A stretch of 64,000 nt of DNA from Erythrobasidium yunnanense (lineage: Eukaryota; Basidiomycota; Cystobasidiomycetes; Erythrobasidiales; Erythrobasidiaceae), in contig BCJC01000001.1 of the NCBI GenBank assembly GCA_001600175.1, positions 4,263,652-4,327,651 on the forward strand, written 5' to 3'. Shown piece by piece: positions 1 through 64,000 of the stretch (position 1 is the first letter of the stretch; every line of letters begins with the position of its first letter). The translations under genes and the position numbers were made by a program. Below the pieces are notes generated by a model that saw only the letters and a program-made list of their open reading frames with translations, made no database searches and had not been told where the DNA came from.

Positions 1-622
1 AAGTAAGTTTGCCGTTCAGAAGGCTGCAGGCGTGATCTATAGCTCCTCTGTCCACGCTATCGCCTATCGAGACTATCGTCTTGTCTTTCAGATAGCCCAG
101 ACGATCGCTTCCGGGGTCCGCGTATAGCTCATCTTGATATGATGATGTGGTATTCTGGCCTGTCAAGGTGGTGATGTACTCGTCCAGCAGGTTCCACCCG
201 TCGCCGTAATTCTGATATTCTCCTCCCTCTAAGCCCGTCTTATTCTCCTGTGTCAACGAATCTAGCACATCCAAGTGCAACCACCTTGCGCGTCTGTGTA
301 TCGGCACCTCTTCCCGCCTATCGATCTGCAGGAAGCCAGGCTGGGCATAATAGTCTAGGTCCGCATGCGTATCTGAGGCCAGTACAGAGGTATGGAGCAA
401 GCGTTGGAAGCTATGCGATACGGCTGGTGGTATAGCCTCCGGGAAGACGAAGCTTGCTAAGCCTACAAGAGCTGTCGCAAGAATGGGAAGCGCGAAGAGG
501 TGTTTTCGAGAGACTCTCGAGGTAGAAATCACGCCGGCGAAGTCGTCGTCGCTAGTGCTGAGCTCCTCGTCTTCTCTGTCGCCAATAGCCTCATAGCGAA
601 GGGGCCCAGGCATGACAGACAT
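1..622 (-). CDS. SGNH-like type II membrane protein, copy 1 (3' end beyond window)
   Basis: The frame is open from an ATG at 622 down to the window edge (about 207 codons), so the C-terminal half is missing. A short cytoplasmic N-terminus is followed by one hydrophobic segment (about residues 40-60) and then a lumenal part. That part holds DYYAQPG, ARWLHLDVLD, GDGWNLLDEY and a GDS block (IVSIGDSVDRGAID). The same blocks occur in the same order in the next gene (1150-2641), so the two are tandem paralogs. A GDS followed far downstream by DxxH is the signature of SGNH/GDSL-type esterases and of fungal wall-glycan acyltransferase-like proteins. The family call rests on the motif; the substrate is unknown. 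Confidence 0.7.
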   Translation of the reverse strand, partial: MSVMPGPLRYEAIGDREDEELSTSDDDFAGVISTSRVSRKHLFALPILATALVGLASFVFPEAIPPAVSHSFQRLLHTSVLASDTHADLDYYAQPGFLQIDRREEVPIHRRARWLHLDVLDSLTQENKTGLEGGEYQNYGDGWNLLDEYITTLTGQNTTSSYQDELYADPGSDRLGYLKDKTIVSIGDSVDRGAIDHACSLLNGKLT

Positions 623-1149
623 TGTGTTTGTGCCGCGTGTGAAACGGCTCGATAGGACAGTATTGACAGCGTTGTAAGGGCAGGGATGTGAGCATCATGA
701 AGTCGTTCTTCAGGCTTTTGATTAATAGCTGTCATTGTCGCGCTCAGACCGTACGCTCATTGCCGTTAAGGCCTGTTCTGTTTTGGCTGGTCCGTGGCCA
801 TGGCTTTTCCCCCAGGACTGTACGAATGCTGAAGAAGGGGGCATGGTTGATAGGCAAGAGACCAGCAGCTGCAGATGAGCGTCGTTAAAGACTTTGTAAA
901 GACGATGGCAGAGCGATAGAAGGGATGGTCAATTAGCAAGGGATCAGAAAGCCTCATTCAGGCCAACACGAAGGAAGAAGTCTAGGTTGCTGTATTGTTA
1001 CGCTATTGCTACATGGGGGCACTGCCGCTTGTACTGCGATACTGCACTGCAGGACTACTCTCACATGACATGGAACTTAGGGTGTATAAAACGACGCGGA
1101 GAAACGACTGTGTACATGAATGAGTACTTGTCTGCATGTGAAAGATTGC
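623..1149. other. intergenic, between tandem paralogs
   Basis: About 530 bp separate the start of copy 1 from the stop of copy 2. Short frames on both strands here show no domain or composition suggesting a gene. It should hold the promoter of copy 1 and the 3' UTR of copy 2. Confidence 0.5.
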
Positions 1150-2641
1150 TCAGGTGAGCTTCTTGAGGTAGTAGAGCAGCATCTGGGTATAGATTGTCTT
1201 TCCTACACCACCAGGGTGTATCGCATCTTGGACTGCCGCACTCACACATCAACATCCACACCCTAACTATCAACAAAAGACGAGAGAAGAACTCACAGCC
1301 GATAGTATATCCAGCCAAGACGCTTCTAAAGTCGAACAGGCTGAAATCATAGCTTGGAGCCAAGGAACGGACGATTGCATTTAGTTGTTCTCCTTTATTG
1401 TTCGCATAAGGAGTGCGGGAGATGTGTTGTGTGCCTTTCGGCGTGTGAGCCATAAACCTGTTTCATCACACCATGCTTCTCTCAGCGCCCTCCCTTTTTA
1501 CACCTATCAGGAAAGATGGTCTAGCTCACCAGTCCCCTTCGTCCACTCGGACATTGTGTAACAGACGATACATCTTCTTCGAGCGTGGGAAGAGCGTGTT
1601 GACCAGCGTCAAGGTGGACATGAGTTTTTGGCGGAATGCGACGAGATAGTCGATACTGAGCGCTTCGGACGGAGGGGCGTTGGCGATTGCGTCCATGAGG
1701 TTTAGAGCGTTGAGATCCCACACGCTGGATATTACAGCCCGAGTCAGCGATGGTCATCGATAGAACGTGGATGAGACTCACAGAGTATGAAAGAGGATCA
1801 GGTCAGGAACCACGCTCGCTTTCTCAAGAGATTGCGCAATCAATTTCAGTCTCCTGTCCAATCTCTTTGGATATAGGTTCCCAAGCGGAACTTTGAACAA
1901 CTCTTCTTCCGCCATGCTCGAATAGGTCATGAATGACCATATACTCGTGTTTCCCCACTTCTCGTTCCGGGGTAATTGACAATGATGAGGTGATGCTCTC
2001 CATGTCCTCTGAGGTTCCAGCTTTAGTAAGCTCTCCTTAGAATCGCCGAATTGCCGATATGTGAGCTTTCCATTCAGGAACTCGCATATCCCGTCTATGG
2101 CGCCTCTGTCTACACTGTCTCCTATCAGGACGATAGTCTTGTCTTTCAGATACTCGAAGCGGTCGTCTTCATCGACTTCGTTTGAGGATGATGATGAAGC
2201 AGCTCTGGTGTACTCGTCCAGCAAGTTCCAACCGTCTCCGAACTGTTGATCATCTCCTCCTTCTAACCCAGTCTGATTATTCTGCGCAAGTGTATCCAGC
2301 ACATCCAGATGCAGCCATCTCGCCTGCTTGTATTTGGGCACCTCGTCGCGCCTGTCTACTTGGAGCATCCCAGGTTGGGCATAGTAGTCTTTCTCTTCTT
2401 GAATTGTGGATGATGATAGTGAGGAAGGGAGGATGTTTTGAATACTATGCGACACGGACGCCGGCAGTGCACTAGTGGACGATGGGAACAGGCTCGCAAA
2501 GCCTACGAGAGCTACTGCGAGTAAAGGGAGAGCTAGGAGATGCTTGCGAGAGATGGACTGAGGGAAGGGGGATACGTTGTGCTGCTTCAAGATAAAGCCT
2601 GGCTCGTTTGGCTCGGCGAACCTGACTGCTGGTTCATGCAT
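1150..2641 (-). CDS. SGNH-like type II membrane protein, copy 2
   Basis: Model: complement(1150..1232, 1297..1457, 1530..1724, 1782..2641), 432 codons; all four exons agree in phase with GT-AG introns of 57-72 nt. A hydrophobic anchor near residues 34-50 follows SRKH. The GDS block (VLIGDSVDRG) lies near residue 174, and the C-terminus ends with QDAIHPGG near residue 407. Ser of GDS plus Asp/His of DxxH form the catalytic pair of SGNH hydrolases, so an esterase or O-acyl transferase acting in the secretory path is plausible. The start at 2641 was chosen because copy 1 aligns from about there; an in-frame ATG at 2803 would add 54 residues. Exact substrate not recognised. Confidence 0.8.
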
Positions 2642-3214
2642 GATGGGGCAGGAACGGTGACTGTTGATGAGCGAGTACGATTTGGAGTGTGTTCCTGTCA
2701 GAGATAACGTAACCAGTGCTGCATCGTACTGCAGCTGAGTCCAGCTCGAGCCGCGTTCGCCTTCGGTTTCGGTCGCTTCTTGCGCTTGACCTCGTCCAAA
2801 CAAACAGCGTGACGTGTAGAGAGGAGGATGTGTAGTGTGGAAAGAGCGTACTATAAGTGTGAGGACTTCTAGTCAACGAGGCAGCCAGGCCTGAGAAGAA
2901 GTTACAAAAAAAAAGAAGAACGCTTGTTCCAGCTCGACGCGCCAAAAGCTGTCAAATTGCAGTGAGCTTTTCCAAGTTGATTCCAGGCATATAAACTACA
3001 CTGGCAGATCTACATCTACATCTACAGGCTATGATCATCTGAATCTGAATCTGCTCGATATGGGTTTGCTGCTTGTCACGCGTTGTTGTTTGCTTGTTTC
3101 TCGATTTGCAGGACTGATTATTCTGCAGCAAGTATTGGGCAATTTGCATCATGACATCCTACGACATCGCTACACGTTAGAGAAGAGCATCGTAGATCTA
3201 CCATAGCTGGCGCC
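2642..3214. promoter_or_regulatory. divergent intergenic region (SGNH copy 2 / GCP2)
   Basis: About 570 bp between two divergently transcribed starts, so it should carry both promoters. Visible features are a short A-run near 2910, and small tandem repeats of a TCTACA-like hexamer (about 3008-3028) and of CTGAAT (about 3040-3052). No convincing gene is seen. Confidence 0.4.
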
Positions 3215-6200
3215 ATGTCCCGGCCAGCGTCAAGGCTCTCGGCGACCTCGTCAAATCATATGCAAGACCAGCGAGAGATCCATAGGCAGCGGCCATCCAG
3301 CGCAAACAGCATAAACGCATATGGCTTGGGCGTAGTACCGCAGACACCTGGCCCCCCTCCCATTTCTGGCGCATCCAGAGCAGTCAAAACAAGGCATTCG
3401 ACATCCGGCCTAGGATTGAGTGCAAGAGAGCTGGATAGAGCTGAACAAGTACTGAGGAGCGTGCAGAAGAAAGGGAGGGAGTTGGTGGATGGACCGCAGA
3501 TACAGCAGCAGCAGTATCAGCAGCATCAACAGCTGTTTCCTGCGAGAAGAAACGATTCGAAGGGCAAACAGAGGGGTGAGCGCGCATCACTATATGCTTA
3601 TGCTGTATACTAAGGCCATCTACAGCAGTAGGTGAATATCCAAATGGCCAGGATCAGCCAAACGCGTCCAGACCGAGGCAGTCAACAACGACCTCCACAT
3701 CCTCAAACGACCGTCTGAAGGCAGATCTACTACATAACAGACAAGCTGTGACATCCACACACTTGCGGCAGATCCTAGCGAGCAATACCAGCAACAACGG
3801 CCTGCCAAATGGACATACAAACGATGAGGAAGACGATGAGGCGGACTTGAAACAGTATACAGAGGATGAAGAGGATGAAAAGCCTACTACGCGCCAGAGG
3901 GAGAAGGAAGATATAAGCGATGCGGGCTTGGAGATCCAGGAAGCGCTTCTTATGGAAGACTTGCTCACGGTCATTATCGTGAGTTCGCACCTTTGACGGC
4001 AGTATATACCAGTCATTCTGATATGTCTGCGATTGTGTTGCAGGGCATCCGAGGGCAGTTCATCACGTTCGATCCAGATTATTCCCCTAAAGATGCGTAC
4101 GATCGTCTGCGCGGTGCTCGCTTCGTGATAGACGGTGAAATCGGTAAGTGTACATAAGACTCCCTACCTACCTCCCCTCAGCTGACTTCTGGCGCCTTAC
4201 AGACCCTTCCTTATGCGATCTGGCCGCGCGGATTCTCCCACTTGCACGATACTATACCTCCATCGCAGCCTTCATCGACACCTACCGCGATGCGTCCTAT
4301 GGCCGTACGAACCAAGCTCTCTGCGCCGCCTTGCGGACCACACTCCGAGACCACCAAATACTCGTAGCGCAGCTCGAACACCTCTTCATGTCTTCTACTT
4401 CCTTCTCGTTGCAACGATTCTATACACTCGCTCAGCCTATGATGCATAAATTGTCGCTGGTCTATAACCTAGTGCAGAGCATATTGGCCTCACCCGCCGA
4501 TAACGAGGATGTATCTACCGAGGATGAAGGCGAGGAAGCCGAAGCAGAGGACGAGGAAGATGAGGACGATGAAGATGATAGGTTCGGCGGGAAAGCTCTG
4601 AAGGAAGCTATCAAAGGCATGCGAGCGGACATGGGCGACTCAGACCCCGACGACAAGAAGGACAAGCCACAAAGCTTACGGGATAAACGCGCCCTTTGGA
4701 ACGCAGGCGGTATAGTACGAGGCGGCGAAGTGCTGAGTATAATCGACGAGCTCCTTCAGCGGACAAGCGGCAACCCAGTTGCGAAACAACTCTATTCAGA
4801 ACTAATGTTGAAGAGTTCACAGCCGTATGCAAGGATATTGGTAGATTGGATATCTAAAGGACAGTTAGATGATCCGAATGGAGAATTCATGATACAAGAA
4901 GCGAAGTCGTTAGACAGGACGATCTTGCAGGGAGACTATACGGATGAATACTGGGAAAAGAAATATACGCTGCGAGATGCGTCCTCTTCGTCGTCGACGA
5001 GTTCGTCGTATGCGCCGGGAGCAGGTACTACGGGTGACAGCTCTTTCCACTCTGGCGGACTGCTAGATGGAACAAACAACGCTACAAATAACACAAGAGG
5101 CGAAACGGACTTGCTAGATAAAAGAATCGTCAAGAGGGAGAAAGGTCTAGGTGGAGGTGCTATCATCCCAAGCTTCTTGGAACAATGGAAATACAAGATC
5201 CTCCTTGCTGGGAAGTACCTGAATGTCATTCGCGAGTCTGGAGCTTCGTCGGGTACAAGTATCTTACAGACTTCGAGCTTCCCTGCAGAACAGGATGGAT
5301 CAGAGCTTCAGGACATAGCTATAGACAGCGTCTCGTTCGGACAACGTATCAATGCAGCCTATCTCTCCGCCAACACCGCTCTTCTGAATCTTCTTACACA
5401 AGATCAATCCCTCTTTCTACGCCTAAAATCGCTCAAGCATACCTTCTTCATGGACCAAGGCGATTCCTTCACTCACTTCCTGGACTTAGCTTCTCACGAG
5501 TTATCCAAGAAGGCGAAACACGTCTCCATCAGCAAGCTGCAAAGCTTACTAGATGTAGCTCTGCGGAATCCCTCAAGTACAGGTGGCACGAATACGGATC
5601 CTTATAAAGAAGATATCAAGATTGCGATATCGAATAGCACGCTTATAGATTGGTTGACAACTATTATAAAAGTGGAAGGAGCGGTCATCGATGAACAGGG
5701 TGGAGTGGCGCTAGATACGCCTGCCAGTGCGAATCAAGACAAGAAAGCAGATGAGAGCAAACACTCCCTCACTGGCATCGAAGCACTCTCGCTCGATTAT
5801 AATGTGGAGTTCCCGCTCTCGCTGGTCATTTCGAGAAAAGCAATATTGAATTACCAGCTCATCTTCCGGCATTTACTCTCCCTGAAACACCTCGAACAAG
5901 TCCTCACTACAACATGGACGGAACACACGAAATCCCCAGCCTGGCGGAGGCGCACAAACTGTCTTCCCGTTGAAAGATGGAAGAGACGCGTCTTTACCCT
6001 ACGGACAAGGATGCTGGCGTTCGTACAGCAGATGTACTCGTTTGCTGTCTCAGATGTATTGGAAACGAATTGGAGGAAGATGATGAATAAATTGCAGGAT
6101 GTGAGAACGGTGGATCAGTTATTGAAGTATCATAGTGATTTCTTACAGACTTCACTGGAGGAATGCATGCTTACGAATCATAAGATGCTGAAGGTAAGCT

Positions 6201-6614
6201 CCACAAAAAAATCATTGCTGACGTGTTTGCTGAGGCCTCGATTCCAACAGCTACAATCACGTCTCATACAGACGTGCAACCTGTTCGCACAATACGCAAG
6301 CAGGCTCGCCAAGACTGCTGGCAAGCTGAACTCAGCCGTGGACCTAGCTATCGCGAACGGCGAAGACCTAAACACCTTCTCCGTGCAAGAAGAGGATGAC
6401 TTCCTCAAGAAATTTGAGCTCAACTTGTAGGTCTCAGCGCATTTTCACTTCTGTATCAAGTGAGAAAGCTAATGATGTGTCTTGCGATAGCTATAAGCAC
6501 CAGAAAACGCACGCGGATACGGTCATGTTTCACGCGCTTAGCGATACGAGCGCCCTACTTGCACTGGTCGTCAAGTTGGCTACGACGGTTCCGGAATCAG
6601 AGGGACCTGCTTGA
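3215..6614 (+). CDS. gamma-tubulin complex component 2 (GCP2/Spc97 family)
   Basis: Model: 3215..3575, 3626..3978, 4044..4143, 4203..6193, 6251..6426, 6491..6614 (1034 codons). It is a spindle pole/microtubule-organising protein that binds gamma-tubulin with GCP3. The GCP N-terminal domain is seen as LADILxGIRGQFI-type sequence over the exon 2-3 joint, then ARILPLARYYTSIAAFI. The GCP2 hallmark ILVDWISKGQLDDPNGEF is followed by DEYWEKKYTLR. A C-terminal GCP domain with PLSLVISRKAILNYQLIFRH ends in NFYKHQKTHAD. The long Ser/acidic N-terminus is common in basidiomycete GCP2. The exon 1/2 acceptor has three possible AGs, all in frame. The intron 6194..6250 is 57 nt and stop-free, so retention would add 19 residues. 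Confidence 0.9.
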
Positions 6615-6860
6615 GTGCAGACAAAGCTGTAACTAAGATCGCTAGAAATGCTCAAGCTACTAATCATGTATATCGAGGACAGGAAAGGCAGGGACTGCAA
6701 GTAGGCCGCGGAAAGTGCTGGCCGCTGATGGGAGGGCAGTACTGTTGTTGTATACAGATGATTTAGATTACAAAGTCGCAGATGTCGAGATGTCCTTTGG
6801 TCCTGGCGCATCCCCTCTTTGATCAGACTCCCATCGTACCTTTCTCTCCAATCTGTCCAG

Positions 6861-8302
6861 ATGGGCGACGGTGACACTGGGAGCGTTGAATGGAATCACA
6901 GCAGTGGTGCAGCATCACCAGAAACGTCTACAAAGCGACATGACCTACCACCGGTGACAAGTGTGCCGGAGTCGCGAACGCTCAGAATCAACACGCCGCA
7001 TACGACGTTCTGTAGGCTATACGACATACTTGAGAAGGTCCACAAAGCCTGATGTTATTCGACAGTCGCTTCTCATGCGAAACCTCAGCTCAGCAGGCAC
7101 GCCGCGATGTCTCTGCTCTTAAAGACTTCGGAAGGCAGAGAGCGCACTCTGGTAGCTCCAATCACACACTTACTGCCTTCTTTACATGTACTGATGCCTC
7201 CCTACAGCGCTTCTTCCAAAACATCCTCCGTTTCTACATCTTTATCAAACTACGACGCCAAGCATCTATCCATCTGCGCAAAACACCTCTCAAAACAGCA
7301 TCTCTCCTCTTACTCGTCTTCATCCTCTCCTCCCTCCGAAAAGTACGAAATCTAAGCGAGATTTTGGCACCTTTCGCAGACGGGAAATACCGTAATCGCT
7401 TGTCGAACTTTGCGGGCTCGTTCGAGCTTAGTGATGAGCTTGGACGAGTCAGAAGCTCGTCTGGTGCAACGACAGCGGCAGGACGAGGCGTCAGTGCGAC
7501 GCGTTGGCTGTGGACGGAGAAACACGCTTGGGCAGCTATGCCTTTGACGCATACAGAGCCGTCAGAAGACAGTATACAGCCTCCAGCTTCTGATGAAGCG
7601 AGTCTGCAGCTTAGAGCAAGGCTCGAGGGCGTAGAAACGACTTTGTCGCTGCTGGACACGATCGCGGATGGAATAGCACTCTTCGCGAGACTTGGAATCA
7701 CTATCACACTACCATTCAAGCTGCTCCAGCGGTTTAAGACCTCGACACCATCTACCGCACGCCGCCCTTTCCTGCACAAGCTGTTTAGGCGGTCGGAAAC
7801 GCTTGCAGACCTCTTCTGGCTCCTAAGCACTCTGACTTCGCTCGGCCTAGCAGAGTGGGAAAGACGCGAGGTATGGCAATTTGGCAAGAAAGTACGCCGG
7901 TTAATGCGAGATGAAGAGATCCTGATCAATCGCATGAAGAGGGAAAGGGAGTTGCAAGAGACAGCTGCACCGGCGTTGGAGGAGCAAGAATGGGCGCAGC
8001 AGGATGGAGAGCATCTTCGGCATATCCGGAATCAGAGGAGGACACTGCGAGACCTCAGAGGCAGATTGACTTGGCTATGGTGGGAACGTCTGCGACTCAT
8101 AGCAGACGGGATATTCGCAACATACGACGTGTTCGAGTTCTCAAGTGGGAGTGAGGCTGTAAGGGCCGTCGCGGGAATGCTTAGTGCAGGCATCGGCTTC
8201 TCCCAGGTAAGCTGCTATAATCGTGTTTTCGGTATCGACTGACCAGCCATTGTGTAGGTATGGTCGGAGAGCTTACGGCTGTCTAAGATACACTCGCATT
8301 AG
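6861..8302 (+). CDS. PEX11-family peroxisomal membrane protein (PEX11C-like)
   Basis: Model: 6861..7037, 7089..7151, 7208..8206, 8258..8302 (427 codons). PEX11 proteins elongate and divide peroxisomes. Evidence is the LLKTSEGRERTLRFFQN block near residues 65-85, which fits the family's TxGRDK-type N-terminal helix. The C-terminal part has RLRLIADGIFATYDVF and a small-residue membrane helix. The charged middle (about residues 150-370) carries an Arg/Glu-rich coiled stretch. The first intron (51 nt) needs an unusual donor, GTCCAC, but it is the only phase-consistent way to bypass the stop at 7050-7052. The thiolase (27.3 kb) is a second peroxisomal candidate in the window. Confidence 0.7.
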
Positions 8303-8338
8303 ACCTATTGATACATCTTAAATTCCCCATAAACCGCA

Positions 8339-8530
8339 TTGTGGGGGAGGAATCGCCAATTGCGCAGCTTCGTGACCGTAGTAGGGGCAGTGCTGTTGTT
8401 GCTAGAGTTTCTCGCTGTAATGAACATGCTTGTTGAAGTCCATCTCAAGCGCAGACTGGCCGTTCGTAATCTTGAACTGATTGAGCCAGATGTCGGAGAA
8501 TCTCCGCCTCGGCCGCTAGAACAAGCCTAA
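8339..8530 (+). other. unexplained hydrophobic ORF
   Basis: A 63-codon frame downstream of the PEX11 stop begins at a GTG and encodes a strong membrane helix (FVTVVGAVLLLLEFLAVMNM) followed by a basic and acidic tail. It mostly lies outside the opposite-strand exon at 8516, so it is not a simple shadow. I found no phase-compatible acceptor linking it to PEX11. It may be a chance ORF or a missed last exon. Confidence 0.2.
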
Positions 8531-9027
8531 CCATTTCTTGCGACCAGAATTATCATCTCTGCTGTGACCAAACAGAGGCTTCGACTCTCGGCTTTCCGCT
8601 TGCAGTTTCAGATCCTCGACTTGCGCTTTAAGCTGTTCGACTTGGATGGCATAGTCGTGCGCCTGCCATTTGTAGTCTAACGTAGTGCGCCATAGCTGGA
8701 GAGTCATCAGCATACGTAGAAAGTCCAGCGTAAGAAATGGGCTGCACCTCGAGGCCATAAAATGCAACGACGCCCATCCCCAAGCAGGAGATGATGGATG
8801 GCCATAGATCACGATAGATATTGGGACGCGGTGGAGGAGAAGCTGATGCTGCAAAGCCTGAAGAATTGGGCGCTGAAGCCGACGACGATGAAGACGCGCA
8901 GCGTGCGCAGGGACGAAGAGGTTGCGATCTGTCGCATTGTTTAGGCTGACTCTGCTGGTCTACGAGATACTGATGCTCACCTCCTAGCTATCAGCCTCGC
9001 AGCTCCATGCCCTGGCGCTTTCAGCAT
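8516..9027 (-). CDS. small membrane protein, predicted mitochondrial; function unknown
   Basis: Model: complement(8516..8695, 8748..8928, 8981..9027), 135 codons; both introns are GT-AG (52 nt each) and phases agree. The N-terminus is basic and Arg/Ala-rich (MLKAPGHGAARLIARR), resembling a mitochondrial presequence. A Ser/Ala/Pro linker leads to one membrane segment (LWPSIISCLGMGVVAFYGLE, about residues 59-79). A coiled coil follows (YAIQVEQLKAQVEDLKLQAE), then a basic tail. No family was recognised. Its start lies only 48 bp from the start of the divergent methyltransferase gene, so the two must share a promoter. Confidence 0.65.
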
Positions 9028-9075
9028 CTTTCTGGTTGTTTGCGGTCAAACATACGCCTATTCCTACAACGCAAC

Positions 9076-10095
9076 ATGGCAGCAGCTGGCCCGTCGGAAG
9101 GTGTACAGAAGATGCGACAGATGATCAGCCAGCATGGATCCAGCGGCTGGCAAGCTGACACTACTGATATATCCCAACTCCGCCAACTGACATGACCCCG
9201 TCGCGCTTATCAGGGAAGCAGCTTGGAAGGCTGGCGTCAGTAAGTAAGCTTCACCGATGTGTCAGCGGAATATCCACATATCTTTATCCTCTCAGCTCCA
9301 TGGGACTCGCAGACCGGCAATGTTCGGCCCCCGCTTCTTGAGCTCGTAGAAGAAAGCAAGTATCCTCTACCTTCTGGCGGTAGAGCTGTAGTACCGGGAT
9401 GCGGAAGAGGGTGCGCAACATCCCATACTCAGAAGTCTCCCAGCATCTGCTGACGCGAGCTTGCCCAGCTATGACGCTGCGTACTTCGCGACTCTGGGCT
9501 ATGAAAGCTGGGGTGTGGACATCTCCCCTACAGCTGTAGATGCAGCGAAGATGGTGCGCACGCTGCTCTACCCCATCTGAGGCCTTGCTGACCTGATTCC
9601 GAGGACGTAGTACATTGCTGCCCTGCCGAATCCTCCTGAAAACGTATACTTCAAGGCTCTCGACTTCTTCAACTTTGATTTACCTGAAGATGGAAAGAAG
9701 TTCAACCTAGCATACGACTATACCTTCTTGTGCGCTCTTCCGCCTTCTATGAGGGAGGCATGGGGTAAGCGGTATGCAGAGATTATAGCGCCCGAAGGTG
9801 AGTATGCTGCGGATTGCGCACGGTATATCTCTGATGCATCTGCGTTTTGCTATAGGCCTGCTCGTGGCCCTCGTCTTCCCAATCGATGGCGACAGGGAGG
9901 GCGGCCCGCCATATAGTCTCTCTCCAGAGATATACCTGCCTCTACTACAAGATAACTTTGAGTGCGTGTGCATCAGCATCCCTGAAACCCTGCTGACCAG
10001 ACCGTCTTAGCCGTGTCTACCTAGAAAAGCCGACGCGCACAGCTGAAGGGCGGGAGGGTAAAGAGATGCTCAGTATCTGGAAGCGCAAAGCATAG
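9076..10095 (+). CDS. TPMT-family thiol S-methyltransferase (thiopurine/thiocyanate type)
   Basis: Model: 9076..9149, 9214..9239, 9296..9410, 9469..9553, 9611..9797, 9856..9961, 10011..10095 (225 codons). The enzyme moves methyl from S-adenosylmethionine to small thiols or related nucleophiles. Family motifs appear in order once exons are joined: GWEAAWKAGVTPWD, the SAM-binding VVPGCGRGYDA, GVDISPTAV, DYTFLCALPPSMREAWGKR and a C-terminal RVYLEKP. Length matches the family. The first intron begins with GC (GCAAGC), a GC-AG intron required by frame; exon 2 is 26 nt. An in-frame ATG at 9007 would overlap the neighbouring gene's first exon, so 9076 was preferred. Induction by reactive sulfur or isothiocyanates is known for relatives but not shown here. 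Confidence 0.85.
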
Positions 10096-10352
10096 CATGG
10101 GTGCATGTATCGCATGGGTGGCTGTAGATGAGACTGATGTGAAACGAATCTGTATGGCTAATGTATCTGCACAACCTCGAAATCACTTCCACCCAGTACC
10201 TATACGACTGCCAAGATGCTGCTACTCAGGCTTATGCTACAATTTGATTTCGGGTTCCCCCCGCAGCTGTCTCCAATAATTGCTTGCGCGTAGCAGTTCC
10301 GGCGGTATCAGCGCTCTATGACACCTGCAAATCAGCCACTAGTATTCGTGTA

Positions 10353-12450
10353 TCATAAGCAGACCATCTCGCACCTATACCTCTGGCAAAATTGCTCTGA
10401 CATCTCCCAATACTCCGCGTTGAGGATATCCTAAAGGCATCCAGATAGCAAGTCAGAACGATACACTAACGGCACACCGACACAGCAAGAGACGGCCTAC
10501 CTCTGTGCTATGTAAATTGGCCGATTGTAGTAGCTCAGGCATCACCTCGTTTAGATCGTATTGCGGATTCTGGATGAGCCGGTCACGCATGCCGGCCCAT
10601 GGTAAGCTGTTGATGCGAGTATTATGAGGTGTGCTGAGCTGTAGAGGGGTGGGCTTTAGTGCCGCCGGAAGCTCGTATAACGGATCGGCCGCTTTGTTGC
10701 GCATATGTCTGCAGGCGTAATTTGCAATTAGCGCTAATGCCTGCTAAAGCATATGCTATGCCTACGATGAAATAACTTGTATGGCATGCAGAAGAGGATT
10801 CGGCTGTTCCGCTTCTTGCGGTGAAGTTCTGCTAGAAGGGCCTAACCCGGCTGCAAAAGCACTCGAAGATGTGCCAAGAGCAGTGCTTGGGTTGCGGCTA
10901 TCTACTGATGAATTTGAGGTAGGCGATGCTACGAAGGGTGTTGTAGTGTAAGCTGGCATAGGAGCGGTATCCCATGTAAACGTGGGTGAATCGAGCGGCG
11001 GTGCTACTGGGAAAGATGTATTACTATCGAAGGCGGCGAACATGTCCGCGTAGGAGGTTGACGGGGGTAGGGAAGTGGATGATTCGCCAAAATCGAAAAA
11101 GAAAGATGAAGAATTGCTGTTGCCGAAGTTCGAACTGAAATTAGAACTGAATAAATCCGTCGTTGCAGGTAATGCAAACGTATTGACTGCGGTATTAGAT
11201 GTCATGGCGGGAGCATTCATTGTTTGAGTATCGCTCAGAGAGCGGGCAGGGAGCTCGCCAGTGTGTGTAGACGGGGCAGAGTTTCCTTCACGCGTTCTCT
11301 TACGGGGATTGCCGGTTATTGACCCATTGACAGCTTGTTTATTCCAGCCCGTATCGCACTCTCCGGCGTTACCACTAGTGGCCAAAGGAGATGCACTTGT
11401 AGATGGTGACGGGAGTGCAGCTGCAGCTTCACCAGATCTTGATGATGCAGACGGCCCCAAGGCCGAAGTGCCTTCCGTTGGTTGGTTTTGACCGTCCTTA
11501 CTCGCAGACGGACTGGCACCCGTTTCGACTTTGTTGTTCTTGGCGTACTTTGTCTTCCATCCTTCATGTATACGATGCAGAGTGTCTCGATCATGCCTAT
11601 TAACGAACTCTTCGAAGTCATCCACGTTCTGAAAGCCTAGTTCATGGCTGTGACCGCCCAAGCCCTTTCCCACAAACGCCGATACTTGCTGCAGCAACGT
11701 TCGCAGCTGTTTGTTCTCTTCAAGTACACCTGCGCCCGCGAAGCACATCAGATATGAATCGACAAGAAAGGCTGATATGAGGACGGCTCACCGCGTAACA
11801 TGGCTTTGAGCGCCTCCAGCTGACTGTCTCTTGATCCACTCAAGAATTCAACCCTTGCCTCAAGGTCTTTCACATATTGAAGTTTCCGTTGCCTGAATTC
11901 GCGTTGGGCCACCCTATTCTGTATCTTCCGCTGCGATGCGGCCCTGTGGAAGGACAGTTTTAGGAATGTACATGACTGTCTGCTGTGTTGTTGATGCTCA
12001 CATAGGGTCATCCTGTTGAGCTAGCTGGGATTTGGAAGACTCGCTATTGGCTTTCCCTTTTCCCTTCGCCGACTTGTCGGATGCCTTCTTTCCCTTCTTT
12101 GATGCAGGTCGAATGTCGTCGTAGTCGCTCAGCTGTGAGGGCGATACGTTGACCGAAGAGACAGTTAGATGCAGATGATCGGGACCAGACAGTCAGAACG
12201 ATGGCGAGTCGGAATCGCAGTATGATGTATGTGTATGCCAAGGCAGTCCAGATAGACAGCCAATCCGCGAGGCCATAGGTGTTATCGTCCGGCGCGGTAT
12301 CCGTAAAGATTGCCGATTGCGTTCGCATTGTCACGACAGACAGAATAAAAGATGTAGAAGGATATGAGTAGTCATTTCGTCAGCTTGTGCCGTTTCTCCT
12401 TGCGCTTTCTTCTCCCTGCTGACCTCTTCATCGATACTGCCGTCCTCCAT
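10353..12450 (-). CDS. bZIP transcription factor with C-terminal DUF3425 domain
   Basis: Model: complement(10353..10430, 10501..10743, 10777..11729, 11792..11943, 12002..12132, 12424..12450), about 527 codons. The basic region (RKIQNRVAQREFRQRK, residues about 56-71) is followed by leucine-zipper heptads that continue over an intron into LEENKQLRTLLQQV. A long Ser/Thr/Asn-rich middle leads to a DUF3425 block (LPAALKPTPLQLSTPHN, LPWAGMRDRLI) typical of fungal bZIPs. The DUF3425 part joins through a very short intron of 33 or 36 nt (10744..10776). The first exon (nine codons, MEDGSIDEE) needs a 291-nt intron and a GTCAGC donor, so it is the weakest part; the model is firm from 12132 down. Target genes are unknown; the neighbouring xylanase is one candidate by position only. 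Confidence 0.75.
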
Positions 12451-13152
12451 CCTGTTTGCTTGTCGCTTTTCAAGCACGAAAAACGCACGTCCTTCAAGCG
12501 ATCTTCAGTGAATCTTCATACGCTGGTACGGTAGCAAGTATCTTGAAGCTTGTATGGAAGATCTAGCGGCTTGATCACTCGAGTCGCTTTTCACGCTAGA
12601 AAGTGCGATGAAGCAGGCAGTTGAGCTGAAGCTCTCGTGTACGCGCAGGCGTCTAGAAAAGCTGAATGTATATTGCTACCGAAAGTCGTTAGAATTGATT
12701 TACGCCTGAATTGGGCGCGTATCAAGAAACAGCAAAGGTGGTAAGACTCAACAGTAACGCAACTACGCTGAGTTACTTTGATGATGACAACAACAGATGA
12801 AGGTGCTCTAATCCCGCGAGCTTTGCGTTTGGCCAATCTTACTGCAATCAACCCCAGGCGGCAGATGGAAAAAAGTGTGAGGACGGAGGCACTATTGCAA
12901 TAAGTTTATGAGTGTGTGCCTCCTCTGAATGGCGTACTGCAAAGAGTGCATATATAAAGTCTTCCTGCATTGCCAAGCTTTGAGCTGCGTCGACCAGTCT
13001 CCCTTTAGGGAGAATCCAGAGTCCCTGTGCCTATTCCTTTCTCCGATTGTATAGACGCTACCAACTTGTAACTCTGTCAATTTCATTCAACAAGCTTAGC
13101 AAATGTCGAATTCGAATTCAGCGTAAGGGAGAGGGTAGGGAGAGGGTTTGAG
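12451..13152. promoter_or_regulatory. upstream region of the bZIP gene
   Basis: About 700 bp without a credible gene; frames here are short and uncharacteristic. It ends in a G-rich stretch (13120-13148) just before the palindrome array. It probably holds the bZIP promoter. Confidence 0.4.
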
Positions 13153-13516
13153 CCAGTTATCCCGTAAGGGATACTGGTCGAATTGAGTTGCAGTATGATA
13201 GAGTAGGAGTAGTGGAAAGGAGACTCCAGTCATCCCCTAAGGGATACTGGTCGATAAGGGATAATTGGTGCTCAACGGAAAAGGGGTTAGATGGGACGCG
13301 ACCAGTATACCCTAAGGGATGACTGGAGCGCTTTCGGGTTGACGCGTCATAGATCACTCCAGTTATCCCTTAGGGGATACTGGTCGTTGGAGCATAGAGT
13401 CAACGAAAGGCGACCAGTATCCTCTAAGGGATGACTGGAGTATGTGTGTGATGTGCTACCACTGTTACAACAAACTCAGTCCCGCAAGTCACCAGTATCC
13501 CCTAAGGGATCACTGG
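13153..13516. repeat. array of six 25-bp imperfect palindromes
   Basis: Copies lie at 13153-13177, 13226-13250, 13302-13326, 13359-13383, 13414-13438 and 13492-13516. Each has a left arm CCAGT-N-ATCCC, a four-base centre usually related to CTAA/TTAG, and a right arm GGGAT-N-CTGG. Flanks are also conserved: CTC on one side and TCG on the other. Those flanks show that copies 1, 2 and 4 point one way and 3 and 5 the other. Spacing is 55-78 bp with no similarity between spacers. Each copy could form a strong hairpin or bind a dimeric protein. The array sits 88 bp past the xylanase stop and about 700-1070 bp upstream of the bZIP start. Unequal spacers and absence of a cas context exclude CRISPR. 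Confidence 0.9.
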
Positions 13517-13603
13517 CTTGTGCGCTCCTCATTTCGCCACAAAGCGACCAGATCTCGCTTTCAGCGAGCACGGCCTGCCTCTCCTCATCCAGCTTCTGAC
13601 CTC

Positions 13604-15181
13604 CTATTTGGAAAGAGCAGAGCGAACAGCCGCGAGTGCTGGCTTGGGCTGATACTTGAGGTCGTATAGATCAGCAGCGCCCATGCCTGCAAATACTCCT
13701 GGGATCCAGCTGAAGTAGTCATTGAAGCCCCAAACGGTGATTCCAGGGCATCCTGAGTTGTTTACGCAGATTGACGTGATGTTTGCGTAGTCGGCAGCCT
13801 GTATCGAGAGCCAGGTCGAGTTTGCTGTGCCATCATTCGCGACTGGTGTACGGATGTCGAGTTCTGTGATTGCTACATCGACTCCAGCATCGGTAAAGCG
13901 CTTCATGTTGGCTTTGATCGTGGGGTCCATAGAGCCAGCTGAGCAAATCACCAACACTTAGCATAACAATTATCTACCGTGCATGACGTGGAAGAATTCC
14001 TACCGATGAAGTGCGATTCAAAACCGACGCCGTGAATGGGAGCACCTTTAGCTTTGAGAGCTTTAACCCAGCCGAGAAGAGCAGTGGACTTGTTATTGAT
14101 CCCCTCGATGTTGTAATCATTGATGTAGAGCTTGACATTTGGTGCTGCAGCATGCGCATACCGCAAAGCAGTCTCTATGTACGACTCTCCCAAAGCGTTA
14201 TACCAAGGATTCGCCTTGTAGGTACCATTCTCGTTCACGGCTGCGAAATCATTCGGTTCCGTTGTAGTGTGTGTAATGGCATGATTGGCATAAGGGTCAT
14301 GGGTGGCGACAAGGGCGAAGTCGAAGATGCATCGTAAGCGAGAGGAGAAATAAGCTGGGTAGCTCAAAAGCATAGACTTACGCTCGTTGATGACATCGAA
14401 GGCGTAGAAGTCTTTGCCGTATCTGCCCATCACGGCATCGATGTGCTCCTTGAGAATGTCCAGAGCTTCAGCGCTAGTTGTGATGTTCTGCACGTATGGA
14501 GGATTCTGAGAATCCCAACAGAAGTTATCTACGAAATACTCTGTGTCAGTGTCTGCAAAAATGATGTCCTTTGCGGCTTTTGCGACTCACGTCCTCTGAA
14601 ATAGGATTTAGTCTCCTTGGCCACGCTCATGAGCTGATGGATGGAACTTGTATCAGCTTCCGACTAACGAGCTTCTTGGCTTCAACGCTTGCGACCGCGA
14701 CTCACAAGATCTGAACCGGTCCAGTTGAAATTGCCACGAGTGGGTTCTATGACCTCCCATTTCATCTCACTTTGGATGCAAAGAAGGATTCGTCAACCGA
14801 GGCTATGTCAGAGGTGTTAGGTGAGCAAAGTGTACTTTTCAGGCTGTCACACACTATATATCAGATTTTGCATGTACAGCGTTTGAAAGACGAGACCCTA
14901 CTGTGATCTGGTTGAACTGCGCTTTCTCGATTGCGCTGTAATTCTTGGTAGCGAAGTAGTATCTGATGTATACTAGCGTCAAGGACAGCACTGCAGTGGA
15001 GAAAAGCCGTTGGACCTCACGAGCTCGCTTCTGTACCAAAGTAGAGCTTTCCAGCTTTCTTTGCTAGTGATGCCAAGCTCGAGCTCGAGCTGCTACTGCC
15101 AGAGCTTGAGTTGCTAGCTCTTTCGACGTGTGGCAGAGCCGCTGCCAAAGGGATGAGGGACAAGAGAACAGCTGAACGCAT
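13604..15181 (-). CDS. secreted endo-1,4-beta-xylanase, glycoside hydrolase family 10
   Basis: Model: complement(13604..13938, 14004..14240, 14382..14528, 14591..14633, 14706..14769, 14836..14843, 14902..14962, 15021..15181), 351 codons. It cuts xylan chains outside the cell. A signal peptide (MRSAVLLSLIPLAAALP) and a Ser-rich linker precede the GH10 barrel: YYFATKNYSAIEKAQFNQIT, PENEMKWE, NFCWDSQNPP, the acid/base Glu in DVINEP (about residue 161) and the nucleophile Glu in ITELD (about 267). WGFNDYFSW follows near the end. No carbohydrate-binding module is seen. The PEN of the invariant PENEMKWE motif is encoded by an 8-nt exon. Several N-x-S/T sites are visible. Seven introns are many for a GH10 gene. 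Confidence 0.93.
14836..14843 (-). other. 8-nt coding micro-exon of the GH10 gene
   Basis: Eight bases (CCTGAAAA on the coding strand) flanked by ACAG upstream and GTACAC downstream. They supply Pro-Glu and two bases of Asn of the invariant GH10 motif. Without this exon the neighbouring exons are out of phase and the motif is absent. Confidence 0.85.
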
Positions 15182-15480
15182 ATTGGTGTGAGAGATCGTC
15201 TGTATGATAGAAGAGGAAGCAGAGAAGAAGTTTCAATCTTTGACGACCGTTCTTTCAAATTGACGGTGTCGGTCTTTTAAATCACGACGTATTGCCATCA
15301 ATCTACGCCGATACCAAGCTAAGAGAGTTGGGTATTAATAGTAAATCGTTAGCGTCGCCGTGATATTCGAGTGCGAAGGTAGCAATGTCTCCATGCTCCC
15401 CCTAGGTCGACGATTTTGTCGAGGACCTCCAGCGAGGGGACCCACGGCGTAGTTTCGGGGGATAAAGTAAGGCTATCTCT

Positions 15481-16160
15481 ATGCGAGGTCTGCCTGATGA
15501 ATTGATTTGCATCGTGTTGATGAAGGTTTGCGAGTACACCGAGGAGCTTTCTCTTGTTCAACATCAAGCGGGTGGGAGAGCGGATCGAGAAGACAGGCCG
15601 AGAGGGAGACTTCAGTTGCTCGGAAGGCCACGTCGAAGAAGTTGCGAAGGGAGACCGGAGCAGAGGCGCTTCTTAACCATATGACAACGGACTTCACGAC
15701 TTACGTTAAGAATGCGGAGACAGTCATCTCGGCCAATGGCGCCTTTCAATGAGGATTACAGCTGCTTCATACTTCTCATGAGCCAGAGGGTGAGAGTCTT
15801 GCGCCTGAAGCACGCCTCGTATCGTCCAGCCTGTCCACAACGTCGTCGAACATGACTGCCGAGGATCCCGCTCTCAGCGATAATATGCTCCAGCATCGAT
15901 CGGACTCACAGAATTCCGCACTTCTGACAGCGCTTCTGTCGGGCCTGTGCACCTTCTTCGAGAATCTACCGGAAGAAAACCTGATCTTGACTGGCCTCCT
16001 CGCAAAACTCGCATGCTGTCCCTACCTATCTTTAAAGGGATGGCTCGTCACGCCAAAGGGTGCGCTGACAAGTCTGGCAAGAGGGTGCCTTCTCGAGGCT
16101 AAATATGCCACTCCGAACAATGCAATTGCATATAGCTGCAGGAACCTCTCCAATGTATAG
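15481..16160 (+). pseudogene. decayed FHIP (FAM160/RAI16-like) gene remnant
   Basis: Two blocks resemble FTS-Hook-interacting proteins (dynein/Hook adaptor complex). One is GLPDELICIVLMKVCEYTEEL (15484-15546, frame 1). The other is LLTALLSGLCTFFENLPEEN followed by LILTGLLAKLACCPYLSLKG (about 15921-16040, frame 3), preceded in frame 3 by LLNHMTTDFTTYVKNAET. The parts are in different frames, frame 3 has a TGA at 15750-15752, and no N-terminal third or C-terminal half is present between the flanking genes. Family members are usually 700-1000 residues. An intron could explain one break but not the missing ends. I read it as a truncated host pseudogene; a short novel protein is less likely. Confidence 0.5.
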
Positions 16161-16246
16161 CTCATCGTAATCGTCTCCGATGAATCCTCGGGCCCTTTAC
16201 GAGACAGCTCGCGATGTGTGGACCGCTTGCTCCAGTTATTGTGCAT

Positions 16247-18836
16247 CTACCGGGGTGTATTTGCAACGGTCGTATCGCTATGCGATGCAGCACCACTAGA
16301 GGTCAGGGTCTCCTTTTGACCTAGCTGTACGCGGATCCGCCGTGATGCGGGTTTTGGAGAGCTGACATCGAGGTCTCCGTGGACTTCAACCGGCGCTGAA
16401 GCTGGTGCTGGCTGTACTGCAGCTACGTCTTCGGGTCCTCCAGATGCTGAGACCTTTCGCGCGTCCTGCAGCTGGGACGATAGGCGCCGGTTGGGGACCG
16501 CTTCTACAGGCGCCTGCGGGGTTGGTTCTGCAACTTCGGTAATTCGCTGTAGATTCGCCAGAGTCCTTTTGGCTCGCAGTATTGCTCGTCTGACGGACTG
16601 CCTTCGGCCTGCAGCGAGCATCCTCATTTTCTGGACTTTGTTACTCTTCCGTGCGTACGAAAGTGTATTGAGTCCCATGATAGCTTCGGTCCGTTGCTCA
16701 TCTGCAGCCTCGTCTGCCCGACACCACGCTTCTGACCGCCTTATAGCATTCACCAGCCGACCAATTTGTTCGATCTCACGCTCGCCTTTCAGCTCATTCA
16801 TGATGAATCTGATATATCGGCCAGCTGCGGCATGACGGTGTCGATCGTGCATTTCATAGTGTATGTCGTTGAGCTCGGCTTCAATCTTCCGAAGAATAAG
16901 CAGATGCAATTGCGTGTTCAGGGGTAGGTTCTGATATCCAGTAAAGCTGTCTGAGTCCGGAGCGGTAGCATGCACCCGATTTCTATGTTCCTCGAGAGCT
17001 GCGTGGATGCTCCTCTGCTCTGGTGGCAGGAAGGTGAACGCCTCTGCCAATATCTGCTGCTTGTCGAGTATGTCGGTCCAGAATCGTATATCATCGCGTA
17101 TGAAGTCGAGTACATGCTTGACATCCTCTACAAGACGTCCTAAGGGCTTAAGCCATTGTAATCCCGAAACCCAGTCCCCAGCGAGCTCATCGTATATACG
17201 AGAAATAGCATGGATGGAAGGGCCGATCGCGGGACCTAGTGTGTCTATCTGCCATATTTGGGTCCAGTTCGGTCTTGCAGGCTCGTGAATGATGGTGTTG
17301 GCCCTTTCTGCACGACCTATCGGGCGGCCGCCCGTAGCCTCATCTGTGTATATACTAGTCGGAAGAGTATAGGCTGCCAGCTCTGCATGTGACGCCCTTA
17401 ATCTCTGCCTTTCCTGCTCCCACGCCTCAAGCATCTCTAACATGTAATGTCTGGCTACCTCGTGGGAAGACTGCTTCAATGCGCTCTCAATCATTATTTC
17501 GAATGTACGTGTATTGAGAGCAACGATCTTCATGGCTGGGCGGAAGACAACTTCTGCAGAATCTATGTTCTCGACGCTGTCCCCGTTGTCTGGGGATGGC
17601 TCTTCAAGCGAAATTTGCAATTCTGTAGGTTTTTCAACTTCAGCGCTTTCGCTGATTTCTGCTAACGGCCGCTCAGGAGAAGTTTCGGCTGAGTCTGTAT
17701 TCGGTGAGTCCCCGACAGTCGCGACTTCAGCGGACTCCCGTGGTGCGAACCAATCAAAGTTTGAGGAGAAGAAGGAGTTCTGGTCGGCCGTCTGTACAGG
17801 AGATATATCGGCCGCTTCGAGAGGGTAGGCCAGGCTTTCGAAGACCGACATCATCCTGGAGAAACTTTCGGGACGGTTCTCCAGAGCGGAGAGTATGGAG
17901 TTGTGTGAGTGTTTGTCGACTGTGCGTATGTTATCCTTCGAAGCCAGGCCAGGCGGCGCACATGGCATGTCCAGATCCAAGCCGAAAGTCGCTTTGACAG
18001 CCTTGGCGAACTCCGGGTACCTGGAGCTATGCTTGATTATGCGAATCTTCAATGAAGCGATAGTACCATCAACCTGACCGTTGCTTTCGAGGTATGCCAA
18101 AACTGTATCGGCTTCTTTGCGGGCCTGGGTCAGGGAATCCGTCGGTTAGCCGTTGCCCGTCAGTAAATAAGGATCAACTCACCTCAGCTATTGCTGTCGG
18201 CGAGGGTGTGTGTTCTGCTAGCACGAATAACCATTTTGCTGTGACGACGAGAACGAGCGTGCTGATCTGCTTTGCGACAGGAAAACCATCCTGACGGGCT
18301 TGCTCCAGTGCATCCTTCCATATTCTCCATGCTGCAGGGGCATAAGATAATGCCTTTAGAGCCTGAAGCCAGTACAGTATCTGGGCTACCGATTGAGGCT
18401 CGCTTCCCGTCTCTCTTAATCTAGACGCGACGAAGCGATAGCGCATATAGAGTGCTTCCGCTTCCTCAGCCAACGCTGCCCTGTACTGCGGGCCGGGCGA
18501 CACCCTTGGAAAGCTCCTACTTGGCTTCTTATGTTTTTGCAGTATAGGGATGGTCTGGCGAACGAGATCCGGCGAGAGCTTTGCAGGTTCTTGATCATGT
18601 ACAGCATTCAGGCTTCTCCATGTGCTTGCCAGCGACGGGTTTGCTTGCCCAACCTCGAAACGCAGCCGGTTTATGAAATTTGTAGCTGGCGTTGCAGTCG
18701 ATGTCGAGGCTGTAGGTGCAGGAGATGACGAGAAGCGCCGACTACTACTCCATCCAGAAGCGTTTTGAAGCTGCTCCTTGCGACATTGGCGACAGGCTTG
18801 CGCAGAAACAGTTCGAATTGCAGGACCAGCCGACAT
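16247..18836 (-). CDS. unknown protein, predicted mitochondrial
   Basis: Model: complement(16247..18124, 18183..18836), 843 codons with one 58-nt intron in phase. The N-terminus is Arg/Ser/Ala-rich with RRFSSSPAP, a presequence-like region. Residues 70-270 are mostly helical, including ALYMRYRFVASRL and QILYWLQALKALSYAPAAWRIW, which resemble alpha-helical repeat (PPR/TPR-like) segments, though no clean repeat register was found. A Ser/Glu-rich middle precedes a second helical part. The C-terminal third has a strongly basic segment (RKSNKVQKMRMLAAGRRQ) that could bind RNA. Family not recognised. A role in mitochondrial expression is only a guess. Confidence 0.75.
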
Positions 18837-19098
18837 GTCGAAGGTAATGCGAGCGCTAGGGAGAGACCTTGGTATTCCTGTCGGTTATCATCGAACGCAA
18901 TATCTGATAAAGTTGCGCAGGAAAGACCGAGTTGCGACTGAATTGGTTTTTTACAGAAAGACACTCTAGCCCCAAAGCCTCTAGCTCTACAAGAACTAGC
19001 TGGTCAATCATACGAGTCGTCCAGCAGCGTCAGTCTCCCTATACGTATGCGAGCGTATTTCAGTAAGATGAGGCGGAAGGGGGGTGCGGACGCCAGAC

Positions 19099-21042
19099 TC
19101 ACGCGTTGGAGCCCAGTTGAGCGACTGACTTGACCTCTCGCTGAGGTGCACCCTTTGTCTCGTGCTCAGGGTATGTGTAAATCTCTCCAGCTTCTCGGCC
19201 ACGCATTGTCGGTGGGCTTGTTCCGACTGTGCAGAATGGAATGTTAGCTAGTCCTGTATAACTACTCAGCACCAATACTGACCAAAGTAAATATCCTAAG
19301 GCGTGGTCGAAATATAGATTAGTATGCGTGCAGTCAGTGAATCGTCAGTAATGACTTACGCGCCACATCTCGTCTCCAGCCTATGTTCGCAACACAAGTC
19401 AGTCATTGCACGAGATACCGCGGTGTAACTCAACGAGCTTACCTCGGGCTCTGGTGATTCCTTTGCCTCCTCGACAGCCTTGTCAACGTCCGCTCTGATC
19501 TCTTTCTCGAGCTGCTTAACCTCATCTTCGGACATGATGCCCCAATCGATGAGACGCTGCTTCATGCCGGTAATAGGGTCCTTCGTTGATCGCATGTGCT
19601 GAATCTCCTCCTGGGTGTGCAAAACAGTCATTAGATGCTGTAGTCCTGCCAATCGATATGGTAGGCACGCACTCTTGTTCGGTAGGTGGTGCCAGGGTCG
19701 GACATGGAGTGTCCACCGTATCTGTATGTGACCATCTCTAGTAGCAGAGGACCCTTGCCTGATTGAGTCCACTCCTTTGCGAATTTGACGGCTCCGTGCA
19801 CGGCCAGGATATCCATCGCGTTGACTTGTAGACCAGGAATCAGGTCACCTCGCATGAAGTACTTGGTGTTGCTGGATGAGCGGGAAGCAGGGGTTCCCAT
19901 TCCGTACAAGTTGTTCTCGCACACGAAGACGCATGGCTGAATCGATTAAAGGCTGTCAGCGGTGTACATCGTATATTGCCTAGAACACATACAAGGTTCC
20001 ATAGCTTGGCCATGTTGAAGCTCTCGAACACCTGACCCTGGTTGGAGGCACCATCTCCGTACATGGCGAAAGTAGCATGCTGATCGGCTTGACCCATGTA
20101 TTGCTGAGCGAGGGCGATACCAGCACCGACAGGCACTTGAGCACCGACAATACCGTTTCCACCGAAGAAGGACTTTGTGAAGATGTGCATAGAACCGCCT
20201 TTTCCGTGCGACATTCCGTCCTTGCGTCCTATGAGCAGAAAGTGTGAGCGGATTCAGCTAATTTATATGACCTGCAGTCTCACCCAGTAGTTCTGCAATG
20301 ACTCCCTTGACGGTACCACCCCTAAGCACGGCGAAAGGATGGCAGCGATAAGCGGTAATGACCTTGTCGTCTGGCTTAATGGCGCTCTCCATTCCGACCG
20401 AGACAGCTTCTTGTCCGATAGCAAGATGGCAGAAACCTCTGATCATCTTCTGCTTGTACAGCTGATCTGCTGCCATCTCCATTCTCCTCATCTCGGTCAT
20501 CTTTGTGAACATCCAGATGAGCTGCTTCTTTGTAACTTTGACTTCATTCTCCGGCGTCTCCAGTCTGTGTCCTTGGAAAGAATCTTCTTTGAGGTAGACC
20601 TAGATTCACAGGAACATATCCTGTCAGGAAATAGCTTTTAAAGCCATGGAGGCATCGCGCACGGTGAAAGGCTCATCTTCGGACTCTGGCACTTTTACGC
20701 CATCGATATGCGAGTGTACACCGCTTGCAGAAACGTTCCTCGAGCTGCGGGCCAACATCAGTTCTTTCTCCTCAACAAAGCTGGCTTGAGAGCTGTTGAA
20801 ATCGTACAAGACAGCAGGAACTCGTTTCGCAGCCTGTAAGACAATAGTGTTGAATGCATCGTCAGTATCTAGATCCGTCTTGAAGCTATCGCCGTGTTTT
20901 CAGGGCTGCGACTGACTTTTGGCGCAAGGCTCGACGACGAAGGCCCAGCAAACGATTTGAAGCCAGCAGCGACGACGGCAGGACGAGCCAGCGAGGTCGA
21001 AACAGCGCGACGAGCTGCAGAGCGAACAGCGAGCGAGGCCAT
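19099..21042 (-). CDS. PDA1: pyruvate dehydrogenase E1 component, alpha subunit
   Basis: Model: complement(19099..19226, 19283..19295, 19360..19380, 19443..19610, 19673..19936, 19993..20228, 20284..20599, 20663..20833, 20917..21042), 480 codons. With E1 beta it decarboxylates pyruvate using thiamine diphosphate in the mitochondrial matrix. It starts with a mitochondrial presequence ([20 protein letters not shown]). Family blocks follow: [33 protein letters not shown], the thiamine-diphosphate motif GDGASNQG (about residue 262) and the phosphorylation loop [16 protein letters not shown] (about 356-371). The usual inactivating kinase/phosphatase control is therefore likely. Exons of 21 and 13 nt encode AGDEMWR and DIYF plus one base near the C-terminus. 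It is about 60 residues longer than yeast Pda1, partly in the presequence. Confidence 0.95.
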
Positions 21043-21187
21043 GGTATGATAGTGGGAGGAACAGAGCCAAAATGCAAGGCGAGATAGCGATAAGAACGAA
21101 ACGCTTTACATCGCAAGTCTAGCCTTGGTATTGCCATATCATCTACTGCACTGATTGTAGATACACGCGCGAGCTGGCTTGCTAGGT

Positions 21188-22616
21188 CTACTGGTCAGAC
21201 ATCTCGGGCTCAGGCTTCTTGGCCACGCCGCACTTCTCCAGGAGCACATCAAGCTCTTTGTGCGTAAGAATGTGACCTATCGTCTGATTCGTCTCTTCAG
21301 AGTAGGTGATTGTAGCGATTTCGACTAGAAAGCAAAGAGTATAAGCGGAACTCTAAAGACATCTGGCTGAACATGCGCACCTTTCTCGTGGTCGAGGGTT
21401 GTGCTATCCATCGTCTTGCTCAGTACCTTCACTGCGAGCTCCAGTGCTTCCTCTAGACCGATATCTTCCTTGTAGTCCTGGCGAAGCAGACTCGTCGCGG
21501 TGCTGTTGTTGGCACCTATGCAGTGTGCTCTGTTTGCATTCACGAATGGGTGAGTGCGCTGTTATCTACTTGAAGCAGTAAGATATACGCTTACCTCCAC
21601 CCAGAGTAGTTTCCACTGGGATCGCTCGCGTACAGCTGGAACTGATGCATAGGATCGTAGCCCGCAAAGAGGAAGGAAACACCGAAAGGACGCAGACCTC
21701 CATACTGAGTATAACCTTGCTTCATATCACAGACACGCTTGACGAGCTGTTCGACGGGCATGTTCTCGTTGTATTGGGCTAGATGCGACTGTGCTGCGTT
21801 TCGACAGTAGTTGACTAGGGAGGAAGCGTCTGCCGTGTATCCAGCTACTGCAGAAACGATATTCCTGCGTGTACACATTCATTAGCCTCAGGTGATCCAG
21901 CTTGATGTGCACAAGTCCGCGCACTCGTTGATCACGAAGACCTTCTCATCGGGTCCACCGCCCGCCTTGTCGAGAAGCTTGCTTGTGACCTTCTTCTCTG
22001 CAGCTAGCACAACACCTTGTCTCTTCTTTGTCTTTGGTTTCGCTGCACTGCTGTCGGATGACGAGGCCTCTGCTGTACTGCTCGAGCCGGTAGCTTCGCC
22101 CATAGTCACGTCTTCGTTCCCTGTAGCAACACTTGTACTTGCAGCAGCGTCTGTCGATGAAGTAGTCCCAGCGCTCGGTACAGAAATGTCATCTTCTTTC
22201 TTTTCGGCCTAGAACAGCCAGCATAACAGGCCATTCAGCCTTTACCGTATCGTATCGAAGATACTTATTAACTGACTGTAGCCAGTTCTTGACCCAGGGT
22301 CGTTCCAGCTTCGCCAGGCGCAAGGATCCCAATCACGCAGCCGGCGTGCGATACTGATTCCATGGCATATTCGACCTGTCCGAAGGCGCGTAAGCCGACG
22401 TTAAGACTTCTGTTTGATGCTACAGACTTGATACAGCCGCCCTTCTGGCGAGAAAGTCGTCGTTCGCGAGTCTTTGGGATATCGTCGTCAGCGTCGCTTG
22501 AAACAGCTTCAACCTCGATACTCACCATATCTATACACAATCAAGACAGTAAGTCATGTTATCGTCAGTATCCTGATTTGCAGAGCAGTCTTGTTCGCGG
22601 GGTACCTTCTGGCCAT
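21188..22616 (-). CDS. PRE9: 20S proteasome subunit alpha3 with low-complexity insertion
   Basis: Model: complement(21188..21324, 21381..21529, 21595..21864, 21925..22208, 22277..22375, 22428..22471, 22526..22530, 22606..22616), 332 codons. It is an outer-ring subunit of the 20S core. Joined exons give MARRYDSRTTTFSPEGRLYQ followed by VEYAMESVSHAG, the alpha signature. GVVLAAEKKVTSKLL, NENIVSAVAGYTADASSLV, RPFGVSFLFAGYD and DPSGNYSGW follow, close to PSMA4/Pre9. Exon 2 is only 5 nt. Between ILAPG and GVVLAAE about 75 Ser/Ala/Thr/Glu-rich residues are inserted where relatives have a tight turn. Splicing from a GTCAAG at 22289 to an acceptor ending at 22023 would remove most of it in frame, so the insertion may be optional. 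Confidence 0.93.
22526..22530 (-). other. 5-nt coding micro-exon of proteasome alpha3
   Basis: The exon reads ATATG on the coding strand, between an acceptor TATAG and a donor GTGAGT. It completes Arg, codes Tyr and starts Asp in the near-universal RRYDSRTT sequence. Skipping it breaks the frame. Confidence 0.85.
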
Positions 22617-22770
22617 GATGAAGTCCGGTTGATGCAAAGGTACGACTAGAGGGCAAGGGCGAAGTCAAATACGTAGTGCAGACGTGATCGCGTTACAAGC
22701 AGGCAGAAAAGAAGAGCAGACACAATATGCCTAGATTTTGAGTGAGTTGACTAACGCGGACCGCTCTAAC

Positions 22771-23898
22771 TTAAAAAGTAAAGAATCCCTCAGTAATGCT
22801 GTCAACTCGAGGCTGTCTTGGCTTGCTACTGTTGGCTCTCGCGGATCGGGGTTTGTTGCCCATGTTGAGCAGCTTCTTGTGCTCTCGGTTTCGGTCATTG
22901 AGCTCCCGGATGCGAGCGATGTTGGCGTCACGGACCCCAGCACGAGGTTTGGACAGCTTTTCAATGGATGAGATCTGCTGAGGTGGCAAGTGAGGTCGCG
23001 AGGACCTGGACGTGAGGGACTGGCCAGAAACTGAAGAGCCCATCGAATCGCGTCTGCCAATGAAGACCCCGCCATCCAGCTCGACGAGAGAGCCAGAGTT
23101 GGAGGAAGCTTGCGAGTGCCTTCGAGAAGGAGTACGGGAATTAGGCCCGGCAAGCAGCTCTCCGAGCTCGACAAGCTCCTTGGGATCCATACCGCCGACC
23201 GTGGCACCTCCAAAAACGGCACCTGCCATGAAAGCGTTATCGACATCTTCGCTGTCGGAGGAAGAAGCATCCGAGCTGATAGATCCAGAGCGGCCCCACT
23301 TTGCGTTGATGTCGATGGCCTGCGTAGGGCCATTCTTGTTTACGCTCGTCATGGTACTGAAGTTCAAGCTCTTTGGTGCTTTGGGATGTCGATCCAATGC
23401 ATTGTTGAACTCTTTGAACAGAGATAACGGATTGCCGATAGCGCCGTCGGCAACGGCCTTAGGGTTCTTCTTATTATGCATGGGTTTTCCTATATCACTC
23501 CTGATGATTAGTGATGAGCAGCCAAACGGACATGGTTCGGGGTCTACCTTGCTTCTTAGGGCCAGCTTGGATGATGGAGAGATCTGAACCTTGTCTGCCA
23601 AAAGCTGGTCCGCGCGCAGCAGGCCCTCGTCTGGGTGCACCAGGAGTGGATGGGTCGTCAAGAGCCTGGAAGCTTGGCGTGATGGGTCCCTGGTAGAAGA
23701 CAGGTCCAGGATGACCTCGACCAGATTGTGGCATAGGTCTAGGACCTTGAATGCCTTGAATGCCTGGAATGCCTGGCGCGTAGCGTTGGCCGTGCGGAGG
23801 TGGAGGAGGGCCTGTTCATGAGTTGCATCAACGAATGGCAGAGACCGTCATTAAGTATACATACCTTGTTGAAACTGCTGGGAGTGTCGAGATGCCAT
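22771..23898 (-). CDS. unknown low-complexity, Pro/Gly- and Ser-rich protein
   Basis: Model: complement(22771..23489, 23548..23811, 23865..23898), 338 codons; introns are 58 and 53 nt, phases agree. The N-terminus is Gln/Pro/Gly-rich with short GI(P/Q) repeats (GIPGIQGIQGPRP). The middle has ALDRHPKAPKSLNF, an acidic Ser stretch (SSDASSSDSEDVDNAF), then GGMDPKELVELGELLAG and Ser/Arg-rich segments. The end carries basic ARIRELNDRNREHKKLLNMG. No enzyme fold is apparent; it is probably largely disordered. Family not recognised. Confidence 0.7.
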
Positions 23899-24303
23899 CG
23901 TAGTCTGCGTGAAGTCGGTCAGAGAGTGTCAGTCATGCTCGGCAAACGAGATGGATGGGGGAATGAAGATGGGTGTAGGGCCAGACTCACTTGCGTTGGG
24001 TTTTTGAGTGAATCGCAATGAGCAGGAAAGAGAGAGGCATGGAGCTGGATGCTGCAGCTTTTGAGCGGATTTTTCGGCGGTGCACGCTGACTCCTTTGCA
24101 GTGCGATGAAGGGGTGGCATGTGAGGTGGGGTTGAGCGATTTCGCAGCAGGTAGGTGGAACTAGTGTTTGCGTTGTTTTGTGGCGTGCGTATATATGGAG
24201 TACGATTTCGTCTGGACCTAATCCCCGTAGCTCCTGCTATGGATAAGTACAAGCAGCATTTGAGTATTGTGAGGCACCGTCCGGAGTTTTCATAATTTAT
24301 AGC
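23899..24303. other. intergenic
   Basis: About 400 bp containing the likely promoter of the Pro/Gly-rich gene and the 3' UTR of the next gene on the same strand. No gene seen. Confidence 0.4.
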
Positions 24304-25466
24304 CTATAAGAATACTCTTTTGTATATCTCCGGCCGACTCTGTCGAATGAAGATGATGGCATCGTCGGGAAGTACGTTTCTCAAGCTCATACCGTATGTC
24401 TTCAACAGTCCGTTTGTACTCCTTGACTCTCTGCCGACCGGCTGTAGTGGAGGCCACTGGATCCGCGCCTGACCTCTATTGACCAGCCACTGATTCATTA
24501 GCTGCTCAATCTCCCTCAGCATTGTCTGGATCTCGCTGAATCTCAAGTTGTTGCCTGTGTTTAGAAGAGGTCTTCCAGTGGATGTGTGCTTGACACCAGG
24601 TCGTCTTGGGTGTGACAATCTCGTCATTGCGATCTGCTGCTGCTGCAGGGCTGACATTCGAGGGGGAATAGCAGAGAAAGCTTGAGGCATCAAGTTGCAG
24701 TCTGAGTAGTCCGACACAGGCGTGCGAAGTCTTGAGCCTGTAGACTTGCCGCTCGAAGGGGAATCTTGACTGACTCGCCGAGGTCCCGATGAAGCGCTTG
24801 TTGCGCTAGGCGTGCGGGTACGCATTGGAGTGAAGGAGCCCGGTCCTTCGAGAGGAGTTCGAGTCCTTGTACTAGGACAGGTGCCCAAGCTAAGCTTTCG
24901 GCTGTTGGATGCCAAGCTATCGTCATCACCCTCAGATGACTCAAATGAAAAGTCGCTCATGTCGGTCGAGCTTATCGTGCTGGTCACACTTGACTTTCTA
25001 CTGCTGTGTGTGCTGCTAGAGGTGCTAATAAGTCTCTGTTGATGGTCCAGCATCGCCTCGGCCGAAGTTGGAGGAAGCGAGCGTGCTGATGCATGGGTTG
25101 TGTTGGATGCTACGCTGGTCCTCCTGCGGCTCGCTACGGTACTTGGCGTAGGAGCACGGATCCACCAGTCGCCGGAATCGGAGGACATCGTACTTGCAAC
25201 ATTGCTCAGGCTTGACTGACTGTCGCTATATACGCTGTTTGATATGCTTGGTGTGCGGGTGCGATTGTTGGCTGGGCCACTTGAAACGCTGCCTAAGCGA
25301 GTGCGATTGCTGTATTCTGATGCAGCAGACTTGCTGGAGCTTCCGGACAGGTCAGAGAAGTTGCAAATCCGGGCCGCACTAGGACTTACCTTGCAGAATC
25401 ACGTCGGAACCCAGCTGTCATCGTCGACCCTTTGGCTTGCTGTCTCGTGTTGAACTGGATTGGCAT
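24304..25466 (-). CDS. unknown Ser/Arg-rich protein
   Basis: Model: complement(24304..25339, 25390..25466), 370 codons, one 50-nt intron with a CTGAC branch-like site. It starts MPIQFNTRQQAKG, then a Ser-rich region with many SxxR/RTRTP-type phosphosite-like motifs. A more ordered C-terminus (SEIQTMLREIEQLMNQWLV, about residues 290-365) follows. The first exon overlaps, in another frame, the last exon of the membrane-protein model next door. The two loci may therefore be one gene in which the acceptor just before the ATG is used. Function not recognised. Confidence 0.55.
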
Positions 25467-27212
25467 CTTTTGCGGCCTAACACGGGTCGGTCAGCAAGGG
25501 GCAGGAAGGCTTGGACACACTCACGTACAGGGTAGAGGATGACCTGAAAGTAGACCGGCTACTGGTTGACCTCGGATGGGATGTGATGGACTCGAATGCA
25601 GCAGACAGGGATGGATCAGCGTTTGCAGATGTGGACGCCAGGACACTCGACCTTTGTTTTTGCACCAGCAGCGTACCTTTAATCAGAGGACAAGACATCG
25701 TATTATATCCGTCCTGGAGCCCTTCTTGGCTGTGAAAACCACCTAACAGCCGTTGAAGCTGCACATTAGCATACGGTGTCAAGCCGTCCGGAGATGTGAA
25801 TAAGCATTTTCTTTTGTGAGAGCTCACGTTGGTTGTGGGAAGAGGGATCATTGCAGGAACTTCTTTGCTTTGTACACTAGCGGGCATACACTTCTTCATT
25901 CATAGGTCTAAACTGAGTCATAGTAGAATGGATTGACAGAGGACATTGTTTTGGCGTTCGTCATGTCGACGGAGAGAGCATCCTTGCGCGTGTACTCGGA
26001 ATACCAGCTAGTCGTGCTTGTCTTGATTGATGAGGCTAAGCTTGCCTTACTAGCATGAGTTGGCTTTGGCGGTCGAGGCAGCTCGAGCTCTTCAGGCGCA
26101 CTTTCATTCTCGGACTTCACTGCCTTATCGTCTGAGAAAGGAGATTTGTTGAGACGGAGAGGCACGACTGTCGAGGCGTTGGAGTTGAGGGAGCTCATCG
26201 ATGGGTTTCTCGTATGCTGGCTACCGACTGCGCTAACTTCAGAATGCAAGAGAGTGCTCGTGGAAGATTGTCTCTGTGGCATAGGGTGCGTCTTGGGTAA
26301 CGGTGCAGCATCTTCATCTAGCTTATCGTCTGATAAAGGATCTGGTTCGGGATCCGGCCAGCTTTCACGTCTGTCGATTGTGGAGTGGCCATGTCCACTA
26401 GAGTAATCGATGCTTTGTATATCAGAAACAGTCTTCATCTGCTCCAGGTAACTGTCTGATCGAGTGAAGCGGTCCGGTCCTTGCTTCTTCTGTCGCTCGC
26501 GCTTCTTCCGAATGACTAGGATGGCGATGATTGCCAGCGTACAGAGTGCGCTGACTCCCAGACCGATGGCAATAGCATGCCCTGTTGCTAGGCCTCCCCC
26601 GCCGTCTTGATCGTTGGCAGATGAAAGGGACTTGGGTGCCGCATCAGAGCCAGACGGTCCAGCAGATGCAGAGGATGAGGATGAGCTTGGAGCAGGGTTG
26701 GGTGCGTTGTTGGGCGAAGGAGACGGTGTCGCGGTCTCACTGCCAGCCAGGCCTGCCTGAGTGAGCAGTGTCTCCGCGACAGTCTTACTTGAAACATTGA
26801 CGGTAGATTCCGAGACTGCTTTGTCTTGAGCTTGCTTATCGCCTTGCGCTCCCGACATATTGTTCGCTACCGTTTTGTTGGCGTAAAGCACGGAGTCCAG
26901 CTGAGTGCCTCGAGGTATGCCGACTTATAGTTTTGTTCAATGGTCTTGTGATGCTCAAAACAACCCTTATGGCTCAGGAGGCGGTGGGTGCTGCCATTGA
27001 TCCGCTTTGTGGTGCAAGTTGAGGGCGCTGGAAAGAGGAGTGATGGTCTCGTTTAGACCCAGTAGGCTGGACAGTCTAGATACTGCACCCTCGTGCCAGC
27101 AGTTTTGGCTGTGGGTCGCGTTTGTTCCATCACGCAGGTGGTTGGCATCCGGATGAAAGGCAGGATAAGCGGGCAAGCGGTCCAGTAGTAGAAGCAGAGC
27201 GATACATCGCAA
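25399..27212 (-). CDS. single-pass membrane protein with Ser-rich ectodomain and long cytoplasmic tail
   Basis: The firm part is 25938 up to 26923: an extracellular Ser/Ala/Pro-rich stretch with N-x-S/T sites, a membrane helix (AIAIGLGVSALCTLAIIAIL) and a basic stop-transfer RKKRERQKK. A Ser/Asp-rich tail of about 180 residues follows. Probable further exons are 25828..25893, 25525..25758 and 25399..25476, all in phase, through a 44-nt intron at 25894..25937. Upstream, exons 26965..27027 and 27059 up to about 27212 keep frame and begin near a hydrophobic signal-like stretch (IALLLLLDRLPAYPA), but no ATG was found in frame, so the N-terminus is unresolved. Such Ser-rich one-helix proteins often act as wall sensors in fungi; that role is inference only. 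Confidence 0.5.
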
Positions 27213-27308
27213 GTCTCAGAGCAAGCTAGTAAGAGCGACATGGATGTAGCTACAAGCTCATTGCGAAAACGAGTTGAGATGGAAGGTAGAGATGCGGAGC
27301 GGATGCAT

Positions 27309-29148
27309 TTACTGCTCATTGACGAAGACCGCAGCCATACCCATACCTGATCATCGCAAGCAACAAGAAGTGAGTCAGTCATGTAAGCATCAGATGTGGC
27401 GAAGCTGTGAACTCACCTGATCCGATGCACTGCAAACGTTCGTAAACGTAAAGAAAGTCAGCCGGTGTAATAAGCTAACAGACCACCTTGCTACATACCA
27501 TCGAAGTAACGAAGATCTTGGCACCGCTTCTCTTGGCCTGACCGAAGGCCGTAGCGATTTGACGCGATCCACTACGCATTATGCATCCGGTCAGCTCGGC
27601 ATCCGGTGTATTGTAGAAGGCATGAATTCTGCTTACGTAGCTCCCAGTGGATGCCCGAAAGCGATGGCACCTCCGACAGGGTTGACTTTCTCCAGAGGGA
27701 TCTTGAGGTGCTCCACGCTATACACGGCTTGCGAAGCGAATGCCTCGTTGCTATACAAACGTATATTAGTCTACTACTTGGCAGACTGTCTACGATGTGA
27801 GCTTACATCTCGAAGTAGTCAACCTCGTCCTGCGAGATTCCAGCCTTTTCTAGTGCCTTGGGAATGGCTACAGCAGGTCCGATGCCCATGATCTTGGCTG
27901 TAAGCGGGATGAACTCCGTAAGCCTTGTCTCACTGAAGCGATTCACAGAGCAACTTACGAGGGCACCCGACAACTGCCGAAGTGACGAATTTACCCAAGA
28001 TAGGCAGACCAAGCTTCTTTGCTGTGCTTCTTCGCGCCAGTAGAACAGCAGCAGCTCCATCTGAGACTTGCGAAGCGTTACCAGCGTGCGTCGAACCGTC
28101 TTTTGCGAAAGCCGGCTTGATCTTGCTTAGGATTTCTACGTTCATTCCAGGTCGGATACCATCGTCCTCAGTGACGGTGATTTCCTTCTCTTCTTCTGTC
28201 TTGGGATCAATCCACTTCGTCTTTACGGGCACGATCTCTTCCTTGAATTTGCCGGACTTCTGAGCTGCTTCCGCCAAGTTGTACGAGCGAGCTGCAAACT
28301 TGTCCTGAGTGGCTCGCGTAACTCCAAATTCTTTAGCGACGTTCTCGCTTGTGATACCCATAGGTACGAGGCAGTCGGCCGCTTCTTGGTTTGTCAGAAC
28401 CTCGTCACTGTAGCTCTTGGCCATCGCTCCGGCGCCATAGCCCATAGTCATGCTCTCGACTCCTGCTCCGATACCAATGTCTATCTGACCAGCTGTAATC
28501 TCGTTGGCAATCTGAACAACTGTGGTTAGGCCGGAGGAGCATTGTCTGTTGACGGTGTTGACGGCGGTAGTATTGGGCAGGCCGGCTGAGAAGCTTCATT
28601 AGTCTCTTCACTAGCATTTTTCGTGTCCTAGAGCATACCGTAGAGTGCTGAAACCAGGGCAAATGGGGTCAGCCAAGTACTAGTTCAGAGGTGGGAGATG
28701 AACGCACCGGCCATACGCGCAGGTGTTGCACCACCAGCAGGAGGCAGCACGTTGCCAACCGCAACATCTTCTACAAGAGCAGGGTCGACTCCAGATCTTG
28801 CGATGACGGCTGAGAATACAGCCGCAAGGAGATCTTCAGGGTGGGCATCCTTCAGTCCGCCCTTCTTGGCTTTCGTAATGGGCGTTCGAACAGCGGCGCC
28901 TGTAAATATATTGAAAGCAGGAGGTTTGGACGGATGAAGAGCTGCGTCAGTCTCCTTGTGCGAAGAGACCGCACGGACAAAGGCGAGCGCACAGATAACG
29001 ACGTCGTTAGGCAGAGGTGTGGTGATGTATGCTTTGCCAGCCTAACGCGCAATGCGAGGTATCAGGTCCCTTTCTTCGAGCGTCCTGGCTGGACACGCAC
29101 CTTTCCAGCGAGCGAGCTGCCAAAGTCTTTAACTTGTTGAAGAGCCAT
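27309..29148 (-). CDS. 3-ketoacyl-CoA thiolase, peroxisomal type
   Basis: Model: complement(27309..27346, 27417..27429, 27499..27571, 27637..27750, 27807..27897, 27959..28585, 28639..28647, 28708..28899, 28993..29041, 29101..29148), 417 codons. It performs the last step of fatty-acid beta-oxidation, releasing acetyl-CoA. The nucleophile Cys is in VNRQCSSGL (about residue 115), the His in [16 protein letters not shown] (about 371), and the second Cys in CIGSGMGMA (about 402). [13 protein letters not shown] and [13 protein letters not shown] fit the ACAA1/POT1 branch rather than acetoacetyl-CoA thiolase. The N-terminus could carry a weak PTS2-like or mitochondrial signal; no C-terminal SKL is present (ends NEQ). 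Exons of 9 and 13 nt are needed for frame. Confidence 0.93.
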
Positions 29149-29389
29149 TGTATTGAATTGCTGCTGTATATCTGTAGATAACTGCAAAGGTGCGAAGGAA
29201 ACCTTGAGTCTGCCAAATTCTTGCTGAATACCTCAACCGGCAATCACAGAGGCCGGGCAAAAACTCAGGCACGGCGAGATTCAACAGAGTCGTAGCGAGT
29301 CCACTACTGGAGCCAAGCTGACAGTCAGAAAGTCCATCTTTCAGGTGATGCAGGAATTTTCTTGCTTTTTACAGCGCGACAACGAGTTT

Positions 29390-30607
29390 TCATGCTGACA
29401 CACCCAAAGTCCGCTTGACAAAGTCGTACATACTCTTCATATCGTTCTTTTCATCTCTATCAAAGAGATGGTCTGCGCCTTCGACGACATCATAGACGAC
29501 TTCCAAGTTCTTGGCCTTCATCGCATTGACCACATCGTCCGCTTGGACTATGGGCACTTTGTCATCGATAGTGCCGTGTGTGATGTATGTGGGTGGCGTG
29601 TAGCATTTGCCGTCCTTGATGGCTTTTGCGACTGTGAACTCGGATGGATCTAGCTTCGTGCCGTCCAGAAGGAGGTTCTCCAGGATGGCTCTGCGAGACA
29701 TACTTCAGTAAGAGCATTGGACGAAACTGATAGCACTCACTCCTGGATCATGTAATGGTAGAACATGCTTCTTGGGTGTTCGAGCGGTGTCGCGTCAGAG
29801 ATGGGTTGGGAGGGATCCAGGAACTCCGTCAATTCCTCCTCCTTGATCACTCTAGGCATGTATGACACGGGATGTTGCTTGGTGTGCCAGAAGGGGTCAT
29901 TCAAATCGGAGATGGGGTAGATGGCTGCGATTGAGGTAGGAGGAGCAGGCTTCTGAATGCCACATGCTTCGAATCCAATGCCCATGCCAGTAAGAAGGGC
30001 GAGCCAACCGCCTGCGAACGACAGAGTTAGAATAGCTCGTTGTCACAAGCGAAGGGTCACTCACCTGCACTTCCGCCGCTAATGCAGATCCGCGAAGCGT
30101 CGACCCTTCCTTCAGTCGCCTTCTCGAACTCGTCGGATCGCAAGAAGCGCATAACGTTCGCACAGTCGAGCAAGATGCCTGGCAGCCGTACTTGGGGAGC
30201 CAGTCTGTAGTCTGGCGAGACTACACAGACTCCATGCTTCTCTGGCGCCGACTTCCAGTGATGCGGGTAGCCTGAATGGTATACTCAGCAAACAAAGCAC
30301 CCTTGAGAATGGTAAGTCTGCTCACCTTTGCGCGTGCCCTGTCGTCATGCCGGTGATGCGAGTTAGATGGGATGTTTCGAAGTCGATGTGAGTCCCGCTC
30401 TTCTCACCTGCAGAAGACCACCTCCATGCTAACACCAAGGAAATCTGGAGTCAATACGAGTAACAGCTCCTCCAGCAAGCGAGTGTCGAGGCGTACAAAC
30501 CAAAGATAGATGGGCGCCTTGTTCTCCTTCGTAGCGGACTCCGGAATAATGTATTCGAGATGTACATCCAGGCCGTCAATAGTCTCGTACTTGAGGGTGG
30601 TAGCCAT
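29390..30607 (-). CDS. alpha/beta hydrolase (HGGG-type esterase/lipase fold)
   Basis: Model: complement(29390..29690, 29741..30011, 30065..30271, 30326..30338, 30408..30428, 30497..30607), 307 codons. A 21-nt exon encodes exactly HGGGLLQ, the oxyanion-hole motif. A 13-nt exon follows, then PHHWKSAPEKHGVCVVSPDY and RLAPQVRLPGILLDC. The nucleophile Ser is in ISGGSAGG (about residue 114), the acid is likely in THGTIDDKVP and the His in EGADHLF. This matches the hormone-sensitive-lipase-like alpha/beta-hydrolase-3 group. No signal peptide, so probably cytosolic. Substrate unknown; carboxylesters or lactones are typical. Confidence 0.88.
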
Positions 30608-31391
30608 ATTGCAATTATCTGGGATCTTGAATTAGCTTTCGAGCCTGCTTTACGAACACGACGGGCACTCACCTTTTCTCGCTACGTAGTAATCGTCTGA
30701 TGTACTGAATTGATGTATCGCTATTGATCCAAGCTGTGCGTTCTAGCTTGTTCGCTACTTGCGACTTGCGATAAGCGAGACCGGCACCCTGCGGCCGAAC
30801 CTGGCAGCTGGCCTCTTGAAAGCTCTAAGTCGTGCTTTTGAGCCATCAAACAGCTTTATAAGATCTGAAAGCAACAGTGTACAAGTAGCAAGCAAGAGCC
30901 AGCGAATAAACCATAGCGGAAATCTCTGCATGAAAAGCTCGTTAAGAAGAAAGATGATCAGGACGAAGAAGAAGCGCAAAGAAAGCTTGACAAGCCAGCA
31001 AGAAGCTGATGAAGCATGAGCTGACAGTATTCTGAAAAGCTAATGCAAATCCAAACCTCCATCATGCACCTGCTTCCCCCTTGGACGCCTCGACCGGGCG
31101 GAGCGGTCTCGTACGAAGGGCCGGGAAATGAAGCAGCGCGCGAGCTCTTGCGAGGTCGACTTTCAGTTTTACAGCTTCTGAAGTCTTCGCACCAAGCCAA
31201 GTCGAGGTCAGACCTGAGCCTGACAGCGTCAAACGCGAAGCACCGCGAGCACCGGCCTCTGGATCCGACCCTTTTCCTGTCGACTGCATGGGAGCAGGCG
31301 ACAGCTTCGAACGACGTCCTCTCGCCCTTGGATTAGCGCCAACCACTAGCCTTACGTCTTTAAGTCAGGCTGTCAGCTACCGTAGCTAGCC
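30608..31391. promoter_or_regulatory. divergent intergenic region (hydrolase / OPT1)
   Basis: About 780 bp between two divergent starts. It includes A/G-rich DNA near 30940-30985. A minus-strand frame at 30755-30979 (no ATG needed) would be very hydrophobic, but nothing else supports it. OPT1 starts in a good context (GCCATGG). Confidence 0.4.
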
Positions 31392-34300
31392 ATGGTCAAC
31401 CTGTTCAAGGGCAAAACCAGCAAGGACAAGCGGAACGACAGTCAGGATCCAGCTGTCAACGCTGCTGCGCTAGAAGACGTCGGCGCTGTCTCTGCCCAGA
31501 CTAGTCAAAGTGATACTCAACAGCATCAGCAAGCGCAACAAGTCATCGACATGATGGTTCGCAAGCATCACGAGAGACATCCCCACTCGAAGGATCTCGA
31601 TCAAGAGATTTCGTCAATTCCTTACGGGATGCCCGATAGCAACACCGAGCAGGGTGTACAAGAGGTTGAGGACGACGACGATGGCATGTTCAAATTCGCA
31701 CCTCCCCAATCTGGCGAGATCGACCAACAGTCGGCGACAGAACCACTTCAACCTCTCCCTTCCACTCCTCCTTCTGGAGTTTCAGCTTCGCATCTGCAGC
31801 AGCACGGCGACAACGTCTACCCTCCCTACTCCGTTCCTTCATCAGCTCTAGATCCACACGCTCACATCGATGCGAGTGCTCCCGACGATGGACTTTCGCC
31901 CGCTGCTCGGTATGCCCAGCAGGTACAAAGCAACAGGCCGACCACGGCGATATCTACCAAGAGCGGCTTAGGCAAACGAAGGCAAACCTTCGTCTATCCA
32001 GGCTCGCCTATCTACACGACTGCCGGCGGCGGATATCAGCAGCACTACAATCGCCAGGAACACCTCAACGAGCATGATCTTCCCATGGCACAGCGCGAGG
32101 GTACACCCGTCATCGGCATGGCAGACGGCTCTGGCTTTCCTGTGTCAGTACAAGGTACACCCAGGTCTGCCTTCTTGCCGGAGTACAAATCGCAGCTGGA
32201 CGACGGCGAGGATGGGTATAGCCAGAGAACAGGGGCCAGCTCATTCATGACAAAGGCGCGTTCAAGATCGCTCAAAGCTGGTAAAGGAAGTGGAGGAATG
32301 GCGATTGTACAAGAATGGGATGGGCAGGACTCGCCTGACCTGTACAAGCTCAACGAGTATGCCATGCAGGACCTTAATCGAGATGGAGGGTACACAACTG
32401 CTATTCCAACGAGTCGTGGAGGAGAAAGCAACACATCGCCAAGTATTGGATACACAGCAAGTCGCAGACCCATGACAGCAGCTCTCAGCAGTCGAGGCGC
32501 GACTGCAATCTCCGCCATAGACGGCGACAAGCACTCGATATCAGGCTACGACCTCTATGAAGGTGTAGATGAAGACTCTCCCTTCCCAGAAGTCAGGGCA
32601 AGCGTTTCGAATATCGATGATCCAGAAATGCCAGTCCTCACTTTCCGCTCTTGGTTCTTGGGCATATTCTTCCTCATACTGGGCGGATGCCTCAACTTCT
32701 TCTTCAACATTCGCTTTCCATCTCCCCTCATCTCGCCGGTCACGGTACAGCTGCTGTCTTATCCTTTCGGAAAGCTGCTGAGCTATACACTGCCTACAAA
32801 GTCCGTCAAGACGCCTGCTTTCCTGCGGTGCATCGGCTTCCCAGAGGAACTATCACTCAACCCTGGTCCATTTAACATCAAAGAGCATACAATCGTGGTC
32901 ATGATTGCCAACGTTACTCTTTCACCTCCTTACGCCCTGAACCTCACATTAGTTTTGGACAGGTTCTACAAGCAGCCGAAAGGGATTGGCTTCGACTTCT
33001 TAATCGTTATCTCCACTCAGATCATCGGCTTCTCCTTTGCTGGCCTTTGTCGAAGATACCTCGTATGGCCAGGTAGCATGGTCTGGCCGCAGAATCTGGT
33101 CACTTGTACACTTTTCAACACCTTTCACGCTGAAGACGATGATGGATCCGACGGATCGCTTACTCGCTTCCGCTACTTCACATACGTTATTATAGCTGGC
33201 TTCCTATGGTTCCTGCTGCCAGGTGAGCGATGACATCTTGCTCGTTCTGTTGGGCCTGCAAACTCACCTGTGACTGTTTCCAGGCTACCTCTTCACCGGT
33301 CTCAGCGTCTTCTCCTATATCTGCTGGATCCTCCCAAGGCAGAAAGTCGTCAATCAGCTCTTCGGTATCTCTACTGGCTTAGGCATGTCTGGCATCACGT
33401 TCGACTGGGCGCAGATCGCATATACTGGCTCCCCACTTGTAGTGCCTTGGTTCGCTGCAGTCAACATATTCGCTGGCTTCTGCATCATTTACTGGGTTAT
33501 CGTGCCGGCGCTCTACTATAGCAATGTGAGTTTCTTCCTCTCCGTACAGATTCTGACGAAAGGAGCTAAGATATGCAATGTAGGTATGGAACTTCGCGTA
33601 CATGCCCATCAGCGTTTCAGGGAACTTCGATCGGTTCGGCCAATACTACAACGTTTCGATGGTCACGAATGACGATATGAGCTTCAACCAAGAAAAGTAC
33701 GAAGCCTACTCGCCTCTATTCATGTCTACGACCTATGCGATTGTCTATGGTATCTCTTTCTGCTTGGCGACAGCGTCTATCATGCATGTGCTACTGTACA
33801 GCGGGAAAGACATATACCAGAAATTCAGAAAGACGACAGCAGAAGATGAGGACGTCCACATGAAACTGATGCGAAACTACCCAGAAGTCGCAGACTGGTG
33901 GTACTGGTTGGTCTTCCTGGTCTGCACTGTCTTGGCGATCATCGCTGTTGAGGTGAGCCTAGACAGCATCGTGCCGGACATCTGCTGATTTGAGAATGAC
34001 CTTGAACAGGTATATGACACTGGGCTCACTGTATGGGCTCTCTTTCTGGCGATTCTGGTACCTGCAGTGTACATACTTCCCGGAGGCTACATATTCGCAA
34101 TAACAGCCCAGATTGTAAGTGGTCAACCCAGGGCCCGCTTTCCAACTGCACATACATGCTAAAAGGATCATGCACAGCTCACGGTCAATTTAGTGTCAGA
34201 AGTCATCCCCGGTTATGCACTGCCAGGTCGTCCTGTCGCAAACATGGTATGAAAAGGCTCTCGAGGCTGCCGAGTATGTGACTAACTCCCTACTATGCCA

Positions 34301-35311
34301 GCTTTTCAAGGCGTTCAGTGTGCAAGGTCTACAGTCTGGCTTGTACTTCGTGCAGGATTTGAAGCTCGGGCACTACATGAAGATACCGCCAAGGGCCAGC
34401 TTCATAGGTAAGCCAAAGCGCTGAAGATGAGTACGGATAGCTGCTGACAGATTTATGCACAGCACAAATAGTCGGAATCACCATCTCATGCTTTGTGCAA
34501 GTCGGCATGAAAAGGGCGATGGAATCTCTGGTTCCGGATCTGTGTGCTGACGACCAGCACGCTCTACTGGTTTGCCCGATATCGCACGTTGCCTTCGAAG
34601 CATCCGTTATCTGGTCAGTCTAACATTATACCTTGCGCAAAATTGCGATCCTGACGCATTTACAGGGGACTGATCGGTCCAGAGCGATTCTTTGGACATG
34701 GCTCACCTTATCGGCCCTTACTCTATCTACTGCTCTTGGGAGTTGTACTACCGATACCTTTCTTCTTCATGGCAAGGAAGCGGCCGGAAAGCTGGGTTAG
34801 ACACATCAACATTCCAGTCATGCTCAACGGCGCGACCTGGATACCCCCGGCTACTGGAATCAATTACTCTTCCTGGTTTCTCGTCAGTGCCGTCTTCCGT
34901 AAGTCTGCTTACTGGCAAACAGTATCGAGCGTTGTTAGCTGAGATCTTTCCTTCGTGTCAGAGTTCTGGCTGCGACGGAGGCGCTTCCGATGGTGGTCGA
35001 AGTTCAACTTCGTAACCTCCTGTGCCCTGGAAGCGGGTACGATCCTTTCTGCTCTGTTCATCTTCTTTGCTTTGCAATTGCCTCGAGAGGGGACTATCGA
35101 ACTGTGAGTCCAGGCTAGAAGCGATTCTACGCTCCATTGACAGGTACGCTTAGCAAATGGTGGGGAAACGAGGTATACAAGCGGACGGCCGACTGGGTGG
35201 GGGTTCCGTACAGAGGTGAGAGGATTGACTATCCACAAGAGTCCCCTCTGCTAATGATGCATGGCTCTAGACACTCCTGAAGCGGGTTTCGGTCCGGAAT
35301 CCTGGTATTGA
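31392..35311 (+). CDS. oligopeptide transporter, OPT family (copy 1)
   Basis: Model: 31392..33222, 33284..33525, 33584..33952, 34010..34114, 34178..34246, 34302..34407, 34463..34613, 34666..34898, 34962..35103, 35154..35215, 35271..35311 (1116 codons). OPT proteins import tetra/pentapeptides or related small compounds with protons. About 400 cytosolic, Ser/Gln-rich residues precede SPFPEVRASVSNIDDPEMP, then many membrane helices with the family blocks SLNPGPFNIKEH and GLCRRYLVWP. Others are NTFHAEDDDGSDGS, FDWAQIAYTGSP, the GNFDRFGQYYNV region and VFGHGSP-like FGHGSPYR. It faces the repeat-peptide gene and a second OPT copy. Intron positions match the second copy closely. Confidence 0.93.
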
Positions 35312-36816
35312 TACATGTAGAGTAGCTCCGATCATAACTTGTATTACCAGTGCTGAGAGTATGCAGTCCAAGCAGCCTTTGCTCGATCACTTGCTTGTAG
35401 ACCCGTAGCATCAAATAATGCTGTAGAGTACGACGCAGCACAGAAACTAGTCTCACTATCGATTTCTTGCTTTACCTTCATCCTCCTTCGAAAGCCAGAG
35501 CTCCTGCGGATCGCTTATATGATGCGCATTTATCGCAGCAAGAATCTCGTGGCTGCTCGCTACTCAGCAACACCTTGCTCGTCAGTCACTGCCGAAGCGA
35601 GCCTTCAGGCGCGATCCAGCTGGACATGGCCTGCATCACTTTGGCTCCGGAAAATCAGATCATATATCAGCTTTCTGCTTGATCGCTTCAGCCTCAATCT
35701 GTACACATCTCTTGCAGGACCTCTTCTCTGGCATCTCTGCTAAGGAAACGCATCCATTACAACCGACCCGAGGTGATCGCACGGACCTCAAAGGTGATGT
35801 TGCAGCCATTGTTGAAGACGGGCACCATACATGTTCGAATGGGAAGGTCCTCCACGTCCTGATACGAATGGCGACGGCTCAGGCGAGCGCAGTGCGAGTG
35901 CTACCAGGCTCTGGTTCTCCTGCTGTTCGGGCTTTGCAACACACGGCAAAATAACGGGGGCGTTCAAGTCACCCAAGAGTAATATTGCCGAGCACATCAT
36001 CAGCATCCATGGCCTGAAGGAGACACCTCGCATGCATCATTGTCATGGTGCCAATGCTCCTTACAGACTTTTTTATTACCCGACCTGGTGTCCTGGCGGC
36101 CGCAGCACATTGTCCCAATCCGAATTTGATGCACTGACGCACCGACCATAGGACTGCCCTCAAGGCCAGGTTGGCTGTGCGATGAACGCTGAAATGCAAT
36201 CTCAATTTCAGGTCTAGCTTTCTGATGACGCAAGCAATTTGAACGCTGCAGAGGGTCCGGAACATCCCGACAGCCAGACCCTGTAAATGAGCTGAGCAAG
36301 GGTGTCAGCTTGAGCATCAGCTCCTCGAAACGTGCGGTCTAGGCCGGACGTATAAGTATCGTTTGTATAGCTTGAATAGCTGCCAAAGGCGCTCTGGCCA
36401 GCTCAAAGATGTCAAAGACTAAAGGCAGAAGCTTGGGCTCGGGGCTCGAAGCGAAACAAAGACAAGCTTGAGGTTGAGGTTCGGGCACTGATTTTCGGGC
36501 TTTCAAGAAAGAGCATTCCACGATAAAGATAAGGCACAGCAACGCGCATCTGTTAAATCAGCTTCCGAAGCACGCGTCGTCCCACGCGATCGAACATCCC
36601 GTGACGTTTATTGCCTCAAAAGTAATTGATTGCTGGCAAACCTTGTGCATTCTGTGTGGCGGAAAAATGCAGAAAAGAGCTTGAGCAGAGGAGAGCCGTG
36701 CCGTGAGGCTGCTGGGTAAAACGCACTAAGAGGTTGGGCTGCCCTTTCGTTCCTTAGCTATCAGTCACTACACATTCCTAAAAACCACAGCTCGTTACGA
36801 CCACTTCTTACGACTC
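35312..36816. other. 1.5-kb region with no recognised gene
   Basis: Many short overlapping frames on both strands, none with a domain, signal or sensible splice partner. The end nearest the repeat-peptide gene (about 36700-36816) should be its promoter and 5' UTR and is rich in CT-type tracts before the ATG. It is the longest gene-free stretch in the window. Confidence 0.45.
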
Positions 36817-37596
36817 ATGAAGCTCACTATTGTCACCGTGTTGGCTCTCGCAGCCGCTGCATTTGCAGCTCCAGTCATCGAGGCGAGTCCCTTTCCTTTT
36901 CCGGCACCATAGTCGACCGCATATGGAGACTGACCAGCAAACTGTAAACAGGAGCGACAAGAGGTCAACAACGGTACCGCACCTGTTAGAGGTGGATGGG
37001 GCAAGGGCTCCGGCCTCAAGGAACGTCAAGAAGTCGGCTCTGGCTCTGCGCCCGTCAGAGGTGGATGGGGCAAAGGCTCTGGCTTGAAAGAACGACAGGA
37101 CACAAGTAACGGTACCGCACCAATCAGAGGTGGATGGGGCAAGGGCTCCGGCCTGAAGGAACGTCAGGAAATCGGCTCTGGCTCTGCGCCTGTCAGAGGC
37201 GGCTGGGGCAAGGGCTCCGGCCTGAAGGANNNNNNNNNNNNNNNNNNNNNNNNNNNNNNNNNNNNNNNNNNNNNNNNNNNNNNNNNNNNNNNNNNNNNNN
37301 NNNNNNNNNNNNNNNNNNNNNNNNNNNNNNNNNNNNNNNNNNNNNNNNNNNNNNNNNNNNNNNNNNNNNNNNNNNNNNNNNNNNNNNNNNNNNNNNNNNN
37401 NNNNNNNNNNNNNNNNNNNNNNNNNNNNNNNNNNNNNNNNNNNNNNNNNGGCTCTGGCTCTGCGCCCGTCAGAGGCGGCTGGGGCAAGGGCTCCGGCCTG
37501 AAGGAACGTCAGGAAGTCGGCTCTGGCTCTGCGCCCGTCAGAGGAGGCTGGGGCAAAGGTTCGGGCTTGAAAGAGCGAGCTATCGATCTGGATTAG
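36817..37596 (+). CDS. secreted tandem-repeat peptide precursor (assembly gap inside)
   Basis: Model: 36817..36882, 36952..37596. A clean signal peptide (MKLTIVTVLALAAAAFAAPV) is followed by a protein built only of 23-residue units of the type RQEVGSGSAP-VRGGWGKGSGLKE, ending in RAIDLD. Six units are visible and the 220-N gap is exactly the size of three more plus 13 bp, giving nine. The intron is GC-AG (GCGAGT donor, CTGAC branch-like site) and splits the signal region from the repeats. Units 1 and 3 vary at the start (NNGT, SNGT: N-glycosylation sites) where the others have GSGS. The repeated Trp/Gly core between basic residues resembles fungal repeat precursors that are cut into many short peptides, but no KR/RR Kex2 site is present. 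Function unknown. Confidence 0.8.
36955..37575 (+). repeat. 69-bp tandem repeat array, about nine copies
   Basis: The span is exactly 9 x 69 bp if the gap length is right. Later copies are nearly identical at the DNA level, copies 1 and 3 are the most divergent. This pattern suggests recent duplication or gene conversion among the later units. Confidence 0.85.
37230..37449. other. assembly gap (220 N)
   Basis: A run of N inside the tandem repeat. The break lies within one unit and resumes 13 bp into a later one, and 220 = 13 + 3 x 69, so the estimate was probably repeat-aware. Copy number in the genome is not fixed by this sequence. Confidence 0.99.
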
Positions 37597-37954
37597 ACGT
37601 AAGTGTCCTATCAAAAGTGTCAAACGCCGGCTCAATGTCCCTTCATCCTGCAGTCCTACTCTTCTATCAACTGAAGTACCCAGCTCGATGCTGCCTACTA
37701 TGCAGCAGTCGGTCAAGCGCCTTCCCTTCACGATCTTTACGCTACCATGTCAAATTGACGACATAACGGGAATTTTACCGCCATAGAATCTCACCAATAT
37801 ACCTATCACGCTACTAATATACAGGTGTCTATTCATGTACAAGTCTCTATCTGTACATTCCATACTGCCATCTACCAGATCGATCGCCCAAAGCCTTGCT
37901 CTGGCCTGCTCAATTGACATCAGTACAATACAATAAAAAGGCGCATCCTGCGAC
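37597..37954. other. convergent 3' intergenic region
   Basis: About 360 bp between the stops of the repeat-peptide gene (+) and OPT2 (-). AT-rich, with AATAAA-like CAATAAAAAG near 37930 on the plus strand. It should hold both polyadenylation regions. No gene seen. Confidence 0.4.
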
Positions 37955-40900
37955 TCACGGCGCTAAATACGTTACACCTTCCGCGTCCAATGTCTGAGTA
38001 AAGACCTTGTTTCCCCACCAGTCTATCGACAGTGACCCGCTCCTAGGTAATTGTAGGAGTAAGAAGACAAGCACTACGCCAATGACAGTACCAGTGTCCA
38101 TTGCTGCCGAGGTGACGAAGTTATACTTCGCCCACCAACGGAAGCGATACCGTCGGAGTACGAATTCTGCTCGAGATTGTTAGTCATGGGCCAACAAAAG
38201 AGTGTATTGGCATAATAGCCTACGGAAGATGAAGCCAACGGCAGCCCAGGATGAATAATTGATGCCCGATGCTGGCGGTATGAGGACCATGGCCGAGAGC
38301 ATCACCGGGAAATTGACATACTTCAGAAACTTCCACTGTAAGCGTTTCTCTAGGAAATATGCCGGAAGCGGAACCAGCGCTCCAGCGAGAAAGCCAAACA
38401 GCAGCGTTCGATAGGGGGAACCGACTCCGAATAAGCGGATAGGTCCGACAGCACCCCTGAAGAGTCCGCTTCAGCATATGCACAAAGCCTATTGCAAGGA
38501 ACTCCCACCATATGATCGCTGCGTTGAAATGCGTTCGCGCAAACGGGCAGGTGAGTCCTGACGCTTGATCTGGCGCACAAAAGTCGGGTACGGCAGCGTT
38601 TAGACCTTCGATCATTGCAGCTTGTATGAAGGCGGCAAGCACCACAGCTAGTATCTGGACTGCGGGTGCTCTCCTGTCAGATGTGAGGCCACCTTGTGAT
38701 GATTGCTCCCTTACTTGCGAACGTGGTGCGGGGTGGTACTTTCATATAATGACCTAGTTTCAGATCCTGTACGAAATAGAGACCGTTTTGAAGGGGCTGA
38801 GCACTAAATACTTTAAAGATCTGTCATCACAATTCAGCACTAGAAAGACATTTCTCCAGCGAGATTGCTCACTAAGCTGGCGATAGGCTTTCCCGGTAAG
38901 ATGTAGCCGATAACGAGCTCCGATATGACATTGATCGAGGTCTGCGAGAGTTTCAGTACAACGGAGGCGAATGAGAGGGGTTGGGTCGTACCTGCTGATT
39001 GGCCAGCGCATATATAAAGCCCGCCGGGACTAGATAGACAGCTGGAAGTACCAAAGAAAGCAGGACTCCCCATAATGGGAGTTCAGTGTTGTAGGCCTGT
39101 AGACGATGTTGAGACGGGCAGTCTACGGAGCCACGGTTACGTACCTCAACCAGTGCAATAGACATCGCAGCAAAGGCAGTGAGAGTGGCTGCATACCACC
39201 ATGTAGGAACCTCGGCATATGCAAGCATGAGCTTAGCATGTATGTCGGTTTGGGCTGACTTTATATTGCGAGCCGTTCTGAGCATTGTAGGACCGTAATA
39301 CAAGGCGGTATGCGTCAGAAGTGCAGTTGTTAGAGCGAAGCATATGGTGTACGCCATGATGTAGGTAGTAGGGAAGAAGAGGGGCGAGTATTCCTTGTAA
39401 GCACTCGCATCGACCAGAGCATCGGGTCCGAGAATGCGCGATACGTTGTACTCGGCGCCATAGCGATCGAACACCCCGTTGACCGATATGGGCATGTAGG
39501 CGCTATCCCATGTCTGATTGTAAAGTCAGTACGTTTGCCAGACTCGCAAGGGGATGGCCTTACATTGGTATAATATAATAAGGGCACAATCACCCAATAT
39601 ATACCGACAAACCCAACGAGGATGTTGGCGATAGCCCACCATGGCACAATGAGGGGTGATCCGATATATGATATTTGAGCCCAATCGAAGGTCAGGCACC
39701 CCATACCCAAACCAGACATAACTCCAAATAGTTGATTGACCACTACAGATTCTGTAATCATGTTGCGTGAGTGTGATTCCAGCTATACAGGGTAACGCTG
39801 TTCTTACTCGGCCGGATCCAGCAGAGCCAGGAGAAGGCAGACAAGCCAATAAACAGGAATCCTGGATGGATGTAAGCACAGTCGCAGCCTAACGATGACT
39901 TACGCACCAGGTACGAAATACCAGACCGCAGCCGCGGCAAAGAGGTATAGGAAGTATCGATAGCGCGTGAGGGATCCGTCGGATCCATCATCATCATCCG
40001 CGTGGAAGGTGTTCAGCAATGTGCACGTAACAAGCGTTTGCGGCCATATCAGCATTGCAGGCCAGACTAAAAATCGCCGGCAGAGTCCAGCGAAAGAAAA
40101 GCCTATCGCCTGAGTTGCGAGCAGGAGCAGGATGTCGAATCCGTATGTTGTTTCCACTTCGAAATGCTTTTTGATGGCTACTACTGCGTTGACTGCAATT
40201 GCTGGAGCTATACCCACATTTGCCATGATGATGATGACAGTATGTTCCTTGATATTGAAAGGTCCAGGATTGAGCGACCATTCGGAGGGGAACCCTAGGC
40301 GCCTCAGGACTTTTGGGAACCGGAAGTCACGCACAGGCAAGAACCTGGCCATCATTATGCCAAAAGGGTATGAGATCACCTGTACCACCATCGGAGTAAC
40401 AGTAGGTGAGGGATACCGAAGTTGGAAGTAGGTATTGAGAGCCGCTCCGAGGACCGTGAAAATGATGCCCAAAGAGAGCGCCCGGAAAGTAAGACAGGGA
40501 ATATCTGGATCGTCGAAATTGCTGACGCTCGCTCTGACTTCTGCAAATGGAGAGTCTTCTTCGTCACCGGGTAGGCGATCGCCATGCCCGTCAAGAAAGT
40601 CCATCTGGTCGGCCATTTTGAGCAGTTCTTCCGGGTCCATATTTGCGTAAGGGTCCGATTCTTTCTGTTGGCTTTTCTTGCTCGTGATTGTACTACAAGA
40701 AGCATTCTTAGCACGGTAAGCCAGTCAGCACCCAGGAACTCACTCGGCTTCAGTCTTTCCCGTGTCCGGGCTACTCGTCTCTGAGTCCATATGTTCTTCC
40801 CTCTCGGCAGCATAGCGCATATGCTCTGCTAGTTCTATGACTGGTGTCCCAAGCGAGCGACGATTCGTAGCTGCTGTTTGAGGAATCGGTCTGCCGTCAC

Positions 40901-41297
40901 GATATGCGGCTGCTAAGGCAGCGGCTGCAGATAGCGGTTGGTTCAAGTCGAGTGCTGACTCCTCTGGTATAGCCATAGATGTCAATGGGCGGCCTCGTAT
41001 CCCAGTTCCCGGCGGAAGCTGGTCGTAAGAGATGCCGATGCCCGTATTGAGGCGAGATCCAGCAAAGTAGCTTGAAGCGCCAGCTCGGGACCCGGGTCTG
41101 TCGAAGCTGAAGAGTCCAGTATCTCTGTCGTCCATTATTGAGCTCTGCTGCGTCGCAGCCGTCGGCGGCGGATCTTGTCTGCCTGTCTCTTGCATTTCGA
41201 CATCTTCGTCCGTCAACGAGGTCACCGGCGAAGGGAGAGGCAGCTTGAAGCCCTGCGAGTCGGCCGTTGTAGGCTTGCTCTGTATTTGGTCCGCCAT
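37955..41297 (-). CDS. oligopeptide transporter, OPT family (copy 2)
   Basis: Model: complement(37955..38166, 38224..38456, 38509..38659, 38715..38820, 38873..38941, 38992..39096, 39145..39513, 39564..39751, 39808..39861, 39908..40692, 40744..41297), 941 codons. Same family blocks as copy 1: DSPFAEVRASVSNFDDPDIP, SLNPGPFNIKEH, GLCRRFLVWP, NTFHADDDDGSDGS, FDWAQISYIGSP and PASGINYSSW. The cytosolic N-terminus is shorter and unrelated in sequence. Six consecutive exons have exactly the same lengths as in copy 1 (369, 105, 69, 106, 151, 233 nt), and exons of 54 and 188 nt sum to the 242-nt exon of copy 1. Proton-coupled peptide import is the expected role. Confidence 0.93.
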
Positions 41298-42063
41298 CTG
41301 TCGTGCATTAGGCGATATGTCAGTTTGGCTGATACGATGAAGCCAAGACCCGTGACAAGAAACCGTACGAGCTCGAGAATGCAGATCCCCTGCGTCGCTG
41401 TCGAGGTGTCGCAGAAGAATCACAGATGTAGGCAGAATGCCACGACGAAGCGCATGTCCAGCAGGAAGTGTAGAGGCAGCGTCCGATAAACAAGACAAAC
41501 TCGGATTGTACTTTTGTGGGTCAGGCTCTTCAGGCATGCCGCGATCATCAAACAAGCCCAGGTACGCTTATGGCAGGTGCGGCCAGCGAGGCAGAGACAA
41601 GGCCCGACGTACTGCCGCAACAGGAACGAGTTAACGTTCTCATTTTCAGCCTTCGAATACTACTTCTGACTGATATCGAAGGGCTGCATTGCTCGAGCGA
41701 AAATAGGGGTTGCATAAAACTCGGCGTCAGCATCAGTGCTCATCAGCGAGCCTTGTAAAGGATAGTCAGTATCAGCTACTGAGGTGCATTCACGATCAGT
41801 GTCAGCCTCGGTCTTGTCGCAGAAATCGAGGACTTGCAGACCCGATCCTAGATGCGCCTGTGAGACAATGCAAGAGGCAGCAAATTCGTGAAGCCGGGAC
41901 AGTGTTGTATAGCGATCTCCGAGTAGGAGGCGCATCATCGTTATGTACCGTAAATTGCGTCTAGTCCGTACAAAGGTCCCTACCTAATGCTACTGTGTCG
42001 AAACGCCATTACAAGACCTTCTGATCTACCTTGTTGCAGCCCTGTAACTTGGTAACCCTCCTT
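41298..42063. other. intergenic with one doubtful small ORF
   Basis: Probable promoter of OPT2 and 3' UTR of the nucleoporin gene. On the minus strand an ATG frame at 41660-41938 (92 codons, starting MMRLLLGDRYTTLSRLHEF, acidic C-terminal half) has coding-like composition but no recognised domain. It may be a small gene or an upstream ORF. Confidence 0.3.
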
Positions 42064-45000
42064 CTATGGCTTACGCGCCCCTCTCAGACCTTTGATAGGC
42101 CGGCGTCCCTTATTCGGGCTGGTAGGCTCATCGCCTACGATACCAGCATTGAAGAGAGAGGCTCCAGGTATACCAGTGCCTCCAGGCGTGGTTGAGCCTC
42201 CGAATCCATTCGCTGGTGCAGCATTGAATGTAAAGCCGCCCGATGCTGCCGGTGCTCCTCCAAAGCTAAAGGCAGGCGTAGAAGCGCCAGTATTGCTGCC
42301 AGCTCCAAAGCTGAAGGGAGGCTGACTCTGGGTGTTTGACTGAGTGGCACCGCTGCCGAAAGTGAAAGCAGGCGAGGAAGGCACAGCGTTGGCGCTATTC
42401 CCACCAAAGTTGAAGGCAGTATTGGCAGACGGCGAGGGCGTCCCGCTGCCAAAGGTGAAAGCAGGCTTAGGTGCAGAGTTCTGAGGTGCTGCACCGAAAG
42501 CAGGTGCTGCTGCAGCTCCAAAGGGAATTACCGGTGCCGCGCTGCTTGCACTAGCCCCGAAAGCCGTGCTGGTGCCAGCTGAGGAAGTCGGTTGTGCCGA
42601 CGTACCACTGCCACCAAAGTTGAATGCTGGTGCTGAGGTAGCGGCAGGGCTAGAAACTCCGAAAGAGAAAGTTGGAGCGGCGGAAGTAGAGCTGGAAGGC
42701 AGACTGGGCGTAGGCTGAGGTGACCCAAAAGTAAAAGCTGGCTTGCTTGTCTCAGCAGGTGCAGCTGTGCTTGATGAGCCGAACGAAAAGCCTTTGGATG
42801 CAGGCGCGATCACAGGCGAGAATGGTCCTGCGGTCGCGGCAGCGGGTTTGTTTGTAGGCGGGCTCTGTTGCATTGCCTCGGGAGAAGCACAAGATGATGC
42901 TGTCGGCTGGTTGTTGGTGGTAGCAATCAGTCTCGCTGGCGTGTCGGAGACACCTGCATTCGCTGCGGGCTTGAAGCTAAAGCCAGAGAAGGACGGCTTG
43001 CTCACAGGCTGCATGTCTCCGTTTACTGCACTTTCAGCAGGTTTTCCGAAGGTGAACGCGGGAGAAGACGCCGCTTTGTCTGAACCAGCCGTAGCCTGTG
43101 ATTCTGTATTGAAAGAGAAAGCAGGCGCTTTGGGTTGCGTGTCGGAAGAAGCGGTAGATCCAGCTTGTGCAGTGGATGGGAAGGCGGCGAAAGGGTTGGT
43201 AAACGCTGCTGAGCTGGTAGCTGTAGGAGTCTCGGCAGCAGGCTTTGGCGCACCAAATGAGAAGGGCGCAGGTTTGGGCTGGAACAGTAAGTCAGCTTAT
43301 GCAGCTGGCATGTATAGGTAGAAGGACTTTACCTTATCATCTACAGAAGAAGGCGATTGACTGGCTTTCTCCGCGCCTTGGGCTTCAGAAGGCTTGGAGC
43401 TGAAACTGAAAGTGGGAGCAGGGCTCGTCACAGCAGCTATTTCGGTGGGATTTGCAGCTTCGGATGCAGCTGGCGCTGTAGTTCCAGCGATTGGAGGAGG
43501 GGTTGGGTTGGCGGAGGGTGCAAAAGAGAAAGGGGATGTAGGCTTGGCCATTGTACCTGTACCACTGCCTGTTGATCGTGATGTAGGGTTGAATGTAAAG
43601 GTGGGCGTGGTGGCTGCTGCAAGCGGCGTGCTCTGAGATGCACTAGAGGGAACTTCCAATGATGGCGCCTTGAAGCTGAACATGGGCTTCGCAGCGGGCT
43701 GCACCGGTACATGCTCCTCAGTACTTTGAGTGATGGTGCCTAAGGTCGAACTAGTACTTGCAGCGGAAGTGGCTACCGGCGGAAGCTCCTGCTCATCAAG
43801 TACAGATGTTGAGCGGGACCGCGCAGCCAGCACTGGCGATTGAGGTGTTTTACCGAAGCTGAAGCGATTTGTGAATATAGAGTTCGGTAACTTCAGCTTG
43901 GCCATCTCGAGCTTTTCAGGCCGCGAGATATATCCGTCATTATCGACAGATGTCGGCTCTTCCGTAGGCGGTACCTCATCGTCTTCGTCCACATCGCTTG
44001 TCGCGAAGGACATGAGCTTCCTCCGTGATGCTGGTCTGGAGGATGCCTCTCCTGCCTCCTCGGCCTTAGAGTCGTCAGACTTGCTCTTTCCAGTCTTCGA
44101 TTTGCCAGCTCCAGACATAACCTGATCAATGCTTGCAGACGGCTCGCGCCGATTTGCGGATTTTTCTGTGACAGGTGAAGTCGGCCGCTTTTCCTTCTGC
44201 TTCCTGGAAGCCGCAGCAGGCGGTGGTGATGCAGGCCCAGGAGATCGCAATCTCCGCCCAGAGCGTGTCTTGACACCCTCGTCAGCGCTCTCCTGTTCTT
44301 CCTGATCGTCCGCAGAATCGTTATCTCCGACCCTGGTCTCTTTGCCGGACTTCGTAGCCTTCTTAGCTTTCTTCGTCGGTCGCTCAGGTTCAGGCGCTTT
44401 TGCACTCTTCGGTGCCCTAGTCTGCCCAGGACGCCGTTTAGAAGATGGCTGAACCTCGTCGACTTCCGACTCCTGCGCTTTACCCTTGCCTTTATGTCTG
44501 GTAGACCGCCTCGGTGAGAAGGCTCGGGTATCTTCCTGCATGTCGGAAGCATCGCTCATAACGCTAAGTTCACGGGTTCTCTGCCTTGTCCTGCGACGGG
44601 GAGGCTGCGGCAAGTCCGCCAGATGTTCCTCTGCTTCGCCAACCTGATCATCCGCTTCCTGATCCTCTCGCTCATCTCCGCCTCGGCTTCCATTCTGGTT
44701 CGCTGTGCTAGTCATCAACCTGTCGATCTCGTCATCGTCTGCCTCCTGACGCCTTCTGCGATTCTCCCGTTCCACCTCGGCCAGCCGCATGCGCTCGCCA
44801 ATTCCACCTTGGCTCCTGATCTTATCGCGCTGACTGGTAGTTTGCTCTTCCGCAGCCAGCTGACGGCGGGCGTATGGCGATATAGCATGGCTGGTCAAAG
44901 CTGGAACAGACCGCGACGCCGTGATCTGGGTCGCGAAGATGGAGTCGTTGGCAGGTGTTGAAATGGCAGGCAAGGGTACGTTGATGCGTTTCGGGCTCTG

Positions 45001-46540
45001 TATATTGGTCGATGTATGAGTATTGGCCCTTTACTTCAGATACAAGCCAGAGGAAGCATACCTTGTTCCGAAGGGTATCCAATTGCGGCCGTCTGATGCT
45101 CTCAAGTCGCTCAAGTATCCGTTCAGCTTCATTTTTAGGCAGACTCGACTGCGCAGGTTCTTGCTTAATCGGATTGCCGTGCTCATCGCCAGCTACAAAG
45201 CCCTTCGCCGGATCCCAAACGACTGATGTCTTTTGGCGCTTTGCTCTGTGGTAGCCATCAGATCCAGCAAAGTCTGTACTTGTGGGCGAGGGAATATTAT
45301 AGCGGGAGAAGGAGAAGTTTGAACGGGCTGGGGAGATTTTCGGAGGTGATGTCGACATTGCTGCGTGAGAACGCTTGTTCCCGGACAGGCCGTTGGCCAT
45401 AAAGAATGAGAAAGGTATACTTCCGGGCCTTCCAACTTGCGAAGCAACTGAAGGCGACCGCTGATATGGGTATAGCCTGTCTCCTAGTCGCGCCTGTTGC
45501 TGTTGTATAGCCAAACGCTCTAGCGGTACTGAAGGGGATCGAGCAAGGCCAGAAGATATATTGAGGGCGACCACAGGTAGTTCAGGCGAACGGCCTATCC
45601 GGAAGGGCGATTGCGACTGCAAGCCAAAGGTAGAGGACGAAGCGGACGCAGGCGCAGCCATCGCTGTCTGGCTGTCTGCGCCTGGTGACGCAGACCGCAT
45701 CGATGCTGAAGCAGGAAGATTCGCTGACAGTGCTAGTGGTGGAGGTCGGCCAGCAAAGATGGAGGTCTTCGACCGTGACAAGCCTGATCCGAAACCATTC
45801 GGCTGCGAAGGGGAAGTATTCCGAACAGGACTGCGATGCCTCGAAGTAGCGTAAGAAGGTCCAGCTGATGCACGCGCCAAGCTCGAGGGAACGCTTGCTG
45901 TTGTAGGCAGGTTGAGCGTCGAGTGCGATGAACGGATTCGCTTGGGTGACACTATCTCTTCATTATCATCTCCCTGATATTGGTTATACGCAAGCGAGCC
46001 CGATGCTACTGAAGGTGAAGCAGCATAGGTTCGCTTGACTGGAGGAGGAGGTAAGGCCATAGATGCGGGTCTCGTAAGTTTGTCTATTGTCCTGCTCGAG
46101 CTGGTATGGTTCGCATGGCCTGTCTCCTCGTCTCCGCGACTTTCGCTATCTGCATCATCGTCGAGATTTGGGATTGGCCGTCCTACGAGCCAGCCCAAAC
46201 TTTTCCGTGCGAGTCTACCTAGCAGACTAGGTGTATCTGCTGCTCCTACTGCGCCCATGAGCGACCTACGCCTGTCCTTCTTGCTCGCTGCAGGTGCCGG
46301 GGTGTGCGCATCTCGGCCGCCTTCGAGATTTGCCAGTGTGCTGCTAGAGACATCGCGACGCAAGTTGGGATGGCTTGAAGCTACTGTCGCTGGCGGTTGG
46401 CGGGCGTAAGGGGAGTCTGCTGCATTGATAGCGCTACCAGTTCGTCCAAAGATTGTGGTGGATCCAGCAGGCGTCGCAGCAGCACCACGCCGCGTCCGAC
46501 GAGAAGGCCCAGCTAGGGAAGGTGTAGAAGGTGTCTCCAT
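42064..46540 (-). CDS. FG-repeat nucleoporin (Nup1/Nup60/Nup124-like)
   Basis: Model: complement(42064..43278, 43333..44997, 45062..46540), 1452 codons with introns of 54 and 64 nt in phase. It builds the nuclear-basket side of the pore and binds transport receptors through FG repeats. The N-terminus has a likely membrane-binding amphipathic helix (SLLGRLARKSLGWLVGR, near residues 100-116). The middle has Ser/Arg-rich and acidic/basic patches with KR-rich, NLS-like segments. From about residue 950 onward many FxFG-type repeats occur (PAFTFGS, NFGG, FSFG). The C-terminus is basic (GRRPIKGLRGARKP). The assignment to one yeast Nup is uncertain because FG regions align poorly. Confidence 0.85.
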
Positions 46541-46856
46541 CGTGTTCGTAATGCAATCCAGCCGTAGAATGGCTGCTTTTTGTGCGCAAGATTTCCCAGG
46601 GCCTATCCTATCTTGCGGGCTTTTCTTCCCTATCTGAGACAGCGACGGGCCTGCCTCTACTTCGTTTCACTCGTTGCTCCTTCTCTTGACGATGGTCTCC
46701 TCCTTCTCGAGTCTGCAATACCTCTTTGATGATTGTCCGAATTTCAAGGTGACCCTCAGCGCCAACTCAAAGTGCAATTATCAACGTGTTTGACAGGCTA
46801 CAATACTCGCTGGATCTTCTAGACGCAAGATTATGACCTTCCTGTTTTGATCTAAA
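46541..46856. promoter_or_regulatory. divergent intergenic region (nucleoporin / LYR protein)
   Basis: About 315 bp. A plus-strand ATG near 46692 opens a 19-codon frame with a possible GT-AG intron, but it stops soon after, so it may be an upstream ORF. No other feature was found. Confidence 0.35.
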
Positions 46857-47419
46857 TGCCCTCCGTTATCAAAGCCCTCTATCGACGAGCTATCCGTATC
46901 ACACCTCGTCTCGAAGGACAGCGAAGAAGACGCCTTTTCTTATTTCGCACAAAGTCAGACAAGCTCGTTTAGATACATGCTTCACGATATTGATATCCCT
47001 GTCGCACTTCAGAGAAATGCTCGCGGCAGCGATACGCGACAGAACCAATGCAGAAAAGCTGGAGCAACATCTATTGAGCGCCGATATTTACCTGGATCAG
47101 ATAGAAGTAGGTACAACTTTCATAGTCTATATCTAGAAGCTCAGTCTTTGATCAGGCGCAAGCACATCACCTCCATGATTTGGGACAAGACCGTAGTAGA
47201 CTGCTCGTACCGATAGAGCTCTACGCAGCCCAGCATCCTGCTGCGAGAGCAAAGACCATGCTTGACTCTATACCAGGCGTACGGCGAACGAGAGAGGCAC
47301 ATAATCACGAAAAGGACGCTCTAGTGGGCCGTCTGTTCCAAGGCCCTGAACCCAGCTGGCTTCGCAAGAAGGAAAATACTGCTTTGGAGAAACATATCGT
47401 TCCTTCAAGACGCCGATAG
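46857..47419 (+). CDS. LYR-motif protein, probable mitochondrial assembly factor
   Basis: The first exon (46857 to about 46967) starts MPSVIKALYRRAIRITPRLEG and contains the LYR motif of small factors that act in Fe-S or respiratory-complex assembly with the acyl carrier protein. An exon ending at 47106 encodes the helical EMLAAAIRDRTNAEKLEQHL. The last exon is 47156..47419 and starts AQAHHLHDLGQD. The second intron (47107..47155) is clean. The junction between exons 1 and 2 is not: the obvious donor (CTC|GTTTAG) and the acceptor near 47012 do not agree in phase, so I could not fix it. About 155 residues in all. Its stop lies 7 bp from the stop of the converging kinase-like gene. Confidence 0.6.
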
Positions 47420-47426
47420 CTAGCCT

Positions 47427-48587
47427 TTACGAGACCCCTACTCCAACGAGCCTCAGACGCTCTGCTATATCTTTGCCCATGCTATCCCAGGCAGCTTGCT
47501 TCAAGAGCGATAAGCTTTCGAATATGTTCTCTTCCTGGATACCATTCAAATCGATGCTGGACTCCACCGCGTCCGACAACCAGAACTTATCGGCATAGAT
47601 CTTCTGGAACGATTCCTCCACTAGGAGTTGCTCTAGCATGTCAAACAAGAGAGGCGCTGCAGCGTGTCGCTCGCGAAAGCGCTCCAGCAGCCAATCTTTT
47701 CCCTTGAAGAGGAAGTCTGGATCTCCCGTCTACATACAGACAATGTCAGCCAGCGCTTGTGGGCGATCTTCGACCAACCGCTCACTACGAGATTGTAAAG
47801 AAGACCAGCAAGCATCTCCCTATCCCTCCTCTGCTGGTCTTCTACTCCATCAGCCTCGTGAACATCGATGAGGCGCATCGTAAAGTCGGGCATGATCACG
47901 ATATTGTCATGTTGCGGATCTCCCCAACATAGACCCTTGCTGCGCAAGTGACCGACCGCCAGGAATAGCTGCGCGGCTAGATATCGTACGAAAGGGAGGG
48001 GCAGGATCTGGCGTCTTATCCTTGCTGCCGCCTCGATGCTCGCATCGTATGTCACGGCACCGTTAGCACTATCTGGTACTTGTGCTGATTCGCTCTTCAC
48101 GGATGCAAGCTCTTGTAGCTTTCCTACAGACAAAACTCCGGCTTCGCTTATCAATTCGTACTTTCGGTTCTCGTCAGGCGTGGCATCGCTAAGTACCTCC
48201 GCTATGAGGGGATGCTTGGCTGCTCTGCCAAGCTCATGTTGGCTCTCGAAGCACGCCTCTATCTCTTCGACAGTATGTTGGCCAGCATAGCGATGCGTTC
48301 TATCGACCGCCACTTTCAGGGCGAACGTGCTCGGGAGCTTGACAGAAGAAGCTGTAGGATTCAGGAGCTCGGCCAAGAATACGTTCGACACCCCTTCGAC
48401 GTTCCCATCAGTCTAACGCTTTATGTCGGGATGATGGCATACATACAGCCTTGTCCAAGCCATCTCAGCAGTCGGAAGCGTCTACAGAAGAGAATCAGCA
48501 AAGCATAAAGTACACCTTGCCCGCCTACCCAAACTCGTAGGGATATGAGCTACGCGCTTCGTCTTCCCGTAGGATCGTGGCAGGCAT
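47427..48587 (-). CDS. divergent protein kinase-like protein
   Basis: Model: complement(47427..47729, 47786..48393, 48447..48481, 48529..48587), 334 codons. Joining the short first exons gives a glycine-loop-like RFRLLRWLGQGWVSNVFLAE (about residues 21-40), then FALKVAVD with the ATP-anchoring Lys (about 58). A Glu-rich helix and a catalytic loop follow, reading CWGDPQHDNIVI (about 187-198) where active kinases have HRDxKxxN. The DFG position reads LIDVHEAD (about 206-213). Asp and Asn of the loop are kept, so it may still act as an atypical kinase; alternatively it is a pseudokinase. C-lobe helices are short for the family. Specific subfamily not recognised. Confidence 0.75.
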
Positions 48588-48858
48588 GGCTGCTAGAGTT
48601 GGACAGTACTAGCGAGAAAGACAAGACAAGAGGCATCGATCCATCAGTGTAGAGACTCAGAAGCGCTAGAGTGCACAACTGCGAAACCGCCAAACCAGAT
48701 ATCTCGGGCGCGATCCGCTGCAAGGTCAAATCGGAGCAAGACGCGCAGCAATCGACAGAGTTATCAAACTTATGCAGATCCTCGAGAGTGTGTTGATGTC
48801 CAGCGACACAAACATAATCTGCCCAGTATATGCACCTCGACCCTTTTCGGCAGGGCAT

Positions 48859-50561
48859 CTATTTTGCTACAAGACCTCTCTTTACTGCTTCTCTCCAGTC
48901 TCTCCTCAGCTCGTTTGTCGTCCAGCGCCTTATCAGTATATTGAAGCTGGTCTCCACTTCGAAGATCCTGTCTGGCGTAATCCTGTTTAGCCACTTCCGA
49001 CTTGCGAAGGAGCTCCAAGCATGATATGCGAATTGTCGACTCTCGTCAAAGTCCCAACCCTCTCCGTATAGCTCAGCATACCTGTCATACAGGACGATAC
49101 GTCAGTCTGAATCAGCTCAGCACAAGGATAATAAAGCGGACGAACCTTGAATGTACCATCTGAAGTCCTGCCTTGTTCCACATAGGGTAGAAGAAAGTCA
49201 TAGGATCCATGACGAGCACTTCTTCGGGATGTCGCATGGCGATTTTGAGCGGCATTCTGATAGACAGGCCAGCCCAATCACTGTCATTGAACGCCCGATA
49301 GGTCTGATACCACTTCTGAATGAAAGTTGAGTTCTTCGCTGCGATAATTAAGCCATTGCAGAGGCCTTGACGTGGTAAAGGGGATACGCCGCCTTCTAGG
49401 CCTAAAACCGTGTCGAAGTGCATGAATGGCGAGTATGAGCGTATCGTATATACGTCCAGGTCTAGATAGATACCGCCATACTCGAGTAGAGCCTCTAGTC
49501 GAATGATGTCTGCCTTATGTGCGAACTTGCTAATCGGATTGCCGAAGATGTTGTCGAGCGGTCGGGCTTGCATAGGTATCACTGTCCAGACGCGTCAATT
49601 CCAAATTCAGGCAGTAGGAGAAGATCCAGCTCACGTTCAATTCTCATGTTCGCTGCTTCAAGCTTGATTCGCTCAAACCACCATTGGCCATGCTCCACCT
49701 TGTCGGGGAGATGATGATGCCAGAAAAAGACCTTTGAGGGCTTGTGGACATACATGGCTGGCAGATAATAAGCTCACTGCTCTTCGTAAATTTCTCCTGG
49801 CTCGCCTCACCTGAGTACATCGACAGATAGTGTGCGAACGCGAATGGCTTGCCGCCAAAGTCTCGTGACAGCCCAAAGATGAAGTGGATGATGGAGGGGA
49901 CCACTGCTTCAGTGTGTCGATTCGTTGAATATGGCAGGTTGTCTAAGACCCTTTCGTCTACAGGCTGTATGCCTCGAAAGTCTTGGTATGCTCTGCCAGA
50001 CACAGGACTAAGGGCTGGGGAGTCGCCTGTATGATAGATGAGCGTTGTCCCGACATGTTGCTTTTTGATGAAGGCTAAAGTGAATGCCAAGATCACCAGA
50101 GCTTGCCGGATCCTCGCAACAGTCCTACTGAAATCTAGCTGTGGTTGCTGTATCACATACTCGGGTATAGTAGAAGTTTGTAGAACTGGTGTGTATCTAG
50201 GCAGCTTCGGCGAGACTGAAGGAGCAGAGTCATCCTCTTGATGTCCAGCACACTCGATTAGAGACCACAGTGACCATAGAATAGTCGCTAAGCTTGCCCA
50301 TAGCAGTAAGAATGTAAAATTCCGAAGCTCCCTCGGGGTGAAACACTCCTCGAAAACCTTCCTGCTGTCAAACACGCTGGCGATTTCGGGTGTACGCGCA
50401 TAAGTTCCCAAGAACCAGCCAAGGCAGCATGCGTAGTAGATGAGTACAGCGTATAGAGCGCCGATAAGTAGACTAGGGAAAGAAAGCCAGTCTAGGCTGA
50501 GCAGGTAGATCCAGAACAGCTGGCCTGCCGTATGCATCTGTCCTCTGACGGACGCCAGCAT
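48859..50561 (-). CDS. membrane-bound sugar transferase with DXD motif (Gly_transf_sug / OCH1-like)
   Basis: Model: complement(48859..49081, 49146..49581, 49635..49757, 49811..50561), 510 codons. Two or three N-terminal membrane helices (LFWIYLLSLDWLSFPSLLIG, then a second near residue 85) precede a Golgi-lumenal catalytic part. SIIHFIFGL, KVFFWHHHLP, DIIRLEALLEYGGIYLDLDV and LGLEGG form the DXD core that binds the nucleotide sugar and a metal. It likely adds hexoses to wall, capsule or protein glycans. An upstream frame (about 50660-50824, MAKTLWNVASSS) could be a first exon joined by a 98-nt intron, adding about 60 residues; I kept the ATG at 50561. Confidence 0.8.
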
Positions 50562-50988
50562 GACTGCTCACGTAGAGAAGAGTGGTGCTCATCCTACAAG
50601 ACGTTTGGCGAGTCTCAATGGAAGTTGCGACAAGAGGCGGATCGTAGGCGAGGAGAGACACCCTTTGACAGCCCGACCAAAGAAGCTTGCCAGTACATTC
50701 TGTAGAGTGTCGAAGTTATAGGAAGCAGTATGAAAGAGCCACTGCGACTTGAAGAAGCTACGTTCCAAAGTGTCTTGGCCATAATCACCTCGTGCAGGTT
50801 GCTCTTCGACCCATCAGTCAGCATGTCTTTACGGGACTGAGGCCGCCAACAATCATTAAAATCAGTCAGTCACAGCTAGAAACAGACGTAGACATCGGTC
50901 GTCGGTCGTGCTTGAAGAAAGAAGAGCTCCCCAAACAGTTGTCCGAACGAGAACCCACGAAGTTATCCGGACTGGCACCTAGAGCAAC
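50562..50988. promoter_or_regulatory. divergent region (sugar transferase / TFB3)
   Basis: About 425 bp. The half near 50660-50824 may be coding (possible first exon of the sugar transferase). The rest should hold the two promoters. Confidence 0.35.
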
Positions 50989-52446
50989 ATGTCTACCCTA
51001 AAGAAGCCTGGCGCTTCTCTTAAATCAGCATCAACGTCGCGTATACCACCTCTTAATGGCTCGCGGTCATCGACTCCGGTAGCTGCAGGCAATGCTGGCG
51101 CGAAGAAGAGCAATGCTGGTGCATCTAGCAGTCTAGCAATTATACCGCCTTCTATGCCCTCGAATGGCAAGCAGAATCTGCTAGATAAGGATCGTAAGAT
51201 GGTCGAGTTCTCCGTAAGCGACTAGAGACCAAGCCCGAGGTGGCCTCCCAATCAATGCTGATACCCGTCACCCATCAGAGCCCAGATGACAAGTGTCCAG
51301 CATGTGCATCTGATCGCTTCCTCAATCCCGCCCTGCGCCTACTAGTCTCGAAATGCTACCACAAAATGTTAGAAGACCCGCCTTCCGTATTGGCATATAT
51401 CTTACGCTGACATTCTCTCTGCCATAGGTGCGAATCATGCATCGATCGACTCTTCACCCTTGGGCCAGGACCCTGTCCTATTTGTGGCCAGATCATCAGG
51501 AAGACGCAATTTACGCCTCAGACCTACGAAGATCTGAATGTCGAGAAGGAGGTCATCATACGCAGGCGTATAGCGAAGATGTGAGTGAACGCATTCGCCA
51601 GCTGTATCTCCCATGCCTAACGATTGAACGATGTTACAGCTTCAACAAGACGCAAGAAGACTTTCCTGACCTGAATACTTACAACAACTACCTTGAGGAG
51701 GTGGAAGATTTGAGTGAGTTTCCTTAATCTGATACATTTGCATGTACTGACCTTACCTCCTAGCCTTCAACCTGATCAATGCTGTGGATTTGGAAGAGAC
51801 AGACAGGCGTATTCTAGCGTATCAACGGGAGAATGCAGAACAGATCGATACACAAGCCAGTCAAGAGGAGCGAAGAGCAGAGTTTGTTCGCCTGCAGGAC
51901 GAAGAAGAGCGAAGGTTACGCACAGAGAGAGCTGCCGAGTTTGCACGTCAGGATGAGCTAGACAAGATAGAAAAGGAGAAAGACGAGAAGGAGTTGATCA
52001 AAGCACTGGAAGCCGGCGAAGGTTCAGCCGACAAGATTATCAAGAAGCAGAAAGCTGTCGCGCTCAAGCGCAGTAGTGCTAGAATGGCCAACAACAACTT
52101 TCCTCCGAATACCGACACCGGGCGTCCAAGTCTACTGAGCAAGTATCTACAGTTCAACAAGAGTAACTTTTCCGAGGCAGACAAGCAGGATACGCTTGCG
52201 CCTGAAGATCCCATCTCCGACTATGACACTAACTGGTATGACTATCGCGACCTGTTCAAGATCCGTACCGTCTCCACCGGATATAGCGACCAGGCTAGTG
52301 AGAATCTTCTGCGCGATGCAAAGAAGATGGCTGGCGGATTCGATATCGCCAAGAGTGTCTGGGAGAGAGCAACTCGAAGTGCTGTGATGGGCCTTTGGGT
52401 GACACCGCTGGGAGTAGATAGTGCATCCAGCATGGAGGTAGACTAG
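50989..52446 (+). CDS. TFB3: TFIIH/CAK subunit, MAT1/Tfb3 family
   Basis: Model: 50989..51213, 51279..51367, 51428..51580, 51640..51713, 51764..52446 (407 codons). It tethers the CDK-activating kinase to core TFIIH. A Ser/Asn-rich N-terminal extension of about 75 residues precedes the RING finger: CPACASDRFLNPALRLLVSK, CYHKMCESCIDRLF, GPGPCPICG (about residues 81-125). The MAT1 sequence KTQFTPQTYEDLNVEKEV follows. Then come FNKTQEDFPDLNTYNNYLEE and a long charged helix with DLEETDRRILAYQRENAEQI. The helix should contact XPD/XPB and the C-terminal part the kinase-cyclin pair. Introns interrupt the RING, and all phases agree. Confidence 0.95.
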
Positions 52447-52666
52447 AATGTATCGCGGGAAGCTTTCAAGCATGTTGTTGTATTTTGAGCTTCTAGCAAG
52501 GATTTTCATCTCCTCCATCCTCAACATTGATAAAGCACGTTATTTGTATGCTATGACATGCTGAACAGCTGATGTCGCGTTTTCGCTGACCTGCTGATGC
52601 TCTCATGTCAGATTGCCGGCTCATGGCGATACATGGAAAGTGCTTACGGAAGATCTTATCTCAGGC

Positions 52667-54190
52667 TTAAACTAAGGCAAGAGCCGCCAGCTTGCGCAGA
52701 GCTCTCAAATATCTTGCCTCCTCTTGCCAGAGAGCCACGGCCTTCTCCGAAGGGGTGTATACTTGTTCATAATTCTTCTCCTCGACAGACTTCCCAGCTT
52801 CTGTCACTCTGATAGTGGGAACACCATCGGTGCTGGCTTCCTGTCGATGAAGCGAAGTGAAGCCTTCCACCATTCTCGAGCCTCCAGTTGCAGCTACGCT
52901 GACGATCCCTTTGGTACGATGAATGATGGGGGCACTCTCGCTAGAGGCCGTATTGGCACTATGGCGAGTTCGCGCAGTTCTAGGGAAATCGGCGTATCCA
53001 TCCAAACGAGGTGCCCCTTCCGAACGTTCAGCTCCCAGATCTGCCCGTGACACCTCGACTCCAGCTACATGTGCTGGCACCTTCTCTAGCAGGCTCTTTA
53101 TACTACTTGTGCCATCGTGTTGCAGATATTGTTTTGTTGATAGGCGTATGAGCCAGTCGTCGGTGAAGGAATTGCGCAGGAGGCAATCTTGATACCATAG
53201 GTCATTGTTTATGATCATAGAGTAGCTGCTCTCGGGTGAGCCCACTTCAGGCGCATGAGTGAAGCTATCTTGTACGCCCAAGTGCTTGCTCAAGGTCGTG
53301 ATCCACTTTTCTAGCTTGGCATCTTGAGCGTACCAATGTACAGTCTCGATGCCTTGTAAGAAGTGATGGACACGCCACTCGATGAGATTCGCCGCGCTAG
53401 TATTGCTATGAATGTTTATCGCTTCGGTGCAAGCTGATAAAGTGCTTTTGTGCTTCGGCATCGTCCAATGTGGCATCGGAAACGTTCCTTTGACGTTTTG
53501 ATGTGACTTGGACTGCCATTCCAGTGTCAAGGCATACGAGCCTGACATCATGTACCGTAGAACTCGACGCCGCTCTTCAAGCGATGTTCCAGGTTGAAGA
53601 GATCGAGACCAAGGAGGTAGTGTGCATTCGACAGTCAATGTCGACGCTGCGACGAGGGGAAACTGCTCAAGCGTTGTTATTTCGGCCGGGTATCGCATAT
53701 TGCCAAAATTGCAGAAGAAGGTCAGGTCGTTAGGCTCGCCTGCCTTAAGTTGCAGGAGTGATGTAGCTTGATACTCTTGTGCGGTATCTAATGTCTTCTT
53801 CGGATGAATAGACGTGACCATGTGCAGGACTTCTGTATTGAACGGGGCCGGCGGCTGAACTGCGGCATAACCTCCGGAATGCTTTGCGGTTGCCAATACG
53901 ATATCATCGTCGGCTCCAAGGTTCCTTATGCTCGTTTCTTCGCCGGATAGCTGGGAGAACAGGGCAGTATAGCGTGAATATGCCTGCTTGATTGGAGTCG
54001 GGTACCCAGACGAGGGTAGATACCGAGTGAAGAGGGAATACCAGAAGAGAGCAGAGAGTAACAGTGCAGTTCTGAGGCGGTTGTCCGAGTTCAATTGACG
54101 TAGGCGGGAACTGCGACGTCGCGAGCCCGCATATCCCAAAAGCTCCCCTGTTGACTGCTTCTCGTCGGCTGTCCAGGCGACTTTCGACAT
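52667..54190 (-). CDS. GT92-like (DUF23) type II membrane glycosyltransferase
   Basis: A single exon of 507 codons. One signal anchor (TALLLSALFWYSLF, about residues 41-54) follows a basic cytoplasmic N-terminus (RRRSSRLRQ). The lumenal domain has NLIEWRVHHFLQGIETVHWY (about residues 271-290) with a following acidic Asp of the DxD region written AQDAKLEKW, and later NNDLWYQDCLLRNSFTDDW. These fit GT92/GT-A family members, which are galactosyl- or glucosyl-transferases of wall or glycan pathways. The first third is lower complexity. It lies near another sugar transferase (48.9 kb) but no common promoter is evident. Sugar donor unknown. Confidence 0.75.
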   Translation of the reverse strand: MSKVAWTADEKQSTGELLGYAGSRRRSSRLRQLNSDNRLRTALLLSALFWYSLFTRYLPSSGYPTPIKQAYSRYTALFSQLSGEETSIRNLGADDDIVLATAKHSGGYAAVQPPAPFNTEVLHMVTSIHPKKTLDTAQEYQATSLLQLKAGEPNDLTFFCNFGNMRYPAEITTLEQFPLVAASTLTVECTLPPWSRSLQPGTSLEERRRVLRYMMSGSYALTLEWQSKSHQNVKGTFPMPHWTMPKHKSTLSACTEAINIHSNTSAANLIEWRVHHFLQGIETVHWYAQDAKLEKWITTLSKHLGVQDSFTHAPEVGSPESSYSMIINNDLWYQDCLLRNSFTDDWLIRLSTKQYLQHDGTSSIKSLLEKVPAHVAGVEVSRADLGAERSEGAPRLDGYADFPRTARTRHSANTASSESAPIIHRTKGIVSVAATGGSRMVEGFTSLHRQEASTDGVPTIRVTEAGKSVEEKNYEQVYTPSEKAVALWQEEARYLRALRKLAALALV

Positions 54191-55321
54191 GTCGGTAGTC
54201 TTCAGAAATGTTAGTTGATCAGTAAAAGGGTGTCAGATCTTTCCTGGCATGGACTACCAAGGTCCTGCGCGTCCGTCAGCCACCTCGCCCAAAAAGGCAC
54301 AAACGTTGAAAGCATTGAGCTGGACATTGCAGAATGGCTGTACATGCAAGTCTATCGCTGCTGGAGTCAGTAAAAGCAGGTAGTAGGGATATCGGTCTTC
54401 TGTGGAGAATCAGCGGTCAGGCCTTCAGAAGACATCAGAAGACAAGGGATGAGCCCATCAACATCGGAGAGGAAGCGACATTGATATTGATGATCCCCGG
54501 CATGTTGACCGTAATTCCAGGCTGGAGGTGGCAGAGTTTGGCATGCCGTTGCGACAAGCTAAAAGGTCGGTGGTGTGTCGCCGGTTGTCAGCGTCTAGAG
54601 AAGGGCTGTTCTTGTGTACGATTCAGAGATTGCTTTTCGTTGTTCTTGCAAATACACATCGAGGAAAGCGCATTCGTATCCTGCGCAGTCCGCGAACGTG
54701 AAGTCGAGGCAGAACGATACTTTCGAGGTGAGTCTCGTCGCGTGCTGGCTGGAGGCTGCAGACAGCGAAGAACCTTCATCTGATGCATTGCAGACTGCGC
54801 GTTCTGGTTTGTGCGCAGTCCAGTCCGTGTTTGGCTTGTCTGGAGGGCCCGCTGGATAACGTCGAGAGGTCGAGCGAGCAGAGGCCGTTTTCTCTCGTCA
54901 GAGTTCTAGCATCTCGTAATTGTCCATCTCAAAAGGACGCCTCTTCTGCGCTACCAATCTCAACCGTAGAGATTTGCTGGCGTACGGGCCTTGCGAAAAG
55001 GCTATTCAGTCTCGTAAGGGAGGCGTAAAGAGGTCGTGTTGGACGGTGTTTCCAGGTCTTAGAGGTGAGCTGTCAGGACAGTTTTGTAACGTTTCAGATC
55101 TCCCTCCTTTCCTCTTGCTATCGCCATCCCTTTTCTCCTCATCACAAAAGCGACACCGTCTCGGCCCAAAAGGCTGAAGCGCCGCGTATAGTGGGATACG
55201 GTCTAGCGGACCACAGGGAAGGGAGAGCTTCGTTCCTATCCCAGCAATATCGACACACAAACGCTCAAGATCGTGCTCCAAATCGAAGCGAAGCAAATGG
55301 ACATCGCGAGCTGATACAAAG
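54191..55321. promoter_or_regulatory. long divergent intergenic region (GT92-like / RasGAP)
   Basis: About 1.1 kb with no credible gene. Both genes start outward from it, and the plus-strand part may include a 5' UTR intron of the RasGAP gene; a CT-rich tract occurs near 55100-55140. Short frames on both strands were discarded. Confidence 0.4.
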
Positions 55322-58300
55322 ATGCCCTTACTTGGTAGCTTGGCCTACAAGAATCGCGGTCGCAGCGGCACCAGAGATACCACATCGTACACAGACAGAC
55401 CTGCTAGTGCTGCAAGCACCTATACGCAGAACGAGGTCGACGAGCTCGAGAATTGGCTGTCCAGGCTAGACAGGGACCGCGCTTTACCGTCTAAATCAGC
55501 CCTCACTTCACCACGCTCACCTACGTTCGAACTATCTGGACGCTCAACATTCACCAATCAACTATTCGAAGGAACATTGTTCGCGAGAGATACATCCGGC
55601 GTTGACGGCGATCATCTGCCGCCCGTGCCAGAGGGAACAGATCTTTCAGGATTCGCAAGCGCAAAGGAATATCCTCTCCAGAGACAGCGAAGTATAGCGC
55701 AGCCCGGAGGAAGTGTGCAAGTACCAGATGCTCGAGGCGCCGACGATACAACGAAAGCTGCCAGAAGAAGCTCTTCCATCGTTTCCAGCACTCGACACAA
55801 TAGCGATACATATCACGCAGCAAATCTTAGTACAGCTAGCCGGCTCAAGCGGAAATCTGTGCCTATCCCGCTTGATTTGAACAAGTTATCTCCGGCGACT
55901 TTGCAAGAGGTGGTGGAGGGCGATACTGCGAAGAATACACAAGGGATAGAAGTTGCGAGATCATATGGGAAGGGGAGCATAGGAGGCAATCCAGCCCGAG
56001 ACTTCATCGGCAATCAAGAGAATCGCAATCCGCTGAAGATGTCTTCGCCGGTCTCAACATTCGATCCTACTGCTACAATAGCCTCCTCTCACTCTACCAG
56101 CTCTTTACAGTCAGGCAGGTCGTCCGTTAATCGACCTGGGCGACTTCAGCCTAGGAGCCCTTTCGCATCTCCGCGCCATGATAGAAGACCGTACGCCCAG
56201 TCGATGGCGCGCGATACAGAAGGCGAAGAGGACGATGATGACTCGCTGTTCCCGGATGAGTCTTCAGCCAAGGTCAGGGAAAAGCTCACGGCTGCCCAAA
56301 TCATAGCAGAGCTGGACTCTGAGCCAGTGCACCCGAGACTTAGGAAGGGCAGCAAAGAGTCATTCAACTCTTTCGGTAGCTCAACAAGAAGCCGGCCAGA
56401 ACACCCTCGCGACTCGCTGGAGAGTGCAGCATCCTCCTCGCGAAGCTTTCAGCTGCTAGGCAGGAGCGCTAGTACGAGTCCGAAAGCCTCCCTCAACTCA
56501 TATGCTTCCTCTTCAAGCCAAGTCGCGTCAGGCTCGCAGTCCTATACAAGCCAAATACCGATGAGAAAGCCAAAACTGCAAGCCAGAGATGACAGAGCAG
56601 CCTTCCAGCGGCCCAGGCCTCGCTTCATATCCACTCGATCAGATTCTTCACTCCCAATGGACGAAGATCTCGACCTTCTATCATCCATGCCCGACGTCTA
56701 CTCCGACGAACCAAGCTATCCTTCGCCCACAGAATCGAGACGAGCCAGTCTATCCTCTCTTGGACATTTTCAATTGACGGGAGACCAGACACCGCCAATA
56801 TTCGGGTCCACTCCAGCTCGAGCTCGCAACTCTTTGGCAGTTCCTCCGCCGTTCGCAAGATCGAAGTCGCACGACACTAAGAGCAGTACATCGCTGACAT
56901 CAGTAGGTGCTGACGCACAATCATCGCTAGCGCCTGGGCAGCGGGATATGCAGCAAGTCGTTCTGTTATGGGTACCTGAAGAACAAGCAAGTAGTACAGC
57001 AAGCGGAAAGTCGGGCCAAGGGCATGTCAAAGCTTTGAGCAGGGTGATTCTGAACACTGTGCCCGGCAAGAAGAAGTCATCGCGGCGTAACAGTACGCAG
57101 CTGGTTGGGGCAGGCTTAGTGCCTGCAGATCCAGACAGCCTTTCGAAGGAGAAGGGGAAGCATGTAGCGACAGGTGAGCGTACACTTCAGAGTCGTACAG
57201 AACCGTGTTCCCAGTTGACAGCTCTATATTCGTTCTAGCTACCAATCTATTACCGCTTGGCAGATGGCAGAGGTGTTATGCCGTTCTCAAACCTTCGGGG
57301 GCGTTTACGCTTCTTGATTACACTGACGTGAGCATTGGAAGTCTTGTTTAAGCGTGTAGCTGATGCCCTCTGTCGTGCTGCAGCGGAGTGTCTTACTCTC
57401 TGTACCTCTTACCAGCTTACAACGAACAGATATCCGGCAAATAGACCAGTCTCTTCTCGGTCGTCAACGCTGCTTGGCTATATACGCCAAAGGTGCCGCT
57501 GTTGTGGGAGAATCAACAGGCGCGCCATCTTCGCGATCACATTTCCCAACCTCTCCCTCAGCACCTGAATTCGGATCTTTCGCTTCGATGCAAAGCTCGC
57601 TGCCTGACAGAGGAAAACGTGGGCATTCGCAAAAGGGTCCCGGCCTGGACAGCAATGCCTTTCATACGGTCCATCTGGCCTTCCAGACTTGGGTGATTCT
57701 GCATACATGTACGCTGCCTGCATTCTAATGACACGGAGTGCGCCAGCTGAGGGTGCTTCTTATTGTAACAGGGTTGAGCGCTATGCACGTACACGCTAGA
57801 CCGGAAGTCTACCCATCGCTTCTGGAGGACGCGCCGCATCGATCATCCGATTTGCAGGAAAATTCGCTTTCCGAAGGCGACGATAACGATGCCGAAGAGG
57901 AAACAGCCTCTCTTCGGCAGCAGCAATCGCGCTGGCGTAGGGGCCACAACCGCAATTCTAGCTCCTTCGATGAGCAGGCGCAAAAGCACTTTCGTATCTA
58001 TCGCAACATTACCTTACAGATCAATGAGGCCCGCTTTCTTGCGCCCAACAAGGAGCGGGCATTTTTTCCGACAACCTCCTATTCTCCTCTTCCAAGCATA
58101 CCGTCTCCGACCGTCGGCTTCTCGCCTATGCCATCGCTGCAACATGAGATGCGAAGAAGTGCAAGTATCGCTTCTGGATCTGCTGCTTCTATCGACTCTA
58201 GCGAAGATAGCCTGGCGGCCGCCTCGACGGAAGGCCATCTTGGCCCTCCATCGTCTCTTCGGTCCGTCTCTGGTGGCACGACTACCACATCTACTTCTCA

Positions 58301-60735
58301 ACTACCTCAACAACCCAGATTGCAGAAGAAGCCACATCCTCACGACCCTCAGCAATATCGTGAGGAGAGGGCGAAAGATGCGCTCCACGGAAGGCTTCTC
58401 TACTGCGAAGTATGGTACGAAGGAGATGTCCTTGCTCGTACCTCAACACGCAAAGACGACAGCTCCGTATTTTGGCATGAGGTTTTTCAGCTCAGGTATA
58501 ATTGGTCGTCGTGCATGTTGGCAGTCAGTTACTGACCACGCACCTTCGTAGCAACCTCGGTAGATACCGACATTCGCTCTACATACATGTATGTATCATT
58601 CGAGATGGTGCATTCGCGCTCGTCGGCAAAGTGGAGATCCCTCTAGCAAGCTTCAGACGCGATGTATACGTGGAAGAATGGTTCCCCATCTCGATTCCCG
58701 GCCCGCAAACGGCCTTTCCAGCTGGTACGCACGCCGAAGTCAATCTCAAAATACGTGTTCGAGAGGATTTTACTTTCGATGCCCAAATGTACAAACCGCT
58801 CGAATATGTGAGTCTAAAAGTGTGGCTGTAACCGAGATCTAATTTTACTGATGGCTTTCATAGATGCTGGAAGGGGACGAACACTGCAAGATTTTATACT
58901 CGCTTCTCGGCGAGCCAAGCATAGACATCGACGACATAGTTCCGCACGTGTGCAGAATCGATATCGGGCAGCAGCGGATCTTGAAGCGTCTGACAGCGAT
59001 GGCTCGGCATGAGGTTGCGCATGGTGGAATGACCGCAAGCACTCTCTTCCGTGGTAACAGCCTCCTCACGAAGACCGTCGAATACTATATGCGGCTCGTG
59101 GGATGTGACTGGCTTGATGCTTCGGTAGGCGAAGTCTTGCGTAGGATATGCAAGGAGAGGGTAGCAGTCGAGATAGATCCTACAAGAATCGAAGAATCAG
59201 GTCAGATGAGCTCGCTGCTAGACCAAGTCAGGCTGCTGGAGGACACGACAAATTCGGTATGGTCTGCAATTTATAATGCTCGACACCATTGTCCAGGGTA
59301 AGTGCACCTTTCAAAGGTCGGGCCTTTTTCGTTCACGATACTTACACTTTCTACCAGTGTTTTGCGTGACCTTTTCTGCGACGTACAAGGCATCGTGGAC
59401 AAACATTTCAGCTCGCAAGATCAACTATCGCACATCAGTCCTGCGGAAAAGGAGAAAATGCCCTTTACTAGCATCAGTGCTTTCGTGTTCTTGCGATTCT
59501 TCGTTCCTGCTATTCTGAATCCTCGTCTGTTTGGACTCTGTCCAGCCCAGCCGCCTGATACAGCTACACAACGGACCCTCACGCTGGTAGCGAAAGCACT
59601 GCAAGGCCTGGCAAATATGGCAAGTTTCGGCGGGAAGGAGCCATGGATGTCAGTCATGAACCCTTTCCTGCAAGCCAATCTATCAGGCTTTCAGGATTAC
59701 ATCGCAAACATCTGCCATATGTCCACGTCTGGGCGTGCTGAGTGGACTTCGCCGCTATATGAAGGCTATACGACACCGCTTAGCTGGAGAACGAGTTTAC
59801 GACCCGACATCCTACAGGAAGGCGTGGCTACGTTGCCTCTGTTCTTGGACGTACCACGAGAGCTTGGCTGTCTGGCATCGACGGTCTCACGACTCGTGCC
59901 GAGTCCGCCAGCAGATGAGGATAGCTCGCAAGAACTCCACTATGAATTCGTTCAGCTATGTTACGAGATCAACAACAAGATGCGGAGCAGAGTACGTGCC
60001 GTGGAACGTAGTGGACAGATGCAATCGTCCGGCAAAACTCTTGATGGCCGCGCACTGATTGCGCGTGCGGACACTACACTTCGCTATACCGCATCTAGAT
60101 CCAGAGGAACAACAATATCGCGGAGCACATTTCAGAAACCGTTATTGCAAGCGAACAAAGCGCCCCAGGTCACGGGCACCTCTCCGCATCGACTAGAGGC
60201 TCCTTCGAACTCGCTGGAAAGTCCGACGCGTCATAAGCGCCGTTCTCACACTGTATCTTCGGTGGCAGTCTCTGCTACAGCTTCGTCGCCTCGCAAAGCT
60301 GGACTAGCATCGGAGGTGGATATGTCGTCCGAAATCCTCGAGATACACCTTCCTTCCCATTATAACACCAGCAAGTCACGTTCTCCCCAACCCATCGACT
60401 TCGACAGGCATATCGATCTATCCGCTCGGCGTGGATCAGTTCCTGCCTTGTCCGAACCTCTATCTTCGAACCACAATACACATCTTCCCGGCCAAACCAT
60501 ACACATCTTGTCTACTTCGCCTAGTTCCCCTGCTCTGACACCTCGCGGCAACGCTTTCCCGCAACAATCACCTGCAATACCACCTCCGCCAAAATCACCT
60601 TTCTTCGCCAATCCCGCTGCATCTGCTTCGGCGAACGGGCTGGAGCACGAGATTCAGCAACGCGACGCAGCAGAAGCTATAGCTGCCAAAGAAGCAGACA
60701 AGAAAAAGACAGGCTGGGCGCGCCTGATGCGCTAA
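55322..60735 (+). CDS. Ras GTPase-activating protein with PH-like, C2 and RasGAP domains (Bud2-like)
   Basis: Model: 55322..57173, 57239..57327, 57384..57708, 57772..58495, 58552..58807, 58864..59297, 59358..60735 (1685 codons). It switches off Ras-type GTPases at the membrane. The first 540 residues are Ser-rich and disordered. A PH-like domain follows (LGRWQRCYAVLKPSGAFTLL and a long insertion, to FQTWVILHTW). A C2 segment covers NITLQINEARFL to VNLKIRVREDF. The RasGAP domain has the arginine finger in ASTLFRGNSLLTKTVEYYMR (about residue 1145), then AFVFLRFFVPAILNP (about 1272) and LTLVAKALQGLANMASFGG. A Ser/Pro-rich tail ends it. The order PH-C2-GAP fits fungal Bud2/RASA-type proteins; which GTPase it serves is unknown. 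Confidence 0.9.
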
Positions 60736-60994
60736 GACGACAGGCTCTCACCTTGATGCATTGTACCATTATTCACATGCTACGACTCGGTAGTATTCTA
60801 GTATTCCGGCTTCGCATACACGATAATCAATTAGTATTTGCATAGCAGGTAGTCATTCCTTTAATCTGTTTTTCTGCATCGTAGAGTAGCACAGAGCTTT
60901 TTGATTGCAAGTAATGACACAACAAGGCACTATGATTTCTGAGAAAGGCAATGTACTCTGAGAAAGCGAGGCATATTGCCGAGCCTCTGGCGGA

Positions 60995-62809
60995 TCAACC
61001 TGCTATTCGGTACAGAGCGGATCTTATGTAGTCGAAGCGCCGTTTGACCTTGGCGTAAGGGCTCGATACATCTGAGCCAGAGACATCCTCCTCTTCCGGT
61101 CGATGCCTCTTGCCCAAAGACATCGCGATACTTTGATCCGCTTCGCTGTCCAGGCTAGAGACGTCAGCCTCGTCGGAGCTGAAGGCCATGGAAGGCGCAT
61201 TCCAGTCGTTTGGTTCGTCTCCTTCTCCCTCATCTTCGATCACTGCCTTGTCTGGGCTTCCTGCGAACTCTGGGTGAAGCATGTCTGCATGGCTGACTTG
61301 CCCTAGATGGCCTGCATCCGACCTTGTGGGCGCACATTGTGGATTTACGTAGACCGCTCGATTCGCGCATCTGCGAGACATACTTTAGCGAGCATACGGT
61401 TTGCAAAGCTTTCATTACCGACCTAGCGTTCTTCCAAGCATAATATGACGCCTGCGCAGCTATCTCTTGCTCAATCGAGTCCAGCGGTAAAGCATAGGTC
61501 GCAGGTATGCTAGCTAGCCTCCGGCCATACGTGCTCGCATCTGGCAAGCAAGTCTGAGCATGCAGCCCGATCGCGTCATACTGCTGCGCACTCACTAGCT
61601 CGTAAGCGACTCTCTACTGTGTTGGCCAGCTTTCCCTTCGCTTTCCATGTCTGGAGGTAAGGACCAGGGATCTCGGTGTCCACTCTCCACCAGACAACGC
61701 CCTGCTTGTCTTTTAAGCTGTAGAAGCGCGGCCGCTTGTTCAGGCATTTCCTGCGTACAACATTAGCGAAAAGTACTCGCCAAGAGACCCCTCACACACT
61801 GAACAGTCGCGGCAGTAACATTTCGGTACCTATGTGCATTATGAGCACGATGATTCGTACGTCTTGAGCCAGACTTCGTACTTACCGATACTTCGTATCT
61901 ATCGCTTTCACGATGTCTTCTACGCGTAACATACGTCGGGGAGAGCCAAGTATAGCGCAAGATATTAAGATTCGCCATTCGAAGTGTGGCTTCCACATCC
62001 TTGTCCAATCGAGCAATTGATCCAGGCTTGTAGCATCTTCAGCTTCGCGGTTTAACGCTTACTTCTTTGAGACTGCCTGCGGTGTTGATCTAGCGAAAAC
62101 TGATCGAGCTGTCAGATGGTTCTCGCTTGGAACAAGTCGGTGCCAACTTACGTTTGGTAGATTGATCGCTCGTAAGCACTTTACGTAGCTCCAAGGCCTC
62201 CCTTAGTGCTACTTTGGCCTGCCTCTCCTTCTGCGACAAGAAGGATACATCCGGGTTTACGATCCAGACTTTTGACCCGTCCGGTAAGAAATCTTTCACA
62301 AAGCATGGATGCCGTGCAAGATTACGTTCAATATCTCGTGTCAGGCGAACGAGAACCGCACGTCGATAGCGTCTGCACAAGCGTGTGAGTGGATGCAGTT
62401 TATTTCGGAAGCTAGGAAGGAAGAGCTTACGGGTACGAGCTACGCATAGCGTTGGCGATTTCCTCAGATGTCTTTGCGTCACCGTCAAAGACCATCAAAG
62501 TCTTGCGTATAACCACCTCCAGACGCTCGTTGTTTGCTGGGGCCTCGTCGGCTTCGACATTGGCCGAGCTTTCGCTGGAAGACGCGTCTTGGCACGCGCT
62601 ATCCTCGGACAGCTGTCTTTGTTTGCTACGCTGCCGCGCTGTATGACCTTGGAAAGTCCTGGCCCGAGAAGAAAGGCCTTCGATACTGACGGAGGAAGTC
62701 GAAGCTTCAGAGGAGCTTTCCGAAGAAGATTAGCAGCCATCATGGCACTATAGGATATGGTGAGCGTGACGAACGCGTAGAAGCTGCGCTTGGGGATCAC
62801 AGCGGTCAT
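60995..62809 (-). CDS. unknown protein with two winged-helix-like units
   Basis: Model: complement(60995..61370, 61423..61540, 61596..61750, 61800..61829, 61886..62042, 62152..62372, 62431..62612, 62648..62809), about 466 codons. Unit 1 (about residues 85-165) contains IRKTLMVFDGDAKTSEEIAN, then RAVLVRLTRDIERNLARHP and GSKVWIVNP. Unit 2 (about 195-280) contains WRILISCAILGSPRRMLRVE, then DIVKAIDTKYRYRNVTAAT and LNKRPRFYSLKDKQGVVWW. Each has a helix-helix-helix-hairpin pattern like a small DNA-binding fold. An acidic Ser-rich segment and a basic end (KVKRRFDYIR) follow. The first intron is only 35 nt; the junction 62043..62151 has alternatives (a minor exon within it is possible). Function not recognised; nuclear DNA binding is inferred. 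Confidence 0.6.
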
Positions 62810-63038
62810 GGCAGACTATTTTGCGCGTGGAAAAATGTTGGCTGGATCTGCTGACCGCAGCTGCGCGATGATATTTGAATGAGGAGGTGCAGGGCTTCTT
62901 GAACAAAGATGCTGGTATCGGACGTGATCTCAGTTGTTGCGGTAACAAGCCAAGTGGTGTCGATTGTGGCCAAAGTTGCGAACGGCGAGTATATCACAAC
63001 ATCATATGGAGGACTACTTGAAAGACTATAGGTATGCG

Positions 63039-64000
63039 CTACACTTCCACGCTCTCCTGCCTCTTTCTGGGCTGTCTAGCTACAGCCGGCTGTTTCCTGG
63101 CCGTACTTACCGTTACTACTGGCTTCACCACCTGCGCTTTTCGCACAGCAGCTTTCTTCTTCTTCTTCTGTTGTGTAGTTCTAGGCAGAGCTGCTAGAGC
63201 TGCCTTCGGGATGCGCGGCACGAGGTATTGAGGCTGGACCTGACCGTGCGCATATCGTCGATGTTGCGCGAGCTCATCCTCGTGACCGAATCTCTCTTCG
63301 CACATAAGTAGCTTCTTGTGGTCCGTGTATCCGCAGACATACGGTAATTTGGCTGGTGACGCCAGAATAGTTGTATTATCGTCTTCATCGGAGTCACTGT
63401 CGCCAGACAGAATGATGACATCCTGAGAAGTATCATTTCTGCTAGACACAGCTCCAGCTCGACTGTCTCTGCTGTCCGTACGCTCGAGTGAAGACGTTCT
63501 GCGAGATGAGGCGCCAGAGAAGGCCATCGGTTCCGGCGAAGATGTACCAGCAGCACGAGGTAGTGGCTTCGGCTGTTGAGATGCAGCTAGGGTCGCCGCC
63601 GCTTTACCTTTGATAGACATTGCGCCCGCTCCCTTTCGAGCAGGCGATGGAGGAGGAATAGGAATTTCTGGCGAGGGCAGCCGCAAAGCGGGTCTGCTTG
63701 CGGACTTGGATGGACTCGGACGTGGTCGAGGTGGCTCTTCAGCAAGCTCTGGAGAAGGCGTACGTTCTTTAGGCGAAGGAGGCGGAGTAGGGAGCCTAGG
63801 CAGAGGTTGGGCTGGCCCGAGCATGCTCAGAGCCAATGAATCTTTTCTTCCATTAGCTCTGATAATGTTCCAGCAGTCAGCGGTGGTACTTAACAGTATC
63901 GAGCGTTGTATCGCATCCTACCTTTCCTGGCTCCTTGTATAGTATGCCGCGTGCGTTTCAAGCTCCTTGATGACAGTGTCCAGCGGTGTCTTGCTCAGAT
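63039..64000 (-). CDS. C2H2-type zinc-finger protein, C-terminal part (5' end beyond window)
   Basis: Exons complement(63039..63858, 63922..>64000). The upstream exon reads LSKTPLDTVIKELETHAAYY to the window edge, so the start is outside. The segment has Pro/Ser-rich stretches (LPRLPTPPPSPKERTPSPEL), an acidic SGDSDSDEDDN patch that is SUMO-interaction-like (DVIILSGDSDSDED), and one finger-like sequence: CGYTDHKKLLMCEERF followed by HEDELAQHRRYAH. It closes with a Lys-rich tail (QKKKKKAAVRKAQ). The finger spacing is unusual (long C-x9-C), so the zinc site is plausible but not certain. Probably a chromatin or transcription protein. Confidence 0.65.

What the first reader, a model, noticed from the sequence alone, without database searches (positions are those of the whole stretch)
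36817..37596. Repeat-built secreted peptide gene between two facing OPT transporters
A signal peptide followed only by about nine 23-residue units (Trp/Gly core GGWGKGSGL between basic residues) looks like a precursor releasing many copies of one short peptide. Its two nearest genes are both oligopeptide transporters, one on each side and pointing at it. A secreted peptide with matching import systems would be a signalling, nutrient-recycling or RiPP-like arrangement that I do not know to be described. The link is by position only. Against it: no KR/RR Kex2 site is visible and no modifying enzyme is adjacent.
Basis: partly seen in the sequence, partly recalled or inferred. Interest (0 to 1): 0.85.

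Follow-up and report, generated by a model that had tools for sequence, protein, structure and literature searches.

The report
Multi-copy peptide gene between peptide importers
In a basidiomycete fungus, a gene for a secreted protein built from about nine near-identical short units sits between two peptide-importer genes, which resembles a known fungal system in which a secreted peptide is taken back into the cell as a signal, and offers a second place to test that idea.

Summary
Window 36817-37596 (+) encodes a signal peptide, a 69-bp GC-AG intron and nine 69-bp units in register; a 220-bp N run hides three units and parts of two. The nearest genes found are OPT transporters, both pointing at it: OPT-A (31392-35311, +; gap 1505 bp) and OPT-B (41297-37872, -; gap 275 bp). 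They are two of four OPT loci found in the 20.9-Mb genome and each other's closest relatives among them (46% identity). The unit core is under strong purifying selection (pN 0.027, pS 0.578).

First, the genome holds a second secreted repeat gene (contig C3) with a similar unit but KKR/KR Kex2 sites, so the window's K-E-R junctions are probably altered cleavage sites. Second, Cryptococcus neoformans offers a functional precedent: Qsp1, a secreted peptide that acts after import through Opt1, is encoded by CNAG_03012, beside OPT1 (CNAG_03013).

Best reading: a multi-copy Qsp1/Opt1-like peptide-and-importer unit. Release of peptides is likely; import through these OPTs is inferred from position and precedent. 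No relative of the locus was found elsewhere (no fungal collection was available), so conservation is untested.

The parts
36817..36882 (+). exon 1 of the repeat gene: signal peptide (MKLTIVTVLALAAAAFA, likely cut before APVIE)
   Evidence: hydrophobic score; cut point judged by eye
36883..36951 (+). phase-0 intron, GC-AG type, 69 bp, CTGAC branch-like site
   Evidence: inferred from frame and from the match of exon 2 (ERQEV) to the unit; no RNA evidence
36952..37596 (+). exon 2: ER + nine 23-residue units (commonest QEVGSGSAPVRGGWGKGSGLKER) + AIDLD stop
37230..37449 (.). 220-bp run of N inside the array, covering units 5-7 and parts of 4 and 8
31392..35311 (+). OPT-A, oligopeptide transporter with about 390 residues before the OPT domain; in-frame model of 1070 aa when the stop is fixed at 35311
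   Evidence: several splice sites are approximate, and the unforced model ended earlier, at 34942
37872..41297 (-). OPT-B, oligopeptide transporter with about 220 residues before the OPT domain
   Evidence: start codon is one of several candidates; the last intron (37958-37906) was placed by hand, without it the stop is at 37955
35312..36816 (.). 1505-bp region upstream of the repeat gene with no convincing coding gene
37597..37871 (.). 275-bp gap between the converging stop codons of the repeat gene and OPT-B

Best explanation
The gene encodes a secreted multi-copy peptide precursor. It enters the secretory pathway by its signal peptide and is cut after the R of each K-E-R|Q junction, by Kex2 acting on a single basic residue or by a secreted subtilisin, giving about nine peptides of up to 23 residues, most with an N-terminal Q that can cyclise to pyroglutamate; a further cut at PVR|GG would give a GGWGKGSGL-type fragment of 9-12 residues. 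The released peptide builds up outside and is taken back into the same or neighbouring cells by OPT-A and/or OPT-B, where it acts as a population signal, as Qsp1 does after import by Opt1 in C. neoformans. Shown: signal peptide, unit array, selection on the unit, the flanking OPT pair, and a similar gene with Kex2 sites. Inferred: cleavage, release, import, signalling.
For: Core columns 10-23 of the four fully visible units (of nine): pS 0.578 against pN 0.027; 13 of these 14 residues invariant while codons differ. Own-genome search with the first four units returned one other locus, on C3 (E 0.03 and 0.63): a signal peptide, a phase-0 intron just after it, and W-G-x3-G-x-K-x-R units with junctions WKR, KKR, KKR, KER, KKR and AKR. 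Unit similarity was reached in 4 of 3000 full and 9 of 3000 internal shuffles. The DNA pattern for WG-x3-G-x-K-[EK]-R, written after both genes were seen, has 9 exact matches in the genome, 5 in the window gene and 4 in the C3 gene, against 1 for the reversed control. Kex2 (S8 + P domain) and a secreted cerevisin-type S8 protease are present. Apparent cutting after single R, and N-terminal pyro-Q, are reported for Coprinopsis KEPs expressed in Pichia (PMC9769878, section 6). Two of the four OPT loci found flank the gene. Qsp1/Opt1 precedent with adjacent genes.
Against: No dibasic site in the visible part of the window gene. The C3 gene has no OPT gene near it among those found (OPT loci on C1, C2, C5), so the peptide family does not need a linked importer. 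The reverse search with the C3 protein did not return the window gene even at E 10, so kinship of the two genes is moderate. No 8-mer is shared by all three 800-bp upstream regions. The Cryptococcus neighbour by locus tag (CNAG_03014, dolichyldiphosphatase) has no PAP2 counterpart near this locus, so orthology of the two loci is unsupported. OPTs also serve nutrition, and a 23-mer may exceed their usual substrate size (recalled). No relative was found in 2 genome contigs and 5 viral-contig scans, collections of prokaryotes and viruses.
Confidence: 0.42

Rival explanations
1. A secreted multi-copy peptide precursor (KEP-like) whose peptides act outside the cell (antimicrobial, host-directed, surface-active or mating-related). 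The OPT pair is an old tandem duplication for nutrient peptides that happens to flank it.
For: Same precursor evidence; the C3 gene is not OPT-linked; peptide permeases including Opt1 and Opt2 orthologues are discussed as nutrient transporters in the basidiomycete yeast Papiliotrema terrestris (PMC10960036, passages); KEP functions are largely unknown (PMC9769878, abstract).
Against: Being the only gene between the only close OPT pair found in the genome is unlikely for a random gene (of the order of 1 in several thousand by a rough estimate that no call computed; post hoc), and the Cryptococcus peptide-import system has the same linkage.
Confidence: 0.33
2. An intact secreted or wall-associated repeat protein that is never cut; the repeats give a structural or glycan-binding property.
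For: No KR/RR site; glycine-rich units; NGT glycosylation sequons in two of the four fully visible units.
Against: No known domain or repeat family hit and, by eye, no GPI-like tail; the C3 gene has Kex2 sites at the same place in the unit; R-Q at five of six visible junctions.
Confidence: 0.15
3. An ascomycete-type alpha-factor pheromone precursor (the W-x4-G spacing recalls WCxxxGQ).
For: Repeat precursor with signal peptide, and Kex2 sites in the C3 gene; spacing (pheromone motif recalled).
Against: No STE2 receptor match (which had no positive control); IMPDH scores 771 bits against PDB chain 4af0 and 700 against the next fungal chains (their organisms, Cryptococcus and an ascomycete yeast, are recalled); a 5.8S-like fragment carries a basidiomycete-type signature (signature recalled).
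Confidence: 0.04
4. The repeats are an assembly or composition artefact rather than a gene.
For: An N run inside the array.
Against: Almost only silent variation in the core, open frame on both sides of the gap, a second gene with the same design.
Confidence: 0.02

Closest known systems
Qsp1/Opt1 peptide quorum-sensing system of Cryptococcus neoformans (CNAG_03012, CNAG_03013, Pqp1 CNAG_00150, Liv3, Cqs2)
   Same: Secreted peptide precursor gene next to an OPT gene in a basidiomycete; this genome also has a secreted S8 protease and three WOPR loci. C. neoformans Opt1 is long too: a nonsense change at residue 932 is reported, and OPT-A is about 1070 aa.
   Different: Nine-unit precursor here, against a precursor yielding an 11-residue peptide there; two flanking OPTs here, while only OPT1 is named as adjacent in the passages seen; no peptide sequence relation established; CNAG_03014 counterpart not near.
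Kex2-processed repeat proteins (KEPs)
   Same: Signal peptide plus three or more tandem units of at least 8 residues; the C3 gene also has KR sites at 5 of 6 junctions.
   Different: The window gene has K-E-R, not KR/KK/RK/RR, so the survey rule (PMC7329392, section 13) would miss it; an OPT pair flanks it.
Ustilago maydis Rep1, Candida albicans candidalysin precursor, dikaritin RiPPs
   Same: Repeat precursors cut into several peptides (PMC9769878, passages).
   Different: No dibasic sites; no DUF3328 hit in the frames scanned; no sequence comparison with them was made here.

Membership tests
Qsp1/Opt1-type imported peptide signal | secreted precursor with signal peptide | tested here: met
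   (hydrophobic start; no dedicated signal-peptide predictor was available)
Qsp1/Opt1-type imported peptide signal | precursor gene adjacent to an OPT gene | tested here: met
   Cryptococcus adjacency
Qsp1/Opt1-type imported peptide signal | sequence homology of the peptide to Qsp1 | not tested
   the C. neoformans precursor is not held; no clear match by eye to the mature peptide
Qsp1/Opt1-type imported peptide signal | conserved gene order around the pair (CNAG_03014 dolichyldiphosphatase) | tested here: not met
   four PAP2 matches, on C7, C6, C1:2.84 Mb and (below the cut-off) C2; none near C1:4.30 Mb
Qsp1/Opt1-type imported peptide signal | secreted serine protease (Pqp1) that matures the peptide | tested here: inconclusive
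   one cerevisin-type S8 with I9 prodomain at C2:1.418 Mb; orthology to Pqp1 not tested
Qsp1/Opt1-type imported peptide signal | WOPR transcription factor downstream | tested here: inconclusive
   six matches at three WOPR loci; a family common in fungi (recalled)
Qsp1/Opt1-type imported peptide signal | import of the peptide by the OPT and action inside the cell | not testable with these tools
   needs uptake assays
KEP | signal peptide and at least 3 tandem repeats of at least 8 residues | tested here: met
KEP | KR, KK, RK or RR between repeats | tested here: not met
   window gene: all 5 visible unit ends are KER. C3 gene: met at 5 of 6 junctions (the survey's repeat-scoring step was not run)
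KEP | release of unit peptides by Kex2 | not testable with these tools
   Kex2 gene present; apparent cutting after single R reported for other KEPs in Pichia
Dikaritin/UstY-type RiPP | DUF3328 or other modifying enzyme nearby | tested here: not met
   no such hit in 23 of 33 window reading frames of 200 aa or more; short exons not scanned
OPT family, ISP4-type | OPT profile above curated cut-off | tested here: met
   OPT-A TIGR00727 529.4 bits, cut-off 438.7; OPT-B PF03169 178 bits in one exon, cut-off 25.8; OPT-B was not scanned with TIGR00727
Ascomycete alpha pheromone | STE2 receptor in the genome | tested here: inconclusive
   no match, but no positive control rang

The most novel reading that the evidence does not exclude
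A second, independent or anciently shared fungal peptide-import signalling unit: a nine-copy precursor with non-dibasic (KER|Q) junctions flanked by two diverged dedicated OPT importers, so that linkage of peptide gene and importer is a recurrent basidiomycete design that dibasic-site surveys overlook.
Probability: 0.35. Interest if true: 0.85.

Novelty: new variant of a known kind. Interest (0 to 1): 0.62.

Why it matters
The Qsp1 system was called by its discoverers the first peptide-based quorum-sensing system described in a eukaryote (PMC7537855, introduction). A second locus with the same logic in another basidiomycete would show that gene linkage of signal and importer can be used to find such systems, and would give a repeat-rich precursor whose peptides are easy to look for by mass spectrometry. 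It also suggests that KEP surveys restricted to dibasic sites miss precursors whose sister genes have ordinary Kex2 sites.

Tried and rejected
Relatives in other genomes: 5 viral-contig scans and 2 genome-contig scans found none; these collections are viral and prokaryotic, so this says little.

Synteny with C. neoformans: tested through CNAG_03014 (dolichyldiphosphatase) and the annotated tyrosinase CNAG_03009. PAP2 genes are not near; no tyrosinase match was found, without a positive control. No support for orthologous neighbourhoods.

Shared promoter motifs: no 8-, 9- or 10-mer common to the 800-bp upstream regions of OPT-A, the repeat gene and OPT-B (the OPT-B start is uncertain). Dropped.

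A peptide gene beside the other OPT loci: models with a hydrophobic start around the C2 and C5 OPTs showed no short repeat precursor (one 9.9-kb stretch each, best 12 models listed).

Reverse search: the C3 protein did not return the window gene; told as evidence against.

Taxonomy: full rDNA was not returned from the assembly (one 5.8S-like fragment). IMPDH points to Basidiomycota; the class remains open. The IMPDH model is mine and its N-terminal part is doubtful.

Solved structures: no PDB relative for the OPT-A first exon. No structure prediction was run; I judged the repeat protein probably disordered.

Literature: 9 paper searches (the lists of 17, 74 and 102 were cut at 20 rows). No listed row announced a fungal peptide gene and OPT as a linked unit; the Cryptococcus adjacency was pieced together from passages. 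The two original Qsp1 papers I looked up are not held and were not read. No paper was read whole.

Full report
Observation. It starts at 36817 with a 22-codon exon encoding a signal peptide. A 69-bp intron follows, with GC at its 5' end, a CTGAC branch-like site and AG at its 3' end; it joins PVIE to ERQEV so that the frame runs into the first unit. Exon 2 (36952-37596) holds nine 23-codon units and a short tail, AIDLD. A 220-bp run of N (37230-37449) hides units 5 to 7 and parts of 4 and 8; matching positions on its two sides are exactly four periods apart, so nine is the assembly's count. Units 1 to 4 alternate between an NGT and a GSGS spacer, which gives the 138-bp period; units 8 and 9 are both of the GSGS type.

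Selection. Between the four fully visible units (1, 2, 3, 9), the core columns 10-23 differ at 58% of synonymous sites and 2.7% of non-synonymous sites, while the spacer columns 2-9 differ at 73% and 27%. The thirteen residues RGGWGKGSGLKER are invariant in these four units. The array has thus changed at silent sites while each copy kept its core sequence. This is what a multi-copy peptide precursor or a sequence-dependent repeat should show, and not what a fresh tandem amplification should show.

Neighbours. OPT-A runs 31392-35311 on the plus strand (1070 aa when the stop is fixed there) and OPT-B 41297-37872 on the minus strand; both point at the repeat gene, at 1505 and 275 bp (358 bp if OPT-B's last intron is not real). 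Two overlapping ORFs of about 105 aa in the upstream gap have no coding signal and no Pfam hit. The genome search for PF03169 gave 20 exon-level matches at four loci (counts are lower bounds): these two, one on C2 and one on C5. OPT-A and OPT-B share 46% identity over 634 residues, either is about 29% identical to the C5 gene, and the C2 gene is remote. The flanking pair is thus the only close OPT pair found in the assembly, and the duplication is not recent. The gene models are mine (a small dynamic-programming splicer) and approximate at several splice sites.

A second gene with Kex2 sites. Searching the genome with the first four units returned only one other locus, on C3 (E 0.03 and 0.63). 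It encodes a signal peptide, has a phase-0 intron just behind it, and carries units such as QDVPEDTEGKWGLARGFKKR. Its junctions read WKR, KKR, KKR, KER, KKR, AKR. A residue-shuffling test reached the observed unit similarity in 4 of 3000 full and 9 of 3000 internal shuffles. A DNA pattern for WG-x3-G-x-K-[EK]-R, written after seeing both genes, has nine exact matches in 20.9 Mb, five in the window gene and four in the C3 gene; the reversed control pattern had one, and 4 Mb of simulated sequence had none. Against this, the reverse search with the C3 protein did not recover the window gene, so the sequence case for kinship is moderate; shared design strengthens it. The C3 gene has the sites and unit length of a KEP by the published rule (the rule's repeat-scoring step was not run); the window gene fails that rule on its K-E-R junctions.

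Processing. The genome encodes a Kex2 (S8 plus P domain, C7) and a secreted cerevisin-type S8 with an I9 prodomain (C2); the other two S8 loci found look like tripeptidyl-peptidase II (the last name recalled). In the study of Coprinopsis cinerea KEPs expressed in Pichia, several products appeared to come from cutting after single arginines, and some had N-terminal Q as pyroglutamate (PMC9769878, section 6). In the window gene, Q follows the R at five of six visible junctions (EER|Q, four KER|Q, one KER|A). Cutting at K-E-R|Q is therefore plausible but not shown.

Precedent. In C. neoformans, Qsp1 is secreted as a pro-peptide, matured outside by Pqp1 and needs the oligopeptide transporter Opt1; the authors infer that it acts inside the cell after import (PMC7537855, abstract, introduction and passages). 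Qsp1 is CNAG_03012 (PMC6687208, passage) and OPT1 is CNAG_03013 (PMC8092252, passages). They are neighbours on chromosome 3: a construct was placed in the intergenic region between them (PMC2848560, passage), and one inversion affects both (PMC3618354, passage). So the combination 'secreted peptide gene beside its OPT importer' exists in one well-studied basidiomycete. In the rows listed by my nine paper searches none announced this linkage as a unit or reported it elsewhere.

What kind of fungus. IMPDH from this genome scores 771 bits against PDB chain 4af0 (Cryptococcus, recalled) and 700 against the next fungal chains. A 5.8S-like fragment has a basidiomycete-type signature (recalled), and no STE2 receptor was found (no positive control). 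I place it in Basidiomycota; the modest IMPDH margin makes me think it is not close to Cryptococcus, but that is a judgement without a calibrated comparison. The class is unknown.

Against the favoured reading. The C3 gene has no OPT near it among those found; promoter regions of the three window genes share no 8-mer; the Cryptococcus neighbour CNAG_03014 (dolichyldiphosphatase) has no counterpart near this locus; OPTs also serve nutrition; no other fungal genome could be searched. Import and signalling rest on position and precedent alone.

Verdict. I give about 0.8 that the gene is a secreted multi-copy peptide precursor, and 0.42 that the flanking OPTs import its peptide as a signal. It is a new variant of a known kind: Qsp1/Opt1 logic with a KEP-like, non-dibasic, nine-copy precursor and two importers.

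Noticed in passing
   Followed up: yes
window 37230-37449: The N run lies inside the repeat array, is exactly in register and is the only N run in the window.
   Followed up: partly
L048:1501-1625 (G000:C1:4391638-4391762, -): A lone partial 5.8S rRNA-like sequence (model positions 40-154), about 64 kb beyond the window and close to what looks like an HSP70 gene (recalled); no full 5.8S match was returned from the assembly.
   Followed up: partly
window 36958-37233: Units 1-4 alternate between a type with an N-glycosylation sequon (NNGT, SNGT) and a type without it (GSGS); units 8 and 9 are both GSGS.
   Followed up: no
window 42064-46540 (-): Long protein model with many FSF/FTF/FGS-type repeats, looks like an FG nucleoporin; no Pfam hit in its large reading frames.
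   Followed up: no
window 29390-30607 (-): Alpha/beta hydrolase model (BD-FAE, Peptidase_S9 and Abhydrolase_3 hits) upstream of OPT-A; possible peptidase or esterase.
   Followed up: partly
G000:C1:2794513-2798227 and about 2801.5-2802.3 kb (-): Two neighbouring genes that look like tripeptidyl-peptidase II.
   Followed up: no
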